Source: an uncultured Pelagibacteraceae bacterium (lineage in GTDB: Bacteria > Pseudomonadota > Alphaproteobacteria > Pelagibacterales > Pelagibacteraceae). From it: a stretch of DNA of 64,000 nucleotides. The position numbers and the translations under genes were made by a program. A model generated the notes under the pieces. It saw only the letters and a list, made by a program, of their open reading frames with translations. It was not told where the DNA came from and ran no database searches. The stretch is taken from positions 496,001 through 560,000 of the forward strand of contig CACNLV010000001.1 of assembly GCA_902621345.1 (NCBI GenBank), in the 5' to 3' direction. Of the stretch, positions 1-64,000 are shown piece after piece; position 1 is the first letter of the stretch; every line of letters starts with the position of its first letter.

Positions 1-2475
1 TTAACTTCAGACCTAGATTATCAAAAATACCTGGATAGACTTAATCATGAATTGAATATTATTGTCGAAATGAGATATTCAAGTTATTTTTTAATTGTAT
101 CCGATTATATTAAGTGGGCAAAAAAAAATGATATACCTGTTGGTCCTGGAAGAGGTTCGGGTGCTGGATCATTGGTAGCTTGGTGTCTTTCAATTACAGA
201 TGTTGACCCAATTAAATTTAATTTGATATTTGAAAGATTTTTAAATCCTGATCGTATATCTATGCCGGATTTCGATATTGATTTTTGTGAGGAAAAAAGA
301 GATCTTGTTTTTGAGTATCTTAAAAAGAAATATAAAGACAGCGTTGCACATATTATTACTTTTGGAAAATTAAAAGCTAGAATGGTAATACGAGATGTGG
401 GTCGTGTAATGGGGTTGTCTTATGGTTTTGTTGATAGCATCTCAAAAATGATACCATTCGATCCATCAAGACCACAAAATTTAACTGAATGCATAGCTGG
501 TGAACCAAGACTTCAAAAGTTAATAAATGAAGATCCTAGAGTTAAAAAATTAATAGATTTATCTTTGAAATTAGAGGGACTAAATAGAAATGTCGCCACT
601 CATGCAGCAGGTGTTGTTATAGCTGATAAAAAATTAACAGATGTAGTACCGTTATATAAAGACAACACAGCAGATTTACTTTTGCCTTCAACACAATTTG
701 ATATGTATTCAGCTGAAAATGCAGGGTTAATCAAATTTGATTTTTTAGGTTTAAAAACTTTGACAGTAATAAATAATACGCAAAATATTATAAGGAAAAA
801 AAATAAAGATTTTGACATAGAAAACATTGATTACGATGACCAAAAAGTTTTTGAGCTTTTATCCTCAGGTAAAACAGTTGGATTGTTCCAAATTGAAAGT
901 GCTGGTATGAGAGAAGCACTCATTCAAATGAAGCCAAATCACATTGAGGATATTATCGCTTTAGTAGCGCTTTATAGACCGGGTCCTATGAGTAACATAC
1001 CAATATATAATGATTGTAAGCATGGAAAACAAAAACCAGATTATCTACATCCATTATTGGAAGAAATTCTAAAACCAACATATGGTGTCATAATATACCA
1101 AGAACAAGTAATGCAAATTGCACAAAAATTGTCGGGTTTTACTGCTGGTCAAGCAGATATTTTAAGAAGAGCAATGGGTAAAAAAAAGAGAGCTGAATTA
1201 GAAAAGCAAAAACAAAGTTTTATTTCAGGTGCTTTAAATAACGGTATAAGTAAAGAAGTTGCTGCAGGCATATTTTTAAAAATAGAACCTTTTGCAGAAT
1301 ATGGCTTTAATAAGAGTCATGCTGCAGCGTATGCAATAATTTCGTATCAAACGGCTTATTTAAAAACATACTTTCCTAAAGAATTTATAGCAGCTTCAAT
1401 GACAATGGATATTTCAAATCAAAACAAATTAAGTGAGTTTTATGAGGAACTTAAGAGGCTTAATATCGAGATCAAAAGGCCAGATATAAACGAGTGTTTC
1501 GCTGATTTCAGAAATGACGACCAAAAATTTTATTATGCACTTGGAGGGATTAAAGCAGTTGGTTATGAAGCGGTTTCAAATATTGTTAAAGAAAGAAAAA
1601 AGAACGGTAAATTTAAATCTATTAATGATTTTATAAATAGAATTGACCCAAAAGATATAAATAAACTACAGTTAGAGGGATTAGTAAAAGCCGGTGCCTT
1701 TGATTCTTTAAATGAAAACAGACAGTCATTATTTAATTCTATTCCTAATTTTATAACAAAATCTAAAAATATTTATGAGAATAAATCAGCTAATCAAATT
1801 GATCTTTTTGGAGATAACGAAAATAAAAACGATAGTTTTATATTTAATACAAAAGATTGGAAATTTGAAGAGAGATTATCAAGAGAATTTGAGGCAGTTG
1901 GTTTTTTTATATCTGATCATCCATTGAATCAATTTAAAGAAATTTTTAATGATTATAATATAATTGATTATCAAAAATTTAATAATAGAGATGAGACGAA
2001 AGACTCAAATATAGCTGCAACTTTGCTTAAAGTTCAAGAAAGAAAAACTTCCAAAGGTAATGCATATGCAATATTAAAATTAACTGATCTATCAAGTGTA
2101 TTTGAATTATTTATATTTTCTGAAACTTTAGAGTCTAACAGAAATATTTTAAAGGAGGGAAATTCATTAATAATTACTGTCATCAAATCTTTATCTGATG
2201 AAAATAATAGATTTAAAAGAATAAATGTAAAAAAAATTGCCTCTCTTAGAGATTTATTAAACAACCCTATAAAAAATATTACTTTTAATCTTAATTCTAT
2301 AAAAGACTTGAATGAATTATCAAAATTCTTAGTTGATCCAGGAGAGACAAAAATCAAGATCAGGATTAATGAAAATAATAAAATTTTGGATTTTCAATTA
2401 CAAAATGGCAGAAAACTTGACAGAAAAACAGTCAATCTAATAAGAAACAGGGAAATTTCAGCTATAATACACTAA
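1..2475 (+). CDS. dnaE: DNA polymerase III alpha subunit, 5'-truncated by window edge
   Basis: This is the catalytic subunit of the replicative DNA polymerase. The frame is open from base 1 (visible codons begin LTSDLDYQKYLDRLNHEL), so the TTG at 52 in the ORF track is not a real start and the N-terminal PHP domain lies outside the window. The C-family polymerase core is clear: GPGRGSGAGSL, then MPDFDIDFCEEKRD, whose two Asp residues (73 and 75 of the track ORF) match the catalytic pair, and KFDFLGLKTL carrying the third acidic residue. A helix-hairpin-helix region (EGLVKAGAFDSL) and an OB-fold-like stretch (ATLLKVQERKTSKGNAYAILKLTD) follow. The gene ends 127 bases before rpsB. The family assignment is near certain. 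Confidence 0.97.
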   Translation, partial: LTSDLDYQKYLDRLNHELNIIVEMRYSSYFLIVSDYIKWAKKNDIPVGPGRGSGAGSLVAWCLSITDVDPIKFNLIFERFLNPDRISMPDFDIDFCEEKRDLVFEYLKKKYKDSVAHIITFGKLKARMVIRDVGRVMGLSYGFVDSISKMIPFDPSRPQNLTECIAGEPRLQKLINEDPRVKKLIDLSLKLEGLNRNVATHAAGVVIADKKLTDVVPLYKDNTADLLLPSTQFDMYSAENAGLIKFDFLGLKTLTVINNTQNIIRKKNKDFDIENIDYDDQKVFELLSSGKTVGLFQIESAGMREALIQMKPNHIEDIIALVALYRPGPMSNIPIYNDCKHGKQKPDYLHPLLEEILKPTYGVIIYQEQVMQIAQKLSGFTAGQADILRRAMGKKKRAELEKQKQSFISGALNNGISKEVAAGIFLKIEPFAEYGFNKSHAAAYAIISYQTAYLKTYFPKEFIAASMTMDISNQNKLSEFYEELKRLNIEIKRPDINECFADFRNDDQKFYYALGGIKAVGYEAVSNIVKERKKNGKFKSINDFINRIDPKDINKLQLEGLVKAGAFDSLNENRQSLFNSIPNFITKSKNIYENKSANQIDLFGDNENKNDSFIFNTKDWKFEERLSREFEAVGFFISDHPLNQFKEIFNDYNIIDYQKFNNRDETKDSNIAATLLKVQERKTSKGNAYAILKLTDLSSVFELFIFSETLESNRNILKEGNSLIITVIKSLSDENNRFKRINVKKIASLRDLLNNPIKNITFNLNSIKDLNELSKFLVDPGETKIKIRINENNKILDFQLQNGRKLDRKTVNLIRNREISAIIH

Positions 2476-2551
2476 ATTAAGCTTGTTAAATTTAAAAAAT
2501 ATTTGTAAATATTCGCAAATTAATAAATACGCACACAGTTTTTGGTTTTAT

Positions 2552-2602
2552 ACCTCCGGTCCTGAAGTGGAAATTACTGTGGTGGCTTAACCGGGAATAA
2601 AT
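2552..2602 (+). promoter_or_regulatory. rpsB (S2) leader RNA element
   Basis: This short GC-rich island sits in an otherwise AT-rich spacer, directly before the rpsB start. CCGGT (2556-2560) is exactly complementary to ACCGG (2590-2594), and a flanking U-G pair extends the helix. The closing strand overlaps GGGA at 2593-2596, the only plausible ribosome-binding sequence, so the helix could hide it. A structured leader upstream of rpsB was reported for 'Ca. P. ubique' and other alphaproteobacteria by comparative genomics (Meyer et al. 2009). Autoregulation by S2 is the likely role but is inferred. Confidence 0.75.
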
Positions 2603-3418
2603 ATGAAGATACCTAACGTTACAATACAACAATTATTAGAGGCCGGGGTTCACCTAGGCCACAAAACTTTAAGATGGAATCCAAAAATGAAAAAATACAT
2701 TTTTGGGAAAAGAGACTCAATTCATATAATTGATTTAACTCAAACATTACAACTTACTAAAATTGCACTTGAAAAGGTTTATGAAACCATTTCAAATAAT
2801 GGAAAAATACTATTTGTTTCAACAAAAAAACAAGCCTCGGAGGCAATTGCTGAGGTTGCAAAAGAAACTGATCAATATTTTGTAAATTACAGATGGTTAG
2901 GTGGAATGCTCACTAATTGGGGAACTATATCTAACTCAATAAAAAAACTAAAAAAACTAGAGATTGATCTTACATCAGAAAATAGAGGTTTCACTAAAAA
3001 AGAACTATTAAAAATGAGTGTTAAAAAAGATAAATTACAAAGATCTTTAGGTGGAATTTCTGAAATGAAGAAAATTCCTGATCTCGTTTTCATTATAGAC
3101 ACTAATTATGAGTCTTTAGCGATACAAGAGTCTTCTAAATTAGGTATTCCTATTATAGCAATTCTCGATAGCAACTCAAATCCTGATGGTATAGATTTTC
3201 CTATACCAGGAAATGATGATGCTAGAAGATCAATCGACCTTTATTGCTCTCTTATAAAAGAAACTATTATTAGTGCTAAAAAAGATGTTCCTGCTTCAGA
3301 GATAAAAAAATCTGTTGAAAAGGTTAATGAAAAAAAATCAGATAAATCAATACAGGAACTTGATAGAGAGAAGCTTGATAAAAAATTTTCTGAAAAAGAA
3401 AAAGGAAAATTAAATTAA
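2603..3418 (+). CDS. rpsB: 30S ribosomal protein S2
   Basis: S2 binds the 30S subunit late in assembly. The protein has 271 residues and opens with the conserved [19 protein letters not shown]. It also has [12 protein letters not shown] and the C-terminal [26 protein letters not shown] signature of S2. Roughly the last 35 residues form a Lys/Glu-rich tail ([18 protein letters not shown]) beyond the usual domain. The ATG at 2603 abuts the structured leader. One base separates the gene from tsf, so rpsB-tsf is an operon, as in nearly all bacteria. Confidence 0.98.
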
Positions 3419-3419
3419 A

Positions 3420-4271
3420 ATGAGCGATATAGAGAAAGTTAAAAAACTTAGAGTAGCAACAGGAGCTGGATTTAAAGATTGTAATTTAGCCATCAAAGAG
3501 TCTAACGGAGATTTAGACAAAGCAGTTGAAATTTTAAGGGTAAAAGGAATTTCAAAAGCTTCAAAAAAAATGTCAAGAGAGGCTAAGGAAGGTGTTGTAG
3601 CCATCAGTGGTGACAATAGAAAAACATCAATAATTGAAGTTAATTGTGAAACTGATTTCGTTGCAAAAAATGAAAATTTTATCAATTTTGTCAAGGAGCT
3701 AAGCGAATTAAATAATGAAAAAAATTCTAATATACAAGATTTAAAAAATACTCAAATGCAGAATGGAAAAACAGTAAATGACAATCTTGTAGCGTTGATA
3801 GCTAAAATTGGTGAAAAAATTACTATCGGTAAAACAAAAACAATTTCTAATAATTCGTCAACTAATTATCAATATCTCCATACAGTAGTAAAAGATAATT
3901 TGGCAAAGTTAGCAGTCGTTGTTTCATTAGAAACAAAAGATGAGTCTGATACTGTAAAAAATTTTGGCAAACAATTATCAATGCATATAGCTGCATCAAA
4001 TCCTTTAGCATTAGACACAAGTTTAATTGATAAAGATATATTAGATAAAGAACAAGAATTGGTAAATGAAGAACTTAAAAATTCCGGAAAACCCGAAGAT
4101 ATAGCAAAAAAAATAAGTATAGGTAAAATGAATAAATTTAAAGAGGAAAATAGTCTTTTGACACAAGCTTGGGTTATGGAGCCAAAGAAAAAAGTTAAAG
4201 ATATTATTAAAGAGCTTTCAATTAATGATTTAAAAATAAGAGAGTTTAGTAGAATTAAAATAGGCGAATAA
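3420..4271 (+). CDS. tsf: Elongation factor Ts
   Basis: EF-Ts is the nucleotide exchange factor for EF-Tu. The 283-residue protein has an N-terminal UBA-like helix bundle ([19 protein letters not shown]) and the conserved core [12 protein letters not shown], followed by two EF-Ts dimerisation repeats and a C-terminal module containing LTQAWV. It starts one base after the rpsB stop and ends two bases before frr. In most bacteria pyrH (UMP kinase) lies between tsf and frr. Here there is no room for it. Confidence 0.97.
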
Positions 4272-4273
4272 AA

Positions 4274-4825
4274 ATGTTTGATGAAAAGTCTCATAGCCTC
4301 AAAATGGATAAAGCTATTGAAGTTTTTTCAAAAGAGTTATCTTCATTAAGAACTGGCAGAGCAAATGCGGCTATGCTTGATATAATAAAAGTCGATGTTT
4401 ATGGACAGCTAATGCCTGTTAATCAGATTGGCAGTATAACAACGCCAGAGCCAAGAACGATTAATATTCAGGTTTGGGATCAAAACAATGTAGCATCAAT
4501 TGATGCAGCAATTAAAAAGTCTGAATTGGGTCTAAATCCTCAAATAGACGGTCAATTGATAAGATTACCCATTCCAGAATTAAACGAGGAGAGAAGAACT
4601 GACCTAAAAAAATTGATCAAATCCATGGGAGAAAAATGCAAAGTATCAATTAGAAATATTCGAAGAGACGCAAATGATGAATTAAAAAAACTTTTGAAAT
4701 CAAAAAAGATAGGTGAAGATGAAGAAAAGACATTTGAAAAAAATGTTCAAAATATTACTGATAAACACATTCAAATAGTAGATGATAAAGTTTCAACTAA
4801 AGAAAAAGAAATAATGACCATATGA
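4274..4825 (+). CDS. frr: Ribosome recycling factor
   Basis: RRF splits post-termination ribosomes together with EF-G. The 183-residue length is typical. The hallmark LRTGRANAAMLD is near the N-terminus, followed by QIGSITTPEPRTINIQVWD and a C-terminal three-helix bundle segment, RIPIPELNEERR-like (here LIRLPIPELNEERRTDLKK) and SIRNIRRDANDELKK. It begins two bases after tsf and overlaps uppS by four bases, which implies translational coupling along the operon. Confidence 0.97.
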   Translation: MFDEKSHSLKMDKAIEVFSKELSSLRTGRANAAMLDIIKVDVYGQLMPVNQIGSITTPEPRTINIQVWDQNNVASIDAAIKKSELGLNPQIDGQLIRLPIPELNEERRTDLKKLIKSMGEKCKVSIRNIRRDANDELKKLLKSKKIGEDEEKTFEKNVQNITDKHIQIVDDKVSTKEKEIMTI

Positions 4826-5496
4826 ACCCTTTAACACATGTAGCCATTATCATGGATGGTAATGGGAGATGGGGTTTAAAATATAAAAATTCTCGAAATG
4901 CTGGGCATAAAGCTGGCTTAAAAACTGTAGAAAAAATCATAAGAGAAACATTAAAAAATAAGATAAGATTTTTAACACTATTTGCATTTTCAACAGAAAA
5001 TTGGAAAAGACCAAAAAAAGAGATTCACTACCTATTTAATCTATTAGAGAATTTTTTGATAAATAGAATAGATGAACTTCATAAAAAAAATATAAAACTT
5101 AAAATTCTAGGATCAAAAAGATTTTCACCCAAATTAAATAAACTTCTTAGTTATTCAGAAAAAAAAACATTTGGAAATAATAAATTACAAATTAATCTTG
5201 CATTAAATTATGGATCCAAATTAGAATTAATTGAAGCATTTAAAAAAATTAACAGAAATAAAAATAAGATTAGTGAACAAAATTTAGAAAGATATCTTCA
5301 AACAAAAGATATACCAGATCCAGATATTTTAATCAGAACCGGAAATACCAAAAGGTTAAGCAATTTTCTTTTATGGCAAATTGCTTATTCAGAAATTTTT
5401 TTTGAAAAAAAGTTATGGCCGGCATTTACTGAAAAAGATTTTAAGAAAATTATAATTGAATATAAAAAAATAAAAAGAAATTTTGGTAAAATATAA
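4822..5496 (+). CDS. uppS: Undecaprenyl diphosphate synthase (cis-prenyltransferase)
   Basis: This cytoplasmic enzyme condenses isopentenyl diphosphate units onto farnesyl diphosphate to make the C55 carrier for peptidoglycan and polysaccharide export. At 224 residues it is slightly short. The diphosphate-binding IIMDGNGRW (catalytic Asp) starts near residue 10. TLFAFSTENWKRP and the C-terminal DILIRTGNTKRLSNFLLWQIAYSE are signature motifs of the family. The ATG overlaps the frr stop, and the stop overlaps the cdsA start by one base. Its substrate pathway is supplied in part by dxr two genes on. Confidence 0.96.
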   Translation: MNPLTHVAIIMDGNGRWGLKYKNSRNAGHKAGLKTVEKIIRETLKNKIRFLTLFAFSTENWKRPKKEIHYLFNLLENFLINRIDELHKKNIKLKILGSKRFSPKLNKLLSYSEKKTFGNNKLQINLALNYGSKLELIEAFKKINRNKNKISEQNLERYLQTKDIPDPDILIRTGNTKRLSNFLLWQIAYSEIFFEKKLWPAFTEKDFKKIIIEYKKIKRNFGKI

Positions 5497-6173
5497 TGGA
5501 AAATGAATTAAATAAACGAATAATTACATCTGTTATATTATTTAGTACATTTCTAATAATTATATATGCTCACCGTTTAATTTTTGGAGCATCCTTACTT
5601 ATTTTTGGTTTTGCTGTTTGTATAGAATTTAATAATATCTTTAAAAAATTAGTAGGCGATTTATACACAAGCTCTGTTAAATTTAATTTAAAATTAATTG
5701 GTCTTATGTTGATACCATTTACTTATATTTTTTTAATATTTGTTATAATTTCATTTGATATATACAAATCAGAAGGTCCAACTTTTTTATTATTTATTAT
5801 TTCAATTTGTATTTTCACGGATATAGGAGGTTACGTTGTTGGTAAAACTGTAGGTGGTAAGAAATTAACTAAAATTAGTCCAAATAAAACTTTATCTGGT
5901 TCAATAGGTTCTTTTTTATTCAGCATCATACCTTTAATTTTTTTTATTGAATTAGGCAATATTAATTTAAACTTTAATATAATAAATATAATTTTCTGTC
6001 TTTTGATTTCTTTAGTAAGCCAAACCGGTGACTTATTTATTTCATTCTTAAAAAGAAAAGCTAAAATTAAAGATACAGGCAATATTTTACCAGGTCACGG
6101 AGGTATCTTGGATCGAACAGATGGTATTATATTTGCTGTGCCATTCTCTAATCTGTTATTAAATCTATTTTAA
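5496..6173 (+). CDS. cdsA: Phosphatidate cytidylyltransferase (CDP-diacylglycerol synthase)
   Basis: This integral-membrane enzyme makes CDP-diacylglycerol from phosphatidic acid and CTP, the branch point of phospholipid synthesis. The 225-residue sequence is a chain of hydrophobic helices. It ends with the family signature SFLKRKAKIKDTGNILPGHG followed by GILDRTDG, which holds the metal-binding Asp residues. It is shorter than the E. coli enzyme (about 285), mainly at the N-terminus, as is common in alphaproteobacteria. It overlaps uppS by one base and abuts dxr directly. Confidence 0.95.
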   Translation: MENELNKRIITSVILFSTFLIIIYAHRLIFGASLLIFGFAVCIEFNNIFKKLVGDLYTSSVKFNLKLIGLMLIPFTYIFLIFVIISFDIYKSEGPTFLLFIISICIFTDIGGYVVGKTVGGKKLTKISPNKTLSGSIGSFLFSIIPLIFFIELGNINLNFNIINIIFCLLISLVSQTGDLFISFLKRKAKIKDTGNILPGHGGILDRTDGIIFAVPFSNLLLNLF

Positions 6174-7316
6174 ATGAAGAAAAAAATCGCAATAATTGGT
6201 TCAACAGGCTCTATTGGAAAGACTCTAATAGATATAATTAAAAAAGATAAAAAAAATTTTCAAATAGTATTATTAACAGCTGATGAAAATTATAAAGAGT
6301 TATTAAAACAAGCAAAATTCTTCAAAGTGAAAAATATAATTATAACAAATGAAAAAAGTTACGAAAAAATTAAAGATAAAAAAATATCAAATGAAATAAA
6401 TATCTTTAATAATTTTGACAGTCTTGCAAAAATTTTTAGAAAAAAGATATATTATACAATGAGCTCTATTTCGGGTATTGAAGGATTAAAACCTACGATT
6501 GAAGTGATTAAATATTCAGAGAATATAGCTATAGCTAATAAAGAAGCAATTGTTTGCGGGTGGAACTTAATAGAGAAAGAATTAAAAAAGAATAAAACTA
6601 ATTTTATTCCTGTAGATTCTGAACATTTTTCTGTTTGGTATGCTTTAAGAGGTATTAATAAAAAAGTAATTGATAAGATATATTTAACAGCTTCTGGAGG
6701 GCCTTTTTTAAACTATCCAAAAAAAAAATTTGATAAAATCAAAATGAGACAAGCTCTAAAACATCCCAATTGGAAAATGGGAAAAAAAATTTCTGTAGAC
6801 TCGGCAACAATGATGAATAAAGCTTTTGAAATTATAGAAGCGAAAAAGATTTTTGATATCCCTTATAAAAAATTATCTATTATCATTCATCCAAAGTCAT
6901 ATGTTCATGCAATATTAAAACTTAAAAATGGTTTAACAAAAATTATTGTCCATGATACTAATATGAAAATTCCAATTTTTAATTCTTTGTATTCGTTAAA
7001 CCATACTATTAATTCAAAAAAATTAGATTTAAATACTTTAAATAATTTAAATTTTCAAGACGTGGATCCAAAGCGATTCCCAATAATAAGAATATTAGAT
7101 AAGTTACCTGAGAAATCTTCTTTATTTGAAACCGTTATGGTTTCAATTAATGATAAATTAGTGAAATTATTTTTAGCTAATAGAATTAAATTTACTGATA
7201 TTTCTAAAAAAATGAATAATATGCTCGAATTAAATGAGTATAAAAAATTCAAAAAATTAAGAGTAAGAAATGCTAATGATATAATGAGTTTGAACGCTAA
7301 AATAAGAATTAAATAA
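6174..7316 (+). CDS. dxr: 1-deoxy-D-xylulose 5-phosphate reductoisomerase
   Basis: This NADPH-dependent enzyme makes 2-C-methyl-D-erythritol 4-phosphate, the first committed step of the non-mevalonate isoprenoid pathway. The ispDF fusion at 29092 continues the same pathway. The 380-residue protein opens with the Rossmann motif IAIIGSTGSIG. It carries the metal and substrate motifs IANKEAIVCGW, PVDSEHFSVW and TASGGPF, and KMGKKISVDSATMMNKAFE. The gene abuts cdsA, and bamA follows after 20 bases. In many proteobacteria the site-2 protease gene rseP lies between dxr and bamA, but it is absent here. Confidence 0.97.
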   Translation: MKKKIAIIGSTGSIGKTLIDIIKKDKKNFQIVLLTADENYKELLKQAKFFKVKNIIITNEKSYEKIKDKKISNEINIFNNFDSLAKIFRKKIYYTMSSISGIEGLKPTIEVIKYSENIAIANKEAIVCGWNLIEKELKKNKTNFIPVDSEHFSVWYALRGINKKVIDKIYLTASGGPFLNYPKKKFDKIKMRQALKHPNWKMGKKISVDSATMMNKAFEIIEAKKIFDIPYKKLSIIIHPKSYVHAILKLKNGLTKIIVHDTNMKIPIFNSLYSLNHTINSKKLDLNTLNNLNFQDVDPKRFPIIRILDKLPEKSSLFETVMVSINDKLVKLFLANRIKFTDISKKMNNMLELNEYKKFKKLRVRNANDIMSLNAKIRIK

Positions 7317-7336
7317 AAAATAGTTTAATTAAAAAA

Positions 7337-9580
7337 ATGATAAATTTAAAAAAAATAATATTTATAATTGTATTTATCTTTTATTCAATTTGCTCAATCT
7401 CATTAGCAGAAATTGTAAAAGATATTCAGGTCAAAGGAAACGAAAGAGTTTCTGAGAAAAGTATCAAGATGTTTTCAAAAATAAAAATTGGTGATGATAT
7501 TAATAATGATAATTTGAACGAAATTCTTAAAAATGTTTACGAATCAAATTTTTTTAAAAATGTTAGCGTTAGTTTTGAAAATAATCTTTTAACAATCTTC
7601 GTTGAAGAAAGCTCACTTGTTGAGAACGTTATTATAAAAGGACCAAAATCTAAAACATTGATTAGTGATTTAAAGAAAAACTTAAAAGTAAAGTCGAGGT
7701 CATCATACAATGAAATTCAATTAATTAATGATAAAAAAGAAATAATAAAATTGCTCCAGGAAAGAGGTTTTTTTTTCGCAAAGGTTGATGTATTGATTGA
7801 AAAATTAACCGATAATAAAATTAACTTAATTTATAATATTGAAATTGGGGATAAAGCAAAAATAAAAAAAATTTCATTTATAGGAGATAAAATTTATAAA
7901 GACAGAAAACTTAGGTCGGTAATAGTTAGTGAGGAATATAAGTTTTGGAAATTCATATCGGGTAAGAAATTTTTAAAACAAGAACTTATTAGTCTAGATG
8001 AAAGACTTTTAAAAAACTTTTATCTTAATAGAGGTTTTTATAATGTGAAGATTAATTCGTCATTTGCAAAAATGATAAATGAAAATGAATTTGAGTTAAT
8101 TTATAATATTGTTCCAAATAAAAGATTTTTCTTTAATAAAATATTATTGGATTTACCAATAGATTTTAATCAAACTAATTTTGATAATTTAAATAAGTTT
8201 TTTAAAAAATTAAATGGAAAAAAATATAGTTTATATATTATTCAAGATATTTTGGATGAAATTGATAAGATTATTCTTGATGAAGAATATAAAACATTAA
8301 AAACCGAAGTTATTGAAAATGTTTTAGAAAACAAGATTGATTTGACTTTTTCAGTTTCGGAGGGTGAAAAATTTATTGTTGAACGTATAAACATTTACGG
8401 AAATAATATTACTCAGGAAAACGTAATTAGAAATCAACTTTTGATTGATGAAGGTGATGAGTTTAATTCTATTTTAGCCTCAAAATCTATTAATAACGTA
8501 AAAGCATTAAATATTTTTAAATCTGTCGAAAGCAAGATAATAGATAATAAGGAAAAAAGTAAAATAATTGATATAAACATTGAGGAAAAAGCAACTGGAG
8601 AAATAATGGCAGGAGCTGGTGTTGGTACGGATGGCAGCACTTTAAGTTTTGCAGTTAAGGAAAACAACTATCTTGGTCGTGGTATTGGTTTGACTAGTGA
8701 GTTGACTGTGTCAGAGGAAACTATTAAAGGCCAATTTAATGTAAAGAATCCTAATTTTAGAAATTCTGATAAATCAATTAACTTAAATATTCAGTCCTTA
8801 GAAACCGATAAGTTAACAGACTCTGGTTACAAGACAAACAAAACTGGTTTTGGTTTTGGAACCAGTTTTGAATACCAAGATGATGTTTTTATTGGGTTAG
8901 GACAAGATACTTACTTAGAAAAAATTGAAACAAATAGCTCTGCATCAGCTAGACAAAAATCTCAAGCAGGAAATTACTGGGATACCTTCATAAATCTTGA
9001 TTTAAATTATGATAAACGAAATCAAAAATATAGACCAACCGATGGTTTTAGGAGCAGCTACTCGGTTAATTTACCAATAATTAGTGATAATAATTCTTTA
9101 ACAAACGCATATGTTTTTACTTATTATGATGAACTATATCAAGATAACGTTACAAAATTTTCTTTTTTTGCAAAAGCTTCTAATTCTCTAACGAACGATA
9201 ATGTAAAATTATCAGAAAGAATATATTTGCCAGGTAGTAGATTAAGAGGATTTGTTAGTGGTGGTGTTGGACCAAAGGATGGGAAAGATTTTATAGGAGG
9301 AAATTATGCTTCATCTATAAATATTCAAACATCAATACCACAACTTTTACCCAACATACAAAATATGGATATTTCAATGTTTTTAGATGCTGGTAATGTT
9401 TGGGGTGTAGATTACGACTCTAGTTTAGATGATACAAATAAAATCAGATCATCAATAGGTGTTGGAATTGACTGGTTCACTTTAGTTGGTCCTTTAAGTG
9501 CATCTTTTTCACATCCAATAACTAAAGTTGATACTGACAAAACTGAGACTTTTAAGTTTAATTTGGGTACAACATTTTGA
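7337..9580 (+). CDS. bamA: Outer membrane protein assembly factor BamA
   Basis: BamA is the Omp85-family core that inserts beta-barrel proteins into the outer membrane. A signal peptide of about 24 residues (KKIIFIIVFIFYSICSISLA) precedes five POTRA repeats (roughly residues 25-410; for example IVKDIQVKGNERVSEKSI and IVERINIYGNNITQENV). The C-terminal 16-strand barrel domain follows. The conserved lid-locking motif appears as SRLRGFVSGGVGPKD. The chain ends in Phe (LGTTF), as expected for a barrel. It overlaps skp through TTGA. Confidence 0.97.
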   Translation: MINLKKIIFIIVFIFYSICSISLAEIVKDIQVKGNERVSEKSIKMFSKIKIGDDINNDNLNEILKNVYESNFFKNVSVSFENNLLTIFVEESSLVENVIIKGPKSKTLISDLKKNLKVKSRSSYNEIQLINDKKEIIKLLQERGFFFAKVDVLIEKLTDNKINLIYNIEIGDKAKIKKISFIGDKIYKDRKLRSVIVSEEYKFWKFISGKKFLKQELISLDERLLKNFYLNRGFYNVKINSSFAKMINENEFELIYNIVPNKRFFFNKILLDLPIDFNQTNFDNLNKFFKKLNGKKYSLYIIQDILDEIDKIILDEEYKTLKTEVIENVLENKIDLTFSVSEGEKFIVERINIYGNNITQENVIRNQLLIDEGDEFNSILASKSINNVKALNIFKSVESKIIDNKEKSKIIDINIEEKATGEIMAGAGVGTDGSTLSFAVKENNYLGRGIGLTSELTVSEETIKGQFNVKNPNFRNSDKSINLNIQSLETDKLTDSGYKTNKTGFGFGTSFEYQDDVFIGLGQDTYLEKIETNSSASARQKSQAGNYWDTFINLDLNYDKRNQKYRPTDGFRSSYSVNLPIISDNNSLTNAYVFTYYDELYQDNVTKFSFFAKASNSLTNDNVKLSERIYLPGSRLRGFVSGGVGPKDGKDFIGGNYASSINIQTSIPQLLPNIQNMDISMFLDAGNVWGVDYDSSLDDTNKIRSSIGVGIDWFTLVGPLSASFSHPITKVDTDKTETFKFNLGTTF

Positions 9581-10089
9581 TATTTAAAAAAAATTTTTTT
9601 TTAATAATTATTTTATTTCTATTAGGTATCACTAAAGTCTGGTCCTCTGAAAAAATTGCATTCCTGGATATAGAGTTGATTATTAATAAATCGAAACCAG
9701 CTTTATCGATAATTAAAAGAATTGAAAAAATCCGCGATCAAGAAACTAAAAAATTAATAAAAATTGAAAATTCCTTAAATAAAAAGAATGAAGAATTAGC
9801 TAAAACTAAAAATTTAATTTCAAAAGAAGAATTAGATAAAAGAATTCTAAGTTTAAAAAAAGAAGCAAAGTCATTTGAAGAACTTAGGAAAAAGACTATT
9901 AAAGATTTAAATATCAAAAAGAATAAAGAACTCGATCAATTTTTAAAACTCATTAATCCAATCGTACAAGAATATATGAAAGAGAAATCAATTGATATTA
10001 TAATACATAAAAAAAACATATTCATGGCAAAAGCTAAAAATGATATAACTAATGATATTTTAAAAATCGTTAATAATAAAATTAAATAG
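9577..10089 (+). CDS. skp: Periplasmic chaperone, Skp/OmpH family
   Basis: Skp-type chaperones hold unfolded outer-membrane proteins in the periplasm for delivery to BamA. The 170-residue protein has a signal peptide (FFLIIILFLLGITKVWS), then KIAFLDIELIINKS, matching the start of the Skp body. A long Lys/Glu-rich coiled-coil hairpin follows (about residues 45-120), then a short C-terminal strand region, IDIIIHKKNIFMAK. The start is TTG, overlapping the bamA stop, and this is the only start that keeps the signal peptide whole. Its position directly after bamA supports the call more than sequence identity does. Confidence 0.88.
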   Translation: MIFKKNFFLIIILFLLGITKVWSSEKIAFLDIELIINKSKPALSIIKRIEKIRDQETKKLIKIENSLNKKNEELAKTKNLISKEELDKRILSLKKEAKSFEELRKKTIKDLNIKKNKELDQFLKLINPIVQEYMKEKSIDIIIHKKNIFMAKAKNDITNDILKIVNNKIK

Positions 10090-10536
10090 ATGGAAAAATT
10101 AAATAGAAAACAAATAGAAGAATTATTGCCTCATAGAGAACCCATGTTATTAATTGATGAATTATATGACATAAAAAAATTAAAGTCTGCAACAGCAATT
10201 CTTAATGTTAATAAGAATAGCTTTTATGTAAATGGTCATTTTCCAGGCCAACCTGTTATGCCAGGTGTTTTAATTGTAGAATCTTTTGGTCAAGCAGCTG
10301 CTGCCCTTACAGCACACGGTTTAGACCGAGCCACATATGAAAATAAATTAGTTTTTTTAATGAGTGTAGAAAAAGCGCGTTTTAGAAACCCAGTGATACC
10401 AGACTGTAAACTTGAATTAAAGATAGAAGCAATAAGATCACACGGGCGTGTATGGAAATATAAAGGTGACGCTTTTGTAAACAAAACTAAAGTTGCTGAT
10501 GCAATATGGTCAGCTACTATTGTCGACAGGAAATAA
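10090..10536 (+). CDS. fabZ: 3-hydroxyacyl-ACP dehydratase FabZ
   Basis: FabZ dehydrates 3-hydroxyacyl-ACP in fatty-acid elongation, and its substrate pool is shared with LpxA and LpxD. The 148-residue protein shows LLPHREPMLLID and the active-site helix NGHFPGQPVMPGVLIVES with catalytic His50 and Glu64. The ATG follows the skp stop without a gap. In E. coli the order is lpxD-fabZ-lpxA. Here fabZ precedes lpxD, a local swap. Confidence 0.97.
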   Translation: MEKLNRKQIEELLPHREPMLLIDELYDIKKLKSATAILNVNKNSFYVNGHFPGQPVMPGVLIVESFGQAAAALTAHGLDRATYENKLVFLMSVEKARFRNPVIPDCKLELKIEAIRSHGRVWKYKGDAFVNKTKVADAIWSATIVDRK

Positions 10537-10587
10537 TCAGCAATATTTCTTTACTACAAAAGTTATTTTGCTTTGATAAAAGCAGTC

Positions 10588-11562
10588 ATGTCTCATCCCT
10601 TTTTTTTAAATAAAGGTCCAATAAGTCTTGTTAAAGTTTGTAATTTCTTAAAAATTGCTAATCAAAAAAAAAATGAAATCAATTTTTATGATATAAAAGA
10701 TTTACAAAGTGCTAATAAAGATTCTATAACTTTCTTTCATTCAAAGAAATATAAAGAAGTAGCAAAATTAACTAAGGCTTCATTTTGTTTAACTTCAGAT
10801 TTATTGAAAGATTTTTTACCAAAAACATGTGAACCTATTATTGTAAATAATATTCTTACTTCGGTTGCTAAAATTACTGAAGAGTTCTATCCAAATTCAG
10901 TAGAGGATGAATTTGACAACAAAGTTTCAAGTATAGAAAGTACTGATTATAATGGTGTTATTCATGGTAAAAATGTTCTCATAGGAGAAAATGTAAAGAT
11001 CGGAACAAATTGTATGATTGGTCATAATACAATTATAGAAAAAAACGTTCAAATTGAAAATAATTGTAAGATCGGCTCGAATACAATAATAAGAAATTCA
11101 ATAATAAGAAATAATGTAAGTGTCCTTGATAATTGTGTAATTGGCAAAAAAGGCTTTGGATTTTTTCCAAATAAAAAGAAAAATCTTAGATATCCACATA
11201 TTGGAATTGTAATCATAGACGAAGACTGTGAAATTGGTAGCGGTACAACAATAGATCGTGGTTCAATGTCTAACACCGAAATTGGAAAAAATACATTTTT
11301 AGATAATCAAATACATATAGCGCACAATGTTAAAATTGGAAAAAATACAATTATCGCTGGCCAAGTTGGTATTGCTGGAAGTTCAACAATTGGTGATAAC
11401 GTTAGAATTGGAGGACAGGCTGGTATCTCTGGTCATTTAAAAATTGGCAATAATGTTGATATTGCTGGAGGCAGTGGAGTTATAAAAGATATACCAGATA
11501 ATTCCAAAGTAATGGGATATCCAGCAAAAAATTTAAGAGAGTTTTTAAGAGAAAATAAATAA
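10588..11562 (+). CDS. lpxD: UDP-3-O-(3-hydroxyacyl)glucosamine N-acyltransferase
   Basis: LpxD adds the second acyl chain in lipid A synthesis. An N-terminal uridine-binding domain is followed from about residue 110 by hexapeptide repeats forming a left-handed beta helix. The catalytic His lies in [11 protein letters not shown]. The ORF track begins at a TTG (10573). I prefer the ATG at 10588 ([10 protein letters not shown]), which gives 324 residues and a normal N-terminus; neither start has a clear ribosome-binding site. The stop overlaps the lpxA ATG by one base. Confidence 0.93.
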
Positions 11563-12344
11563 TGATCCATGAAACTGCAACTATAGATCCAAAAGCGAAA
11601 ATTTCCTCAAATGTTCAAATTGGTCCTTATTGTGTAGTAGGACCAAATGTTGAAATAGATGAGGAGGTAATTTTACAGTCTCATGTTCATGTTCTAGGTA
11701 AAACAAAAATTGGTAAAAGAAATAAGATTTATTCATTTGCTTCAATTGGTAATGAACCTCAAGATTTAAAATATAATGGCGAGGATACTAAACTTGAAAT
11801 AGGTGATGGAAATAAAATTAGAGAATATGTTACAATTAACACCGGTACAATCGGAGGAGGCGGTTTAACAAAGGTTGGAAATAATTGTTTATTTATGGTC
11901 TCATCACATGTAGCACACGATTGTATTGTTGAGGATAATGTAATTTTAGCCAATAACGTGCCTCTTGGTGGACATGCGCACATCGAAAAAAATGTAATAA
12001 TTGGAGGAAATTCAGCAGTGCAACAATTTACTAGAGTAGGTAAATTTGCAATGATTGGTGGCATGTGTGGTGTTGTTAGGGATGTTATTCCTTATGCTAT
12101 GGTTCATGGCAATAGGAGTATTCTTCAAGGACTGAACTTAATAGGTTTAAGAAGACAAAAAATTCCTAATAAAGAGATTATCAGATTAACCGAAGCTTAC
12201 AAAGAGATATTTAAGAGTGAGAATTTAACTGGGAATTTAAAAAATTTAAAACCTGAACTCAAAAAAAACAACCTAGTAAAAGATGTTGTTGAATTTTTAG
12301 AGAAAGATAAAAAAAGACCAATATGTACACCTTTTTCAAAATAA
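11562..12344 (+). CDS. lpxA: UDP-N-acetylglucosamine acyltransferase
   Basis: LpxA catalyses the first step of lipid A synthesis, transfer of a 3-hydroxyacyl chain from ACP to UDP-GlcNAc. The 260-residue protein is a hexapeptide-repeat beta helix over about 190 residues with an all-helical C-terminal domain. The catalytic His is His119 in FMVSSHVAHDC. The conserved GNRSILQGLNLIGLRR marks the turn into the helical domain. The gene is coupled to lpxD and separated from lpxI by one base. Confidence 0.97.
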   Translation: MIHETATIDPKAKISSNVQIGPYCVVGPNVEIDEEVILQSHVHVLGKTKIGKRNKIYSFASIGNEPQDLKYNGEDTKLEIGDGNKIREYVTINTGTIGGGGLTKVGNNCLFMVSSHVAHDCIVEDNVILANNVPLGGHAHIEKNVIIGGNSAVQQFTRVGKFAMIGGMCGVVRDVIPYAMVHGNRSILQGLNLIGLRRQKIPNKEIIRLTEAYKEIFKSENLTGNLKNLKPELKKNNLVKDVVEFLEKDKKRPICTPFSK

Positions 12345-12345
12345 A

Positions 12346-13131
12346 ATGTTTGGTTTATTTCTAGGCGATACTGATTTTTCAAAAATTGTTCTTAGAAAGG
12401 TAAAGAAATTAAATAAAAATTATTTTATAATTGATTTTTCAAAAAATAATAAATTTGCAAGAGAAAAAAATTCTCACAGAATAAGTATTGGTAAATTTGG
12501 AAAAATTATAAATCTTATAAAAGAAAAAAAATCGAACAAGGTTCTTTTTGCAGGAAAAATCGCAAAACCTAAATTTTCGTCTCTAAGATTAGATTTGAAA
12601 GGTATTTATTATATGCCAAGTGTTATAAAAGCTGCTAAATTAGGTGATGCAGCTATTATAAAAGCTATAATTAAAATTCTTAATAATGAAAAAATTAAAG
12701 TTATAAGTTCAACTCATTTCAATCCTGAATTAAATGCTAAAAAAGGTATTTTTACGAAGGTAAAACCCTCAATTAATGACAACAGATCGATTAATCAAGG
12801 AATAAGATTTCTAAATAAGTCAAATACTTTAGATCACGTTCAAGCATTAGTAGTAAAAGATAATAAGGTTATTGCCAAGGAAGGCAGAAAAGGTACAAAA
12901 AAAATGTTATCGAGATTAAAAAAAAACTCAGGTGGCATTTTAATTAAATTTCCAAAAAAAAGACAGGATTTAAGAATAGATTTGCCAACCATAGGGCTTC
13001 AAACGCTTAAAGACTGCAAAAAATACGGATTAAAAGGTATAGTTATGAAGTCAAAAAAAAATATTTTTTTAGATAAAATTCAATGTATTAAATTTGCTAA
13101 TAAAAGTAAAATTTTTATTTTAGTAAGATGA
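12346..13131 (+). CDS. lpxI: UDP-2,3-diacylglucosamine hydrolase LpxI (DUF1009), divergent
   Basis: LpxI makes lipid X from UDP-2,3-diacylglucosamine in alphaproteobacteria that lack LpxH. The 261-residue protein has both LpxI domains. The strongly conserved RIDLPTIGLQT keeps the Asp reported as essential in Caulobacter LpxI. Its position between lpxA and lpxB is the classic one. Several other family motifs have drifted: the N-terminal glycine motif (usually GGGALP) reads FLGDTDFS, GDDALL reads LGDAAIIK, and EGTDAML reads KGTKKML. The overlap with lpxB implies it is still translated within the lipid A operon. Full activity is probable but not certain. Confidence 0.88.
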   Translation: MFGLFLGDTDFSKIVLRKVKKLNKNYFIIDFSKNNKFAREKNSHRISIGKFGKIINLIKEKKSNKVLFAGKIAKPKFSSLRLDLKGIYYMPSVIKAAKLGDAAIIKAIIKILNNEKIKVISSTHFNPELNAKKGIFTKVKPSINDNRSINQGIRFLNKSNTLDHVQALVVKDNKVIAKEGRKGTKKMLSRLKKNSGGILIKFPKKRQDLRIDLPTIGLQTLKDCKKYGLKGIVMKSKKNIFLDKIQCIKFANKSKIFILVR

Positions 13132-14264
13132 AAAAAATTTTCGTATTAACGGGTGAGCCATCTGGTGACAAACTTGCATCCACTGCTATTTCCAAAATTC
13201 AAAAAAATAATAATGATATTGAATATTTATCCGTAGGTGGTGTAAATTTAGAGAAGATCGGTATTAAATCTATTTTCGAATTAAAAGAAATTACTTATCT
13301 AGGTTTTACGAGTGTTTTATTAAATATCTTCAAAATTAAAAAAAAGATTAATCAGACAGTAGATGAAATTTTAAAATTTGGACCTGACATCTTATTTAGT
13401 GTTGACAGCCCTGATTTTACACTAAGAGTTGCTGAAATAGTAAAAAAAAGAAATCCTAAAATAAAAACAATTCATTACGTGGCACCGCAAGTATGGATTT
13501 GGAGAAAGAACAGAGTTAAAAAGATAAAAAAATTTATTGACCATATACTTTTATTATTTGAGTTTGAAAAAAAATATTTTGATGATGAAAATATAAAAAA
13601 CACCTTTGTTGGTCACCCATTAATTGAAAATACAGGTTTAAATAAGACAGATATAAACAACCTTGTTTCCAAAGATAAAAAGATAATATCAATTTTTGCA
13701 GGTAGTAGAAATTCAGAAACAAATGTTCTTTTACCTATATTAGTTCAATTTATTATTTTGATGAATAAAAAAGATCTTAATTATAATTTCGTATTTCACG
13801 CAACAGATGAAAATAAAGAACAAATAATTGATTACATTAAAATTAAAAATATAGAAAATATTGATGTGGTTTCAGATGAAAACATGAAAAGAGAGATATT
13901 ATCGAACTCTATTTTTGCTGTATGTAAGTCTGGAACTGTATCTTTACAAGTTTGTAATGCGAATGTTCCTTCAATAATTGTTTATAAATTAAACTTTATA
14001 AATTTTATGATTTTTAAATTATTGGTTAATGTAAAATTTGCTAACATAATAAATATTATTAACAATAGAGAAGTTATTCCTGAATTGCTTCAAAATGAAT
14101 GCAATGCTAAAGAAATTTATAATTCAGTTGTTTATATGCTAAAAAATCCAGATATTAGAAAAAAACAATTGGAAGATTGCAATCAAACTTTAAAGGGTAT
14201 TAGATCTAAAACTTCATCAGCGAGTGAGGTAGCCTCAATTTTAAGCAATAGTCTTATTAGTTAA
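13128..14264 (+). CDS. lpxB: Lipid-A-disaccharide synthase
   Basis: LpxB is the membrane-associated GT19 glycosyltransferase that joins lipid X to UDP-2,3-diacylglucosamine. The 378-residue protein starts with the diagnostic LTGEPSGDKLAS. It contains FSVDSPDFTLR, HYVAPQVWIWRKNR, FVGHPLIEN and the nucleotide-sugar site FAVCKSGTVSLQVC. It overlaps lpxI by four bases. It ends 24 bases inside the oppositely oriented gltX, so the two stop codons cross. Confidence 0.96.
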   Translation: MKKIFVLTGEPSGDKLASTAISKIQKNNNDIEYLSVGGVNLEKIGIKSIFELKEITYLGFTSVLLNIFKIKKKINQTVDEILKFGPDILFSVDSPDFTLRVAEIVKKRNPKIKTIHYVAPQVWIWRKNRVKKIKKFIDHILLLFEFEKKYFDDENIKNTFVGHPLIENTGLNKTDINNLVSKDKKIISIFAGSRNSETNVLLPILVQFIILMNKKDLNYNFVFHATDENKEQIIDYIKIKNIENIDVVSDENMKREILSNSIFAVCKSGTVSLQVCNANVPSIIVYKLNFINFMIFKLLVNVKFANIINIINNREVIPELLQNECNAKEIYNSVVYMLKNPDIRKKQLEDCNQTLKGIRSKTSSASEVASILSNSLIS

Positions 14265-15641
14265 TCTTTTTTCGACTTCATCTTTACCTAAAGATACAAT
14301 TATATCATAAATACCAGGCCCAAACTTTGAACCTGTTAATGCTATTCTCAAAGGTTGACCAACACCTTTAAAATTAGTGTTATTTGATTTTATTAGTTCT
14401 TGAACAACTGGTTCTAAATCTTCTCTTCTAAATTCCTTTATTTTATTAATTCTTTCATTAAATTCGGATATTATCTTTTTAGCTTTATCATCAATTAATT
14501 TAAGGTCTTCTTTATTAAAATTAACATTATCATTAAGAATATATTGGCTATTGTTAAATATATCCTCAAGTGTTTTAGCTTTATTTTTAAGAAATGATAA
14601 AGACTTTTTAATCTTATCATTTTTTTCTGTTTTAATTTTACTTTTAAATATCTCACAGTAATTTACGAATTGACTAAAAAGATCATTTTCATCAATATTT
14701 TTAATATAATGTTCATTCATAGATAGAATCCTACTCATATCTAATTTTGATGGAGATTTTCCGATACCTTTTAAATTAAAATACTTAATACTTTCGTCTA
14801 ATGTAAAAATTTCCTTATCTTCAAAAGACCATCCCAACCTAAGTAAGTAATTTCTTAAAGCATCAGGTATTATACCAATTTTAGAATAGTCTTCTAAAGT
14901 TGACGCTTTATCTCGTTTTGAAAGTTTTTTCCCCTCTATCGTATGAATTAAAGGTATATGAGCAAATAATGGCAAATCCCAATCCATTGCCTCATAAATT
15001 TGAATTTGTTTGAATGTATTTATCTTGTGATCATCCCCTCTGATTATATGGGTCATATTCATTTGATGATCGTCAACAGATGCAGACAAGTTATAAGTTG
15101 GTGTTCCGTCATTTCGTAAAATTACGAAATCTTCAATTGTATTATTTTCAATTTCTACATCTCCTTGCACTAAGTCTTTTAAGACAGATTTTCCTGTAAC
15201 TTTGCTTTTAAATCTAATAACTGGTTTTATATTATTTGGTGCTTCACTCTCACTCTTATCTCTCCATTTTCTATCATAGACATATGGAATTTTTTTTTGT
15301 TTTGCTCTCTTTTTTTGTTCTTCTATTTCTTCATTTGAGCAGTAACACTTGTATGCATTTCCTTTATTTAATAGCTCATTAGCAACTTTTATATGAGCAT
15401 CAATTTTTTGAGATTGTATATATTCTTGTCCATCATGATTAATACCAATCCATTTAAGAGACTTTATTATTTGTTTCTTGTATTCTTCTTTTGATCTTTC
15501 CTTATCCGTGTCTTCAATTCTAAGGTAAAAATTACCTTTTTGATTTTTTGAATAGAGCCAATTAAATAAAGCCGTTCTTACACCACCAATATGCAAAGGC
15601 CCAGTAGGGGATGGAGCAAATCTAGTTGCCACTTTTTTCAT
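14241..15641 (-). CDS. gltX: Glutamyl-tRNA synthetase
   Basis: This class I synthetase charges tRNA-Glu, and in many alphaproteobacteria a GltX copy also mischarges tRNA-Gln. The 466-residue protein shows the HIGH-type motif RFAPSPTGPLHIGGVRTA at residue 7, a zinc-finger-like CYCSNEE segment and the KMSKS-equivalent KKLSKRDKA. A helical anticodon-binding domain follows. It is the last gene of the minus-strand trp-lexA run, 22 bases after lexA, and overlaps lpxB at its 3' end. Related genomes often carry a comEC-like gene between lexA and gltX. None is present here. Confidence 0.97.
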   Translation of the reverse strand: MKKVATRFAPSPTGPLHIGGVRTALFNWLYSKNQKGNFYLRIEDTDKERSKEEYKKQIIKSLKWIGINHDGQEYIQSQKIDAHIKVANELLNKGNAYKCYCSNEEIEEQKKRAKQKKIPYVYDRKWRDKSESEAPNNIKPVIRFKSKVTGKSVLKDLVQGDVEIENNTIEDFVILRNDGTPTYNLSASVDDHQMNMTHIIRGDDHKINTFKQIQIYEAMDWDLPLFAHIPLIHTIEGKKLSKRDKASTLEDYSKIGIIPDALRNYLLRLGWSFEDKEIFTLDESIKYFNLKGIGKSPSKLDMSRILSMNEHYIKNIDENDLFSQFVNYCEIFKSKIKTEKNDKIKKSLSFLKNKAKTLEDIFNNSQYILNDNVNFNKEDLKLIDDKAKKIISEFNERINKIKEFRREDLEPVVQELIKSNNTNFKGVGQPLRIALTGSKFGPGIYDIIVSLGKDEVEKRLTNKTIA

Positions 15642-15663
15642 TAAAATGGTTTAGACTATTTTT

Positions 15664-16341
15664 TTAGAAGTTTCTATATAAAGATACTAAAACTCCTTGA
15701 ACTTTTACTCTATCAGGTCCAAAAATTTTAGTTTCGTAATTTCTGTTAGCACTTTCTAATGCTATTACTTTACCTTTTTTTCGTATTCTTTTTAACATTG
15801 CTTCATGTTCATCAATCAATGCTACAACTATTTTTCCATTATCAGCTGTATCTGTTCTTTTAATTATCACAGTATCTCCCTCGTGGATACCAGCGTCGAT
15901 CATAGAATCACCTTGTACTTTCAACCCAAAATAATCACCATTTTTTTCTAAATTGGTTGGTAATGGTATTCTTGATACCTCGTTTTGTATTGCTTCAACT
16001 GGAGTACCGGCTGCTATTTTACCTAAAACAGGTACTTCTGAATCATCAGATAATGGGTTCTCTTCATCTAATCCGCCTTTTATTACACTTGGAGAAAAAT
16101 TATTATAAATATCATTAGCTGAAGCTGTTTCAGGTAATTTAATTACCTCTAACGCTCTAGCTTTATGCGCTAGTCTTTTAATAAAACCTCTTTCCTCTAA
16201 AGCACTGATTAGTCTGTGAATACCTGATTTAGATTTAAGATTAAGAGACTCTTTCATTTCATCATAAGAGGGGGATACTCCAGAACTTCTCAACCTCTTG
16301 TTGATAAATAAAAGCAAGTTTTTTTGTTTTTTTGTTAGCAT
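15664..16341 (-). CDS. lexA: LexA repressor
   Basis: LexA represses SOS genes and self-cleaves when RecA is activated. The 225-residue protein has an N-terminal winged helix ([32 protein letters not shown]). The latent serine protease domain carries the Ala111-Gly112 cleavage bond in [11 protein letters not shown], nucleophile Ser146 in [10 protein letters not shown] and general base Lys184 in AMLKRI. An acidic linker (about residues 72-103) is longer than in E. coli. A LexA box lies upstream, so autoregulation is expected. The gene follows trpC after 89 bases. Confidence 0.97.
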
Positions 16342-16365
16342 AAGAACAAATATCGTACAAACAAT

Positions 16366-16380
16366 GTTCTATAAAAGTTC
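16366..16380 (-). promoter_or_regulatory. LexA operator (SOS box) of lexA
   Basis: The sequence is a perfect GTTC-N7-GTTC (GAAC-N7-GAAC on the lexA strand), the consensus LexA box of alphaproteobacteria. It lies 25-39 bases upstream of the lexA start, where it would cover the promoter. A degenerate second site, GAAC-N7-GTAC, occurs at 16344-16358 next to the start codon. LexA autoregulation is the inferred role. Confidence 0.85.
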
Positions 16381-16430
16381 TCTAAGTTTCACAACAGTTA
16401 AAAAAACCAATGAAATAGAGGATAATTTAA

Positions 16431-17222
16431 CTAAAGAACGGAAAAAAAAGAATTTTTTTCAAGATCTTTTAAAAGTGATTCACCAATTAAAAAAGTTTTA
16501 ATAGAAGTTTTCTCAGAGAGTTCCAAAAGTTCATCTTTTGTTTTAATTCCACTTTCGGAAATTAAAGGACCTGTATGACTAACTAAAACATCATGAATAT
16601 CAAAAGTTGTATTTATATCAGTTTTTAGGGTTTTTAAGTTTCTATTATTTATTCCTATCAAAGCATCCTTAAATTTGAGAGCTTGTTTAGCCTCATCTAC
16701 AGTGTGAACTTCAACAATTACAGACATATCTAATTTTAAAGCTTCTTCATATAATTCATTCGCAAGTTTATTAGAAACACCAGCTAGAATTATTAGTATG
16801 GCATCTGCACCATAACTTTTAGCTAGAGGTATTTGAAATTTATCTACAAAAAAATCTTTACAAAGAATTGGTAAATCTATTTCTTTTTTAATTTTACTTA
16901 TATGGGTTAAATTTCCTAAAAAGTAATCTTCCTCAGTTAAGACTGATAAACAAGTTGTTTTGTTATCATTGTATATTTTTGCTATTTTAAGAGGATCATA
17001 ATCTTTGATAATCACCCCTGCTGATGGGCTAGCTTTTTTAATTTCGGCAATGATAGAAAATTTACCTTCTTTAATATTATTTTCAATTTTTTCTTTAAAA
17101 TTAACAAATTTTCTATTTGTATTAATCAATTCGTTTAATGAGTCTTGTGAAATAGTTTTTTTTAAATTTACTATTTTTTCACTTTTATTTTTAATTATTT
17201 TTTCAAGAACATTTTCAATCAT
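16431..17222 (-). CDS. trpC: Indole-3-glycerol phosphate synthase
   Basis: TrpC closes the indole ring in tryptophan synthesis. The 263-residue TIM barrel shows FSIIAEIKKASPSAGVI with the catalytic Lys, the LPILCKDFFVD and ADAILIILA strands, and IGINNRNLKTLKTD and SESGIKTKDEL. It is a stand-alone enzyme, not fused to TrpF as in E. coli. It overlaps trpD by eight bases in the minus-strand trp operon. Many alphaproteobacteria have moaC and moeA between trpC and lexA. These are missing here. Confidence 0.97.
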   Translation of the reverse strand: MIENVLEKIIKNKSEKIVNLKKTISQDSLNELINTNRKFVNFKEKIENNIKEGKFSIIAEIKKASPSAGVIIKDYDPLKIAKIYNDNKTTCLSVLTEEDYFLGNLTHISKIKKEIDLPILCKDFFVDKFQIPLAKSYGADAILIILAGVSNKLANELYEEALKLDMSVIVEVHTVDEAKQALKFKDALIGINNRNLKTLKTDINTTFDIHDVLVSHTGPLISESGIKTKDELLELSEKTSIKTFLIGESLLKDLEKNSFFSVL

Positions 17223-18207
17223 TTCGAATTCTTTCTAAGTGTTTCATGACTTTATTTGATAAAATATGTTCTCTTGTATCATTATATGCATCAACGAAAT
17301 TTTTATGGGTTTCATTTACGATTAAACCTGCAGCACCATTTAAACAAACTGCTTTAGAAAAATCGTTATCCTCGCCTTTAAATATATCGATCATTTTATC
17401 TGCATTAAATTTTGCATCATCCCCAACAAGATTTTCAAACTTATCTGCATTGACATTTAATTCTTTGGGATCAATAACAATTTCAGTAATCTTATTATCT
17501 TTTAATTGAATTACATTTGTTTTAGCATAAGGTGAAATTTCATCTAAACCATCCTCACTATTTAGAATCCATGCAAATTTTATTTCCAAATTATTCAAAG
17601 CATTTGCAAATGTTTTTAAAAGTTTTTTATCAAAAACTCCTACCACTTGTCGTTTAACTAAGGCAGGGCTACTTAAAGGTCCAATCATATTAAATATAGT
17701 TCTTTTCCCAATCTTTTTTCTAGTTGGACCAACAAATTTCATCGCACTGTGGTAATTGGGTGCAAACATAAATCCAAAATTGTTTTTATTAATTTGTGCT
17801 TCTATATCATTAGGTTCTAAATTAATTTTTATATTCAAAGCCTCTAGAACATCACCTGATCCACATTTAGAAGATACAGCCTTATTTCCATGCTTTGCAA
17901 CTTTAACTCCCATACTTGCAAGCAATAATGCAGATGCTGTTGATATATTAAGAGTATTCATGCCATCACCACCAGTTCCACATGTATCAACACAATTTTC
18001 TACATTTACTCTTTTAGATTTGTTCCTAAGAACATAAACGCCACCTGCTATTTCATCTGATGCCTCACCTTTAACTGATAAAAGTGTCAAAAAATCAAAT
18101 ATTTCTTGGTCCTCGGCTTTACCATCCATTAATAACTCAAAAGCAGCTTTGCTTTCATCAAAAGATAGATTTTCTTTATTTCTAATTTTTTCTATGAATT
18201 GTTTCAT
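17215..18207 (-). CDS. trpD: Anthranilate phosphoribosyltransferase
   Basis: TrpD attaches phosphoribose to anthranilate. The 330-residue length is typical. The PRPP-binding VDTCGTGGDGMNTLNIST and the following KHGNKAVSSKCGSGDVLEAL are diagnostic, as is RTIFNMIGPLSSPA. The gene abuts trpG without a gap and overlaps trpC. The trpEGDC order with separate genes is the usual alphaproteobacterial arrangement. trpF, trpB and trpA are not in this window. Confidence 0.97.
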   Translation of the reverse strand: MKQFIEKIRNKENLSFDESKAAFELLMDGKAEDQEIFDFLTLLSVKGEASDEIAGGVYVLRNKSKRVNVENCVDTCGTGGDGMNTLNISTASALLLASMGVKVAKHGNKAVSSKCGSGDVLEALNIKINLEPNDIEAQINKNNFGFMFAPNYHSAMKFVGPTRKKIGKRTIFNMIGPLSSPALVKRQVVGVFDKKLLKTFANALNNLEIKFAWILNSEDGLDEISPYAKTNVIQLKDNKITEIVIDPKELNVNADKFENLVGDDAKFNADKMIDIFKGEDNDFSKAVCLNGAAGLIVNETHKNFVDAYNDTREHILSNKVMKHLERIRND

Positions 18208-18777
18208 TTAAATTCTAATGAAGTTATTTAAAATTTTCATACCTAGTTTAGTTTTAATACTTTCAGGGTGAAATTGCACTCCATGAACGTCATATTTTTT
18301 ATGTTGAATACCCATTATTAAACCATCTTTGGTCTCTGCAGTGATTTCAAGATCACTGGATAGTGATTTTTTGTCAATTATTAGGCTGTGATAACGAGTT
18401 GCCTCAAAAATTTTAGGAAGATTTTTTAATATACCGTTTTTTTTAGTTGTGATTTTACTAGTTTTTCCGTGCATTAGTTTTCTTGCTTGAATAATTTTTG
18501 AACCAAATACTTGTCCAATAATTTGGTGACCTAAACAAACACCTAGTATAGGAATTCTTTTGTATAAAGATTTTACAATCTTAAGGCAGTTACCAGATTG
18601 ATCAGGATTACCGGGCCCAGGTGAGATTACAATTTTATTATATTTCCTTTTTAATATATCTTTTGATGTAATTTTATCGTTTCTAATTACATCAACGTGA
18701 ACTTTTAACGAGGATAAATAATGATATAGATTAAAAGTAAAACTGTCATAATTGTCTATTAAAATTATTTTTTTCAT
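18208..18777 (-). CDS. trpG: Anthranilate synthase component II (glutamine amidotransferase)
   Basis: TrpG supplies ammonia from glutamine to TrpE. The 189-residue class I amidotransferase opens with IILIDNYDSFTFNLYHYL. It has the nucleophile Cys in ILGVCLGHQIIGQVFG and the His-Glu pair in VHGVQFHPESI. It overlaps trpE by four bases, which fits 1:1 coupled synthesis of the complex. The same fold can serve 4-amino-4-deoxychorismate synthase (PabA), so the protein may serve both enzymes. Confidence 0.95.
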   Translation of the reverse strand: MKKIILIDNYDSFTFNLYHYLSSLKVHVDVIRNDKITSKDILKRKYNKIVISPGPGNPDQSGNCLKIVKSLYKRIPILGVCLGHQIIGQVFGSKIIQARKLMHGKTSKITTKKNGILKNLPKIFEATRYHSLIIDKKSLSSDLEITAETKDGLIMGIQHKKYDVHGVQFHPESIKTKLGMKILNNFIRI

Positions 18778-20234
18778 TTTAGTGCATCAATCAAAGCTTT
18801 TGCTTTATTAACTGTCTCCTCGTACTCTTTTAAAGGTTTACTATCCGCAACAATACCAGCTCCAGCTTGAACATAAAATTTATCTTTTTTGGCTACTGCT
18901 GTTCTCAAAGCAATACAAGTATCAAATTCTCCATTTGCTGAAAAATACCCAATCCCACCAGCATAAACTTTTCTTTTTGTTTTTTCTAATTCATCAATAA
19001 TTTCCATAGCCCTTATTTTTGGAGCACCTGAAACCGTTCCTGCAGGAAAACCAGCTAAAAGAGATTTAAACTTAGAGAATTTGTTATTATATTTACCTAC
19101 TACATTAGAAACTATGTGCATAACGTGAGAATATTTTTCTATAACAAAGCTTTCTGTAACTTTTACAGTATTTATTTTTGATACTTTTCCTGCATCATTT
19201 CTGCCAAGATCAAGCAACATAAGGTGCTCCGAGAGTTCTTTTTTATCTTTAAGTAAATCTTTCTCGTAAAATTTATCCTGAGATACATTTTTTCCTCTAG
19301 GTCTTGTTCCAGCAATTGGTCTTACGGTAATCTTGTTATCCCTTAATCTAACTAAAATTTCGGGGCTTGCTCCAATTATCTGAAAGTCATTGAAATTAAA
19401 AAAAAACATAAAAGGAGAAGGATTCGTTACTCTTAGTTTTTTATAAATCTCTAGGGGTGATTTAGTTAATTTAGCCTCAAATCTTTGACTTAGAACAACT
19501 TGAAAAATATCACCAATTTTGATGAAATTTTTTGCTTTATTTACCATATTCAAAAATCTTTTTTTAGGGGTATTTGACCTAACTTTTATATTTTTTTGAA
19601 TATTAAAATTTTTATAATATCTTTTTTTTATTTTTGATTGAATTATAAGAAGATTAAGCTCTGATTTAATTTCTGAATATTTTCTTTTATAATCTTTTAT
19701 ATTTTCATCAGCAAAAATGTTTATAATGTAAAAAATCTTTTTTTTTAAATTGTCGTGAACAATCAACGTTCGAGGTCTTAACAATCTAACATCAGGAATT
19801 TTCAAATCATCCTTACAATTATCTGGAATATTCTCTATATATCTTATGGAGTCATAAGAAAAATAACCAGAGATTAGTGATGAAATTGAAGGCAGATTTT
19901 TTGGTATTTCAAATTTAAAATCTTCAATAATTTTTTCTATTAATTCACTTGGCTTATTTTTTAATTTTAATCTTTTATTACCTTTAATTAAAAAAGAGTT
20001 ATTATTATTAAATTCCCAGATCTTATCAGGATTTTTACCAAAAATTGTATATCTTCCTTTTATTTTACCTTTTTCAACGGACTCAAAGATAAAACTATTT
20101 TTTTCTTGCAAAAAATTATCAATCAAATTTAGAATATCATCATCTTTTTTAACACTTTCAGATGTGTAAATTATTTGATTTTTTTTGCCTCTGTGTCGAA
20201 ACTTAAAATCATTGAAGCTTCGATTAATTATCAT
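18774..20234 (-). CDS. trpE: Anthranilate synthase component I
   Basis: TrpE converts chorismate to anthranilate using ammonia from TrpG. The 486-residue protein has a divergent N-terminal half and a well conserved chorismate-binding C-terminal half: IFQVVLSQRFEAKL, RPIAGTRPRGK, DLGRNDAGKV, SGAPKIRAMEIIDELE and YAGGIGYF. It overlaps the upstream PpiD-like gene by four bases. No attenuator-type leader peptide is visible ahead of it, since the preceding gene runs into it. Confidence 0.96.
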   Translation of the reverse strand: MIINRSFNDFKFRHRGKKNQIIYTSESVKKDDDILNLIDNFLQEKNSFIFESVEKGKIKGRYTIFGKNPDKIWEFNNNNSFLIKGNKRLKLKNKPSELIEKIIEDFKFEIPKNLPSISSLISGYFSYDSIRYIENIPDNCKDDLKIPDVRLLRPRTLIVHDNLKKKIFYIINIFADENIKDYKRKYSEIKSELNLLIIQSKIKKRYYKNFNIQKNIKVRSNTPKKRFLNMVNKAKNFIKIGDIFQVVLSQRFEAKLTKSPLEIYKKLRVTNPSPFMFFFNFNDFQIIGASPEILVRLRDNKITVRPIAGTRPRGKNVSQDKFYEKDLLKDKKELSEHLMLLDLGRNDAGKVSKINTVKVTESFVIEKYSHVMHIVSNVVGKYNNKFSKFKSLLAGFPAGTVSGAPKIRAMEIIDELEKTKRKVYAGGIGYFSANGEFDTCIALRTAVAKKDKFYVQAGAGIVADSKPLKEYEETVNKAKALIDALK

Positions 20235-21640
20235 TGAAAATAATTTTTAACACGTTCAATTGTTTTTTTGTTTAAAGTAACTTTATATTTATTATTTAAA
20301 AGTTTATCATAAGATTTTAATAATCTTTGTTTTGCATTGGTTTTTTGTTCATTCACCATATCTTTATATTTATTATTATTAAATTGAACATTTATAAATT
20401 TTCTGATTTTTGCCAAATAAATATTGTCACTCTCATAAATTAAAGCAAAAGACTTTTCTGGAAGAGAATACAATAATTTAATTGAATTAGGATCAAATTT
20501 ATCGACATCCTTTATTGAATTTAATGTTATTGTCTCAAAATTTTCATTATGCATTTTCGAGAAATCTATATCTGAAAAGTTTTTATTTTTAATTTTGGAT
20601 AGTAAATCTTTATTGTAATCAAATCTTTTTTGTTGGAAAATTAATTCTAAAATTTCATTCTTAGTTTCCTCATCTTTTATATCTGGACTTCTTTGATTAA
20701 TTTGATCTATTTTATATAAAATATATTCATTTTCAGTTTCGATTATGTCAAAAGAATTTTCTTTTAAATCAAATATTTTTTTTTCAATTTCATTCGCATT
20801 CTCAGAATATTTAAAATTTGAAATATTTGTCGATTCTATATCAAATTTTTGAACAATATTATTAAAATCAACTTCATTTGAAATATCTATTTCTATTTGG
20901 TCTATATTGTCAAAAAAAGCTTGATTATATTCATCAACACCGACTAAGTTTTTTGGATTAATTTTTGCATAACTAAAATCAATGTAATCCACCTTTAAAG
21001 TGTCTTCATTTTCTCTTAAAAATTGATTAATATCTGATTGAGCTATTTGATCTTTTTGCACATAAAAACTATTCAAGTCTATAAATTCTAATTCAATTTT
21101 TCTATTTTGCTCTTGATAAAATTTTTCAGCTAAAAATTTTGGTATAACAGTTCCTGATCCTATATAATCATATAAATTTTTCTGAGTTTCGCTATTTCTT
21201 AGTCGTGTTTCATAAATTGGTGCAGAAATATTATTTTCCAATAAAAATTTTTCGTATTTAACTCTTTGAAAAATTCCATTTTCATCTAAAAAACTTTTAT
21301 TATTCTTAATTTTTTTTGATAAAGAATTTTCACTTAAAGCAATATTAAAACTTTCTACTTCAAGATTTAATATTTCTGATGTTATTAAAGTGGAAAGTAA
21401 TTCTTCAATTACATTTTTATCCAAATTTTTTCTGATGTACTCAGGTGATATTTCCAATGTGTTTACATGGTTTAAAAAATCTTCTGTAGAAATATTAGTA
21501 TTATTTATTTTGGCGATATTATTAGTATTCCCACTACTAAACATACCACCCATTCCCCAGAAAACGAATGGAATGATCATTATAAAAACTAATACTCCAG
21601 CAAACTTAGATTTTGAAAAATTTCTAAAACTTCCTATCAT
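20231..21640 (-). CDS. PpiD/SurA_N-like membrane-anchored periplasmic folding factor
   Basis: The 469-residue protein has one N-terminal membrane anchor (FAGVLVFIMIIPFVFWGMGGMF) after a short basic cytoplasmic stretch, then a SurA_N-type helical chaperone region (about residues 40-180). This is the topology of PpiD, which assists proteins leaving the Sec translocon. PpiD is usually about 620 residues with a parvulin prolyl isomerase domain. Here the middle is shorter and I cannot find a convincing parvulin motif, so it may act only as a chaperone. A PpiD/SurA-like gene next to trpE is a known alphaproteobacterial neighbourhood. It diverges from tpiA. Confidence 0.8.
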   Translation of the reverse strand: MIGSFRNFSKSKFAGVLVFIMIIPFVFWGMGGMFSSGNTNNIAKINNTNISTEDFLNHVNTLEISPEYIRKNLDKNVIEELLSTLITSEILNLEVESFNIALSENSLSKKIKNNKSFLDENGIFQRVKYEKFLLENNISAPIYETRLRNSETQKNLYDYIGSGTVIPKFLAEKFYQEQNRKIELEFIDLNSFYVQKDQIAQSDINQFLRENEDTLKVDYIDFSYAKINPKNLVGVDEYNQAFFDNIDQIEIDISNEVDFNNIVQKFDIESTNISNFKYSENANEIEKKIFDLKENSFDIIETENEYILYKIDQINQRSPDIKDEETKNEILELIFQQKRFDYNKDLLSKIKNKNFSDIDFSKMHNENFETITLNSIKDVDKFDPNSIKLLYSLPEKSFALIYESDNIYLAKIRKFINVQFNNNKYKDMVNEQKTNAKQRLLKSYDKLLNNKYKVTLNKKTIERVKNYFQ

Positions 21641-21696
21641 TACTTTATAAATTTATTGAACTATAAAAAGCAAACCTATAGATTAAATTTTACCAT

Positions 21697-22437
21697 ATGA
21701 CAAATAAATATATGTACTTTGTAGCTAATTGGAAAATGTTTGGAAATAAAAACTCATTAAATACATTGGATAAGGTAATTAAGTTTTCAAAATCTAAAGA
21801 AATTAAGAAAGGACGGTTAATATATTGTCCACCATTCACCTTATTAAGTTCTTTTTATAAAAAGTTTCAAAATTGTTTAATAGATATTGGTGCACAAAAT
21901 TGTCACGAAAGTTCAGAATACGGAGCACATACAGGTTTTATAAATCCCAAAATGATAAAGAATATAGGTGCAAATTATGTAATTATTGGCCATTCAGAAA
22001 ATAGGAACAAGGGAGAAACTGATAAACTTATAAATCAAAAAATTAAAAGTGCAATTAATGCAAATCTTAAAGTAATATTCTGCATCGGAGAAACTTTAAA
22101 AGAAAAGAAAGTTGGTATAACTAAATCAGTTTTGTCTAAGCAAATTAAATATGGATTGAATAAAATAAAGATAAAAACAAATTTATTTATTGCTTACGAA
22201 CCTGTTTGGTCAATCGGCACAGGTAAAATTCCTAAGTCTTCAGAATTAAATCAAGTTATTAAATTTATAAAAAGTAAGTTTAAAAAGAAATCACCACAAA
22301 TCCTATATGGTGGTTCAGTAAATACCAGCAATATAAATAATTTAAAAAATATAAAAGGCTTAAATGGTTTTTTAATTGGTGGTGCATCACAAAACGCTAA
22401 AAATTTTATTGATATAGTGAAAAAAACGTATAATTAA
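21697..22437 (+). CDS. tpiA: Triosephosphate isomerase
   Basis: This glycolytic/gluconeogenic enzyme interconverts dihydroxyacetone phosphate and glyceraldehyde 3-phosphate. The 246-residue TIM barrel has FVANWKMFGN with the catalytic Lys, IIGHSENRNKGE with the electrophilic His, AYEPVWSIGTGK with the catalytic Glu, and ILYGGSVNTSN at the phosphate site. A second in-frame ATG at 21712 (MYFVANWKM) is an alternative start. A weak TTGAAC-N17-TAGATT promoter at 21656-21684 would favour that ATG. It is divergent from the ppiD-like gene. Confidence 0.96.
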   Translation: MTNKYMYFVANWKMFGNKNSLNTLDKVIKFSKSKEIKKGRLIYCPPFTLLSSFYKKFQNCLIDIGAQNCHESSEYGAHTGFINPKMIKNIGANYVIIGHSENRNKGETDKLINQKIKSAINANLKVIFCIGETLKEKKVGITKSVLSKQIKYGLNKIKIKTNLFIAYEPVWSIGTGKIPKSSELNQVIKFIKSKFKKKSPQILYGGSVNTSNINNLKNIKGLNGFLIGGASQNAKNFIDIVKKTYN

Positions 22438-22442
22438 CCAGC

Positions 22443-22745
22443 ATGGAAAATATTCTGTTAATTTTAAACATTATTTTTGCATTTATTTTAGTCATTTTAG
22501 TTTTAATGCAGAAATCTGAGGGTGGAGCATTAGGTATCGGTGTTTCTCAAGAGTCTTATATGTTTTCAAGAACAGCAGGAAATTTCATGACTAAAGCTAC
22601 GGCTGTAGTTGCAACTTTATTCATAATATGTAGCCTTGCTTTAACTATTGTTTCTAGAGGCGAACTCACACCAACAGGTTCGGTTTTAGACACAGTTAAG
22701 GAAAAAACTGAAGACACACCGTCCATTCCTGAAAATAATAATTAA
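22443..22745 (+). CDS. secG: Protein translocase subunit SecG
   Basis: SecG is the small accessory subunit of the SecYEG translocon. The 100-residue protein has two membrane segments (about residues 4-21 and 53-70) separated by the typical loop VLMQKSEGGALGIGVSQESYMFSRTAGNFMTKAT. A polar tail follows. The tpiA-secG-pyrG order is standard in alphaproteobacteria. It starts five bases after tpiA. Confidence 0.95.
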   Translation: MENILLILNIIFAFILVILVLMQKSEGGALGIGVSQESYMFSRTAGNFMTKATAVVATLFIICSLALTIVSRGELTPTGSVLDTVKEKTEDTPSIPENNN

Positions 22746-22785
22746 GACTTTTCATTTTCTTTTTTATTCGCTATAAGATAATTCC

Positions 22786-24402
22786 ATGGCGCGATTTATT
22801 TTTGTCACTGGCGGCGTGGTCTCATCTTTAGGTAAAGGATTATCATCAGCATCGCTAGCATACCTTCTTCAATCAAGAGGATACAAAGTCAGATTGAGAA
22901 AATTAGATCCCTACTTAAATGTTGATCCTGGAACAATGAGCCCATTTCAACATGGTGAAGTTTTTGTAACAGATGATGGTGCTGAAACTGATTTAGATTT
23001 AGGACATTATGAAAGATTTTCTCAAGTATCAGCAAAAAAATCTGACAACATTACAACTGGTAAAATTTATAACGATGTCCTCAAAAAGGAACGTAAAGGC
23101 AGATATCTTGGTAAGACAGTTCAAGTAATACCACATATCACAGACCGTATTAAAGAATTTATAAAAAATGATTCTTCTAAGGAAGATTTTATTATTTGTG
23201 AAATTGGTGGAATAGTAGGCGATATCGAGAGTTTGCCTTTTGTTGAAGCTATAAGACAATTTGCTAATGATATTGGAAAAAAAAATGCCTTATTTATACA
23301 TTTAACACTAGTACCATATTTAAAGTCTTCAGATGAAATTAAAACAAAACCGACACAACACTCGGTTAAAGAATTAAGAAGTATTGGAATTCAACCAGAT
23401 ATAATTATCTGTAGATCAGATAGATCCATACCTTTAGAACATAGAAAAAAAATATCGTTATTTTGCAATGTTCATATTAATAATGTAATTGAAACTGTTG
23501 ACGTTAAAACAATTTATGAAGCACCAATTAGCTTTTTTAAAGAAAAATTAGACAAAAGAGTATTAGATTACTTCAAATTAAGATCAAAAAAATCTGTTAG
23601 CTTAAGCCCTTGGAAAAAAATCACTAAGATTATTTTAAACACAAAAAAACAAGTGAATATCGCTATAATTGGAAAATATGTTGATTTAAAAGATGCATAT
23701 AAATCACTTGATGAAGCTTTAACTCACGGAGGTTTTGATAACAAAGTGAAAGTGAACCTAGTAAGAATTGATTCTGAGCAGCTCAAATTAAGCGAGATTA
23801 AATCTAAATTAAAAAATATATCAGGTATTTTAATTCCTGGAGGTTTTGGAAAAAGAGGGACAAAAGGTAAAATTGAAGCTATTAAATTTGCTAGAAAAAA
23901 CAAGATCCCTTTTTTAGGTATTTGTTATGGAATGCAAATGGCAATAATAGAATTTGCTAGAAATAAACTTAATTTAAAAAGAGCGACTTCAAGTGAATTT
24001 GATAAAAATGGATTACCTGTAATAGGATTGATTAATGAGTGGAATAAAGATGGAAAAATAATAAAAGGTACAGATAAAAATTTGGGTGGTACGATGAGAC
24101 TTGGATCCTACGATGCAAAATTAAAAGACCATTCATTAATAAAAAGCATTTATGGTAAAAGCTTAATTAAAGAGAGACATCGACATAGATACGAAGTTAA
24201 CATTAATTTTAGAGAAAAATTTGAGAAAAAAGGTTTGATTTTTTCAGGATTATCTCCAGATGGTAAATTACCTGAAATTATTGAGCTTAATAATCATCCA
24301 TGGTTTATCGGAGTTCAATTTCATCCTGAATTTAAATCTAGACCTTTATCACCTCATCCATTATTCTCTTCTTTTATCAAGGCAGCTAAAAATCATAAAT
24401 GA
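22786..24402 (+). CDS. pyrG: CTP synthase
   Basis: PyrG aminates UTP to CTP using glutamine. The 538-residue protein has the synthetase domain first (FIFVTGGVVSSLGKGLSSAS and KLDPYLNVDPGTMSPFQHGE). A class I glutamine amidotransferase domain follows from about residue 290, with LGICYGMQMA holding the Cys nucleophile and GVQFHPEFKSRP the His/Glu pair. The 40-base spacer after secG is one of the longer gaps in this run. It overlaps kdsA by four bases. Confidence 0.98.
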   Translation: MARFIFVTGGVVSSLGKGLSSASLAYLLQSRGYKVRLRKLDPYLNVDPGTMSPFQHGEVFVTDDGAETDLDLGHYERFSQVSAKKSDNITTGKIYNDVLKKERKGRYLGKTVQVIPHITDRIKEFIKNDSSKEDFIICEIGGIVGDIESLPFVEAIRQFANDIGKKNALFIHLTLVPYLKSSDEIKTKPTQHSVKELRSIGIQPDIIICRSDRSIPLEHRKKISLFCNVHINNVIETVDVKTIYEAPISFFKEKLDKRVLDYFKLRSKKSVSLSPWKKITKIILNTKKQVNIAIIGKYVDLKDAYKSLDEALTHGGFDNKVKVNLVRIDSEQLKLSEIKSKLKNISGILIPGGFGKRGTKGKIEAIKFARKNKIPFLGICYGMQMAIIEFARNKLNLKRATSSEFDKNGLPVIGLINEWNKDGKIIKGTDKNLGGTMRLGSYDAKLKDHSLIKSIYGKSLIKERHRHRYEVNINFREKFEKKGLIFSGLSPDGKLPEIIELNNHPWFIGVQFHPEFKSRPLSPHPLFSSFIKAAKNHK

Positions 24403-25223
24403 GTAACATTAAAGTTAATTGTGGAAAAATAGAAATCTCAAACAAAAATAAAATTTGTCTCATATCTGGTCCTTGTCAGCTTGAGTCAGAACAACACGCA
24501 CTGGATATGGTGGGAAAAATTAAGGAAATTACAAGTAAATTTAACCTTGGTTTTATTTATAAAACTTCATTTGATAAGGCTAACAGAACAAGTTTAAAAG
24601 GAAAAAGAGGTATTGGTTTGGATGCCTCATTACCGATTTTTGATAAAATTAAAAAAGATTTAGATGTACCAATATTAACCGATGTACATAATATTGATCA
24701 ATGTTCAGTTGTTGCAAAACATGTGGACATCTTGCAAATTCCTGCATTTCTATGTAGACAAACAGATTTGTTAGTTGCTGCTGCGAAAACAAATAAAATT
24801 ATTAATGTTAAAAAGGGACAATTCTTAGCACCATGGGATATGACCAATGTAACAAAAAAAATTTCAGATTCGGGCAATAATAATATTTTAGTAACTGAAA
24901 GAGGAGCAAGTTTTGGTTATAATACTTTGGTTTCAGATATGAGATCAATACCAATAATGGCTAAGGACGGCTATCCAGTAATTTTTGATGCCACTCACTC
25001 AGTTCAACAACCCGGAGGTCTTGGTGAAAAAAGTGGAGGTCAAAGAGAATTTGTAGAACATTTATCAAGAGCTGCTGTGGCAGTGGGTGTAGCTGGTTTA
25101 TTTATTGAAACACATCAAGATCCAGACAATGCCCCTTCAGATGGTCCAAATATGCTGCCATTAAATAAATTAGAAAACTTGTTAAAGCATTTAACAGAAA
25201 TAGATAATTTAATAAAAAATTAG
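24399..25223 (+). CDS. kdsA: 3-deoxy-D-manno-octulosonate 8-phosphate synthase
   Basis: KdsA condenses phosphoenolpyruvate with arabinose 5-phosphate to give Kdo-8-phosphate for the lipopolysaccharide inner core. The 274-residue protein has LISGPCQLESEQHALDM, YKTSFDKANRTSLKGKRG, LQIPAFLCRQTDLLVAAAKT and VIFDATHSVQQPGG. It sits between pyrG (CTP for Kdo activation) and eno (phosphoenolpyruvate supply). The stop shares one base with the GTG of eno. Confidence 0.97.
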   Translation: MSNIKVNCGKIEISNKNKICLISGPCQLESEQHALDMVGKIKEITSKFNLGFIYKTSFDKANRTSLKGKRGIGLDASLPIFDKIKKDLDVPILTDVHNIDQCSVVAKHVDILQIPAFLCRQTDLLVAAAKTNKIINVKKGQFLAPWDMTNVTKKISDSGNNNILVTERGASFGYNTLVSDMRSIPIMAKDGYPVIFDATHSVQQPGGLGEKSGGQREFVEHLSRAAVAVGVAGLFIETHQDPDNAPSDGPNMLPLNKLENLLKHLTEIDNLIKN

Positions 25224-26479
25224 TGAGCAAAATTATTAAAGTAAAAGGCCGTCAAGTTTTTGATAGTAGGGGAAACCCAACTGTAGAAGCTGAGGTTTTT
25301 ACAAAAAATAATAGTGCCAAAGCTATTTGTCCATCTGGTGCATCTACAGGAACTTTTGAAGCCTTTGAAAAAAGAGACAGTAATAATAAAAAATATTTAG
25401 GCAAGAGTGTCCTAAACGCTGTTAATTTGATAAACACAAAAATTTCAAAAAACCTAAAAGGTCAAAATATACATCATCAAGAAAAAATTGATGCAATAAT
25501 GATTAATTTAGATGGAACGAAACAAAAAAAAAAATTAGGAGCTAATTCTATTTTAGCTGTTTCTATTGCCACAAAAAAACTTTCAGCAAAAGAAAAAAAA
25601 ATATCTTTATATAAAACATTTTTTATTAAGAAGAATTTTAAATTACCTTACCCAATGATGAATATAATTAATGGTGGTGCTCATGCAAATAATGGTCTTA
25701 GAATTCAAGAATTTATGATTAGACCAGATAGAGCAAAAAGTTTTTCTGATGCAATGAGAATGTGTTTTGTAGTGATTAAAAATCTTCAGAAGTTGATTAA
25801 AAAAAATGGGTTATCCACGTCCGTTGGTGACGAAGGTGGTTTTGCTCCAATGATAAATAGTAACAACCAAGCCTTAGATTTAATAGTTTCTGCTATTAAA
25901 AAGTCTGGATTTGTTAATGGTGAGGATGTTTCAATTTGTTTAGATGTAGCAGCAAACGAACTTTTTAAAAGAAATAAATATTCTATTCATTCAAAGAATT
26001 TTATCTCTGTAGATAAATCTATTAAAGAGTATAAAAAAATTATTGAAAAATATAAAATCAAATCAATTGAGGATCCCTTCGCTGAAAATGACTGGATTTC
26101 ATGGAATAAACTTATGAAAATTATTAAAAAAACTCAAATAGTAGGTGATGACCTCTATGTTACGAACTTAGAGAGACTTAAAAAGGGTTTTTTGAATGTT
26201 TCTTCTAATGCAATTTTGATTAAGTTAAACCAGATTGGAACAGTTTCTGAAACTCTAGAGGTAATTAAATTCGCTCAAATTATAGGGTTTAACACTATTA
26301 TTTCTCATAGATCAGGGGATAGTGAAGATACATTTATTGCTGATTTAGCTGTAGGTACAAACTCGAACCAAATAAAAACAGGGTCATTAGCTAGATCAGA
26401 AAGAGTAGCTAAATATAATCAATTAATTCGAATAGAAGAAGAACTTGGAAATAAAGCAATAATGAATAAGATTCATTAA
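25223..26479 (+). CDS. eno: Enolase
   Basis: Enolase interconverts 2-phosphoglycerate and phosphoenolpyruvate. The 418-residue protein starts at GTG (SKIIKVKGRQVFDSRGNPTV), overlapping the kdsA stop. It carries SVGDEGGFAP with an active-site Glu, the metal ligands in SICLDVAANE, SIEDPFAEND and GDDLYVTN, the catalytic Lys in AILIKLNQIGT, and the signature SHRSGDSEDTFIADLAV. It is coupled to ftsB by a one-base overlap. Confidence 0.98.
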   Translation: MSKIIKVKGRQVFDSRGNPTVEAEVFTKNNSAKAICPSGASTGTFEAFEKRDSNNKKYLGKSVLNAVNLINTKISKNLKGQNIHHQEKIDAIMINLDGTKQKKKLGANSILAVSIATKKLSAKEKKISLYKTFFIKKNFKLPYPMMNIINGGAHANNGLRIQEFMIRPDRAKSFSDAMRMCFVVIKNLQKLIKKNGLSTSVGDEGGFAPMINSNNQALDLIVSAIKKSGFVNGEDVSICLDVAANELFKRNKYSIHSKNFISVDKSIKEYKKIIEKYKIKSIEDPFAENDWISWNKLMKIIKKTQIVGDDLYVTNLERLKKGFLNVSSNAILIKLNQIGTVSETLEVIKFAQIIGFNTIISHRSGDSEDTFIADLAVGTNSNQIKTGSLARSERVAKYNQLIRIEEELGNKAIMNKIH

Positions 26480-26784
26480 TGCTTAAAAAAATAAAAAAAA
26501 ATTACTTTTTATTAGTATCAACTTTTTTAATCATATACTTTTTTTTCAATCTTTTATCAGGTCAAAGAGGATTAATATCTTATTTTGATAAAAAACAGCA
26601 TTTAAAGGAACTTCAAATGGAAGAAACTTTAATAATTAATAAGATTAGGGACTTGGATTTTAAAAATTCGTTGTTAAGTGACAATCTAGATCTTGATTAT
26701 ATTGAAACATTGATTAGAGAGAGACTCTTATTTGGTAAAGAAAAAGAAAAAATTTATATAATAACGAATGACACAAAAAATTAG
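26479..26784 (+). CDS. ftsB: Septum formation initiator, FtsB/DivIC family
   Basis: FtsB-type proteins join FtsL and FtsQ at the division septum. The 101-residue protein has a short cytoplasmic N-terminus, one membrane span (about residues 8-27, [20 protein letters not shown]) and a periplasmic coiled coil. It ends with the family-typical [18 protein letters not shown]. Its place right after eno is the usual alphaproteobacterial setting. It overlaps lipA by 17 bases, where relatives often have the pyruvate dehydrogenase genes. Confidence 0.88.
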
Positions 26785-27700
26785 ACCTAGGCATCCTGAA
26801 AAAGTAAAAAATCCCATAAATCCAATCAAAAAAAAACCGCAGTGGATAAGATCAAAACTGGTTAACAGCAAAGAGTTTTTTATTACTAAAACAGTCGTAA
26901 ACAAAAGTAATCTTGTTACTGTTTGCCAAGAAGCCAACTGTCCAAATATAACAGAGTGTTGGAGTAAAAGGCATGCTACTTTTATGATAATGGGAGACAC
27001 ATGTACAAGAGCATGTGCATTTTGTGACGTTAAAACTGGTAAGCCCGAAAAGCTTGATCCGTATGAGGACATTAAAATTGCTAATGCAGTTAAAAAACTT
27101 AATTTAAGACACGTAGTTATCACATCAGTTGATAGAGATGATCTGCCGGATGGCGGCTCAAACCATTTTAAAAAAGTAGTTGATACTACAAGAAAGAAAA
27201 ATCCAAATACCACAATTGAAGTACTCACTCCAGATTTTCTTAGAAAAGGTGAATCTTATAAAAAGTTACTTGAGGCTGATTTAGATGTATTCAATCATAA
27301 TATAGAGACAGTTCCTAGACTTTATTTAAAAGTTAGACCAGGTGCTAGATATTTTGCATCACTTGAACTTCTCAAGAATGCAAAGAAAGATAATAAAAAA
27401 GTTTTTACCAAGTCAGGAATTATGGTTGGTTTAGGTGAAGAACATGATGAAATTGTTCAAGTTATGGATGATTTGAGATCTGCAAATGTTGACTTTATTA
27501 CTATTGGTCAATATCTACAACCTTCTGTAAAACATCATCCTCTTGAAAGATATTACCACCCAGATGAATTTAAAGAATTAGAGTTGATTGCAAAATCAAA
27601 AGGTTTCCTTTTAGTCTCATCATCACCCTTAACAAGATCTTCTTATCATGCTGATGAAGATTTTGCTAAACTCAAATATAATAGAATTAATAGTCATTAA
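26768..27700 (+). CDS. lipA: Lipoyl synthase
   Basis: LipA is a radical SAM enzyme that inserts two sulfurs into octanoyl groups on E2 and H proteins. The 310-residue protein has both iron-sulfur motifs: the auxiliary cluster [12 protein letters not shown] and the radical [16 protein letters not shown], plus the C-terminal [14 protein letters not shown]. It overlaps ftsB by 17 bases, and its stop shares one base with the next gene. The protein substrates (pyruvate and oxoglutarate dehydrogenases, glycine cleavage) must be encoded elsewhere. Confidence 0.97.
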
Positions 27701-28158
27701 TGCCCAAAGCTTCAGTTAAGCGATTAATTGAATGTAATAAAGAGGACTTAATTAAATTAGTATTAGATATTGAAAAATATCCAGAATTTGTTCCTTTTTG
27801 TTTTGATGCAAAAGTTTATGAAAACAAAATTGAAGGTGATTTAACAAAAATAATAGCAGATTTAACTATTGGTAAAGGACCATTTAAAGACACTTATAAG
27901 AGTGATGTGGTCTTTGATAAAAGTAAAGATGCTATATTTGTAAAAAACATAGATGGACCTTTAAATCATTTGTCAAATAATTGGACATTTGCTGATAAAA
28001 AAAATGGAATTACAGAAATTACTTTTGATATTGACTTTGAAATTAAAAATAAATTTTTGAATTCTCTAATGATTGTTTCATTTCAATTTGGATTAGAGAA
28101 AATAGCTGATGCATTCCAGAAGAGGGCAGAAGAGCTATTTGGCAGCTCTAAGAATTAA
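27700..28158 (+). CDS. SRPBCC/START-domain protein, RatA/Coq10 family
   Basis: The 152-residue protein is a single lipid-binding-like START domain: LIECNKEDLIKLVLDIEKYPEFVPFC is the family signature, and the helix LMIVSFQFGLEKIADAFQKRAEELF closes the fold. Mitochondrial Coq10 and many bacterial members help ubiquinone function. Bacterial RatA was also proposed as a ribosome association toxin. After lipA in alphaproteobacteria, the Coq10-like role is the more likely. It overlaps the convergent cinA gene by 24 bases. Confidence 0.88.
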   Translation: MPKASVKRLIECNKEDLIKLVLDIEKYPEFVPFCFDAKVYENKIEGDLTKIIADLTIGKGPFKDTYKSDVVFDKSKDAIFVKNIDGPLNHLSNNWTFADKKNGITEITFDIDFEIKNKFLNSLMIVSFQFGLEKIADAFQKRAEELFGSSKN

Positions 28159-28596
28159 ATTTAGTGCTTTTCTAACAGTAGCTTTTTGTATTGAAGATCT
28201 TTTTTTGGCTTTAAATAGGCATTTATTAACTTGTATTTTTTTACCTTTTTTAACACCAATGTAAACTAGACCAACAGGTTTTTCTTTAGTGCCACCTTTT
28301 GGTCCTGCAATACCAGTTATTGAAACATTGATGTTAGCTTTAGATATTTTAGATAAATTTTTAACCATTGCTGAGCAACATTCATGACTTACAGCACCAT
28401 ACTTTTTAATAACATTTTTATTTACTTTTAAAACCTTAATTTTGGCTTGGTTAGAGTAAGTGACAAAACCTAAATTAAAAACTTTTGATGCACCACTAAT
28501 CGAGGTTATAGAGCTGGCTAGTAATCCTCCTGTACATGACTCTGCAAGTGAAATTTTAAGTTTTTTTTTATTCAGTAGTTTTATTAAACTTTTCAT
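28135..28596 (-). CDS. CinA C-terminal domain protein (nicotinamide-nucleotide amidase type)
   Basis: The 153-residue protein consists only of the CinA C-terminal domain, which in characterised members (PncC) deamidates NMN to nicotinate mononucleotide for NAD recycling. Visible motifs are LAESCTGGLLASSITSISGASKVF, GAVSHECCSAMV and SITGIAGPKGGTKEKPVGLVYIG. The N-terminal MoCF-like domain of full CinA is absent. It starts one base inside pgpA and converges with the RatA/Coq10-like gene. Confidence 0.93.
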   Translation of the reverse strand: MKSLIKLLNKKKLKISLAESCTGGLLASSITSISGASKVFNLGFVTYSNQAKIKVLKVNKNVIKKYGAVSHECCSAMVKNLSKISKANINVSITGIAGPKGGTKEKPVGLVYIGVKKGKKIQVNKCLFKAKKRSSIQKATVRKALNLILRAAK

Positions 28597-29099
28597 TAGA
28601 CAAAATAGCTTTTAAAAATCATAAAACAAATTAATGATAAAACAACATAAAAACCAGCACAAATATCATCCATAATTACACCAAAACTATTTTTAAATTT
28701 TTTATCAAAAAAATTTACAGGAAATGGTTTTACTATGTCAAAAAATCTAAATAAAATAAAACAAGCACCATAAAAAATAATTGCTTCATCATAAAATTTT
28801 GCTGTTTCATGCGAAATCTCATACATGTATATTGGTATAGATTGACCAACGAACTCATCTATAACTACCTCTTTTGGATCTTTGTTTGTATTATTTCTAA
28901 TATGTATCGTGACTGCTATAAAAGAAAAAAAAAAGATAATTATTAGAAATAAAAATATTATAATTGGAGATAAATTTAATATATGAAAAAAAATATATAA
29001 TAAAATAACTGTTGCCAAAGACCCAAAAGTCCCAGGAATTTTTGGAATTCTTCCTATTCCAAACATTGTAACAAATAAGGTATTAATTGTTTTAATCAT
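28596..29099 (-). CDS. pgpA: Phosphatidylglycerophosphatase A
   Basis: PgpA dephosphorylates phosphatidylglycerophosphate to phosphatidylglycerol in the inner membrane. The 167-residue protein has the family motifs FGIGRIPKIPGTFGSLATV near the N-terminus and EVVIDEFVGQSIPI, with four hydrophobic segments. It overlaps ispDF by eight bases and cinA by one, so the three form one minus-strand unit. Confidence 0.95.
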   Translation of the reverse strand: MIKTINTLFVTMFGIGRIPKIPGTFGSLATVILLYIFFHILNLSPIIIFLFLIIIFFFSFIAVTIHIRNNTNKDPKEVVIDEFVGQSIPIYMYEISHETAKFYDEAIIFYGACFILFRFFDIVKPFPVNFFDKKFKNSFGVIMDDICAGFYVVLSLICFMIFKSYFV

Positions 29100-30198
29100 A
29101 TTTTGAGATTGAAATTATCACTTCGCAAGCTATTGCTTTTTCTTTTCCTATTAGGCCTAACTTTTCTACTGTTTTACCTTTTAGATTAATTAAATCTTTA
29201 TTTAAATTTGTGAGTTTTGATATAGAATTGATTATTTTATTTCTATATCTTGATACTTTAGGTTGTTCACAAATTAAATTAATATCTAAATTATTTATAG
29301 AAAAATTTGATTTATAAAGATTTTCTACAACTGGCTTTAACATTTTTGGTGATCTTATATTCTTATATTTTTTAGTATTTGGAAAATATGTACCTATATC
29401 CTTTCTTCTTAATGCTCCTAAAATAGCATCAGTTATTGCATGTAAAATTACATCACCATCAGAATGACCTTTTAAGCCTGAATGAAAAGGTATTTTAGCT
29501 CCGCCAAGAAAAAGTTTTTTATTTCTAACCAACCTATGAATATCAAATCCTAGTCCATGAAAAGTTTTTGATGTTTTTAAATCATCTAAATAAGTAATTT
29601 TATTATTAGAGTTTTCACCTTGGATAAATTTTATTTTGTAATTTTGATTTAGGAACAATGTAGCTTCATCGTTAATTTTAGATTTTTCTTTTATTGCAAG
29701 TTTATACAATTCCTCAAAATCAAAGGCTTGTGGTGTTTGTGTTAATAACGAATTTTTCCTATTTAAGTTGAACACTTCATTTTTAACTTTATACTTAATA
29801 GTGTCTCTTGAATTTACGATAGGAACGACGGCCTTATTTTTTTTTAAATTTTTTGAAATAGTTTTAAGTAATTTTATTGAAAAATTTGGTCTCGCAGCGT
29901 CATGAATATAAACATTTTTTGGCTTATATTTTTTGATGAATTTGAGAGCATTTAATGAGGAGTCTGATCTTTCTTTGCCACCTTTTATGATAGTCACCAA
30001 TTTTGAATATTTCTTTTTTTTTAGGTACCTTGCATTGTTTGATACAATAACTATCTTTTTAAATAACTCAGATTTTAATGATTTTTCAACAGAATGATCT
30101 ATGATTTCTTTATTCTTATATTTGAAGAATTGTTTGAGAAAATTTTTACCAAATCTCTTACTTTTCCCAGCTGCTAATATTACAAAATAGTTGTTCAT
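29092..30198 (-). CDS. ispDF: Bifunctional IspD-IspF (MEP pathway)
   Basis: The fused enzyme carries out two steps of the non-mevalonate isoprenoid pathway begun by Dxr. Residues 1-210 are the IspD cytidylyltransferase domain (FVILAAGKSKRFG, HDAARPNFS and LTQTPQAFDF). From about residue 213 the IspF cyclodiphosphate synthase domain follows (HGLGFDIHRLV with metal ligands, then LKGHSDGDVILHAITDAILGA and DIGTYFPNT). The fusion is common in alphaproteobacteria. The gene diverges from ntrY across 26 bases. Confidence 0.97.
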   Translation of the reverse strand: MNNYFVILAAGKSKRFGKNFLKQFFKYKNKEIIDHSVEKSLKSELFKKIVIVSNNARYLKKKKYSKLVTIIKGGKERSDSSLNALKFIKKYKPKNVYIHDAARPNFSIKLLKTISKNLKKNKAVVPIVNSRDTIKYKVKNEVFNLNRKNSLLTQTPQAFDFEELYKLAIKEKSKINDEATLFLNQNYKIKFIQGENSNNKITYLDDLKTSKTFHGLGFDIHRLVRNKKLFLGGAKIPFHSGLKGHSDGDVILHAITDAILGALRRKDIGTYFPNTKKYKNIRSPKMLKPVVENLYKSNFSINNLDINLICEQPKVSRYRNKIINSISKLTNLNKDLINLKGKTVEKLGLIGKEKAIACEVIISISKYD

Positions 30199-30224
30199 TT
30201 GTTTAAATGCTATAATTCTAAATT

Positions 30225-32012
30225 ATGTTAGATTTTTTGAAAAAAAATATATTTATAATCATTCTTTCTACTATCACACTATTTATTGGTTTTTTAACAT
30301 TTTTAACATTCATTGACCGAAGTTTCATTGAATTAAATCAAAATAATTTACAATTTTTATTAATTCTTAACATCGTTCTACTTTTTTTATTGTTTGCATT
30401 CATTTTTGTTGAAATTAAAAAATCTATTAAAAATGATATTGATAAAGATGGTTTAAATTCTAATAAAAAATATATTACTTATTTTTCACTTTTTACGTTG
30501 ATACCATCAATATTGATCTCAGTATTTTCATTATTCTTATTCTCTTTTGCCTTAGAAAAATATTTTGATAAAAAAGTTACAACAGTTGTAAATAATTCTT
30601 ATGAGCTGGCAAAAAATTATGTTCAAGAGGTAAGAAATAAAGTTGAAGCAGATATTATATTGATCGCTTTTGATACTAACAAAAGTGCTAATTTTTTGAA
30701 TAATGATGAAAAAGAGTATTTAAGATTTTTAAGAACGCAAAAACTGATAAGAAATGTTGATGAAATACATATTATTGATAAAGATAAGAAACTATTATTT
30801 ACATCAGAACAAAAGAATAAATATCGTCCCCCAGTAGATAAAGCATTAAACCTAGTTTTAGATGATGATCGACCTTTAAAAATTGTTGATGCCCAAAATA
30901 ACATATCTGCAGCCATAATAAGATTACAAGCTTTTGAAGATCGTTTTTTATATGTTATAAAATTCTTAGATGAAAATATTTCATCGTATTTATCTGAGTC
31001 TCAAGAGGCAATTAATTTTTATTATACTGTAGAAGAAAGAAGCACTGGAATAAAGATTTCATTTATTTTGATTTATATAATAGTAGTTACTTTATTATTA
31101 TTTATATCGATTACTATTGCTATTAGATTTTCATCAAGATTTTTCAGATCAATCAATAATTTGATTTTGGCATCTACAGAAATCGGGCAAGGAAATTTAG
31201 ATTCAAAAGTACCTGAAATTAAAACAGACAAGGATATGGAAATTTTGAATAAAAATTTTAATTCAATGATAAGCAGACTTAAAAATCAACAAGAAAAATT
31301 GATTATCAATGAAAGATATAAAGCCTGGGGTAATTTATCAAGAAAACTAGCTCACGAAATTAAAAATCCTTTAACACCAATTCAATTAACTATCGATAGA
31401 ATAAAGGACAAATACACAAGTAAAATTTCAAATGAGGACCAAGCTAATTTTAAAGAAAATTTAAAAATTATTAACAATCAAATTAAACAGATCGAAAATC
31501 TTGTGAATGAATTTTCTGATTTTGCAAGAATGCCAAAACCAATTTTTAAAGAAAATGACTTAAACAAAATGTTAAAAGAAAATTTTAGATTGCTTTCTGA
31601 GATAGATAAATCTATAAAATTAGAATTTATATCTAGAGAAGAACAAACAATCTTAGAATGTGATAAAGAACAAATAAATAGAGTATTTTTTAATTTAATT
31701 AAAAATTCTATTGAGAGTATTCAACAAAAATCTTATAAAAACCCCGATTTTAGTAAGAAAATATCAATTGAAATTTTGGATAATAATGACCATATTCTAA
31801 TTACTCTCATAGATAATGGTATTGGATTTAATAATTTAAATAATAGGATTGATGAAATATTTACACCTTATTTTACCACAAAAAAAAATGGAACAGGATT
31901 AGGCTTATCAATTGTAAATAAAATTATTAATGATCATGGAGGTGAAATCAATTTTTACCCAATAAACGATGGTGCAAAAATAGAGATTCAATTTAATAAA
32001 AGATGGCAATAG
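30225..32012 (+). CDS. ntrY: NtrY-type sensor histidine kinase
   Basis: NtrY is the membrane sensor partnered with NtrX and is linked to nitrogen and redox control in alphaproteobacteria. The 595-residue protein has three N-terminal membrane segments (within residues 8-110), a periplasmic region, a fourth segment (about 280-300) and a HAMP linker. The H-box is LSRKLAHEIKNPLTPIQLTIDRI, and the ATPase domain has NSIES and NGTGLGLSIVNKIINDHGG. Typical NtrY is over 700 residues with a PAS domain between HAMP and H-box. Here the H-box follows the HAMP almost directly, so the PAS appears lost. It overlaps ntrX by ten bases. Confidence 0.93.
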   Translation: MLDFLKKNIFIIILSTITLFIGFLTFLTFIDRSFIELNQNNLQFLLILNIVLLFLLFAFIFVEIKKSIKNDIDKDGLNSNKKYITYFSLFTLIPSILISVFSLFLFSFALEKYFDKKVTTVVNNSYELAKNYVQEVRNKVEADIILIAFDTNKSANFLNNDEKEYLRFLRTQKLIRNVDEIHIIDKDKKLLFTSEQKNKYRPPVDKALNLVLDDDRPLKIVDAQNNISAAIIRLQAFEDRFLYVIKFLDENISSYLSESQEAINFYYTVEERSTGIKISFILIYIIVVTLLLFISITIAIRFSSRFFRSINNLILASTEIGQGNLDSKVPEIKTDKDMEILNKNFNSMISRLKNQQEKLIINERYKAWGNLSRKLAHEIKNPLTPIQLTIDRIKDKYTSKISNEDQANFKENLKIINNQIKQIENLVNEFSDFARMPKPIFKENDLNKMLKENFRLLSEIDKSIKLEFISREEQTILECDKEQINRVFFNLIKNSIESIQQKSYKNPDFSKKISIEILDNNDHILITLIDNGIGFNNLNNRIDEIFTPYFTTKKNGTGLGLSIVNKIINDHGGEINFYPINDGAKIEIQFNKRWQ

Positions 32013-33358
32013 AAATTTTAATAGTTGATGATAACGCTGACATAAGAAATATTCTTAATGAACTAATACTAGATGCAGGTTATAAGACTAGAGTTGCAGC
32101 GAATTATAATCAGGCGCTCTCAGAAATAGATAAAAAAATACCAGATGTTGCAATTTTAGATGTCAAACTAGACAAAGGTGATAATGATGGTATTGAATTA
32201 TTGTCTCATATTAAATCAAAAAATAATGATGTTCCAGTAATTATAATTACTGGTCACGCTAATGTTGAACTTGCAGTAAGTGCACTTAAACATGGAGCCT
32301 TTGAATTTATTGAAAAACCTTTTGATAAAACAAGACTGTTAAATTTTATTAAAAGAGCTGTCGAAAATTTAAATTTAAAATCACAAAATAAAGAATATGA
32401 AACAAAATTATTCTATTCTTATGATTTAGTGGGTAATAGTAAAAATATATCCTCTATAAGAGACCAAATTGAAAAAATTTCAATTACAGAAAGTCGTATT
32501 TTAATTAATGGACCATCTGGTTCTGGAAAAGAATTAATAGCAAGAAAAATTCATAAAAAATCTAAGAGAAATAGTAAACCTTTTATTATATTAAATGGTG
32601 CTTTACTTGACTCAAATAAATATGAATTAGAGTTGTTTGGAGAGGAAAAGGATAATGGTTCCATATCTTACGGTGCTCTTGAAAAAGCTAATGAAGGAAC
32701 TTTACTAATTGATCAAGTTTCAGAAATACCATTAGCAATACAATCAAAAATTTTAAGAGTTTTAACAGACCAAAAGTTTAAAAGATTAAATGGAAGTAGT
32801 GACATAAATGTAGATGTTAGAATTATCTGTTCATCAAGTAAAGATTTAAAAGAAGAGATAAAGATAGGTAATTTCAGAGAAGATCTTTATCATCGTTTAA
32901 ATGTGTTTGAAATAAACGTAAAACCTTTGAACGAAAGAATTTCGGATATACCATTGTTGATAGATTATTTCTCTGGTTTAATATCTGAAAGTTATAGTAT
33001 AAGTAAATTGAATATCGATTCTGATAGTAGTTATATTTTAAATCATAATTGGAAAGGAAACGTTAGAGAGTTAAGAAATTTGATTGAGAGAATTGCTATT
33101 TTACAACCAGATACTAAAGATAAAGTGTCAAATATTGTTAAAGAATCACTTAAAAATGATAGTTACGTTGAAAAAGTAAATGAAAATACTCTTTCAATAC
33201 CATTAAAAGAGGCTAGAGAAAAATTTGAAAAAGAGTATTTAACAATGCAATTAAAAAAATTTAATGGAAATATATCTAAAACAGCAAATTTTGTAGGAAT
33301 GGAAAGAAGTGCTCTTCATAGGAAGCTAAAAGGCTTGGGAATAAAAGAGTTTAATTAA
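32003..33358 (+). CDS. ntrX: NtrX-type response regulator with altered AAA+ domain
   Basis: NtrX receives phosphate from NtrY. The 451-residue protein has a receiver domain with Asp53 (AILDVKLDKGD), an AAA+ domain with intact Walker A (INGPSGSGKE, 168-177) and arginine-finger region (NFREDLYHRLNVFE). A Fis-type helix-turn-helix ends it (GNISKTANFVGMERSALHRKLKGL). Two features differ from sigma-54 activators: GAFTGA is absent (ELFGEEKDNGSISYGAL is in its place), and Walker B reads LLIDQ with Gln238 instead of Glu. It may bind ATP without hydrolysing it and act as an ordinary DNA-binding regulator. Confidence 0.93.
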   Translation: MAIEILIVDDNADIRNILNELILDAGYKTRVAANYNQALSEIDKKIPDVAILDVKLDKGDNDGIELLSHIKSKNNDVPVIIITGHANVELAVSALKHGAFEFIEKPFDKTRLLNFIKRAVENLNLKSQNKEYETKLFYSYDLVGNSKNISSIRDQIEKISITESRILINGPSGSGKELIARKIHKKSKRNSKPFIILNGALLDSNKYELELFGEEKDNGSISYGALEKANEGTLLIDQVSEIPLAIQSKILRVLTDQKFKRLNGSSDINVDVRIICSSSKDLKEEIKIGNFREDLYHRLNVFEINVKPLNERISDIPLLIDYFSGLISESYSISKLNIDSDSSYILNHNWKGNVRELRNLIERIAILQPDTKDKVSNIVKESLKNDSYVEKVNENTLSIPLKEAREKFEKEYLTMQLKKFNGNISKTANFVGMERSALHRKLKGLGIKEFN

Positions 33359-34749
33359 TGAATATTATTATTTGTGGTGCAGGTAGAGTAGGCTTTACCA
33401 TAGCAAAACTGTTAAGTGACCAAGGTCACTCTATAACAGTTATTGATCAATCTAGTGAAGATATTCAAAAGATTAATGATAGTTTGGATGTTAAAGCTAT
33501 AGTTGGAAAAGCAACATATCCTTCAATTCTTGAAAAGGCTAATGCACCAGAAACAGATATGATAATTGCTGTCACCAGAAATGACGAAATTAACATGTTA
33601 ATTTGTCAAATAGCTTATTCTATTTTTAATATACCTAAAAAAATTGCAAGAATAAGATCCCAGGATTATTTAAATCCTAAATTTACAAGAGTGTATAGTA
33701 AAGAAAATTTACCTATTGATGTAATAATCTCACCAGAAATTGAAATTGCGAAATCTATTCAAAGAAAATTAGAGGCACCCGGAGCTTTAGATAGTGTCCC
33801 TTTTACTGATAACAAAATTAGGTTACTTGAAATTTTAATTAAAAAAAATTGTGAATCAATTAACATTAAATTTAATGAATTAACCAAAAAATACCCAAAG
33901 TTAGATGCTAATATAATCGCAATTAATCGAGATGAAAAATTCTTCATACCCAAAAAGACAGACGCTGTTAAGGAAAATGATAAAATTTATGTAATTATTA
34001 ATTCTTTGCAGATGGGTGAGACATTACAAGCTTTTGGTCATAACGAAAGGATATCAAAAAAAATTTTAATAATTGGTGGTGGAAATATTGGTTTTAACTT
34101 AGCAAAAAATATAGAGGAAACTTTAGACACTGTAAGAGTGAAAATAGTCGAGAAAAATAAAGAACGTGCTGAATATTTAGCGAGTCAACTTAATGATACA
34201 ATTGTCATTAATGGTGACGGTTTAGACGAGGAAGTTTTAGTAGAAGCTAATATGGAAGAAGCAGAAACTGTTTTGGCATTAACTAATGATGATGAAGATA
34301 ATTTAATGGTAAGTGTTTTAGTTGAAAAATTTACCAAAGATCAAAAAGATATAGAGGAAAAAAGAACTATGGCTCTTATTAATAAACCTAACTATTCATT
34401 ATTACAATCCTCATTAAAGATTGATGATTTAATTGATCCAAGAATGAGCACAGTCTCAAGTATTTTGAAACATGTACACAAAGGAACTATTGAAAATGCT
34501 TATACAGTATCAAATGGTGAATTTGAAATTATTGAGGCAGAAGTTATCGAGACATCTGAATTAATTGGTAAAGAATTAAAAAATTCAAATCTTCCAGATG
34601 AATTAAGAATTGGCGCTATATTAAGAGATGACAAAGTTATTATTCCTAGATCAAATTTTATTTTCAAAAAGGATGATAAAGTTGTTTTTATAGTTAAAAA
34701 AGACACTATCCCGTTTGTAGAAAACATTTTTAGGTTAAGTTCAGTTTAA
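33358..34749 (+). CDS. trkA: Trk potassium uptake regulatory protein TrkA
   Basis: TrkA is the cytoplasmic nucleotide-binding ring that gates TrkH. The 463-residue protein has two RCK modules, each with a Rossmann start (IIICGAGRVGFTIAKLL and ILIIGGGNIGFNLAKNI) and a C-terminal ligand domain. It starts one base inside ntrX, keeping the ntrY-ntrX-trkA linkage seen in other alphaproteobacteria, and precedes its partner trkH by four bases. Confidence 0.96.
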   Translation: MNIIICGAGRVGFTIAKLLSDQGHSITVIDQSSEDIQKINDSLDVKAIVGKATYPSILEKANAPETDMIIAVTRNDEINMLICQIAYSIFNIPKKIARIRSQDYLNPKFTRVYSKENLPIDVIISPEIEIAKSIQRKLEAPGALDSVPFTDNKIRLLEILIKKNCESINIKFNELTKKYPKLDANIIAINRDEKFFIPKKTDAVKENDKIYVIINSLQMGETLQAFGHNERISKKILIIGGGNIGFNLAKNIEETLDTVRVKIVEKNKERAEYLASQLNDTIVINGDGLDEEVLVEANMEEAETVLALTNDDEDNLMVSVLVEKFTKDQKDIEEKRTMALINKPNYSLLQSSLKIDDLIDPRMSTVSSILKHVHKGTIENAYTVSNGEFEIIEAEVIETSELIGKELKNSNLPDELRIGAILRDDKVIIPRSNFIFKKDDKVVFIVKKDTIPFVENIFRLSSV

Positions 34750-34753
34750 TTTC

Positions 34754-36160
34754 ATGATAAAATTACAGGTCAAATATCTTAGCTTTTTTTTTGCAGTTAT
34801 TTCTTTATTGTCTTTTTTTAATATAATTTACTCTTATTACTTAAATTTTTACCTAAATTTAAATACTTACTATTACTGCTTAATTGCTTCTATTTTTCTT
34901 TCAGTGTTATTTTTTAAAGTCAAATCTCATGAAAAAAAATTTTCCATTTTCGACAAGATATTAACAGTTTTTTTTGGGTATTTACTTATACCTGTTATTT
35001 TATCAATACCTTTTTATTTTAGTATTTATAACTTAACTTTTTTAAATTCTTATTTTGAGGCCATTTCTGGTTTTACATCTACTGGATTTAGTATTTTTGA
35101 TAATATTAAACATATAGACCAAAGTATTATTTTGTGGAGATCCTCCACTCAATGGATAGGTGGATTGTATTTTCTTTTTTCGATCATATTCTTAATAGAC
35201 ATATATGATGAAAGTTTTAAAAAATCTTTAACTAATTATCTTTCATTTGATAGTAGTGAAATTTTCAAACAAGCTATTAAAATTTTTTTACTATATTCTT
35301 TTTTAACATTATTTATCTTTCTAGTTTTAAACATATTTTCTGTACGAACTTTCAATTCATTAAATCTAGCATTTAGTTTAATATCATCGGGTGGTTTTTT
35401 ACCCGATAATGATCTCACAAATATCATTAAAAATAACACTCAGATTATAATTTTATCTGTGCTGATGTTATTCTCTTTTTTTAGTATTTTCTTTAGTTAT
35501 AATTTAGTTTTTTTAAGAAATAGAAATATTAACTTTTTTTACGAAGATCTTCACTTAATTGTATATCTGGCAATAATTATATTAATTTTTCTTTTATTTT
35601 TTAGTTTTAATAAAGAATTTTCTGTAAATCTTTTGGCAATTGTGAGCAGCATGTCAAATATTGGTTTCTCACTTAAAACTGATCAAACAAACATGAGTTT
35701 AGTTTTTTTGATTTTAGTAATAATTGGCGGATCTTTCTTTTCCACAAGTTCTGGTTTGAGATTTGTAAAAATTTATTCCTTATTTAAATATTCAATCAAT
35801 CAAATCTTATCGTTTAGCAAACCCAAAAACGTTTTTATGAATAAATTAATATTTACAAAGATTAATTTTGATTTTAATGAGATTAACAAATATTTTTTGA
35901 CAATCATTATTTTTATTGTTTCGCTTTTTATATTTACTTCTATACTTAGTATCAGTGGAATAAGTTTTGAAAATTCTTTCAAATTATCAATTTTAACTTT
36001 AATGAATACTGTAAATTCATCTATATATGGATTGACAGATTTTAATTTTAATAATTTACATTTTTTAACAAAATACTGTTTTATTTTATTTATGATTATC
36101 GGTAGAATTGAATTGTTAACAATTTTACTAATTTTAAAAAAATTTTTATTTAAAAATTAA
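34754..36160 (+). CDS. trkH: Trk potassium transporter membrane subunit TrkH
   Basis: TrkH forms the potassium pore in the inner membrane. The 468-residue protein is almost entirely hydrophobic helices with four pore-loop repeats. The first, EAISGFTSTGFSIFDNI, matches the filter well. SLISSGGFLPDND and SSMSNIGFSLKTD give the second and third, and NTVNSSIYGLTDFN the most divergent fourth. It directly follows trkA. tRNA-Arg lies 31 bases downstream on the same strand. Confidence 0.93.
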   Translation: MIKLQVKYLSFFFAVISLLSFFNIIYSYYLNFYLNLNTYYYCLIASIFLSVLFFKVKSHEKKFSIFDKILTVFFGYLLIPVILSIPFYFSIYNLTFLNSYFEAISGFTSTGFSIFDNIKHIDQSIILWRSSTQWIGGLYFLFSIIFLIDIYDESFKKSLTNYLSFDSSEIFKQAIKIFLLYSFLTLFIFLVLNIFSVRTFNSLNLAFSLISSGGFLPDNDLTNIIKNNTQIIILSVLMLFSFFSIFFSYNLVFLRNRNINFFYEDLHLIVYLAIIILIFLLFFSFNKEFSVNLLAIVSSMSNIGFSLKTDQTNMSLVFLILVIIGGSFFSTSSGLRFVKIYSLFKYSINQILSFSKPKNVFMNKLIFTKINFDFNEINKYFLTIIIFIVSLFIFTSILSISGISFENSFKLSILTLMNTVNSSIYGLTDFNFNNLHFLTKYCFILFMIIGRIELLTILLILKKFLFKN

Positions 36161-36191
36161 TATATAATTGATATGTATCAGTTATATTTTT

Positions 36192-36268
36192 GCGCCCTTA
36201 GCTCAGCTGGATAGAGCATCGGTTTTCTAAACCGAGGGTCGTAGGTTCGAATCCTTCAGGGCGCGCCA
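36192..36268 (+). tRNA. tRNA-Arg (anticodon UCU)
   Basis: The 77-base cloverleaf has acceptor GCGCCCT/AGGGCGC, D-arm GCTC/GAGC, anticodon stem TCGGT/ACCGA around loop TTTCTAA (anticodon TCT), a five-base variable region, and an encoded CCA. The T-stem GTAGG/CCTTC has one U-U mismatch at its second pair, unusual for an otherwise clean tRNA. It reads AGA codons, which are the main arginine codons in this AT-rich sequence. Confidence 0.96.
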
Positions 36269-36351
36269 ATATTCACATTTTTTTTATAATTTTTTCCTAA
36301 TAATTTGCTTGACTTAATTTTTTTAAAATAACTTTTCCCTAAAACTTTTTC

Positions 36352-36380
36352 TTGAAGAGCGTTTTTTTACATGGTTAAAT
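36352..36380 (+). promoter_or_regulatory. Candidate sigma-70 promoter of aapJ
   Basis: TTGAAG (36352-36357) is separated by 17 bases from TTAAAT (36375-36380), four of six matches to the -10 consensus. The implied transcription start near 36387 falls at the edge of the first palindrome in the leader. The leader to the aapJ ATG would be about 60 bases, with a good ribosome-binding site (GAAGGAAG). The call rests on consensus match only. Confidence 0.45.
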
Positions 36381-36387
36381 TATGAAT

Positions 36388-36408
36388 ATTCAAAACGCTG
36401 TTTTGAAT
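36388..36408. repeat. Inverted repeat in aapJ leader (9-bp arms)
   Basis: ATTCAAAAC and GTTTTGAAT are perfect inverted copies around GCT. The element begins about where the candidate promoter predicts transcription to start, so it could be a repressor operator or a 5' stem-loop that stabilises the message. Confidence 0.6.
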
Positions 36409-36425
36409 TATTTGTTAACAAATAA
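36408..36425. repeat. 18-bp perfect palindrome in aapJ leader
   Basis: TTATTTGTT and AACAAATAA form an uninterrupted palindrome that shares one base with the preceding inverted repeat. It ends 21 bases before the aapJ start codon. A dimeric regulator binding site is possible. Confidence 0.55.
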
Positions 36426-36446
36426 ATAATAACAGAAGGAAGAATA

Positions 36447-37487
36447 ATGTTTAAATACTTAAAACAATTAACTTCTTTAGTTGCTATGGTAGCTGTGTTG
36501 TTCACTTTTACAACAGAGTCTATGGCTGCTAAAAAATCTAAAACACTTAAAAACACTCAAAAAAAGGGTTTTGTAAGATGTGGGGTATCTCAAGGTCTTC
36601 CAGGATTTTCTAACGCTGATGCTGCAGGAAATTGGACTGGTGTTGACGTTGATGTATGTAGAGCAGTAGCTGCTGCAGTACTAGGTGATGCAAACAAAGT
36701 TAAGTTTACACCATTAAGTGCTAAAGAAAGATTTACAGCTCTTACATCTGGTGAGATTGATATCTTATCAAGAAACACAACTTGGACTCTTTCTAGAGAT
36801 GCTGATATCGGACTTACTTTCGTAGGTGTAAACTTTTACGATGGTCAAGGTTTCATGGTAAGAAAAAGTTCAGGTATTACTTCAACAGGCCAATTCAAGG
36901 ATGGTATCTCAGCTTGTACAAACATTGGTACAACAACTGAGTTAAATATGAGAGATTTCTTTAATTCTAAAGGAATCAAATATGAGCCAGTAGCATTTGA
37001 AAAAGCTGATGAAGTCGTAGCTGCTTACGATGCAGGTAGATGTGATACTTACACTACTGATAAATCTGGTTTAGCTGCTCAAAGAACAAAAATGAAGAAC
37101 CCTGATGAACACATTGTTTTACCAGAAACTATTTCTAAAGAACCTTTAGGACCAGTTGTAAGACAAGGTGATTCAGTTTGGGAAGATATCGTAAGATGGT
37201 CTTTGAACACAATGATCGAAGCTGAAGAATATGGAATTACTTCAGCAAATGCAGACATGATGAAAACTTCTGACAATCCAGCAATCAAAAGATTAGTTGG
37301 AGCTGAAGGTGAATTAGGTGCTGCTTTTGGTCTAGACAATGACTGGAGCTTAAGAATTATCAAGCAAGTTGGTAATTACGGTGAAAGCTATAAGAGAAAT
37401 ATTGCTGACACTGGAATTTTACCTGATAGAGGTCCGAACCAATTATGGACAAAGGGCGGAATACTTTACGTTCCACCTGCAAGATAA
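36447..37487 (+). CDS. aapJ: General amino-acid ABC transporter, periplasmic binding protein (AapJ/BztA type)
   Basis: This is the solute-binding protein of a broad-specificity L-amino-acid importer. A signal peptide ending near ESMAA is followed by GFVRCGVSQGLPGFSNADAAGNW, the AapJ family opening. The family 3 binding-protein signature is present around GVDVDVCRAVAAAVLG. The 346-residue length fits. The gene has its own promoter region with palindromes, a strong ribosome-binding site and a terminator after it, implying higher expression than the permease genes. Its codon use is less AT-biased than its neighbours, consistent with high expression. Confidence 0.95.
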   Translation: MFKYLKQLTSLVAMVAVLFTFTTESMAAKKSKTLKNTQKKGFVRCGVSQGLPGFSNADAAGNWTGVDVDVCRAVAAAVLGDANKVKFTPLSAKERFTALTSGEIDILSRNTTWTLSRDADIGLTFVGVNFYDGQGFMVRKSSGITSTGQFKDGISACTNIGTTTELNMRDFFNSKGIKYEPVAFEKADEVVAAYDAGRCDTYTTDKSGLAAQRTKMKNPDEHIVLPETISKEPLGPVVRQGDSVWEDIVRWSLNTMIEAEEYGITSANADMMKTSDNPAIKRLVGAEGELGAAFGLDNDWSLRIIKQVGNYGESYKRNIADTGILPDRGPNQLWTKGGILYVPPAR

Positions 37488-37505
37488 TTTCAGTTTAAAA
37501 TACTT

Positions 37506-37538
37506 AAAAAGGGCTAGATTTTTCTAGCCCTTTTTTTT
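37506..37538 (+). terminator. Intrinsic terminator after aapJ
   Basis: GGGCTAGA (37511-37518) and TCTAGCCC (37523-37530) form an eight-pair stem around TTTT. A-tract and T-tract flanks give a further run of A-U pairs and an eight-T tail. It lies between aapJ and aapQ, so partial read-through would set binding protein above permease. Confidence 0.92.
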
Positions 37539-37562
37539 ATAAATTCATATATTATCACATTT

Positions 37563-38714
37563 GTGAATCTGAAACTTAAAGACATTGTTCCTCAATTAAT
37601 CACAGTCATAGCTGTGGTCTTGATTTTTGGTTTTTTTACCTACAACGCTCAAATTAATATGGAAAATAGAGGTATTGATTTTGGATATGGCTTCTTATCG
37701 CAAGAGTCTTCTTTTGATGTTCAATTTTCTTTAATTGAATATGATGGATCTCACTCTTATTTCAGAGCTTATTTGGTTGGGTTATTAAACACAATTCTTG
37801 TTTCGGTTATAGGTATAATTATTGCTACAATTTTAGGTGTAATAGTTGGTGTTGCAAGATTATCTCCTAACTATTTAATCAATAAATTTGCAGCTTTCTA
37901 TGTTGAATTTTTTAGAAATATTCCATTACTACTTCAGATTTTCTTTTGGTATTTTGCGGCTTTAAGAGCCTTACCACTTCCACAAGATGCAGAAGCAATT
38001 TTTGGAGTTTTTTTCTTAACCATTAAAGGATTATATGTTCCTGCTTTTATTTGGCAAAATTTTAGTATTTTCTTTTATACACTCGTTGCAGCAGTAATAG
38101 CTATTATTGTAATACGAATTCACGCCAAAAAAGTTCAAGAAAATCAAGGTAAACAAATCCCAGTTTTTTTTATTTCATTAGGATTGATCTTTATTTTTCC
38201 TCTACTAAGTTTTTTAATAGGTGGAGTAAAACTTTCATTTGAAGTTCCTGTTCTTAAACAATTAGCAACTACATCTTTTATATATGAAGGAGGAGTAAGT
38301 TTACCCCCAGAATTAATTGCTTTAACATTATCCTTATCTTTATATACAGCGACATTTATTGCAGAATGTGTAAGAGCTGGAATTCAAGGAGTTGGTAAAG
38401 GTCAAAAAGAGGCAGCAGCATCAATAGGTCTAACACCAAATCAGGTGCTTAAATTAGTGATTATGCCACAAGCTCTAAGAATAATCATTCCACCAACAAC
38501 CAATCAATACCTTAATTTAACAAAAAATTCTTCTCTTGCAGCAGCAATAGCTTATCCAGATCTGGTCTTAGTTTTTGCAGGAACTGCATTAATGCAAACA
38601 GGTAAAGCCATTGAGATAGTTTCTATAACAATGTTTACTTATTTAACTCTAAGTATCTCGATTTCAATTTTGATGAATTGGTATAACAAAAAAATAGCAA
38701 TACAGGAAAAATAA
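37563..38714 (+). CDS. aapQ: General amino-acid ABC transporter permease AapQ type
   Basis: AapQ is one of the two inner-membrane permeases of the Aap/Bzt importer. The 383-residue protein starts at GTG (NLKLKDIVPQLITVIAVV) about 25 bases after the terminator, with no obvious ribosome-binding site. The family-typical long periplasmic loop follows the first helix (GIDFGYGFLSQESSFD). The coupling EAA loop is ECVRAGIQGVGKGQKEAAAS. Its stop shares one base with the aapM start. Confidence 0.93.
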   Translation: MNLKLKDIVPQLITVIAVVLIFGFFTYNAQINMENRGIDFGYGFLSQESSFDVQFSLIEYDGSHSYFRAYLVGLLNTILVSVIGIIIATILGVIVGVARLSPNYLINKFAAFYVEFFRNIPLLLQIFFWYFAALRALPLPQDAEAIFGVFFLTIKGLYVPAFIWQNFSIFFYTLVAAVIAIIVIRIHAKKVQENQGKQIPVFFISLGLIFIFPLLSFLIGGVKLSFEVPVLKQLATTSFIYEGGVSLPPELIALTLSLSLYTATFIAECVRAGIQGVGKGQKEAAASIGLTPNQVLKLVIMPQALRIIIPPTTNQYLNLTKNSSLAAAIAYPDLVLVFAGTALMQTGKAIEIVSITMFTYLTLSISISILMNWYNKKIAIQEK

Positions 38715-40156
38715 TGTCTAAAATAAATTTTTTAAAACCTGATAGATCAAATTTAAATACCTTCTTGTATCTAGGTTCCTTTTTATTTTTGATTAGTTTC
38801 TTAGATGTTTTTTTTAATTCCTTTTTTGATTTAAATTTAACAGGTTTTTTACCCAATTTTTTGAGTTTTGTATTACCTTTAATATTAGGTTTTATCGGAC
38901 TATATTTTATTAGAATTGAATATAGCGGTATTAAAAGATTAGATTTATTAAATAAACATATAAATACTAATAATTTTAACGCTGTACTATCGTTATTAAT
39001 AATATTTATAATAATAAAATCAATTCCTCCCATACTTAGTTGGTTTGTAGTAGATGCTAGTTTTGCAGGTGACTCAAAAGATGTCTGTACAGGAACCGGT
39101 GCTTGTTGGACATATATAAAAGTTTGGATGAGAAGATTTATGTATGGAATGTATCCTAATGCAGAACAGTGGAGAATAAATTTGTCATTTATCGCCTTAG
39201 TATTACTTGGTTCTCTTGGTTATTTTGCTACTGATAAATTTAAGAAATATTTAACACTTTATTATGTAGTGATTTATCCTTTTATTGCTTTCCTATTTAT
39301 CTTTTTCTTTATTTCTGGTGGTCCTGTTTTTTTCGATTTTTCATATGGAATAATAGCTGCAATATTATCAATTATTATTGGATTTTTTATTCCAGGAAGA
39401 TTTAAGTTTTATTATTTTTTAATAGTTCCTTTAGCACTATATATAGTTCTTAAATATTTTCTTTTTTTTGAGGAATATATCGAATTAGGTAAATTAGATG
39501 GTCTAAATTGGGTTGAAACCGGCGCGTGGGGTGGTTTATCGCTTACATTTATTATTTCTTTTTTCTGTTTAATTTTCTGTTTCCCGATTGGTATGGCTTT
39601 CGCTCTTGGTAGAAGATCAGGTTTTCCATTGATTAGATACATTTCGGTTGGTTTCATAGAATTTTGGAGAGGTGTTCCGTTAATTACAGTTTTATTTATG
39701 TCAGCTGTTATGTTTCCGATGTTTTTACCAGAAGATTTTTTTATTGATAAATTAGTAAGAGCAATTATTGCTATTTCTTTGTTTGAGGCAGCATATGTTG
39801 CTGAAGTTATTCGAGGCGGATTGCAGGCTTTACCAAGAGGACAATATGAGGCAGCTAAATCTTTAGGCATGGGTTACTGGAAAATGCATATTTTTGTGAT
39901 TTTACCTCAGGCTTTGAAGTTAGTCATACCTGGAATTGCTAATACATTCTTAGCTTTAGTTAAAGACACTCCATTAATATTTGTTGTTGGTCTTTTAGAA
40001 ATTGTTGGAATGCTGAATTTAGCTAAAACAAATCCAGAATGGTTAGGTTTTGCTATGGAAGGATATGTGTTTGCAGCGATAATTTTCTGGATTATTTGTT
40101 ATGCAATGAGTAAATATAGTTATAATCTCGAACAAAAATATAAAACTGATAGATAA
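38714..40156 (+). CDS. aapM: General amino-acid ABC transporter permease AapM type
   Basis: AapM is the second permease of the amino-acid importer. The 480-residue protein has several extra N-terminal membrane helices before the HisMQ-type transport domain (about residues 270-470). That domain includes [20 protein letters not shown] and the ATPase-coupling loop [20 protein letters not shown]. The gene is coupled to aapQ by a one-base overlap and precedes aapP by five bases. Confidence 0.93.
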
Positions 40157-40161
40157 AATTT

Positions 40162-40896
40162 ATGTCTGAAAATATTATCCAAATAAACAATATGAACAAG
40201 TGGTTTGGAGATTTCCAAGTATTAAAATCAATAAATTTAGAAGTGAAGCCAAAACAAAAAATTGTAGTTTGCGGTCCATCAGGATCAGGTAAATCAACTT
40301 TGATAAGATGTATTAATCGACTAGAAGAACATCAAGAGGGTAATATAATTGTTGATGGAACAGAATTAACAGAGGATACAAAAAATATTGAACAAATAAG
40401 AGCAGAAGTTGGAATGGTTTTTCAACAATTCAATTTATTTCCACATTTATCAATTTTAGATAACTGCACACTTGCACCAATTTGGGTAAAGAAAATGCCA
40501 AAAAAAGAAGCTGAAGAATTAGCTTTAAAACATCTAGAAAGAGTTCAAATTTTAGATCAGGCACAAAAATATCCTGGACAATTATCCGGTGGTCAACAAC
40601 AAAGGGCTGCCATTGCTAGAGCTCTTTGTATGGAGCCAAAAATAATGCTTTTTGATGAACCAACCTCAGCTTTAGATCCTGAAATGATTAAAGAAGTATT
40701 AGATGTTATGGTTAATTTAGCAAAACAAGGTATGACAATGATAGTTGTTACACATGAAATGGGTTTTGCAAAAGAAGTGGCTGACCAAATGATATTTATG
40801 GACGAAGGTATGATAGTTGAAAAAGCAGATACTAAAGAGTTTTTTGCCAATCCAAAGAGTGATAGAACAAAACTTTTTTTAAGCCAGATACTATAG
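40162..40896 (+). CDS. aapP: General amino-acid ABC transporter ATP-binding protein AapP type
   Basis: This is the cytoplasmic ATPase of the importer. The 244-residue protein has Walker [11 protein letters not shown]-loop [10 protein letters not shown], signature [15 protein letters not shown], Walker [15 protein letters not shown] and the switch His in VVTHEMGFA. It ends the aapJQMP operon. The 164-base region after it holds a TTGACA hexamer without a matching -10 and no clear terminator. Confidence 0.96.
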
Positions 40897-41060
40897 AACG
40901 TTACTTTTGCAAGAAATATTTCTCTATTTCAGCCCTAAGTAATGCTTGACAGATATTTAAAATCCACTGTTTTTCAGCTAAATAAAAAAAAAATATTGGT
41001 TGCAGTAGGTTCTAAAAACTAGTTGAATTATGTTTTATAAAAATATTAAGAGGGGTCTTA

Positions 41061-41429
41061 ATGGAAGATAATTTTAATAAACATTTGGGCAATAAGCTCA
41101 AATTAAGAAGATTGGCTCTAGGTTTAACTCAAACAAAAGTCGCAAAAGCAATTAACGTCACATTTCAACAAATTCAAAAATACGAAAAAGGGACAAATGG
41201 TGTAAGTTCGATAAGATTATTACAACTTTCTAACTATTTAAAAGTACCAATTAATTACTTTTTTGAAGATTTTTCAGAATATTTATTAAATTTAGAAAAA
41301 TCTCAACAGGGACATATGAATGTTAATTATAATTTTTTAGTTAAACTTTATTCAGAGTTAAATGCAGATCAAAAATTAAAGTTTAATAAATCTTTACAAG
41401 TTTCAAACAATATTTCTAAGGTAGTGTAA
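41061..41429 (+). CDS. XRE-family transcriptional regulator, small
   Basis: The 122-residue protein has a Cro/CI-type helix-turn-helix over about residues 9-66 (LGNKLKLRRLALGLTQTKVAKAINVTFQQIQKYEKG). A helical tail of some 50 residues has no recognised ligand domain. The arrangement resembles small alphaproteobacterial XRE regulators. It has a strong ribosome-binding site (AGAGGGG) and stands alone between the aap operon and two minus-strand tRNAs. Its targets are unknown. The neighbouring aap palindromes are one place to look, but nothing in the sequence proves that link. Confidence 0.9.
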   Translation: MEDNFNKHLGNKLKLRRLALGLTQTKVAKAINVTFQQIQKYEKGTNGVSSIRLLQLSNYLKVPINYFFEDFSEYLLNLEKSQQGHMNVNYNFLVKLYSELNADQKLKFNKSLQVSNNISKVV

Positions 41430-41433
41430 TTTT

Positions 41434-41509
41434 TGGCTCCTCGGGCAGGACTCGAACCTGCGACCAATTGATTAACAGTCAACTGCTCTACCAACTGAGC
41501 TACCGAGGA
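41434..41509 (-). tRNA. tRNA-Asn (anticodon GUU)
   Basis: On the minus strand the 76-base cloverleaf has acceptor TCCTCGG/CCGAGGA, anticodon loop CTGTTAA (GTT), T-arm GCAGG/CCTGC with loop TTCGAGT, discriminator G and an encoded CCA. It begins about five bases past the end of the XRE gene on the opposite strand. Confidence 0.97.
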
Positions 41510-41558
41510 ATATAAATTGTCAACTTACTTTCTTTTTTAACTAAAACAAGATTTTTTT

Positions 41559-41632
41559 TGGAGGCAACGCCCGGAATCGAACCGGGATACAAGGATTTGC
41601 AATCCTCTGCGTAACCATTCCGCCACGTTGCC
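41559..41632 (-). tRNA. tRNA-Cys (anticodon GCA)
   Basis: On the minus strand the 74-base cloverleaf has acceptor GGCAACG/CGTTGCC, anticodon loop TTGCAAA (GCA) in a GGATT/AATCC-type stem, T-arm CCCGG/CCGGG, and an encoded CCA. It lies 49 bases from tRNA-Asn and is probably cotranscribed with it. Confidence 0.97.
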
Positions 41633-41753
41633 GTATGTTTTAGAAGATAGCTACAAGGAGTTTTATATTAAATATTTGCAATTAGTCTATCAAATAACGT
41701 TCCAATTTGATTATTGTTAATTTAGATTATTAAATTATAAACTATTTACACCC

Positions 41754-44381
41754 ATGATAAGCGATAAATATATACATTCAAAAGTTGAAGATCGGATTTA
41801 TGCTTATTGGGAAAAAAATAAATTATTTAAACCTAAAAAAAATTCCAAGAAGTATTCAATTGTAATTCCACCCCCTAATGTAACCGGAAGTTTGCATATG
41901 GGGCATGCTTTGAATAATTCAATTCAAGACTTTTTAGTTAGATATTATCGTATGAACAATTATGAAACTTTATGGCAACCAGGAACAGATCATGCAGGTA
42001 TAGCTACTCAAGCGCTTGTTGAAAAAAAATTAGAAAAAGAAAGTCTTACTAAAGCCACTCTTGGAAGAGAAAAATTTATTGAAAAAGTATGGGAATGGAA
42101 AAATGAGTATGGCGATATAATAATTAACCAATTAAAGAAACTAGGTTGTTCATGTGACTGGTCAAGAAATGCTTTTACGATGGATAAAAATCTATCTAAA
42201 TCTGTCTTAAAAGTTTTCGTAGAATTATATAAAAAAAAATTAATTTATAAGGCAGAAAAACTAGTGAATTGGGACACTGTATTAAAAACTGCTATTTCAG
42301 ATTTAGAAGTTGACCAAAGGGAGATGAATTCAAAAATTTATTACATCAGATATCCGATAGAAAATTCATCTGAATTTATAACTATTGCGACAACAAGACC
42401 GGAAACTATGCTTGGAGATACTGCAATAGCGGTTAACCCAAAGGATAAAAGATACAAAAAATTTGTCGGCAAAATAGTAACAATACCAATTGTAGGTAGA
42501 AAAATAAAAATAATCAAAGATAATTATGCAGATCCCGATCAAGGAACTGGAGCTTTAAAGATTACTCCAGCACACGACTTTAATGACTATGACGTAGGTC
42601 AAAGAAATAAACTTGATATAATAAATATTTTTACTGAAGAAGGTAAAATTAATAATAATGCTCCGTCAGATTATATTGGTTTAGATAGATTTGATGCTCG
42701 AAAAAAATTACTCAACGAGCTTAAAGAAAAAGATTTTTTTGTAAAAGAAGAAGATATCAAAAATAAAGTTCCATACGGGGATAGATCAAATTCTATAATA
42801 GAACCATTCCTAACAGAGCAGTGGTTTGTTGATGCAAAAAAATTAGCTATCAAAGCAAAAAAAATTGTTAAAACAAAAAAAACAAATTTCTTTCCTAGCA
42901 ATTGGTCTAAAACTTATTTTCAATGGATGAATAATATAGAACCATGGTGTATTTCTCGACAGCTCTGGTGGGGACATCAAATACCGGCGTGGTATGGACC
43001 TGATAAAAAAATTTTTGTAGCTATAGATGAAAAAGAGGCGAAAAAGTTAGCAAAAAAACATTATAAAAATGATGTTGAATTAATCAGAGATCCAGATGTT
43101 TTAGATACATGGTTTTCTTCAGGTTTATGGCCATTTGCAACTTTAGGATGGCCAGATGAAAAAGAGTTTGTTAAAAAATTTTATCCAACCACTGTTTTAG
43201 TTACTGGTTTTGATATTATTTTTTTCTGGGTAGCTAGAATGATTATGTTCGGCATGGAATTTTTAAACAAAGAACCTTTTAAAGATATCTATGTTCATGC
43301 TTTAGTAAGAGATGAGAAAGGACAAAAAATGTCTAAATCAAAAGGCAATGTTATTGATCCATTAGATATAATTGAAAAATATAGTGCAGATGCTTTAAGA
43401 TTTACTTTACTATCTATGGCTTCTCCAGGAACTGATGTAAAACTTTCAGAGGATAGAGTTAAAGGATATAGAAATTTTTTAAATAAATTATGGAACGCAA
43501 ATAATTTTTTAATTACAAATAAATGTGATTTCAATAAAACCGATAAAACTCCAAAAACAACACTGAATATCAATAAATGGATATATTCTGAATTAATAGA
43601 AGTTAAAAATAAAATTCAAAAAAACATTGAAGACTACCGTTTTGATGAAGCTGCAAAAAATGCATATCAATTTGCATGGCATTCATATTGTGATTGGTAT
43701 ATTGAGCTTTCAAAAACAATTCTTTATTCAGAGGACAAAAAAGCTCAAAAAGAGGTAAAAGAGGTATCCGCTTATGTGTTTAAACAAATATTGGTAATGC
43801 TACATCCTTTCATACCATTCGTAACTGAAGAAATATGGCTCAAAAATAAATTCGATAAATCAAATAAGAATTTTCTGATGTATAAGAATTGGCCTTCTGC
43901 TAAAATTAAAAAAGATCAGTCTCAAAAAGATGTTGAAAAAATCATAGATATTATTTCTGAATTAAGGTCTTTTAAAAATGAGCTTAATGTTAGTCCTGGA
44001 TCTTTTGTAGATATATCAATAAACAAAATAGCAAAAAAAAATAAGTCATTAATGAATAATAATGAGACAATTTTAAAAAAACTTGGGCGTATAAACAATT
44101 TTTTTGATAAAGATCAAAATAAACCATCTGCAACAATGGTTATTTCAGGTGATATTTTTAAGATTTATTTTGATGAAAACGTTGACTTAAATTTAATTAA
44201 AGAAAATTTATTAAAACGACAAAGAAAACATCAAGATGATTTAGACAAGATATCGCAACGATTATCGAGTAAAAGTTTTGTTGATAGAGCACCAAAAAAT
44301 ATTGTTGAACAAGAAAAAACTAACTATAGTAACTTGAAAGATGATATTAAAAAGATATCTTTAACTATTGAAAGTTTATAA
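41754..44381 (+). CDS. valS: Valyl-tRNA synthetase
   Basis: This class I synthetase charges tRNA-Val and edits threonine. The 875-residue protein has [16 protein letters not shown] (HIGH motif) near residue 38, an editing domain containing [31 protein letters not shown], and the KMSKS motif in [16 protein letters not shown]-terminal coiled coil completes it. The stop shares one base with the ilvD start, so valS and ilvD are cotranscribed. Both relate to branched-chain amino-acid use. Confidence 0.98.
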
Positions 44382-46099
44382 TGCGGAAATTTAATAAGAA
44401 AAAACTACCAAGTAGACATACTTCTCTTGGCCCTGATAGAGCCCCGCACAGATCATTTTATTATGCTATGGGTGAAACTGAAAAAGATGTTTCAAAACCA
44501 TTTATTGGTGTTGTCTCAACTTGGAATGAAGCTGCACCTTGTAACATAGCTCTAATGAGACAAGCTCAATCAGTTAAAAAGGGTGTTAGAGCCTCTGGTG
44601 GTACACCAAGGGAATTTTGTACAATTACAGTCACTGATGGTATAGCAATGGGTCACGAAGGAATGAAATCTTCTTTGATTTCAAGAGAAGTAATAGCAGA
44701 TAGTGCTGAATTAACTGTTAGAGGTCATTGTTACGATGCATTAGTAGGTATCGCAGGATGTGACAAATCTTTGCCAGGTTTAATGATGTCGATGGTTAGA
44801 CTTAACGTTCCAAGTGTATTTATTTATGGTGGTTCAATACTACCAGGAAAATATAAAGGCAAAGATGTAACTGTAGTTGATGTTTTTGAAGCTGTTGGAA
44901 AACATTCCTCAGGACAAATGTCAGCAAAAGAATTAAGAAAGTTAGAATTAGTTGCTTGCCCTACAGCTGGAGCTTGCGGAGGTCAATTTACAGCTAACAC
45001 GATGGCGTGTGTGTCTGAGGCTATTGGTTTAGCATTACCTTATTCTGCGGGAACACCTGCACCATATGAAGAAAGAGACAAGTATGCAAAAGCGAGTGGC
45101 CGAATGGTTATGGAATTATTAGCTAAAAAAATTAAACCAAGAGATATTGTAACAAGAAAAGCATTAGAAAATGCTGCAACAATAGTTGCTGCAACTGGAG
45201 GTTCAACTAATGCTGCATTACACTTACCAGCTATTGCAAATGAAGCAGGAATAAAATTTGATTTAATGGATGTTGCAAAAATATTTAAAAGAACACCTTA
45301 TCTTGCAGACTTAAAACCAGGTGGAAAATATGTTGCAAAAGATATGTGGTTAGCAGGTGGTGTGCCAATGCTTTTAAAAACTTTATATGATGGTGGTTAT
45401 ATTCATGGTGATTGTATGACAGTTACAGGCAAAACAATGAAAGAAAATTTAAAGGGAATTAAATTTAATCCAAAACAAAAAGTATTAAGAGCTTATAACA
45501 AACCCTTATCACCAGATGGTGGTGTAGTAGGTTTGAAAGGTAATTTAGCTCCAGAAGGTGGAATTGTTAAAATTGCAGGACTAAAAAAATTACAATTTAC
45601 AGGAAGAGCAAGATGTTTTGACAATGAAGAAAGTGCAATGAAAGCAGTACAAAGTAGAAAATATAAAGATGGTGATGTAATTATAATTAGATATGAAGGT
45701 CCAGTAGGGGGACCAGGTATGAGAGAAATGCTCTCAACAACTGGTGCAATTTATGGTCAAGGAAAAGGAGAAAAAGTTGCTTTAATTACTGATGGAAGAT
45801 TTTCAGGAGCAACAAGAGGATTTTGTGTTGGTCATGTTGGACCAGAGGCTGCTTTAGGTGGACCGATTGCTCTTTTACGTAATGGCGATGTTATTGATAT
45901 AGATGCTAAAAAAGGAACGATTAATGTTCGCTTAACCAAATCTCAATTAGCTTCAAGAAGAAGAAAATGGAAGGCTAGAAAATCTGATTTTGGTTCAGGA
46001 ACTCTTTGGAAATATGCTCAAACAGTTGGACCAGCAAGTTTAGGAGCACCAACACATCCAGGTAAGAAAAAAGAAGTTAAGGAATATTCGAAAATTTGA
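44381..46099 (+). CDS. ilvD: Dihydroxy-acid dehydratase
   Basis: IlvD catalyses the third common step of isoleucine and valine synthesis using an iron-sulfur cluster. The 572-residue protein has [15 protein letters not shown] and [15 protein letters not shown] with cluster-ligand Cys residues, and the C-terminal [21 protein letters not shown] signature. Its codons are less AT-biased than the neighbours. Valine and tRNA charging are linked through the upstream valS. It overlaps the manC-like gene. Confidence 0.97.
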
Positions 46100-47289
46100 T
46101 GAAAATTCGCCCTGTTATTTTATGTGGTGGCGCTGGAACAAGACTTTGGCCTAAAGCTAAAAAACATCAAGCAAAACAATTTATCGATTTTGGTAATTGG
46201 ACTTTACTAGGTAAAACTTTAGAGAGAGTTAAAGCACCTATATTTGATGCTCCAATTATAAGCACCAATGCAAAATATTTAAGACAAGTAAAACAGCATC
46301 TAAAGAAACACAAAATAAGAAAATTTAAGATAGTTTTAGAGCCAGCTAAAAGAAATACAGCACCAGCTATATTAAGTACTGCATTAATAAAGGATATTTC
46401 AAATGAACAACCATTAATGTTTTTAGCCGCTGATCATCTAATAGAGAAGGTTGGTTTATTTAATAAAGCTATCAAAAAAAATCAAAAGAAACTTACTCAA
46501 AACAATATCTTTATTTTTGGGATTAAACCCAAAATGCCCTCAAGTGAATTTGGTTATTTTTTAACAAAAAGTAACAAAGTAACTAGATTTGTAGAAAAAC
46601 CCAAAAAGGCTAAAGCTAAACAAATAATTAGTAAAAAAGGTTATTGGAATTCTGGAATGTTTTATTTGAGAAAAGACTCAATAATAAATAATTTTAAGAA
46701 ATACCAACCAAATATTTATCGAAATTGTAATAAAGCAGTATTAAAAGCAAAATATAAAAGTAATATATATTATTTAAACAAACAATCTTTCACAAAAGCA
46801 AAAGCCAAGTCTTTTGACTATGCAATATTAGAAAAAACCAAAGATATAAATGCTATCAAATTAGATATTCCTTGGTCTGATTTAGGATCTTGGAAAGAAA
46901 TCTGTAAGATGTACGGACGAAATAAAAGACATTATTTTAAAAAGAAGAATGTATTCCACAGACCTTGGGGTAGTTATGTAAATCTATTTAATGGTAAGGA
47001 ATTCTTAATTAAAGAATTATATGTAAAACCAAAAGGTATATTAAGTCTTCAAAAACATCATCATAGAGCTGAACATTGGGTAGTTACTCATGGTGAACCT
47101 AAAATTACTTTAAATAAGAAATATTTCACTATGAAACCTGATGAAACTATTTTTATTCCACTAGGTGCAATCCATAGAATAGAAAATCCCTATAAAAAAC
47201 CAGTTAAAATAATTGAAGCTCAAGTAGGCTCGATTTTAAAAGAAACAGATATAGTGAGATATCAAGATATTTATGGCAGAGTAAAATAA
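46099..47289 (+). CDS. Mannose-1-phosphate guanylyltransferase, ManC/CpsB type
   Basis: The 396-residue protein has an N-terminal nucleotidyltransferase domain (PVILCGGAGTRLWPKAKKHQ, FLAADHLIE, RFVEKPKKAKA and YWNSGMFYLRKDS). A C-terminal cupin domain (FHRPWGSYVNLFNG and LSLQKHHHRAEHWVV) is the mannose-6-phosphate isomerase type II fold. Together they suggest GDP-mannose supply for polysaccharide or LPS. It is shorter than the usual 460-480 residues, mostly in the linker. I start at ATG 46099, overlapping the ilvD stop as ATGA-like coupling, rather than the TTG one codon earlier. Confidence 0.9.
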   Translation: MKIRPVILCGGAGTRLWPKAKKHQAKQFIDFGNWTLLGKTLERVKAPIFDAPIISTNAKYLRQVKQHLKKHKIRKFKIVLEPAKRNTAPAILSTALIKDISNEQPLMFLAADHLIEKVGLFNKAIKKNQKKLTQNNIFIFGIKPKMPSSEFGYFLTKSNKVTRFVEKPKKAKAKQIISKKGYWNSGMFYLRKDSIINNFKKYQPNIYRNCNKAVLKAKYKSNIYYLNKQSFTKAKAKSFDYAILEKTKDINAIKLDIPWSDLGSWKEICKMYGRNKRHYFKKKNVFHRPWGSYVNLFNGKEFLIKELYVKPKGILSLQKHHHRAEHWVVTHGEPKITLNKKYFTMKPDETIFIPLGAIHRIENPYKKPVKIIEAQVGSILKETDIVRYQDIYGRVK

Positions 47290-47298
47290 TTATTTTAC
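47281..47298. repeat. 18-bp palindrome across the two convergent stop codons
   Basis: GTAAAATAA and TTATTTTAC meet exactly at the boundary of the manC-like gene and the convergent kinase gene. Each half encodes the last Val-Lys-stop of its protein. The symmetry makes the two 3' ends identical for nine bases. It could be coincidence or a minimal bidirectional end signal. Confidence 0.6.
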
Positions 47299-48174
47299 AA
47301 GAAAATTCACTTTTTTATTTGATAGATTTAAATGAATTTTTTTATATGAACCAAAATTATCTCCATCAATTTGAACAGGTATCAAATCATTTCCATCAAT
47401 TGTAATGTTTTGTGAATAAGTAGTAATAACATTTTTATTTTTACTTAAATCACCATTAAGAATTATTAAAAATATAGAATATAATAAATTGATCCTAGTT
47501 AAATCCTTAAATATATATGTGACTATTTTATTTTCAAAAATATTTGTTTTATTTATTTTATGATGTCCAGCGTAATATTTGGTATTTGAAGATAATATCC
47601 AGTCTGCTTGATAAAATTGTCCATCAAAAGTAACATTTAATTTTTTATTATTCATAAACAAGAAATATTGAAAACCTTTGATACCAAATATCACTTTTCC
47701 AAGAATTTTTTTAATTTTTGAATTAATTGAATGAACAATTTTTGCATCCCATCCTATACCAGCCATTAAAAAGAAATAATTCTCGTTAATTTTTACAAGA
47801 TTAGAGGATTTATAATTATTAGAAATCAATACATTGACTATATCATCAATCTTTTTATTCATTGATAATTCAGCTTGCAGTAAATTTGCAGTCCCAGCAG
47901 GTATATAGCCTATAGCAAAATCGTCTTTAAAATTAAAATCATTCTTTATTAATTCATTAATTGCAAAAGAAACAGATCCATCTCCACCAGCAACTATTAA
48001 TCGATCATAATTTTTTTGATTAAAGTTTTTAAAAATTTTCTTAGCTTGATTTATTGTTTTGGTCTCAAAGTATTCTACTGAATTATTTTCTTTTAACTTA
48101 GATAAAACCCTATTTATGAATTTTGATTTTCTTCCAGAGGAAGAGTTTTGATTGTAAATTAAACAATACAACAT
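47290..48174 (-). CDS. Diacylglycerol kinase family protein (YegS/LCB5-like)
   Basis: The 294-residue protein belongs to the soluble lipid kinase family with a DAGK catalytic domain. Visible motifs are NQNSSSGRKSK at the N-terminus, the nucleotide-binding VAGGDGSVSFAINEL, IGYIPAGTANLLQAEL and AGIGWDAKIV. The likely reaction is phosphorylation of diacylglycerol to phosphatidic acid. It diverges from the plcP-like gene, whose product would release diacylglycerol, and a minus-strand Pho-box candidate lies 66 bases upstream of its start. Exact substrate specificity cannot be read from the sequence. Confidence 0.88.
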   Translation of the reverse strand: MLYCLIYNQNSSSGRKSKFINRVLSKLKENNSVEYFETKTINQAKKIFKNFNQKNYDRLIVAGGDGSVSFAINELIKNDFNFKDDFAIGYIPAGTANLLQAELSMNKKIDDIVNVLISNNYKSSNLVKINENYFFLMAGIGWDAKIVHSINSKIKKILGKVIFGIKGFQYFLFMNNKKLNVTFDGQFYQADWILSSNTKYYAGHHKINKTNIFENKIVTYIFKDLTRINLLYSIFLIILNGDLSKNKNVITTYSQNITIDGNDLIPVQIDGDNFGSYKKIHLNLSNKKVNFLVK

Positions 48175-48193
48175 AATTAATCCTTAAAAAATT

Positions 48194-48211
48194 TTTAACA
48201 AATTTGTAACA
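48194..48211 (+). promoter_or_regulatory. Pho box upstream of plcP-like gene
   Basis: TTTAACA-AATT-TGTAACA is a direct repeat with 11-base period. Its two units are identical to the first two units before pstS. It ends 61 bases before the plcP-like start. PhoB dimers bind such 7-4-7 tandem repeats. Confidence 0.78.
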
Positions 48212-48240
48212 TTTAAATGAAATAAGAAATACATGATTCG

Positions 48241-48258
48241 TGTTACAGTTGTATTAAA
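48241..48258 (-). promoter_or_regulatory. Pho box candidate upstream of diacylglycerol kinase gene
   Basis: Read on the minus strand the sequence is TTTAATA-CAAC-TGTAACA, one mismatch from the plcP-side repeat. It ends 66 bases before the kinase start, nearly the same distance as the opposing box from plcP. A third, weak unit (TCATGTA) follows in phase. Confidence 0.6.
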
Positions 48259-48272
48259 ATATAGGCCTTTAA

Positions 48273-49085
48273 ATGCCTAACATACTTAAATACAAAAGCA
48301 TTTTTATTTCTGATGTGCATTTGGGTACCAAGGGTTGTCAGGCGAAAAAACTTTTAGAGTTTTTTAAAAACTCAAGATCTGAAAATCTTTATCTTGTAGG
48401 AGACATTATAGATGTCTGGGAAATGCAAAAAAGTTTTTTTTGGCCTCAAGAACATAATGATGTAATCCAAAAAATTTTAAGAAAAGCAAGACATGGCACT
48501 AAAGTTTTCTATATTATGGGCAACCATGATGAAATGTTAAGAAAATTTATTCCAATGAATTTTGGTGACATCCATATGGTTAATAGAGTTATTCATGAGA
48601 CAAATGCTGGAAAAAAATATGTTGTTGTTCATGGTGATGCTTGGGATGGTGTTATGAAACATGCTAAATGGCTATCTAAACTTGGATCAATAGCTTACAA
48701 TTTATTGTTACAAATAAATGTAATAATTAATTTCTTTAGAAGGTTGAGAGGAAAAGAATATTGGTCTCTTGCAAAATATTTAAAATATAAGGTTAAGAAC
48801 GCCGTCAAATATATTGGTGAATATGAAAAAACACTCTCAGATTATGCAAAAAGAAAAAAATTTGATGGAATAATTTGTGGCCATATCCATCATGCTGAGG
48901 ATAGAGATTTTAATGGGGTCAATTATTTAAATTGTGGAGACTGGGTAGAATCTTGCACTGCATTAGCCGAAAATTACGATGGTAGCTTTGAAATATTATA
49001 TTGGGATAAAATAAGAGAACAATATTTAGACACTCAAGAAATAATTAAACCTATTAAAAATGAAGACTTAAAAAAAGCTTCGTAA
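48273..49085 (+). CDS. plcP: PlcP-like metallophosphoesterase (phospholipase C, lipid renovation)
   Basis: The 270-residue protein is a calcineurin-like phosphoesterase related to LpxH. Metal-site motifs are FISDVHLG (Asp14, His16), LVGDIIDVWE (Asp44), IMGNHDEM (Asn84, His85), VVVHGDAWDG and ICGHIHHAE. LpxI already covers the LpxH step here. The adjacent lipid glycosyltransferase and Pho box match the PlcP-Agt pair that SAR11 and rhizobia use to turn phospholipids into diacylglycerol and then glycolipids under phosphate starvation (Carini et al. 2015; Sebastian et al. 2016). The function is inferred from family and context. Confidence 0.85.
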   Translation: MPNILKYKSIFISDVHLGTKGCQAKKLLEFFKNSRSENLYLVGDIIDVWEMQKSFFWPQEHNDVIQKILRKARHGTKVFYIMGNHDEMLRKFIPMNFGDIHMVNRVIHETNAGKKYVVVHGDAWDGVMKHAKWLSKLGSIAYNLLLQINVIINFFRRLRGKEYWSLAKYLKYKVKNAVKYIGEYEKTLSDYAKRKKFDGIICGHIHHAEDRDFNGVNYLNCGDWVESCTALAENYDGSFEILYWDKIREQYLDTQEIIKPIKNEDLKKAS

Positions 49086-49088
49086 TTA

Positions 49089-50096
49089 ATGAAAATTTTA
49101 ATCGCAACAGATGCATATTTTCCACAAGTAAATGGTGTTGTAAGAACCTTGCATGAAACAGGTAAAATTTTAAAAGAACAAGGTCATAGAATAGAATATA
49201 TCACACCAGAATTATTTTTAACTTTTCCGATGCCAAAATATAATGAAATTAGAATATCTATTAATGTTTGGCCAAGAGTTGGTAGCTTAATAAAGAAAAT
49301 AAAACCTGATGCAATTCATATAGCTACTGAAGGTCCTATAGGGACTATGGCAAGAAGATATTGTTTGAAGAATAAACTAAAGTTTACCACAAGTTTTCAT
49401 ACAAGATTTGATAAATATCTTAAGCTTTACTTTCCTATTATACCTGCAAAATGGGCTGAAAAATTCTTAGCAAACTTTCATAACAAGGCTGAGAGAATCT
49501 TAGTAACAACAGAATCTATGAGAAAAGAATTAATCGATATAGGTATAGATAATAATAAAATGATTACTTGGACAAGAGGAGGCAATCATGGAGCTTTTAA
49601 GAGTCCGAAAAAAATTGATTTACCACATAAAAGACCGATTTGGATTTATGTTGGAAGAGTTGCAGTTGAAAAAAACATAAGAGCTTTTTTAGAATGTGAT
49701 TTAGAGGGTACAAAAATGATAATAGGAAAGGGACCTGATTTAAAAAAATTAAAAAAAGAATTTCCTAAAGATATTTTTTTAGGAGAAAAAACAAACGGTG
49801 AATTAGCGTCTCATTTTGCATCTTCCGATGTTTTTGTATTTCCAAGTAAAACAGATACATTTGGAATTGTAGTTTGTGAGTCTTTAAATTGCGGAACACC
49901 TGTAGCTGCTTATCCTGTTCCAGGTCCTAAAGATATATTTGAGGGTTCCAAAATAAATTGTTTAGATAATGATCTTAAAGTTTCAGCTCATAAAGCTTTG
50001 AAAGTTAATAGAAATGATTGTCTTGAATTTGCAAAAAAATTCACTTGGGAAGAAACAGCAAAAATATTTTTTAACAATATTTCACCAAATCATTAG
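49089..50096 (+). CDS. GT4 glycosyltransferase, probable diacylglycerol glycosyltransferase (Agt-like)
   Basis: The 335-residue protein has the two-domain GT4 fold. The N-terminus, LIATDAYFPQVNGVVRTLHET, resembles SqdX/DgdA-type lipid glycosyltransferases. The C-terminal donor site includes YVGRVAVEKNIRAFL, FVFPSKTDTFGIVVCESLNCG and the family EX7E. It starts three bases after the plcP-like gene, so it should receive the diacylglycerol that PlcP makes and yield glucosyl or glucuronosyl diacylglycerol. The sugar used cannot be told from sequence. Confidence 0.85.
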   Translation: MKILIATDAYFPQVNGVVRTLHETGKILKEQGHRIEYITPELFLTFPMPKYNEIRISINVWPRVGSLIKKIKPDAIHIATEGPIGTMARRYCLKNKLKFTTSFHTRFDKYLKLYFPIIPAKWAEKFLANFHNKAERILVTTESMRKELIDIGIDNNKMITWTRGGNHGAFKSPKKIDLPHKRPIWIYVGRVAVEKNIRAFLECDLEGTKMIIGKGPDLKKLKKEFPKDIFLGEKTNGELASHFASSDVFVFPSKTDTFGIVVCESLNCGTPVAAYPVPGPKDIFEGSKINCLDNDLKVSAHKALKVNRNDCLEFAKKFTWEETAKIFFNNISPNH

Positions 50097-50106
50097 TTAA
50101 TTTTTC

Positions 50107-50149
50107 CTTAATTTATTTGCATTAAAAAGTTTAATGATGCAAAATTAAG
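50107..50149. other. Long imperfect hairpin between glycosyltransferase gene and phoR
   Basis: CTTAAT/ATTAAG outside, TTTGCAT/ATGCAAA in the middle and TTAAA/TTTAA inside build a stem of some 18 pairs with a small bulge. The inner pairings compete because the CAT is shared. No T-tract follows on either strand, so it is not a standard terminator. It could limit read-through or process the message before phoR. Confidence 0.5.
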
Positions 50150-50161
50150 CCGTCTAAATTT

Positions 50162-51307
50162 ATGGAATATTTCATCATTCTACTTATAGTTGTTATAATT
50201 TATCTCCTCTATTTACTTAATCAAAAAAAAAACAAATCAATAAATACTGCTACAATAATTAATAAAAGAGAGGAAAAAACCAAAAGAGTAATTATTGATG
50301 AGCTTGAGGATCAATTTTTTGCATTAAATAAATTTAACATAATTAAATATGCCAATCCAAGTGCATTAAAAAGATTTGGAAGTAATTTAATTGATAAAAA
50401 CATATCTTCTATAATTCGAAAACCAGAATTAATAGAAAATATTGAAAAAGCTATTGTTGAAAATAAAACAAAAAATATTGACATTGAAATAGACCTCCCA
50501 TCATATCAATTCTATAAAATTTATATTATTCCTGGCCCAACTCATTTGTTTACTGAACCAGACTCTGTTGTGTTATTTTTAAAAGATTTTACTGAAATTA
50601 CAAAAGCACAAAAATTTAAAACTGATTTTGTAGCAAATGTAAGCCATGAATTAAGAACACCTTTAATGGCAATCAAAGGATCACTAGAAACAATTGAGGG
50701 CCCAGCGTCTGATGATGAAAAGGCTAAAAAAAAATTTATGAAAATAATGACTGATCAATCAAATAGAATGGAAAATTTAATTAATGATCTTTTAATACTC
50801 ACAAGAATTGAATTAGAGGAACACATAAGGCCAAACTCTTTAGTTGATATAAATGATCTTTTCAAAACAATCATCAGTAATTTTGAGATTATTTTAAAAA
50901 GAAAGAAATTAAATATTAATTTATCTCTCGCCAATCCAACAGTTGTTATTGGAGATGAAAAAAAATTACAAACTGTTTTTTCTAATCTTTTAGATAATGC
51001 AATTAAGTATTCAAAGGAAAATAAGTCTATTTTTATATCAAGCAAAATTAGCGATGGTAAATTGTTAGAAAAAAATTTTATGATCAGTATTAAAGACGAA
51101 GGTGTTGGCATTCCTCAAAGATATATTTCTAGAATTACAGAAAGATTTTTTAGGGTAGATCTTGAACAAAGTAACAAGGTTGGTGGAACCGGTTTAGGAT
51201 TAGCTATTGTTAAACATATAGTTACTCAACATCGTGGACACTATGAGATTCTAAGTGAGGAAAACCAAGGAACTGAAATTCAAATTTATTTACCAGCGAA
51301 AACTTAA
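50162..51307 (+). CDS. phoR: Phosphate regulon sensor histidine kinase PhoR
   Basis: PhoR phosphorylates PhoB when phosphate is scarce, under the control of PstSCAB and PhoU. The 381-residue protein has a single N-terminal membrane segment (residues 3-20), a divergent PAS-like region (about 40-150), the H-box FVANVSHELRTPLMAIKG with His162, and the ATPase motifs LLDNAIKYSKEN, DEGVGIP and GGTGLGLAIVKHIV. It lacks a large periplasmic domain, as in E. coli PhoR. It is separated from phoB by the whole pst operon. Confidence 0.92.
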   Translation: MEYFIILLIVVIIYLLYLLNQKKNKSINTATIINKREEKTKRVIIDELEDQFFALNKFNIIKYANPSALKRFGSNLIDKNISSIIRKPELIENIEKAIVENKTKNIDIEIDLPSYQFYKIYIIPGPTHLFTEPDSVVLFLKDFTEITKAQKFKTDFVANVSHELRTPLMAIKGSLETIEGPASDDEKAKKKFMKIMTDQSNRMENLINDLLILTRIELEEHIRPNSLVDINDLFKTIISNFEIILKRKKLNINLSLANPTVVIGDEKKLQTVFSNLLDNAIKYSKENKSIFISSKISDGKLLEKNFMISIKDEGVGIPQRYISRITERFFRVDLEQSNKVGGTGLGLAIVKHIVTQHRGHYEILSEENQGTEIQIYLPAKT

Positions 51308-51347
51308 ATTTAAAAAATATTATATTGTAATAGTTTTAGAAGGTTTT

Positions 51348-51365
51348 TTTAACAATTCTTTACTT
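51348..51365 (+). promoter_or_regulatory. Pho box candidate upstream of unknown secreted protein gene
   Basis: TTTAACA-ATTC-TTTACTT keeps the 11-base spacing and resembles TGTAACA-ATTC-TGTAATA before pstS, including the same ATTC spacer. The second unit is degenerate. It ends 32 bases before the ATG, closer than the other boxes. Confidence 0.5.
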
Positions 51366-51397
51366 GATTAATGTTAATCTTTTAATTAATTTTTTAT

Positions 51398-52006
51398 ATG
51401 GTTAAAATATTTAAAAATATTTTGATTTTTGCTTTTTTATTAAGCTCTATAACAACAAGTGTTTTTTCTAAAGATATAACAACATTATTAAGAAATCAGC
51501 AACTTACAGTTTTTGATATTGGAATTTTTAGATTAGAGGCAGATTTGAAAACTTCATATCCTTCTATTAAAGATCATTTAGAAGTTACTGAAGCTGAATT
51601 TTATACAGACGTAGTTACCTCGTATTCTAAAAATTCAATTGATTTAATTGTTTCTGTTCCTATGAATAGAAATCTCAAGAAGGAAAATTATTTTTCAGAT
51701 TCTTTTAGATGTAGGAATATTTTTAATTCTGTAAGAGATTTTTTATTGAGGAATGAAAATTTGAGTAATTATAGATATACTATGGCTACAAGCTATTTAA
51801 CCTCTATATTTTCAACCCCAAGTTCATGGCCAAGCTGGAGATATGATGAAGAAATTAGAGAGGAATTAGTAAACTTAGTAAAACTAGAAATAACTTTACG
51901 TCCAACCAAAGAACTAGCTCTTAATGAACAGGTAAACCCTGTTTCATGTATTGGTGGCTTAGAAACTGATATTGATCAAATAATTATATCAAAAAAATAC
52001 AACTAA
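51398..52006 (+). CDS. Unrecognised secreted protein between phoR and pstS
   Basis: I do not recognise a family. The 202-residue protein has a clear signal peptide (IFKNILIFAFLLSSITTSVFS, cleavage near residue 24), so it is likely periplasmic. The mature part has exactly two Cys residues (105 and 184), which could form one disulfide. There is a Trp/Pro-rich patch, STPSSWPSWRYDEEI, and no membrane segment, lipobox or barrel-like C-terminus. A Pho-box candidate precedes it, and pstS with its own Pho box follows 109 bases later. Context suggests a role in phosphate starvation, but the activity is unknown. Confidence 0.85.
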   Translation: MVKIFKNILIFAFLLSSITTSVFSKDITTLLRNQQLTVFDIGIFRLEADLKTSYPSIKDHLEVTEAEFYTDVVTSYSKNSIDLIVSVPMNRNLKKENYFSDSFRCRNIFNSVRDFLLRNENLSNYRYTMATSYLTSIFSTPSSWPSWRYDEEIREELVNLVKLEITLRPTKELALNEQVNPVSCIGGLETDIDQIIISKKYN

Positions 52007-52017
52007 AAAGTTACCTT

Positions 52018-52046
52018 TTTAACAAAAGTGTAACAATTCTGTAATA
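52018..52046 (+). promoter_or_regulatory. Triple Pho box upstream of pstS
   Basis: Three seven-base units TTTAACA, TGTAACA and TGTAATA start at 52018, 52029 and 52040, exactly 11 bases apart, with four-base spacers AAAG and ATTC. A weak fourth unit may precede them. This is the classical PhoB tandem-site pattern, ending 69 bases before the pstS start. Confidence 0.88.
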
Positions 52047-52115
52047 TTAAAGATTCAATAAATTTATACGAGTCAATCATTTTTTAATTAATAAATAACG
52101 AAAGGATTAAAGATA

Positions 52116-53147
52116 ATGAAAAAACTAACTATAGTAATTGCTTCTTTAGTTGCACTTTCAATTGCAACTGTTGCTCAAGCAAGAGATCAAATTAAGATAG
52201 TTGGTTCTTCTACAGTATTCCCTTATGCAACAGTTGTTGCTGAAAGATTTGGTGGTTCAGGATTTAAAACTCCTGTAATCGAGTCTACTGGTACTGGTGG
52301 TGGAGCTAAACTATTCTGTGCTGGTGTAGGTGAACAACATCCAGATATTACAAATGCATCAAGAGCTATGAAAGATAAAGAAAAAGCTCTATGTAAGAAA
52401 AATGGTGTTAATGATATCGTTGAGATCGTAATTGGTAATGATGGTATTACATTAGCTTACAGCAAAGATGCAAAACCAGTAAACTTTACTAAAGAACAAT
52501 TATATTTAGCACTTGCTGCTCATACAGTTGTTGATGGTAAATTAGTTCCAAATATTTATAAAACTTGGGACCAAATTGACCCTAGCTTACCAAAACAAAA
52601 AATTTCAGTGATGATCCCACCAGGAACATCAGGAACTAGAGATGCTTGGAATTCTTTAGTAATGAAAAAAGGTATGACTAAAGAAGCTAAAGCTCTTTAT
52701 AAAGCTGGTTTTGAAGCTGGAAATAAAAAATACAAAAAACCTCAAAAACTTTACAGAGAAGATGGTGCTGCTATTGAAGTTGGAGAAAACGATAGTTTAA
52801 TCATCCAAAAGTTAACTCAAGATAAAGAAATGTTTGGTTTCTTTGGTTTCAGTTATTTCTTAGCTGCAAAAGATAAATTGCAAGCAGCAAGTATTGATGG
52901 TGGACAACCGTCATTAAAGTCTATTCAAGACTACAGTTATGCTGTTGCTAGACCTTTATTCTTCTACGTGAAAAAAGCACACGTTGGAGTAATTCCAGGC
53001 TTACATGAGTTTGTGAAAGAATTCACAACTAAGAAAGCTATTGGAAAAGGGGGTTACTTAGCAGACATTGGTTTAGTGCCATTGGACTCTAAGTTGTATA
53101 AAACAACTAGAACTAATGCTACGAAGCTAGTTGCTATGGGTAATTAA
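52116..53147 (+). CDS. pstS: Phosphate ABC transporter, phosphate-binding protein PstS
   Basis: PstS captures phosphate in the periplasm for the Pst importer. The 343-residue protein has a signal peptide (KKLTIVIASLVALSIATVAQA), then IKIVGSSTVFPYATVVAERF and the phosphate-site motifs STGTGGGAKLFCAGVG and PPGTSGTRDAWNSLV. Two nearby Cys residues (in LFCAGVG and ALCKKNG) could form a disulfide. Strong ribosome-binding sequence (GAAAGGAT), less AT-biased codons and a terminator after it point to high inducible expression. Confidence 0.97.
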   Translation: MKKLTIVIASLVALSIATVAQARDQIKIVGSSTVFPYATVVAERFGGSGFKTPVIESTGTGGGAKLFCAGVGEQHPDITNASRAMKDKEKALCKKNGVNDIVEIVIGNDGITLAYSKDAKPVNFTKEQLYLALAAHTVVDGKLVPNIYKTWDQIDPSLPKQKISVMIPPGTSGTRDAWNSLVMKKGMTKEAKALYKAGFEAGNKKYKKPQKLYREDGAAIEVGENDSLIIQKLTQDKEMFGFFGFSYFLAAKDKLQAASIDGGQPSLKSIQDYSYAVARPLFFYVKKAHVGVIPGLHEFVKEFTTKKAIGKGGYLADIGLVPLDSKLYKTTRTNATKLVAMGN

Positions 53148-53171
53148 TTATTCCTCAGTTAACAAATGATT

Positions 53172-53203
53172 AAAAAGGGGGTCTTTTTAGACCCCTTTTT
53201 TTT
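53172..53203 (+). terminator. Intrinsic terminator after pstS
   Basis: GGGGTCT (53178-53184) and AGACCCC (53189-53195) pair around TTTT. A-tract and T-tract flanks add A-U pairs and a T tail. It separates pstS from pstC, the same design as between aapJ and aapQ. Confidence 0.92.
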
Positions 53204-53238
53204 AAAAAAAGAGTAAAGTCCTCACTTAAGGAGATTCT

Positions 53239-54624
53239 GTGAACTTAATATTATTTACATTTATTGTTCTTCTAGGTTTCACAAGCTATTATTTTGGACG
53301 CAAAAAAGCATATACAATTCAATCTACAAAAAAAAGATTAACCGCATTACCACAATTTTATGGTTATTATCTTGCAATCTGGTGTGCAATACCAGCCTTT
53401 ATAATTTTTTCATTATGGGCAATTTTTGAGCCCACAATTGTAAAACTATTAATCTTAAGTGATTATTCAAATCAAGGTTATCTTGATGATGAATTAAATT
53501 TATTATACGAAAAATCAAAAGCATTGTCTCGAGGGCAATTCACTGGAGAAATTACACCTTTTATTGAAGCTTCAGCTGAAAAATATTTAAGTCTTCGATC
53601 AATAGCTCAAAGTTCAAAAGTTGTTATAGTATTATCTGCAATTATTGCCTCTGTTGCTTATGCGTATAAAAGAATTTCATCTAATTCTAGAACAAGAGAA
53701 CCAGTTGAAAAATTTTTGAAAGCAGTTTTATTTACAGCTTCTTTAGCTGCAATATTAACTACTGTTGGAATAGTTTTCTCACTTATATTTCAAACTATAG
53801 ATTTTTTTAAAGTAATTCCATTATTTGATTTTGTCTTTGGAACTCACTGGTATCCAGCAAAAGCTTTTGTTAGAGACTCTTCTGAGGCTTTAGATCCGAC
53901 AATGTATTCAGATACTTTTGGAGCAGTCCCTATTTTTGCAGGTACTTTTTTTATTGCATTTATTGCTATGTGCGTTGCTATCCCAATTGGATTAATGAGT
54001 GGAATTTATTTAGCTGAATATGCATCAACTAAAGTTAGACAATATGCAAAACCATTAATTGAAATTTTAGCTGGTATACCAACAGTTGTTTATGGTTTTT
54101 TTGCTGCCCTAACTGTTGGACCATTTTTGAAAGAATTAGGAACTTCAATGGGTCTTGAAGTTTCAGCTGAAAGTGCTTTAGCAGCAGGAGGGGTAATGGG
54201 TATTATGATTATACCATTTATTTCAAGTTTAAGTGACGATGTAATTACAAGTGTGCCTCAAAGTTTAAGAGATGGAAGTTACGCTATGGGAGCAACTAAA
54301 TCAGAAACAATTAAGAGAGTTATTTTTCCCGCGGCATTGCCGGGGATAGTTGGATCTATTTTACTTGGTGTTTCAAGAGCTATTGGAGAAACAATGATAG
54401 TTGTTATGGCCTCTGGTTTAGCTGCTAATTTAACTTTAAATCCTTTAGAGTCTACTTCAACGATTACAGCTCAAATTGTAGTTATTCTAATTGGTGACCA
54501 AGCTTTTGGCGACCCAAAAACGCAAGCTGCTTTTGCTTTAGGTATGTCATTATTTTTAGTAACACTTTGTTTAAATATTGTGGCCTTGAGAGTAGTTAAA
54601 AAATATAGAGAAAAATATGAATAA
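53239..54624 (+). CDS. pstC: Phosphate ABC transporter permease PstC
   Basis: PstC is one of two inner-membrane channels of the Pst importer. The 461-residue protein starts at GTG after a good AAGGAGA site. It has an N-terminal extension with extra membrane helices, as in other alphaproteobacterial PstC proteins. The transport domain spans about residues 225-455, with AGIPTVVYGFFAAL and the coupling loop VPQSLRDGSYAMGATKSETI. It overlaps pstA by eight bases. Confidence 0.94.
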   Translation: MNLILFTFIVLLGFTSYYFGRKKAYTIQSTKKRLTALPQFYGYYLAIWCAIPAFIIFSLWAIFEPTIVKLLILSDYSNQGYLDDELNLLYEKSKALSRGQFTGEITPFIEASAEKYLSLRSIAQSSKVVIVLSAIIASVAYAYKRISSNSRTREPVEKFLKAVLFTASLAAILTTVGIVFSLIFQTIDFFKVIPLFDFVFGTHWYPAKAFVRDSSEALDPTMYSDTFGAVPIFAGTFFIAFIAMCVAIPIGLMSGIYLAEYASTKVRQYAKPLIEILAGIPTVVYGFFAALTVGPFLKELGTSMGLEVSAESALAAGGVMGIMIIPFISSLSDDVITSVPQSLRDGSYAMGATKSETIKRVIFPAALPGIVGSILLGVSRAIGETMIVVMASGLAANLTLNPLESTSTITAQIVVILIGDQAFGDPKTQAAFALGMSLFLVTLCLNIVALRVVKKYREKYE

Positions 54625-55885
54625 AAATAAAGAACAATTATTAAATAAAAGATATAAAGCTGAACAGCGATTTCGCTTATACGGTCTGAGTGCAATTTTT
54701 ATGGCACTTTTATTTTTAACAATCTTTATTTTTAAAATTTTTTCAACTGGCTATTCAGCTTTTCAAAAAACATGGCTTATTGTTCCAGTAACTTTCGATG
54801 CTGAATTAATGATGTTAGACCAAAATCCTTCTAAAGAAGATTTACAGGACGCTGATTATTACGATATAGCATTAAAATCAATGGCTGATTTAGATCCAAA
54901 CGCCAATGAAGATCAAGAAAATGAATTGAAGAGAATGGTGTCTTATTTTTTTGAAAAAGAAATTAAAAATGAACTTTTAAATGACCCTAATTTAATAGGA
55001 AAAACAAAGGAAGTTTATCTAACTGCTTCAGATGATTTAGACCAAGTCTTTAAAGGAAATTATCCAAGAGATTTACCTGAAGACCAAAGAAGAGTAAGCG
55101 ATTATCAATTAAAAATTTTTGATCAACTTGTTGCAAATGGTAAGGTTGAAAGTAAATTTAATATAAGTTTTTTTACAAATGCTGACTCAAGAGAAGCTGA
55201 GCTAGCTGGAATAGCAAGTTCATTTATGGGCTCAATTTTTTCTATACTTGTTTGTTTAATGATAGCTTTTCCTGTTGCGGTTCTAGCTGCAATCTATCTT
55301 GAAGAATTTGCCCCTAAAAATAGATTTACTGATTTTATTGAAGTTAATATAAACAACTTAGCAGCGGTTCCATCTATAGTTTTTGGTCTATTAGGGTTAG
55401 GAGTTTTATTGGCTATATTTCATTTACCAAGGTCTACCCCATTAGTTGGAGGTATCACTTTGTCCTTAATGACTTTACCAACAATAATTATAGCTGCTAG
55501 AGCATCTTTAAAAGCAGTTCCACCAAGTATAAGAGAGGCAGCACTTGCTATGGGAGCAAGTCGAATGCAAACCACAATGCATCATACAGTCCCTCTTTCT
55601 ATGCCTGGCACGTTATCAGGAACAATAATTGGTTTAGCTCAAGCTTTAGGAGAAACTGCACCCTTAATTTTAATTGGAATGGTTGCTTTTGTTAACACGA
55701 TACCTGGATCACCCATGGATCCTGCTGCAAGCTTACCAGTTCAAATTTATATTTGGGCTGAAAGTGCTGAAAGGGGATTTGTAGAAAAAGTTTCGGCATG
55801 TATAATGGTCTTACTTGGCTTTTTAATAATAATGAATTTATTTGCCCAAATAATAAGACATAAGTTTGAGAAAAAATGGAGTTAA
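54617..55885 (+). CDS. pstA: Phosphate ABC transporter permease PstA
   Basis: PstA is the second Pst channel subunit. The 422-residue protein carries a long N-terminal region with one membrane span and a periplasmic domain (about residues 45-190), typical of the alphaproteobacterial form. The transport domain follows, with [20 protein letters not shown] and the coupling loop [19 protein letters not shown]. It is coupled to pstC by an overlap, and pstB follows by one base. Confidence 0.94.
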
Positions 55886-55886
55886 A

Positions 55887-56642
55887 ATGATAAAGATTAA
55901 AGCAAAAGATGTTGATGTTTTTTATGGAAAAAAACAAGCGCTCTTTAATATAAGTTTAGATATTGAGGAAAATCAAGTAACGGCATTAATTGGTCCATCT
56001 GGTTGTGGTAAATCAACTTTCCTAAGATGTCTTAATAGAATGAATGATGTAATTGATATCTGTAGTGTTAAAGGAGAAATTTTAATTAATGATTTTAATA
56101 TCAATGATAAAAGTTGTGATGTCGTAAGACTAAGAGAAAAAATTGGTATGGTTTTTCAAAAACCCAATCCTTTCCCAAAGACTTTATATGAAAATGTGTC
56201 TTACGGTCCAACAATTCATGGTATGGCTCAATCAAAACAAGAAATGGATGAAATTGTTGAAACTAGTTTGAAAAAGGCTGCACTATGGGAAGAGGTAAAA
56301 GATAGGTTGCATGAACCTGGAACTGGATTATCTGGAGGACAACAGCAAAGACTTTGTATTGCTAGAGCGATTTCTGTAACACCTGAAGTTATATTAATGG
56401 ATGAACCTTGTTCAGCATTAGATCCAATAGCAACAGCACAAATTGAAGAATTGATTGATGAGTTAAAAAAAGAGCACACAATAATAATTGTAACTCATTC
56501 TATGGCTCAAGCAGCACGTGTTTCTCAAAATACAGGTTTTTTTCATTTAGGTCGATTGATTGAACATGGATCTACTGATAAAATATTTAAGAATCCTGAT
56601 AATAAAAAAACGCAAGATTATATAACAGGGAGGTTTGGATAA
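55887..56642 (+). CDS. pstB: Phosphate ABC transporter ATP-binding protein PstB
   Basis: PstB powers phosphate import and takes part in PhoR signalling. The 251-residue protein has Walker [30 protein letters not shown], which is specific to PstB, signature [15 protein letters not shown] and Walker [14 protein letters not shown]. The ORF track begins at a TTG inside pstA. I choose the ATG at 55887 because GGAG lies five bases upstream and [14 protein letters not shown] is the normal PstB start. The stop overlaps phoU by one base. Confidence 0.97.
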
Positions 56643-57349
56643 TGTCTGAAGCACCACATACAGTCAAATCTTACGAAGAAGAACTAAAAAATCTTAATGC
56701 TAATATAATTAAAATGGGAAGTGCATGTGAAGATTCTTTAGGTAAAGCAATTCAAGCCATTACAACAAGAGATAATAATATTGCAGAAGCTGTTATTCAA
56801 GAAGATGAAAAAATAGATAAATATGAGACTTTAATTGAACAGCAAGTTGTGAATTTAATTGCTTTAAGACAACCTATGGCAATTGATTTAAGAGAGACAG
56901 TAACGGCTTTGAAAATGTCTTCAGATTTAGAAAGAATAGGTGATTTAGCAAAAAATATATCCAAGAGAACACTTTTGCTTAACGAAAATCTTCCAAAGAA
57001 CTTGGTAGACTCATTGAATAGAGTATCTACCAATGTTCAAAAACAATTAAAATCAACATTAGATGCTTATCTAGAAAGATCTGCGCCAATGGCAGTAAAT
57101 GTTTGGGAAGGTGATGAGCAAATAGATGATCTAACAAATCTTTGTATGCAAGAAGTTATAAAATATCTTAAAGAAAATGAAAAAAATTTAGAAGATGGAA
57201 CCCATTTATTGTTTGTAACTAAAAACATAGAGCGTATTGGTGATCATACTACAAATGTTGCAGAACAAGTTTATTATTTAGTTAAAGGCGAATATTTAGA
57301 AGGTGATAGACCCAAGGGAACAGAGCCAATTGTAACCGGAGAAAAATGA
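56642..57349 (+). CDS. phoU: Phosphate signalling complex protein PhoU
   Basis: PhoU links Pst occupancy to PhoR and limits phosphate uptake. The 235-residue protein has two three-helix PhoU repeats. Each carries the acidic metal-binding motif: LKMSSDLERIGDLAKNISKR in the first and VTKNIERIGDHTTNVAEQVYY in the second. It lies between pstB and phoB with one-base and three-base junctions, the usual order. Confidence 0.97.
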   Translation: MSEAPHTVKSYEEELKNLNANIIKMGSACEDSLGKAIQAITTRDNNIAEAVIQEDEKIDKYETLIEQQVVNLIALRQPMAIDLRETVTALKMSSDLERIGDLAKNISKRTLLLNENLPKNLVDSLNRVSTNVQKQLKSTLDAYLERSAPMAVNVWEGDEQIDDLTNLCMQEVIKYLKENEKNLEDGTHLLFVTKNIERIGDHTTNVAEQVYYLVKGEYLEGDRPKGTEPIVTGEK

Positions 57350-57352
57350 TTT

Positions 57353-58036
57353 ATGTCAGCTCATGTTTTCATAGCTGAAGATGAAGCATCAATTGTTAGT
57401 TTGTTAAAGTACAATCTTGAAAAAGAAGGTTATAAAGTCAGTCATTCAGAAAATGGAGAAGATGCTCTTAAACAAATAAAATTAAAACAGCCAGATTTAA
57501 TATTAATGGATTGGATGTTACCAGAATTATCTGGTGTTGAAATTTGTAAAAACTTAAAAAAAGATAATAAGTTTAATGATATTCCTGTCATTATGTTAAC
57601 TGCAAAGGGGGAGGAAGAAGACAAATTAAAAGCATTTGATACAGGTGCAGATGATTATGTAACTAAACCTTTTAGTCAAAAAGAATTGAATGCTAGAATT
57701 AAATCTTTATTGAGAAGATCTAAACCTCAATCATCATCAGACATTGTAGAATTTACTGATTTAAAAATAGATCGGATTACAAAAAGAGTTTATAGAAAAG
57801 ATAAAGAAATTACTTTGGGTCCAACTGAATTTAAACTCTTAGATTTTTTTATCAAAAATCCAAAAAGAGTTTATTCAAGAGAACAACTCTTAAACAATGT
57901 TTGGGGAGAAAATATATATGTTGAGTCTAGAACAGTTGATGTTCATATTAGAAGATTAAGACAAGCAATTAACATACAAAATACAAAACCTTTAATTAGA
58001 ACAGTAAGATCAGCTGGTTATTCTTTAGAATCTTGA
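57353..58036 (+). CDS. phoB: Phosphate regulon response regulator PhoB
   Basis: PhoB activates phosphate-starvation genes by binding Pho boxes. The 227-residue protein has a receiver domain with Asp53 (LILMDWMLPELSG) and Lys in DDYVTKPFS. A C-terminal winged-helix OmpR-type domain follows (TLGPTEFKLLDFFIKNPKRVYSREQLLNNVWG and VDVHIRRLRQAI). The Pho boxes found in this window are its expected targets. Its 3' end overlaps the convergent sixA by 19 bases. Confidence 0.97.
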   Translation: MSAHVFIAEDEASIVSLLKYNLEKEGYKVSHSENGEDALKQIKLKQPDLILMDWMLPELSGVEICKNLKKDNKFNDIPVIMLTAKGEEEDKLKAFDTGADDYVTKPFSQKELNARIKSLLRRSKPQSSSDIVEFTDLKIDRITKRVYRKDKEITLGPTEFKLLDFFIKNPKRVYSREQLLNNVWGENIYVESRTVDVHIRRLRQAINIQNTKPLIRTVRSAGYSLES

Positions 58037-58542
58037 AGATCTTTGGGTCTTATAAATTTTTTTAATACTCCCTTTTTCTCAACTTCATTCCAGGATTTAA
58101 TATCAAACTCAATTTTTGCAAATGCTGCTGTTGGGAATTTATAATTCATTAGTTTAAAATTATTCGTATTATGATTTTTTGTAAGATTTCGTACTAAATT
58201 TTTCACTGATGGTTCATGATTTATAATCAAAATTGATTTATATTCACTGGATATTTCTTTAATTTTTTTTACAATTGCATTCTCATCAACTAAATATAAA
58301 TCTTTTGAAAAATTAACTTTTTTTGGCTTATTAATTTTCTTGGATAAAATTTGAAAAGTTTTTTTTGTTCTTTTTGATGATGAAATTAATGCATAATCAA
58401 ATTCAAATTTTTTTTTAACAAAAAATTCACAAATCATTTTTGCATTTTTCTTGCCTCTTTTAGTAAGTGGTCTATCAAAATCATTAATACTTAAATCATC
58501 CCAACTAGATTTTGCGTGTCTCATGACGTATAATTGATACAT
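58018..58542 (-). CDS. sixA: SixA-type histidine phosphatase
   Basis: The histidine-phosphatase-superfamily protein has the RHG-type motif LYVMRHAKSSWDD, a second catalytic region at SSSKRTKKTFQIL and the late His in ILIINHEPSVKNLV. SixA in E. coli dephosphorylates phosphohistidine proteins. The track ORF (205 residues) starts inside ppk. I use the ATG at 58542 (MYQLYVMRH), giving 174 residues and an N-terminus normal for the family. It diverges from ppk across only 13 bases. Confidence 0.88.
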   Translation of the reverse strand: MYQLYVMRHAKSSWDDLSINDFDRPLTKRGKKNAKMICEFFVKKKFEFDYALISSSKRTKKTFQILSKKINKPKKVNFSKDLYLVDENAIVKKIKEISSEYKSILIINHEPSVKNLVRNLTKNHNTNNFKLMNYKFPTAAFAKIEFDIKSWNEVEKKGVLKKFIRPKDLQDSKE

Positions 58543-58555
58543 AAAATCTAAATAT

Positions 58556-60712
58556 ATGACTGCTTTAAAAAAACAACATAAAGAAGAGTTGAAATCTAAA
58601 TATATAAATAGAGAGCTTTCTTGGTTAAAATTCAACGATAGAGTACTTTTAGAGGCGCAAAATATCGAAAATCCTCTTTATGAAAGAGTAAAGTTTTTAT
58701 CAATTGCTGGGTCTAATCTAGATGAATTTTTTATGGTCCGTGTAGCTGGGTTATATAGTCAAATAAAACAAGAAGTTGACTCACTAAGCTCTGATGGTTT
58801 GACACCTGAAGAGCAAATGGATGAGGTAGTGCTTGAAACTAAGAATCTATTAAAAAAACAGAACAAAATTTTTATTCAACTGATTATGGAATTAAAAAAA
58901 AATAATATCAATTTAGTTAAACCAGTTAATTTAAATACTAAGGATAAAAAAAAACTTTTAGAAATATTTAAAGAAGAGATTTACCCTTTATTAACACCAT
59001 CAGCAATTGATCCCGCACATCCATTTCCATTTATAATCAATCAAGGAAGAGCAATTGTAATGAAGTTAAGAAAAAAAAATAAAAAAAGGATTTTAAACTC
59101 AATAATAGTAATACCAAAAGCATTATCTAGATTTATTGAAATTGAGTCTTCAAAAAATCATAAGAAATTTGTGATTCTAGATGATGTAATAAGTTTTTTT
59201 GCTAATGAAATTTTTCCAGATCATGATTTAGAAAAGAAAATGATTTTTAGAGTAATAAGAGACAGCGATGTAGAGATTCAAGAGGAAGCAGAAGATTTGG
59301 TTAGATCTTTTGAATTGGCTTTAAAAAGACGTAGAACGGGTGATATTGTTCGTTTAGAGGTTCTTGAAAATAGTGATAACGAATTGATAAGATTTATAAC
59401 TAATAAATTAGATATAAATCCTGACTATATTTATGATGTTGCTGGCCTTGTTGGAATTCAAGATATAGATCAAATATGTAAAGTAAAAAATCCAAAATTA
59501 AGATTTAAACATTTTACACCTAGAGAAGTTGAAAGATTAAAAGAATATAATGAAAATTTTTTTGAAACTATTAAAAAGAAAGATTTAGTTGTTCATCATC
59601 CTTTTGAAACATTTGACTCAGTAATTGAATTTTTAAACCAAGCAGCAAATGATAAAAAAGTTATAGCTATAAAACAAACTCTATATAGAACAACTCTAGA
59701 CTCACCTATTGTTAAAGCTTTAATAACAGCTGCAGAAAACGGAAAAACAGTTACCGCTTTAATTGAAATTAAAGCTAGATTTGATGAGGAAGCTAATATT
59801 CAACTATCAAGAAGTTTAGAAAAAGTAGGTGTTCAAATTGTTTATGGTTTTGCTAAATATAAAACTCATGCAAAATCATCATTAGTTTTAAGAAGAGAAC
59901 AGGGTAAAATACAAACTTATTTTCATTTAGGAACTGGCAATTATCATCCAGTAAATGCTAAAATTTATACTGATTTGTCTTTATTTAGTTGTGATAAGAA
60001 AATGGCATCAGATGTTGAAAAGTTTTTCAATTATGTAACAGGATACGCAAAACCAAAAAATTTAAATAAAATTTCTATTTCGCCAGTAAATATGAGGCAA
60101 ACCTTAAATGAAAATATTGATGCTGAAATTAAAAATTCTAAAAATGGAAAATTTGCAGCTATTTGGGCAAAAATGAACTCTTTAGTAGATCCAGAAATTA
60201 TTGATAAATTTTATGAAGCTTCGAATGCTGGTGTAAAAATTCATTTATTTGTAAGGGGTGTTTGTTGTTTAAGACCAGGAGTAAAAGATAGATCAGAAAA
60301 CATATTTGTAAAAAGTATCATAGGAAGATTTTTAGAGCATTCTAGAATTTACTGCTTTAGTAATGGTACAAAAAAAATGCCTAATAGAAATGCAAAAGTA
60401 TATATTTCGTCAGCTGATTTAATGCCGAGAAATTTAAATCGAAGGGTAGAACTTCTAGTCCCAATTGAAAATGAGACTGTTCATGAACAGATCTTAGATC
60501 AAATAATGTTGGCAAATTATCTTGATACTAATCAGAGCTGGGAACTTGAAGCTGATGGTAATTATAAAAAAATTAAATATAGTAAGAGCGATTCCTTTTC
60601 AGCTCATGAATATTTTATGAATAATCCGAGCTTATCTGGAAGAGGTAAAGCTAAACTAAGAATGCAGCCTAAACAACTGCACTTAAGATTGATTAAAAGT
60701 GGAAGTAATTAA
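58556..60712 (+). CDS. ppk: Polyphosphate kinase (PPK1)
   Basis: PPK1 makes polyphosphate from ATP. The 718-residue protein opens with INRELSWLKFNDRVL and has GSNLDEFFMVRVAGL, TLYRT, and the two HKD-type catalytic regions around YAKYKTHAKSSLVLRRE (written FAKYKTHAKSSLV here) and TYFHLGTGNYHP with the phospho-acceptor His. It sits downstream of pst-pho and overlaps ppx by 14 bases. No Pho box is visible in the 13-base gap to sixA. Confidence 0.96.
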   Translation: MTALKKQHKEELKSKYINRELSWLKFNDRVLLEAQNIENPLYERVKFLSIAGSNLDEFFMVRVAGLYSQIKQEVDSLSSDGLTPEEQMDEVVLETKNLLKKQNKIFIQLIMELKKNNINLVKPVNLNTKDKKKLLEIFKEEIYPLLTPSAIDPAHPFPFIINQGRAIVMKLRKKNKKRILNSIIVIPKALSRFIEIESSKNHKKFVILDDVISFFANEIFPDHDLEKKMIFRVIRDSDVEIQEEAEDLVRSFELALKRRRTGDIVRLEVLENSDNELIRFITNKLDINPDYIYDVAGLVGIQDIDQICKVKNPKLRFKHFTPREVERLKEYNENFFETIKKKDLVVHHPFETFDSVIEFLNQAANDKKVIAIKQTLYRTTLDSPIVKALITAAENGKTVTALIEIKARFDEEANIQLSRSLEKVGVQIVYGFAKYKTHAKSSLVLRREQGKIQTYFHLGTGNYHPVNAKIYTDLSLFSCDKKMASDVEKFFNYVTGYAKPKNLNKISISPVNMRQTLNENIDAEIKNSKNGKFAAIWAKMNSLVDPEIIDKFYEASNAGVKIHLFVRGVCCLRPGVKDRSENIFVKSIIGRFLEHSRIYCFSNGTKKMPNRNAKVYISSADLMPRNLNRRVELLVPIENETVHEQILDQIMLANYLDTNQSWELEADGNYKKIKYSKSDSFSAHEYFMNNPSLSGRGKAKLRMQPKQLHLRLIKSGSN

Positions 60713-62210
60713 AAGTAAAAATAGTTTAAAATTAAATCAGGCAAAATTAGCTATAATAGACATTGGATCAAACTCTATAAGAATGCTAATTTATGAAGAT
60801 TTCAGTTCTTCTCGTGTGCCTTTTTTTAATGAAAAAGCAGTTTGTGAACTTGGAAAAAATTTAGATAAATCCAAAAAACTTCACAGATCTGGTACCGAAT
60901 ATGCTTTAAAAGTTTTAAAAAGATTCTCTGAAATTTTAAATGTTTCAAAAATCACAAATCTTAAAATCATTGCAACAGCAGTTTTAAGAGAAGCGACTGA
61001 TACAAAACCATTTATTAATGAAGTTGAAAAACTTTTTAAAACTAAGATTAATATATTATCTGGTGAAGAAGAAGCTGAATGCTCAGCTGAGGGAGTAAAA
61101 ATAGGCTTTGAAAATGTCAATGGATTAGTTGCTGATCTTGGAGGTGGAAGTTTAGAATTAGCTCGAGTTGAAAATAATATAGTTACTAATAAAACCTCAT
61201 TACCTATTGGAGTTTTAAGATTATTAAATAATCCTTTAGTTAAAAAAAGAAATTTAGCAAAATATATCAAAAAATTATTAAGAGAAGAAAAATGGCTTTC
61301 AAAAAAGAAATTTAATAATCTATATTTAGTTGGAGGTACCTGGCGAGCATTATTTAAATTACATCTTTTTCAAAATAATCATCCGGTACATATAATTCAT
61401 CAATATAGTATTGATAACAATGTTTTATCTAGGTTTGTTGAAAAAATTTCATCTTTTAATAAATCTAAACTTAAAACAGTTGAGTATATTTCAAAATCTA
61501 GAACAGCGTATTTACCTTATAGTTGCATTATACTTGATGAAATTATGAGAGTTACAAATCCAAGAAATATAATTTGTTCTATAAGCGGTTTGCGTGAAGG
61601 TTCTTTATCAATTGACTATTTTAAAGATGTAAAAGAATCAGAAATTTTTCATAAAGCACTTGAGAATATTGCAAAAAAAAGAGGTGATCTAGGATCGAAC
61701 TATAAAAAATATTATGATTTTATTCAGCCAGTTTTTGAAGGCAATGAACATTTTAATAAGAAATTATTATATCTGGCATGTGTATTAAGTCATATGGATT
61801 GGGGATTAGGAGCATTTCAAAAAGCTGAATTGGTATTTCAAGAAACAATAAATACTCCTTTACTTAGATTGACTCATAAAGAAAGAATACAATTAGCTTT
61901 GTCATGTTATTGGCGGTACTGTAGTATCAAGTATAATCCAAAGATGGAGTATCTAACTTTTTTAAATAATAATGAAATTTTTTCAAGCAAACAAGTTGGA
62001 GCAGCATTGAGATTTTCACAATCATTGACCTCGATATCTACGATATTTCTTGAAGAGTTTAAATTGTATAAAAGAGGTAATGCTGTATTTTTAAAAATTC
62101 CATCACAACATCAAGAAATAATCTCAAAACAAGTTACTAAAAGATTTAAAGCTCTTGCTAGAGAATTATTTTTAGAACCAAGAGTAATTTACTCAAATAA
62201 TTCAAGATAA
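60699..62210 (+). CDS. ppx: Exopolyphosphatase / pppGpp phosphohydrolase (Ppx/GppA)
   Basis: Ppx/GppA proteins hydrolyse polyphosphate or pppGpp. The 503-residue protein has the actin-like ATPase motifs LAIIDIGSNSIRMLIYED, ATAVLREATD, LSGEEEAECSAEG and VADLGGGSLELARV in its N-terminal two domains. A C-terminal HD-like helical region follows. The GTG start at 60699 lies inside ppk and is the only one that keeps the first ATPase strand. A paired ppk-ppx operon gives control of the polyphosphate pool. Confidence 0.94.
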   Translation: MEVIKSKNSLKLNQAKLAIIDIGSNSIRMLIYEDFSSSRVPFFNEKAVCELGKNLDKSKKLHRSGTEYALKVLKRFSEILNVSKITNLKIIATAVLREATDTKPFINEVEKLFKTKINILSGEEEAECSAEGVKIGFENVNGLVADLGGGSLELARVENNIVTNKTSLPIGVLRLLNNPLVKKRNLAKYIKKLLREEKWLSKKKFNNLYLVGGTWRALFKLHLFQNNHPVHIIHQYSIDNNVLSRFVEKISSFNKSKLKTVEYISKSRTAYLPYSCIILDEIMRVTNPRNIICSISGLREGSLSIDYFKDVKESEIFHKALENIAKKRGDLGSNYKKYYDFIQPVFEGNEHFNKKLLYLACVLSHMDWGLGAFQKAELVFQETINTPLLRLTHKERIQLALSCYWRYCSIKYNPKMEYLTFLNNNEIFSSKQVGAALRFSQSLTSISTIFLEEFKLYKRGNAVFLKIPSQHQEIISKQVTKRFKALARELFLEPRVIYSNNSR

Positions 62211-62249
62211 ATTAAATTTAATTTTATTTTTAATTGAGTGATATTTTTT

Positions 62250-62267
62250 TGTAACATTATTTTAATT
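62250..62267 (+). promoter_or_regulatory. Weak Pho box candidate after ppx
   Basis: TGTAACA-TTAT-TTTAATT has one perfect unit and one degenerate unit at the right spacing. It ends 63 bases before a pair of strong hairpins, a distance like that between the other boxes and their genes. One good unit in AT-rich DNA could be chance. Confidence 0.3.
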
Positions 62268-62329
62268 TAAATTCATTTAACTTTAACAATAAGTAAATAA
62301 TTTTGTAATTTAGTTTATGTATAAAGCAC

Positions 62330-62420
62330 CATCAAAGTTTAAATATTCATTATTTCTTCCCCTGTTTAAATTTTGATGATTAACTACTTTCTCCCTTCTC
62401 TTAAATGAGAAGGGAGAAAG
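62330..62420. other. Two strong adjacent hairpins, candidate structured RNA
   Basis: The first has a 14-pair stem CATCAAAGTTTAAA/TTTAAATTTTGATG (one G-U) around a 21-base loop containing TTCTTCCCC. The second, nine bases later, is a perfect 14-pair stem CTTTCTCCCTTCTC/GAGAAGGGAGAAAG around TTAAAT. The spacer from 62211 to 62431 holds no ORF. The second hairpin lies 11 bases past the stop of the small minus-strand gene and may form its 3' end. No T-tract follows on either strand. The first hairpin is then unexplained. Confidence 0.5.
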
Positions 62421-62431
62421 ACGATTTGGAA

Positions 62432-62641
62432 TTAATTATTTATAGATGCAGGAGACTGCTCTGCATTTTTCTTAGCAAGCTTTTTTGCTTTTTTTTCTGC
62501 AACCTTTTTTTCTAGACCAGCAATTTTAATATTAAGGCTTGATAATTTTTTTTCTTTTGCTGTAATTTTATTTTTAAGTTTGTCTATTGATTTTAATATC
62601 TTTGTTTTTTTCTTTTCATTTTTTTTTAGTTTTTTTCTCAT
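62432..62641 (-). CDS. Small basic coiled-coil protein, unrecognised
   Basis: The 69-residue protein is extremely Lys-rich (MRKKLKKNEKKKTKILKSIDKLKNKI) and predicted to be one long coiled coil with heptad Leu/Ile spacing over residues 15-50, ending in the non-basic EQSPASINN. It has a strong GGAGG ribosome-binding site, which argues that it is a real gene despite low complexity. It has no signal peptide or membrane segment. DNA or RNA binding is possible from charge alone, but I recognise no family. Confidence 0.7.
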   Translation of the reverse strand: MRKKLKKNEKKKTKILKSIDKLKNKITAKEKKLSSLNIKIAGLEKKVAEKKAKKLAKKNAEQSPASINN

Positions 62642-62720
62642 TACTGCCTCCGAATTATTTAATATTTGATTTAATCATATAATCCTTAAATAAAAAAGAT
62701 ATTTTGATACAACCTTTAGT

Positions 62721-63212
62721 TTATAGTTTTTTAAGAACTGTTATTAAATAAAAAAACATTGCTATATGAGAACTATTATTGAATTTTTGATTTAATATTA
62801 ATTTAAATATCTCTCTTTGATTAAAAAGATGAATTCTAATACCTTGTTCTGGTTTCGAAATTTTAATTAAGTCTTCTGTGTAATAACCAGTAATTTTAGT
62901 AGTTAGTCTTCCAGGTTCATTATAAAAAGTTATTATTTTACTCAATTTTGATCTTGATCTATATCCTGTTTCTTCTCTTAATTCCTTATATGCTGATTGG
63001 AGAGTTGTTTCCTTTTTTTCCACTATGCCAGAAGGAAACTCGTAGTTAATTTTATTAATTGGAACTCTTTTTTGGGAAACTACTACATATTTATCTTTAA
63101 TCTTAGGTATTACTAATGAAAGATTAGAAGTTTTAAGATAATGATAAAACTCTTTTTTTTTAAATTTTTTGTTAATTAAACTTATTCGATTGGTAAGTTT
63201 TATATTTTTCAA
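62721..63212 (-). CDS. Nudix hydrolase
   Basis: The 163-residue protein carries the Nudix box GIVEKKETTLQSAYKELREE followed by TGY, matching G-x5-E-x7-RE-U-x-EE-x-GU except for Lys in place of the first Arg. The surrounding region (YVVVSQKRVPINKINYEFPSG) resembles ADP-ribose pyrophosphatases. The likely reaction is hydrolysis of a nucleoside diphosphate derivative. It overlaps the aquaporin gene by four bases and is therefore cotranscribed with it. Confidence 0.88.
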   Translation of the reverse strand: MKNIKLTNRISLINKKFKKKEFYHYLKTSNLSLVIPKIKDKYVVVSQKRVPINKINYEFPSGIVEKKETTLQSAYKELREETGYRSRSKLSKIITFYNEPGRLTTKITGYYTEDLIKISKPEQGIRIHLFNQREIFKLILNQKFNNSSHIAMFFYLITVLKKL

Positions 63213-63868
63213 TTTTTTTCTAAAAATAACTTTTTAACAATAAGTAGAGCAATTAACATTCCAATAAGCTCAGCTAAAATATAATAAGGAGTATTTAAAT
63301 AACTAATACCAGTAAACGATTCTGTAAATGTTCTAGCAATAGCAACCGCAGGATTTGCAAAAGAAGTTGAAGAAGTAAACCAATAACCTGCAGTAATATA
63401 AAGACCAACACTAGCAGCAACAGCAATTTTGCCTGACTTCATAGACCCAAAAATTATAATTATAAGCCCTAATGTTGCTATTACCTCAGATGTGAGTATG
63501 TAAATTCCATCTCTTGATTTAGTAGACAATTCATAAACTTCATGTTCAAAAAAGAAATTAGCTAAACCAACACCAATTAAGCAACCAACCAATTGAGCAA
63601 TGATATAGTAGGGTAATAGTTTCTTTTTTAATTTACCCGTTATTGCCATTGCGATACTTACAAATGGATTAAAGTGAGCTCCTGATACATCAGCAAAAAC
63701 TGTAATAAGCACAAATAAACCTGCTCCTGTTGCTATAGTATTAGCTACTAACATCACAGCAACATCATTAGTTAAGTTTTCAGCCATTAAACCTGAACCA
63801 ACAATAATCATTACTAAAAAACAACTTCCTAATAGTTCAGCAAGAAAATAGCGGCTTTTATTTTTCAT
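63209..63868 (-). CDS. Aquaporin-family channel, AqpS-like (probable arsenite/metalloid channel)
   Basis: The 219-residue protein has six membrane segments and two half-helices. The first NPA motif is altered to NPF (SGAHFNPFVSIA). The second is NPA, but the Arg that normally follows it is replaced by Val (FANPAVAIART). Loss of that filter Arg is a feature of bacterial AqpS channels that pass arsenite. The preceding partial gene looks like arsenate reductase and overlaps it by 11 bases. The rhizobial aqpS-arsC pairing is an established precedent. The transport substrate is inferred. Confidence 0.85.
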   Translation of the reverse strand: MKNKSRYFLAELLGSCFLVMIIVGSGLMAENLTNDVAVMLVANTIATGAGLFVLITVFADVSGAHFNPFVSIAMAITGKLKKKLLPYYIIAQLVGCLIGVGLANFFFEHEVYELSTKSRDGIYILTSEVIATLGLIIIIFGSMKSGKIAVAASVGLYITAGYWFTSSTSFANPAVAIARTFTESFTGISYLNTPYYILAELIGMLIALLIVKKLFLEKN

Positions 63869-64000
63869 AAAGTAGTTCCTTTATTCTTTTATGAATATTA
63901 TTGTAAACTTTTTCTATTATTTCATCTTTTTTATTTAAGTCGTTTGTTTCATTAAGTAATTTAACAGGATCCTCTATATCCCAATGAATTATCTGATCTT
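63858..64000 (-). CDS. 3' end of a probable thioredoxin-type arsenate reductase (ArsC), truncated by window edge
   Basis: An open minus-strand frame enters from the window edge and ends inside the aquaporin gene. The other two frames are closed. The 47 visible residues read IIHWDIEDPVKLLNE and then EIIEKVYNNIHKRIKELLYEK. This matches the C-terminus of low-molecular-weight-phosphatase-type arsenate reductases (a W-x-hydrophobic-x-DP segment followed by a long helix). The catalytic Cys loop lies outside the window, so the call leans on the tail and on the neighbouring channel. Confidence 0.65.
   Translation of the reverse strand, partial: DQIIHWDIEDPVKLLNETNDLNKKDEIIEKVYNNIHKRIKELLYEK

What the first reader, a model, noticed from the sequence alone, without database searches (positions are those of the whole stretch)
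47290..50096. A complete phosphate-starvation lipid-renovation cassette with paired divergent Pho boxes
A plcP-like phosphoesterase gene and a GT4 lipid glycosyltransferase gene diverge from a diacylglycerol kinase gene. The 98-base intergenic space holds one Pho-type repeat on each strand: TTTAACA-N4-TGTAACA toward plcP and TTTAATA-N4-TGTAACA toward the kinase. They sit 61 and 66 bases from the respective starts. PlcP plus glycosyltransferase as the SAR11 lipid switch is established. Pho control of a diacylglycerol kinase in the same module is, as far as I know, not described. A kinase would return excess diacylglycerol to phosphatidate, making the system adjustable in both directions.
Basis: partly seen in the sequence, partly recalled or inferred. 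Interest (0 to 1): 0.75.

Follow-up and report, generated by a model that had tools for sequence, protein, structure and literature searches.

The report
Phosphate-switched lipid-kinase promoter in SAR11
An ocean bacterium of the SAR11 group keeps a lipid-recycling kinase gene back to back with its known phosphate-starvation lipid-swapping genes, and in one branch of the group the kinase has its own phosphate switch, suggesting that the membrane swap comes with a built-in way to rebuild phospholipid precursors.

Summary
A 98-nt gap separates a DAGK_cat lipid kinase (-) from plcP-GT4 (+) and holds one Pho repeat per strand, at the stated 61 and 66 nt. The motif has only three exact matches in the 1.19-Mb genome: these two and one before pstS. 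The kinase is a fixed partner of plcP: in the window's genus 80 sampled genomes have plcP and 79 the kinase (the exception is a contig edge), and none has the kinase alone. The two boxes are not equally old. The plcP-facing box is kept in all 43 divergent loci. The kinase-facing box occurs only with one clade of kinase alleles (one change on the kinase tree, at least four on the GT tree), so it travels with the kinase; other lineages keep the divergent kinase without it. Every spacer also holds a CcrM site (GANTC), and the genome has GcrA and a CcrM-type methylase. Pho control of this kinase is therefore likely but lineage-specific and untested. It is not without precedent: PHO-dependent DagK beside PlcP is reported in Pseudomonas putida BIRD-1. 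The diacylglycerol substrate and the 'both directions' role are inference.

The parts
47290..48174 (-). Lipid kinase, probable diacylglycerol kinase (DAGK_cat, DgkB-like)
   Evidence: Pfam DAGK_cat 1.2e-23; DgkB 2qv7 by sequence 4e-20 and by predicted fold; GGDG and catalytic-base Asp invariant in 48 SAR11 homologues
48194..48211 (+). Pho box facing plcP, TTTAACA-AATT-TGTAACA
   Evidence: Exact match; at least 12/14 in all 43 divergent loci
48241..48258 (-). Pho box facing the kinase, TTTAATA-CAAC-TGTAACA
   Evidence: Exact match; exact in 45 of 46 distinct close spacers; only in one clade of kinase alleles
48235..48239 (.). Conserved GANTC (CcrM-type) site, next to the kinase-facing box
   Evidence: GANTC in 43 of 43 divergent spacers and invariant in 46 close ones
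48273..49085 (+). plcP, metallophosphoesterase
   Evidence: Metallophos 8e-13; first gene of the plcP-GT pair described for SAR11 (PMC4796936)
49089..50096 (+). GT4-type lipid glycosyltransferase (agt/GTcp position)
   Evidence: Glyco_transf_4 6e-22; 3 nt after plcP
50162..51307 (+). PhoR sensor kinase
   Evidence: TIGR02966 4.5e-84, below its curated cut-off
52018..52035 (+). Pho box of pstS, with a third repeat at 52040-52046
   Evidence: Third exact match in the genome
52116..53147 (+). PstS phosphate-binding protein
   Evidence: PBP_like_2 9e-42, TIGR02136
57353..58036 (+). PhoB-type response regulator
   Evidence: Response_reg and Trans_reg_C, directly after PhoU

Best explanation
It is the SAR11 phosphate-starvation lipid-renovation cassette with a dedicated lipid kinase. 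When phosphate is scarce, PhoB (inferred) acts at the + box to turn on plcP and the glycosyltransferase. PlcP strips head groups from phospholipids to give diacylglycerol, and the glycosyltransferase makes glycolipid from it (established for HTCC7211 homologues, not tested here). In this clade PhoB also acts at the - box to turn on the kinase (inferred). The kinase rephosphorylates unused diacylglycerol to phosphatidate (inferred from homology and from its strict dependence on plcP), so that diacylglycerol does not build up and residual phospholipids can still be made. The kinase is an old, fixed partner of plcP; its own Pho box is a later, clade-specific acquisition inherited with the kinase allele.
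For: Both boxes match the pstS box and nothing else in the genome exactly; improbable by chance. The - box keeps its consensus in 45 of 46 close spacers and its 66-nt distance in alleles down to 72% kinase identity. Kinase and plcP co-occur in 79 of 80 genomes of the genus, the exception at a contig edge, and no genome of the genus has the kinase alone. No DgkA and no second DAGK_cat protein in the genome. The box follows the kinase tree in one change but not the GT tree (at least 4; p-AU 2e-6). Kinase homologues without plcP in other genera still sit beside pstS or phoR. DgkB-like fold. PHO-dependent DagK with PlcP in Pseudomonas (PMC5082522).
Against: No expression or binding data. Most SAR11 lineages outside the clade keep the kinase without its own box, so Pho activation of the kinase is not general. 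The + box lies 19 nt from the kinase start, in its predicted leader, where bound PhoB might hinder the kinase. Curated DAG-kinase cut-offs are not reached and the Asp of the GTAND motif is Leu or Ile in all SAR11 homologues.
Confidence: 0.6

Rival explanations
1. The - box does not activate the kinase but tunes plcP: PhoB bound there, in the plcP leader, limits plcP at high PhoB~P or makes the two promoters mutually exclusive.
For: The - box lies only 14 nt from the plcP start, so it sits between the predicted plcP promoter and its gene.
Against: The box tracks the kinase allele, not plcP (plcP tree: two changes, p-AU 0.03) nor GT; it has the same orientation and similar distance to the kinase (66 nt) as the + box has to plcP (61 nt).
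Confidence: 0.15
2. The kinase is mainly driven by a GcrA/CcrM (GANTC) promoter tied to the cell cycle, and PhoB at the + box represses it during starvation; the kinase then serves recovery when phosphate returns. The - box is a modifier.
For: GANTC in every spacer, often two about 16-18 nt apart in one-box lineages; GcrA and an N6_N4_Mtase encoded; SAR11 reported to have CcrM (PMC3973325); the + box lies 2 to 19 nt from the kinase start, where bound protein could block it.
Against: In this clade a near-perfect activating-type box stands in the right position. GANTC is also common near other promoters in such genomes, and promoter elements were read by eye only.
Confidence: 0.15
3. The enzyme phosphorylates another lipid (monoacylglycerol, phosphatidylglycerol, a glycolipid) rather than diacylglycerol.
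For: No curated NCBIfam DAG-kinase cut-off is reached (PRK13337 112 of 385 bits; TIGR00147 102 of 118.65). The superfamily is mixed: sphingosine and acylglycerol kinases also match. The Asp of GTAND is missing.
Against: The closest sequence and fold matches are DgkB-type DAG kinases, and in the genus the gene occurs only where PlcP, which makes diacylglycerol, is present.
Confidence: 0.1

Closest known systems
SAR11 lipid-renovation genes plcP-agt of Pelagibacter HTCC7211 (PMC4796936; GTcp, PMC8231724; Carini 2015, not held)
   Same: plcP directly followed by a GT4 glycosyltransferase; Pho boxes were predicted in plcP clusters in PMC4796936
   Different: The papers read do not discuss a kinase or a second, divergent box; the word kinase is absent from PMC4796936 and PMC8231724
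PHO-dependent PlcP and DagK of Pseudomonas putida BIRD-1 (PMC5082522)
   Same: Diacylglycerol kinase raised by phosphate depletion together with PlcP and called PHO-dependent
   Different: A gammaproteobacterium; no shared divergent promoter with PlcP is described, and DagK is not in the explicit list of proteins lost in the phoBR mutant
Phosphate-related genomic islands of HIMB59 (PMC10734472)
   Same: Island with DGK, LpxH, RfaG, PhoR/PhoB, pstSCAB, ppk, ppx/GppA, SixA and GlpF, nearly the gene list of this window
   Different: There the kinase and glycosyltransferase are said to have no direct function related to P; on the present evidence they may be the lipid-renovation cassette
DgkB soluble diacylglycerol kinase (PDB 2qv7)
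   Same: Fold over the full length, GGDG motif and catalytic-base Asp
   Different: About 22% identity; the Asp of GTAND is Leu or Ile; in the window's genus the gene occurs only with plcP

Membership tests
Pho box / PhoB regulon | Two direct 7-nt repeats separated by 4 nt, shared with pstS of the same genome | tested here: met
   Only three exact matches in the genome: both boxes and pstS
Pho box / PhoB regulon | Conserved in orthologous spacers | tested here: inconclusive
   + box: all 43 divergent loci. - box: only with kinase alleles of 72% identity or more
Pho box / PhoB regulon | PhoB binding and induction by phosphate limitation | not testable with these tools
   No expression or binding data held; Carini 2015 not held
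PlcP | Metallophosphoesterase domain and operon with a lipid glycosyltransferase | tested here: met
PlcP | Identity to a characterised PlcP and phospholipase C activity | not tested
   No characterised PlcP sequence was to hand; PDB matches are weak LpxH hits, NCBIfam LpxH cut-offs are not reached
Soluble diacylglycerol kinase (DgkB type) | DAGK_cat domain, GGDG motif and catalytic-base Asp | tested here: met
Soluble diacylglycerol kinase (DgkB type) | Asp of the GTAND motif and curated equivalog cut-off | tested here: not met
   Leu or Ile in all 48 homologues; 112 of 385 bits for PRK13337, 102 of 118.65 for TIGR00147
Soluble diacylglycerol kinase (DgkB type) | Phosphorylates diacylglycerol | not testable with these tools
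   Needs an enzyme assay
Agt/GTcp glycolipid glycosyltransferase | GT4 fold directly after plcP; identity to GTcp | tested here: inconclusive
GcrA/CcrM-dependent promoter | GcrA and CcrM encoded, GANTC conserved in the promoter region | tested here: met
GcrA/CcrM-dependent promoter | Expression depends on methylation and GcrA | not testable with these tools
   Needs mutants or methylome data

The most novel reading that the evidence does not exclude
The kinase promoter of the SAR11 lipid-renovation module exists in two interchangeable forms spread by allele exchange: an old one built on GANTC (GcrA/CcrM, cell-cycle) sites, in which PhoB on the single + box would hold the kinase down, and a derived one with its own PhoB box. 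SAR11 populations would then differ in whether phosphatidate is rebuilt during, or only after, phosphate starvation.
Probability: 0.2. Interest if true: 0.7.

Novelty: new variant of a known kind. Interest (0 to 1): 0.5.

Why it matters
SAR11 is among the most abundant bacteria in the ocean, and its membrane swap under phosphate stress affects marine phosphorus budgets. If the swap carries its own kinase, diacylglycerol is a controlled intermediate and not only a one-way product. The clade-by-clade difference in the kinase promoter offers a directly testable natural comparison. The same gene set is annotated elsewhere as LpxH/RfaG/DGK, and recognising the cassette would change how such islands are read.

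Tried and rejected
Chance match: rejected by shuffles and the genome-wide count. Kinase as a general housekeeping DAG kinase: rejected in the genus, since no sampled genome of the genus has it without plcP. Both boxes ancestral: disfavoured, as the outgroup genera have only the + box. Minus-strand hits of 9-11/14 in one-box loci are AT-rich matches at wrong distances, several overlapping the + box read on the other strand. Conservation inside the close clade alone is weak evidence for the - box (column permutation p about 0.05, because one consensus position alternates T/C and half of the other columns are also invariant); the case rests on the motif, position and deeper comparison. Carini 2015 and 2014 could not be read. 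Structure and fold search of the unknown protein at 51398-52006 gave no match.

Full report
Observation. The window lies in a SAR11 (Pelagibacteraceae) genome; its plcP protein is 100% identical to that of several Pelagibacteraceae single-cell genomes. The motif TTWAAYA-N4-TGTAACA occurs exactly three times in 1.19 Mb: the two boxes and one before pstS. In 20,000 shuffles of the gap an exact box arose once on each strand and never on both; shuffling the window gave a mean of 0.03 against 3 observed.

Setting. Downstream on the same strand follow PhoR, an unknown protein, PstS, PstC, PstA, PstB, PhoU and PhoB, then polyphosphate kinase and a Ppx/GppA protein, with a histidine phosphatase on the other strand. 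Kinase, plcP and GT are therefore part of a continuous Pho cluster.

The kinase. It is a DAGK_cat protein, closest by sequence and predicted fold to DgkB. GGDG and the catalytic-base Asp are invariant in 48 SAR11 homologues, but the Asp of the GTAND motif is Leu or Ile in all, and curated DAG-kinase cut-offs are not met. 'Probable diacylglycerol kinase' is the fair label. The genome has no DgkA and no second DAGK_cat protein.

Partnership. In a sample of 397 family genomes, 80 genomes of the window's genus have plcP and 79 have the kinase. Comparing the two lists by hand, the single exception (G254) has plcP starting 38 nt from a contig end, and no genome of the genus has the kinase without plcP. 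Outside the genus the match is looser: several genomes show only one of the two, and many are incomplete. The kinase <- -> plcP-GT arrangement is kept in all 40 divergent loci fetched, with kinase identity to the window of 48-89%, and in further genera at 36-39%. PhoR usually follows, with two extra genes in between in some. In two other genera a kinase homologue not adjacent to plcP diverges from pstS (L176) or from phoR (L174, L175).

The boxes across SAR11. Close relatives: among 46 distinct 98-nt spacers the - box is exact in 45 and the + box in 40. Divergent relatives: the + box scores at least 12/14 in all 43 loci. The - box is present, 63-66 nt from the kinase, only where the kinase is at least 72% identical; in the 72-77% group it reads TGTAACA-N4-TGTAACT, still a direct repeat. 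Kinase types at 59-64%, the genera at 48-52% and the deeper genera have no - box. On the kinase tree the two-box state is one clade (support 98, one change). On the GT tree it needs five changes (at least four forced) and one clade is rejected (p-AU 2e-6); on the plcP tree it needs two changes, p-AU 0.03. Some loci (L126-L131) have a GT about 94% identical and mostly a PhoR of 84-96% but a kinase of only 59%. So alleles are exchanged, and the kinase-facing box moves with the kinase. Because the outgroup genera are all one-box, gain of the - box inside the window's genus is the simplest reading; it rests on rooting by those genera. Physical linkage of spacer and kinase would by itself help to keep them together, so co-inheritance supports but does not prove a functional link.

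GANTC. All 43 divergent spacers, the deeper plcP-linked spacers and all close ones hold at least one GANTC; in the window it lies in TGATTCG at 48234-48240, next to the - box. The window has 96 GANTC against 160 expected from composition, denser outside genes (7 in 2.4 kb against 89 in 61.6 kb). The genome encodes GcrA and an N6_N4_Mtase, and SAR11 is reported to have CcrM (PMC3973325). The pstS leader has GANTC in 31 of 31 distinct close sequences. Cell-cycle input is possible; it is not shown.

Mechanism. Shown here: gene content, synteny, motif specificity, clade distribution. Established elsewhere: PlcP makes diacylglycerol and the SAR11 glycosyltransferase glycosylates it (PMC4796936, PMC8231724). 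Inferred: PhoB binds both boxes; the kinase makes phosphatidate; the kinase buffers the diacylglycerol pool during starvation. The boxes lie in each other's predicted leaders (19 nt from the kinase start and 14 nt from the plcP start), so the two promoters may interfere. Candidate -10 elements were read by eye and are unproven.

Prior knowledge. [quoted passage not shown] PMC3686209 lists the HTCC7211 kinase, metallophosphoesterase and glycosyltransferase among over-represented gene clusters. PMC10734472 describes HIMB59 islands with DGK, LpxH and RfaG. Carini 2015 reports, by my memory of its abstract, a four-gene cluster raised in starved HTCC7211; whether the kinase is one of the four could not be checked. 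If it is, the response of the kinase is already known and only the promoter history is new.

Verdict.

Noticed in passing
48235-48239; 52052-52056; 52070-52074; 53233-53237: Conserved GANTC (CcrM-type) sites beside the Pho boxes of the kinase/plcP spacer and of pstS, and just before pstC; the genome encodes GcrA and an N6_N4_Mtase. A cell-cycle link to the Pho genes is possible.
   Followed up: partly
51398-52006: Conserved protein of 202 aa between phoR and pstS with no Pfam or NCBIfam match; kept across SAR11 at 39-100% identity; a fairly confident model (pLDDT 83) finds no solved relative.
   Followed up: partly
L126-L131 (kinase, spacer and plcP against GT and PhoR): Mosaic Pho clusters: GT about 94% identical to the window but kinase only 59% and plcP 82%, so the kinase-spacer-plcP block is exchanged between SAR11 lineages.
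   Followed up: yes
L133, L134, L138, L144, L145, L151, L152 between GT and PhoR: Two extra genes of about 245 and 275 codons on the opposite strand are inserted between the glycosyltransferase and phoR in unrelated SAR11 lineages.
   Followed up: no
L176; L174 and L175: Kinase homologues not next to plcP that diverge from pstS (L176, with three Pho repeats before pstS) or from phoR (L174, L175) in other genera of the family.
   Followed up: partly
58018-62210: Histidine phosphatase (SixA-like), polyphosphate kinase and Ppx/GppA genes directly after phoB, nearly the gene list published for HIMB59 phosphate islands.
   Followed up: no

Follow-up and report, generated by a model that had tools for sequence, protein, structure and literature searches.

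The window, a stretch of 64,000 nucleotides from an uncultured Pelagibacteraceae bacterium, carries a phosphate island in the order dgk, plcP, agt, phoR, X, pstSCAB, phoU and phoB, followed by sixA and ppk, where X denotes the gene for a secreted protein between phoR and pstS. The island and its regulatory sites comprise the following features.

47290..48174, - strand: dgk, diacylglycerol kinase family (Pfam DAGK_cat, 1e-23)
48182..48210, + strand: strong Pho box before plcP, at the head of the plcP-agt-phoR-X run (second-best triple in the window, 16.0 bits; pair at 48193, 17.4 bits)
48242..48259, - strand: strong Pho-box pair before the divergent dgk (17.1 bits)
48273..49085, + strand: plcP-like metallophosphoesterase of lipid remodelling (Pfam Metallophos)
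49089..50096, + strand: agt-like GT4 glycolipid glycosyltransferase (Pfam Glyco_transf_4; homologue of GTcp of PMC8231724)
50162..51307, + strand: phoR histidine kinase, with a lone TM helix at the N terminus and no periplasmic domain (Pfam HisKA and HATPase_c; TM scan)
51347..51364, + strand: weak Pho-box-like pair before X, TTTTAAC aatt CTTTACT, N4 spacer (8.3 bits, P ~0.03 per 110 nt)
51398..52006, + strand: X, secreted two-cysteine protein of 202 aa (ORF; homologues in Pelagibacterales and Azospirillaceae)
51398..51469, + strand: predicted signal peptide of X, residues 1-24, probable cleavage between VFS and KD (rule-based: hydrophobic core KD 2.5, AXA-like site)
51710..51712, + strand: codon of Cys105 of X (invariant in three alignments)
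51947..51949, + strand: codon of Cys184 of X (invariant in three alignments)
52017..52045, + strand: triple Pho box before pstS, TTTTAAC aaaa GTGTAAC aatt CTGTAAT (26.6 bits, the top triple in the window; kept in 23 pst islands)
52116..53147, + strand: pstS of the X-linked type (Pfam PBP_like_2; 8.6e-186 to PDB 9jwy)
53239..58036, + strand: pstC, pstA, pstB, phoU and phoB (ORFs; Pfam for pstC; gene order kept in relatives)

Much of this arrangement is known. The SAR11 pstSCAB-phoU-phoB-phoR genes sit in a flexible genomic island whose divergent PstS versions have been described in outline (PMC7318151), and both the PlcP-Agt lipid-remodelling pair (PMC4796936) and the GTcp glycosyltransferase (PMC8231724) have been reported. 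The window has its genes, its genomic position and the split between PstS versions in common with these accounts. However, the literature that we searched on the SAR11 phosphate island contained neither a description nor a name for the gene between phoR and pstS, and X as the gene that sets the two versions apart is not previously described there. The other version in the window's genus consists of phoR-pstSCAB-phoU-phoB only, with an empty phoR-pstS gap and a PstS about 65% identical to the window type. An X-containing island is also carried by an HTCC7211-like genome (G107), which agrees with HTCC7211 in the lengths of pstS (1,035 bp) and of the glycosyltransferase gene (1,005 bp); the corresponding X orthologue has 205 aa. 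The structure of CpPstS, the PstS of HTCC7211, has been solved (PDB 9JWY; PMC12421899). CpPstS is periplasmic, encoded beside X and a close relative of the window PstS; X, in contrast, is no periplasmic binding protein and has no sequence in common with it. In islands of HTCC7211-like genomes and of other genera, an olsB/olsA-like acyltransferase pair (ornithine lipid) separates agt from phoR (L145 7917-9481, L153 2532-4096, L154 7454-9017 and L160 6990-8570).

A preliminary description of this DNA had reported an open reading frame between phoR and pstS that encodes a signal peptide, a 178-residue mature domain and two cysteines, and each of these features was recovered. The frame is intact and lies 90 nt 3' of phoR and 109 nt 5' of pstS, with all three genes on the + strand. 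It is not a chance ORF, as stop-free homologues occur in 182 of 397 Pelagibacterales genomes and dN/dS values of 0.09-0.29 place the gene under purifying selection. Cleavage is predicted after residue 24, and rule-based prediction found a signal peptide at the start of all 24 family members examined. The first cysteine of the window protein is C105; a lipobox cysteine is absent from it and from other SAR11 members, and X is predicted to be a soluble periplasmic protein. The mature proteins have exactly the two conserved cysteines (C105 and C184 in the window), which are invariant from SAR11 to Azospirillaceae, and no further cysteine was found outside the signal peptides. The pair may form a disulfide.

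X also belongs to no known family, and the preliminary description could not place it in one either. Profile searches of Pfam, NCBIfam and PDB, started from X alone or from alignments of 15-24 family members, returned nothing above chance: the window protein matched no family at E <= 1 and its relatives gave chance-level matches only, while the neighbouring PstS matches PBP_like_2 at 9e-42. Its homologues nevertheless form a coherent group, with one copy per genome as a rule, which reaches SAR11 family f2 (at ~31% identity), 32 of 82 genomes of another order (Azospirillaceae; the named plasmid matches are from Azospirillum) and two further alphaproteobacterial families. No relatives were found in a viral contig collection, so there is no sign that X is phage cargo. 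Across the 24-member alignment nine residues are invariant (L31, G42, C105, L116, Y133, F138, L163, C184 and L188) and D40 and D49 are nearly so. X is therefore shown to found a new and conserved family, marked by an export signal and an invariant pair of cysteines.

The same alignment bears on the suggestion, made in the preliminary description, that X captures phosphate or phosphate esters in the periplasm. The location in the phosphate island speaks for an additional capture protein, as does the large extracellular phosphate store of unknown make-up in SAR11 cells (PMC4525184). However, this store has been estimated at 7e7 phosphates per cell (PMC4525184), far beyond the stoichiometric capacity of one protein. 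The family alignment has no invariant Arg, Lys, Ser, Thr or His, and the mature window protein is acidic (pI 5.2). With Y133 the only invariant residue of the basic, hydroxyl or His classes, the family is unlikely to have a phosphate site or a catalytic centre conserved among its members. X matches neither the type 2 periplasmic binding proteins nor any other phosphate-binding family, and we consider a capture role very unlikely. Specific candidates of this kind were also rejected. A PstS-like type 2 binding protein calls for a two-lobed match of ~300 aa, compared with the 178 residues of mature X; the nine invariant residues differ from the conserved phosphate-binding Ser/Thr/Gly set of PstS; and a periplasmic phosphatase or phosphodiesterase (PhoA, PhoX, PhoD or calcineurin-like) is contradicted by the missing family match and the lack of an invariant His.

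We also examined the fold of X with an AlphaFold model built from a shallow alignment of 35 near-identical sequences. The model is of moderate quality (pLDDT 68, pTM 0.69) and consists of helices, a beta hairpin, a long helix with C81 (mature numbering, equivalent to C105), more helices and three C-terminal strands, the middle one of which holds C160 (equivalent to C184). Fold searches of this model against PDB and the BFVD viral library gave no significant match. Among the low-ranking entries, PA3611 (3npd) and the T2SS pilotin EpsS (6i2v) are, like X, small exported alpha/beta proteins, but with TM-scores of 0.20-0.33, rmsd of 9.5-12.7 A and E ~1. These values (TM below 0.35), from a model of moderate confidence, speak against a pilotin or PA3611-type fold, and the model is too uncertain for a claim of a new fold.

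The distribution of X within the window's genus follows the version of the island. Of 138 genomes with window-type PstS, 135 carry X, vs. 0 of 44 with the other type (Fisher p = 4.5e-39, a significance inflated by relatedness, since the genomes are not independent counts), and X is absent from pst-less genomes of the genus. X is thus common to one version of the SAR11 pst island, the extended one, and missing from the other. In the three window-type genomes without X, pstS lies within 131 nt of the contig end, and these contigs are cut. The agreement across genera g1, g8 and g9 is stronger evidence for the link between X and PstS than the genus-wide p value: the X-linked window-type PstS proteins all fall in one clade with 100/100 support, and the X tree repeats the split of g8/g9 from g1 seen in the PstS tree. 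In 80/80 close loci pstS lies downstream of X, and in those whose contig reaches far enough phoR lies upstream (76/76). The phoR-X-pstS neighbourhood recurs in other genera and among the more distant members of the window's genus. The tie between X and phoR-pstS anticipated from its position therefore stands within Pelagibacteraceae. However, this linkage is not absolute. X and the pst cluster are ~24 kb apart in one genome (G377), and in another (G154) X follows phoR with pstS ~16 kb distant.

Outside Pelagibacteraceae the picture differs. One or two same-strand alpha/beta hydrolases lie directly upstream of X in 30/30 Azospirillaceae loci (L165-L194), and no pho genes were found near X in these loci. 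In SAR11 family f2 the neighbours are AtuA-like genes or LepA, and an acyl-CoA ligase is among the neighbours outside Pelagibacteraceae; as read from the sequence, X lies by a pcm-type methyltransferase in G533 and near a large acyltransferase/acyl-ligase protein in G548. Orthologues are thus scattered away from pho genes beyond Pelagibacteraceae and tied to phoR-pstS within it, so that phosphate is not the common theme of the X family, whose ancestral role was not specific to it. It may be that X is a general alphaproteobacterial periplasmic housekeeping protein, unrelated to phosphate, which entered the island by linkage. The loci away from pho genes in Azospirillaceae, the two further families and family f2 would agree with this. 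However, X is absent from 44/44 other-type islands as well as the pst-less genomes, and it is therefore not a housekeeping gene in the window's genus. It has, moreover, been kept beside phoR or pstS across several genera with small streamlined genomes. We regard a general function carried by linkage as possible but doubtful.

The lipid genes of the island suggest another function. X could be a periplasmic factor that maintains the envelope when glycolipids and ornithine lipids replace phospholipids in phosphate starvation, and hence a partner of plcP, agt and olsBA and not of Pst. Both plcP and agt were present in 19/20 X-positive vs. 3/42 X-negative Pelagibacteraceae genomes tested (p = 7e-12), and these two genes head the gene run of X under a strong Pho box. 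The joining of olsB/olsA-like genes to the cluster in HTCC7211-like genomes, and the hydrolases that precede X in all 30 Azospirillaceae loci, are also consistent with such a role. However, X and the lipid genes can be separated. In G101 X adjoins pstS in a cluster that lacks plcP and agt and has phoR at its opposite end; G266 is a natural recombinant that combines plcP-agt of the X-containing island with phoR-pstS of the X-less one; and G172 has plcP-agt at a separate place with neither phoR nor X alongside. X and plcP also occur apart in the sister family f2, where five genomes have plcP but not X and two have X but not plcP. Because of G101, G266 and G172, X tracks the phoR/pstS version better than it does the lipid genes, and a tight link with lipid remodelling is broken. 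An envelope function is, in our view, a doubtful alternative of the same standing as a general one. The recombinant island of G266 lies at L244 3586-7814.

Comparison of the window with another genome (G029) revealed that X itself has been exchanged. The two PstS proteins are 100% identical vs. 73% for X, and a segment from mid-phoR to the end of X (~50750-52010) differs by ~27% in DNA while its flanks are mostly 90-100% identical. Since dS of X is saturated and dN/dS low, this divergence is due to recombination, and fast evolution or positive selection of X was ruled out on the same grounds. The exchange of the 3' half of phoR together with X while PstS stayed identical indicates that X is not closely tailored to a single PstS sequence. 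The joint segment could instead mean that X modulates the PhoR sensor kinase, as could the position of X directly after phoR, whose 3' end it overlaps by 17 nt in G154, G359 and G344. However, in the window and in most relatives PhoR has just one TM helix, at its N terminus, and lacks a periplasmic domain, which argues against direct periplasmic contact as a route to the PhoR modulation considered in the preliminary description. The exchanged part of PhoR is cytoplasmic, and the arrangement in G101 puts X by pstS with phoR at the other end. Modulation of PhoR is accordingly highly improbable.

Regulation of the island was examined with a Pho-box matrix derived from 23 pstS promoters, with which the window was scanned for pairs and triples. 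The triple Pho box claimed for pstS proved to be the top site of the window (52017, 26.6 bits). The Pho-box-like sequence claimed for X fared less well: a pair is present at 51347, but its score is 8.3 bits, where the boxes of pstS and plcP reach 17-19; it is 20th among the pairs of the window and not widely conserved, occurring at about -51 in most, not all, members of the genus and not in other genera. A strong Pho box of its own was thus ruled out for X, and the weakness of this site together with its absence from other genera makes co-expression of X with the plcP-agt-phoR run, or with phoR, probable. The divergent dgk-plcP intergenic region (48182-48259) has strong Pho boxes facing both ways, each of 17 bits, which fits phosphate control of lipid remodelling.

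The scan also drew attention to a candidate Pho-regulated small RNA elsewhere in the window (62249-62425, + strand), in which Pho-box-like repeats (62249-62266 and 62281-62309) precede a pair of strong hairpins (62330-62420, fold z -6.85). The interval contains no ORF and gave no credible Rfam match. The element is kept in 12 genomes with the window-type island, with compensatory changes in 10/27 pairs, and occupies two island sites, either after ppx or between manC and dgk; it was not found in four genomes searched that have the other island type. A convergent ORF of 68-81 aa adjoins it, so the element could instead serve the opposite strand as a 3' end or terminator.

Taken together, we tentatively favour the possibility that X is a periplasmic accessory of the Pst machinery in the extended low-phosphate SAR11 pst island, acting by protein contact. 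This reading ranks above an envelope factor or a linked general protein, which in turn rank above phosphate capture and, last, PhoR modulation. X would be induced in phosphate starvation, by read-through from the plcP Pho box or from its own weak site, and exported by Sec. In the periplasm it may fold into a small alpha/beta domain, modelled as predicted helices followed by a beta-beta-alpha-alpha-alpha-beta-beta-beta order and stapled by a putative C105-C184 disulfide. Since PhoR has no periplasmic domain, PstS or PstCA is a plausible partner of a periplasmic X. Contact could be with PstS, or with PstCA on its periplasmic side, where X might, for instance, act as a stabiliser or help in docking; its role would be neither phosphate binding nor catalysis. 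An older, general periplasmic role in Alphaproteobacteria may have been recruited to Pst in SAR11. In support of an accessory role are the co-inheritance of X with one PstS/PhoR version, its neighbours, the recombinants, the overlap with phoR, the signal peptides, the conserved cysteines and the lack of a basic or catalytic residue set. Against it, SAR11 genomes with the other island have a complete Pst system without X, X is separated from the cluster in G377 and from pstS in G154, it has other neighbours outside Pelagibacteraceae, and it has been exchanged while pstS remained identical. It seems unlikely that X goes further, as founder of a family of disulfide-stapled periplasmic proteins that SAR11 has made into a dedicated partner of one PstS/PstCA version, raising phosphate capture at nanomolar supply. 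We know of no accessory subunit of this kind for a bacterial Pst transporter, and such a partner, if real, would be a new one.

SAR11 are among the most abundant bacteria of the ocean, and phosphate supply is limiting in subtropical gyres. X, which has no Pfam or NCBIfam name, separates the two versions of the SAR11 phosphate island almost without exception in the genus. If it does assist the Pst transporter, X would be a missing part of high-affinity oceanic phosphate uptake; if it does not, it is still of use in metagenomes as a gene that cleanly marks the extended low-phosphate island.
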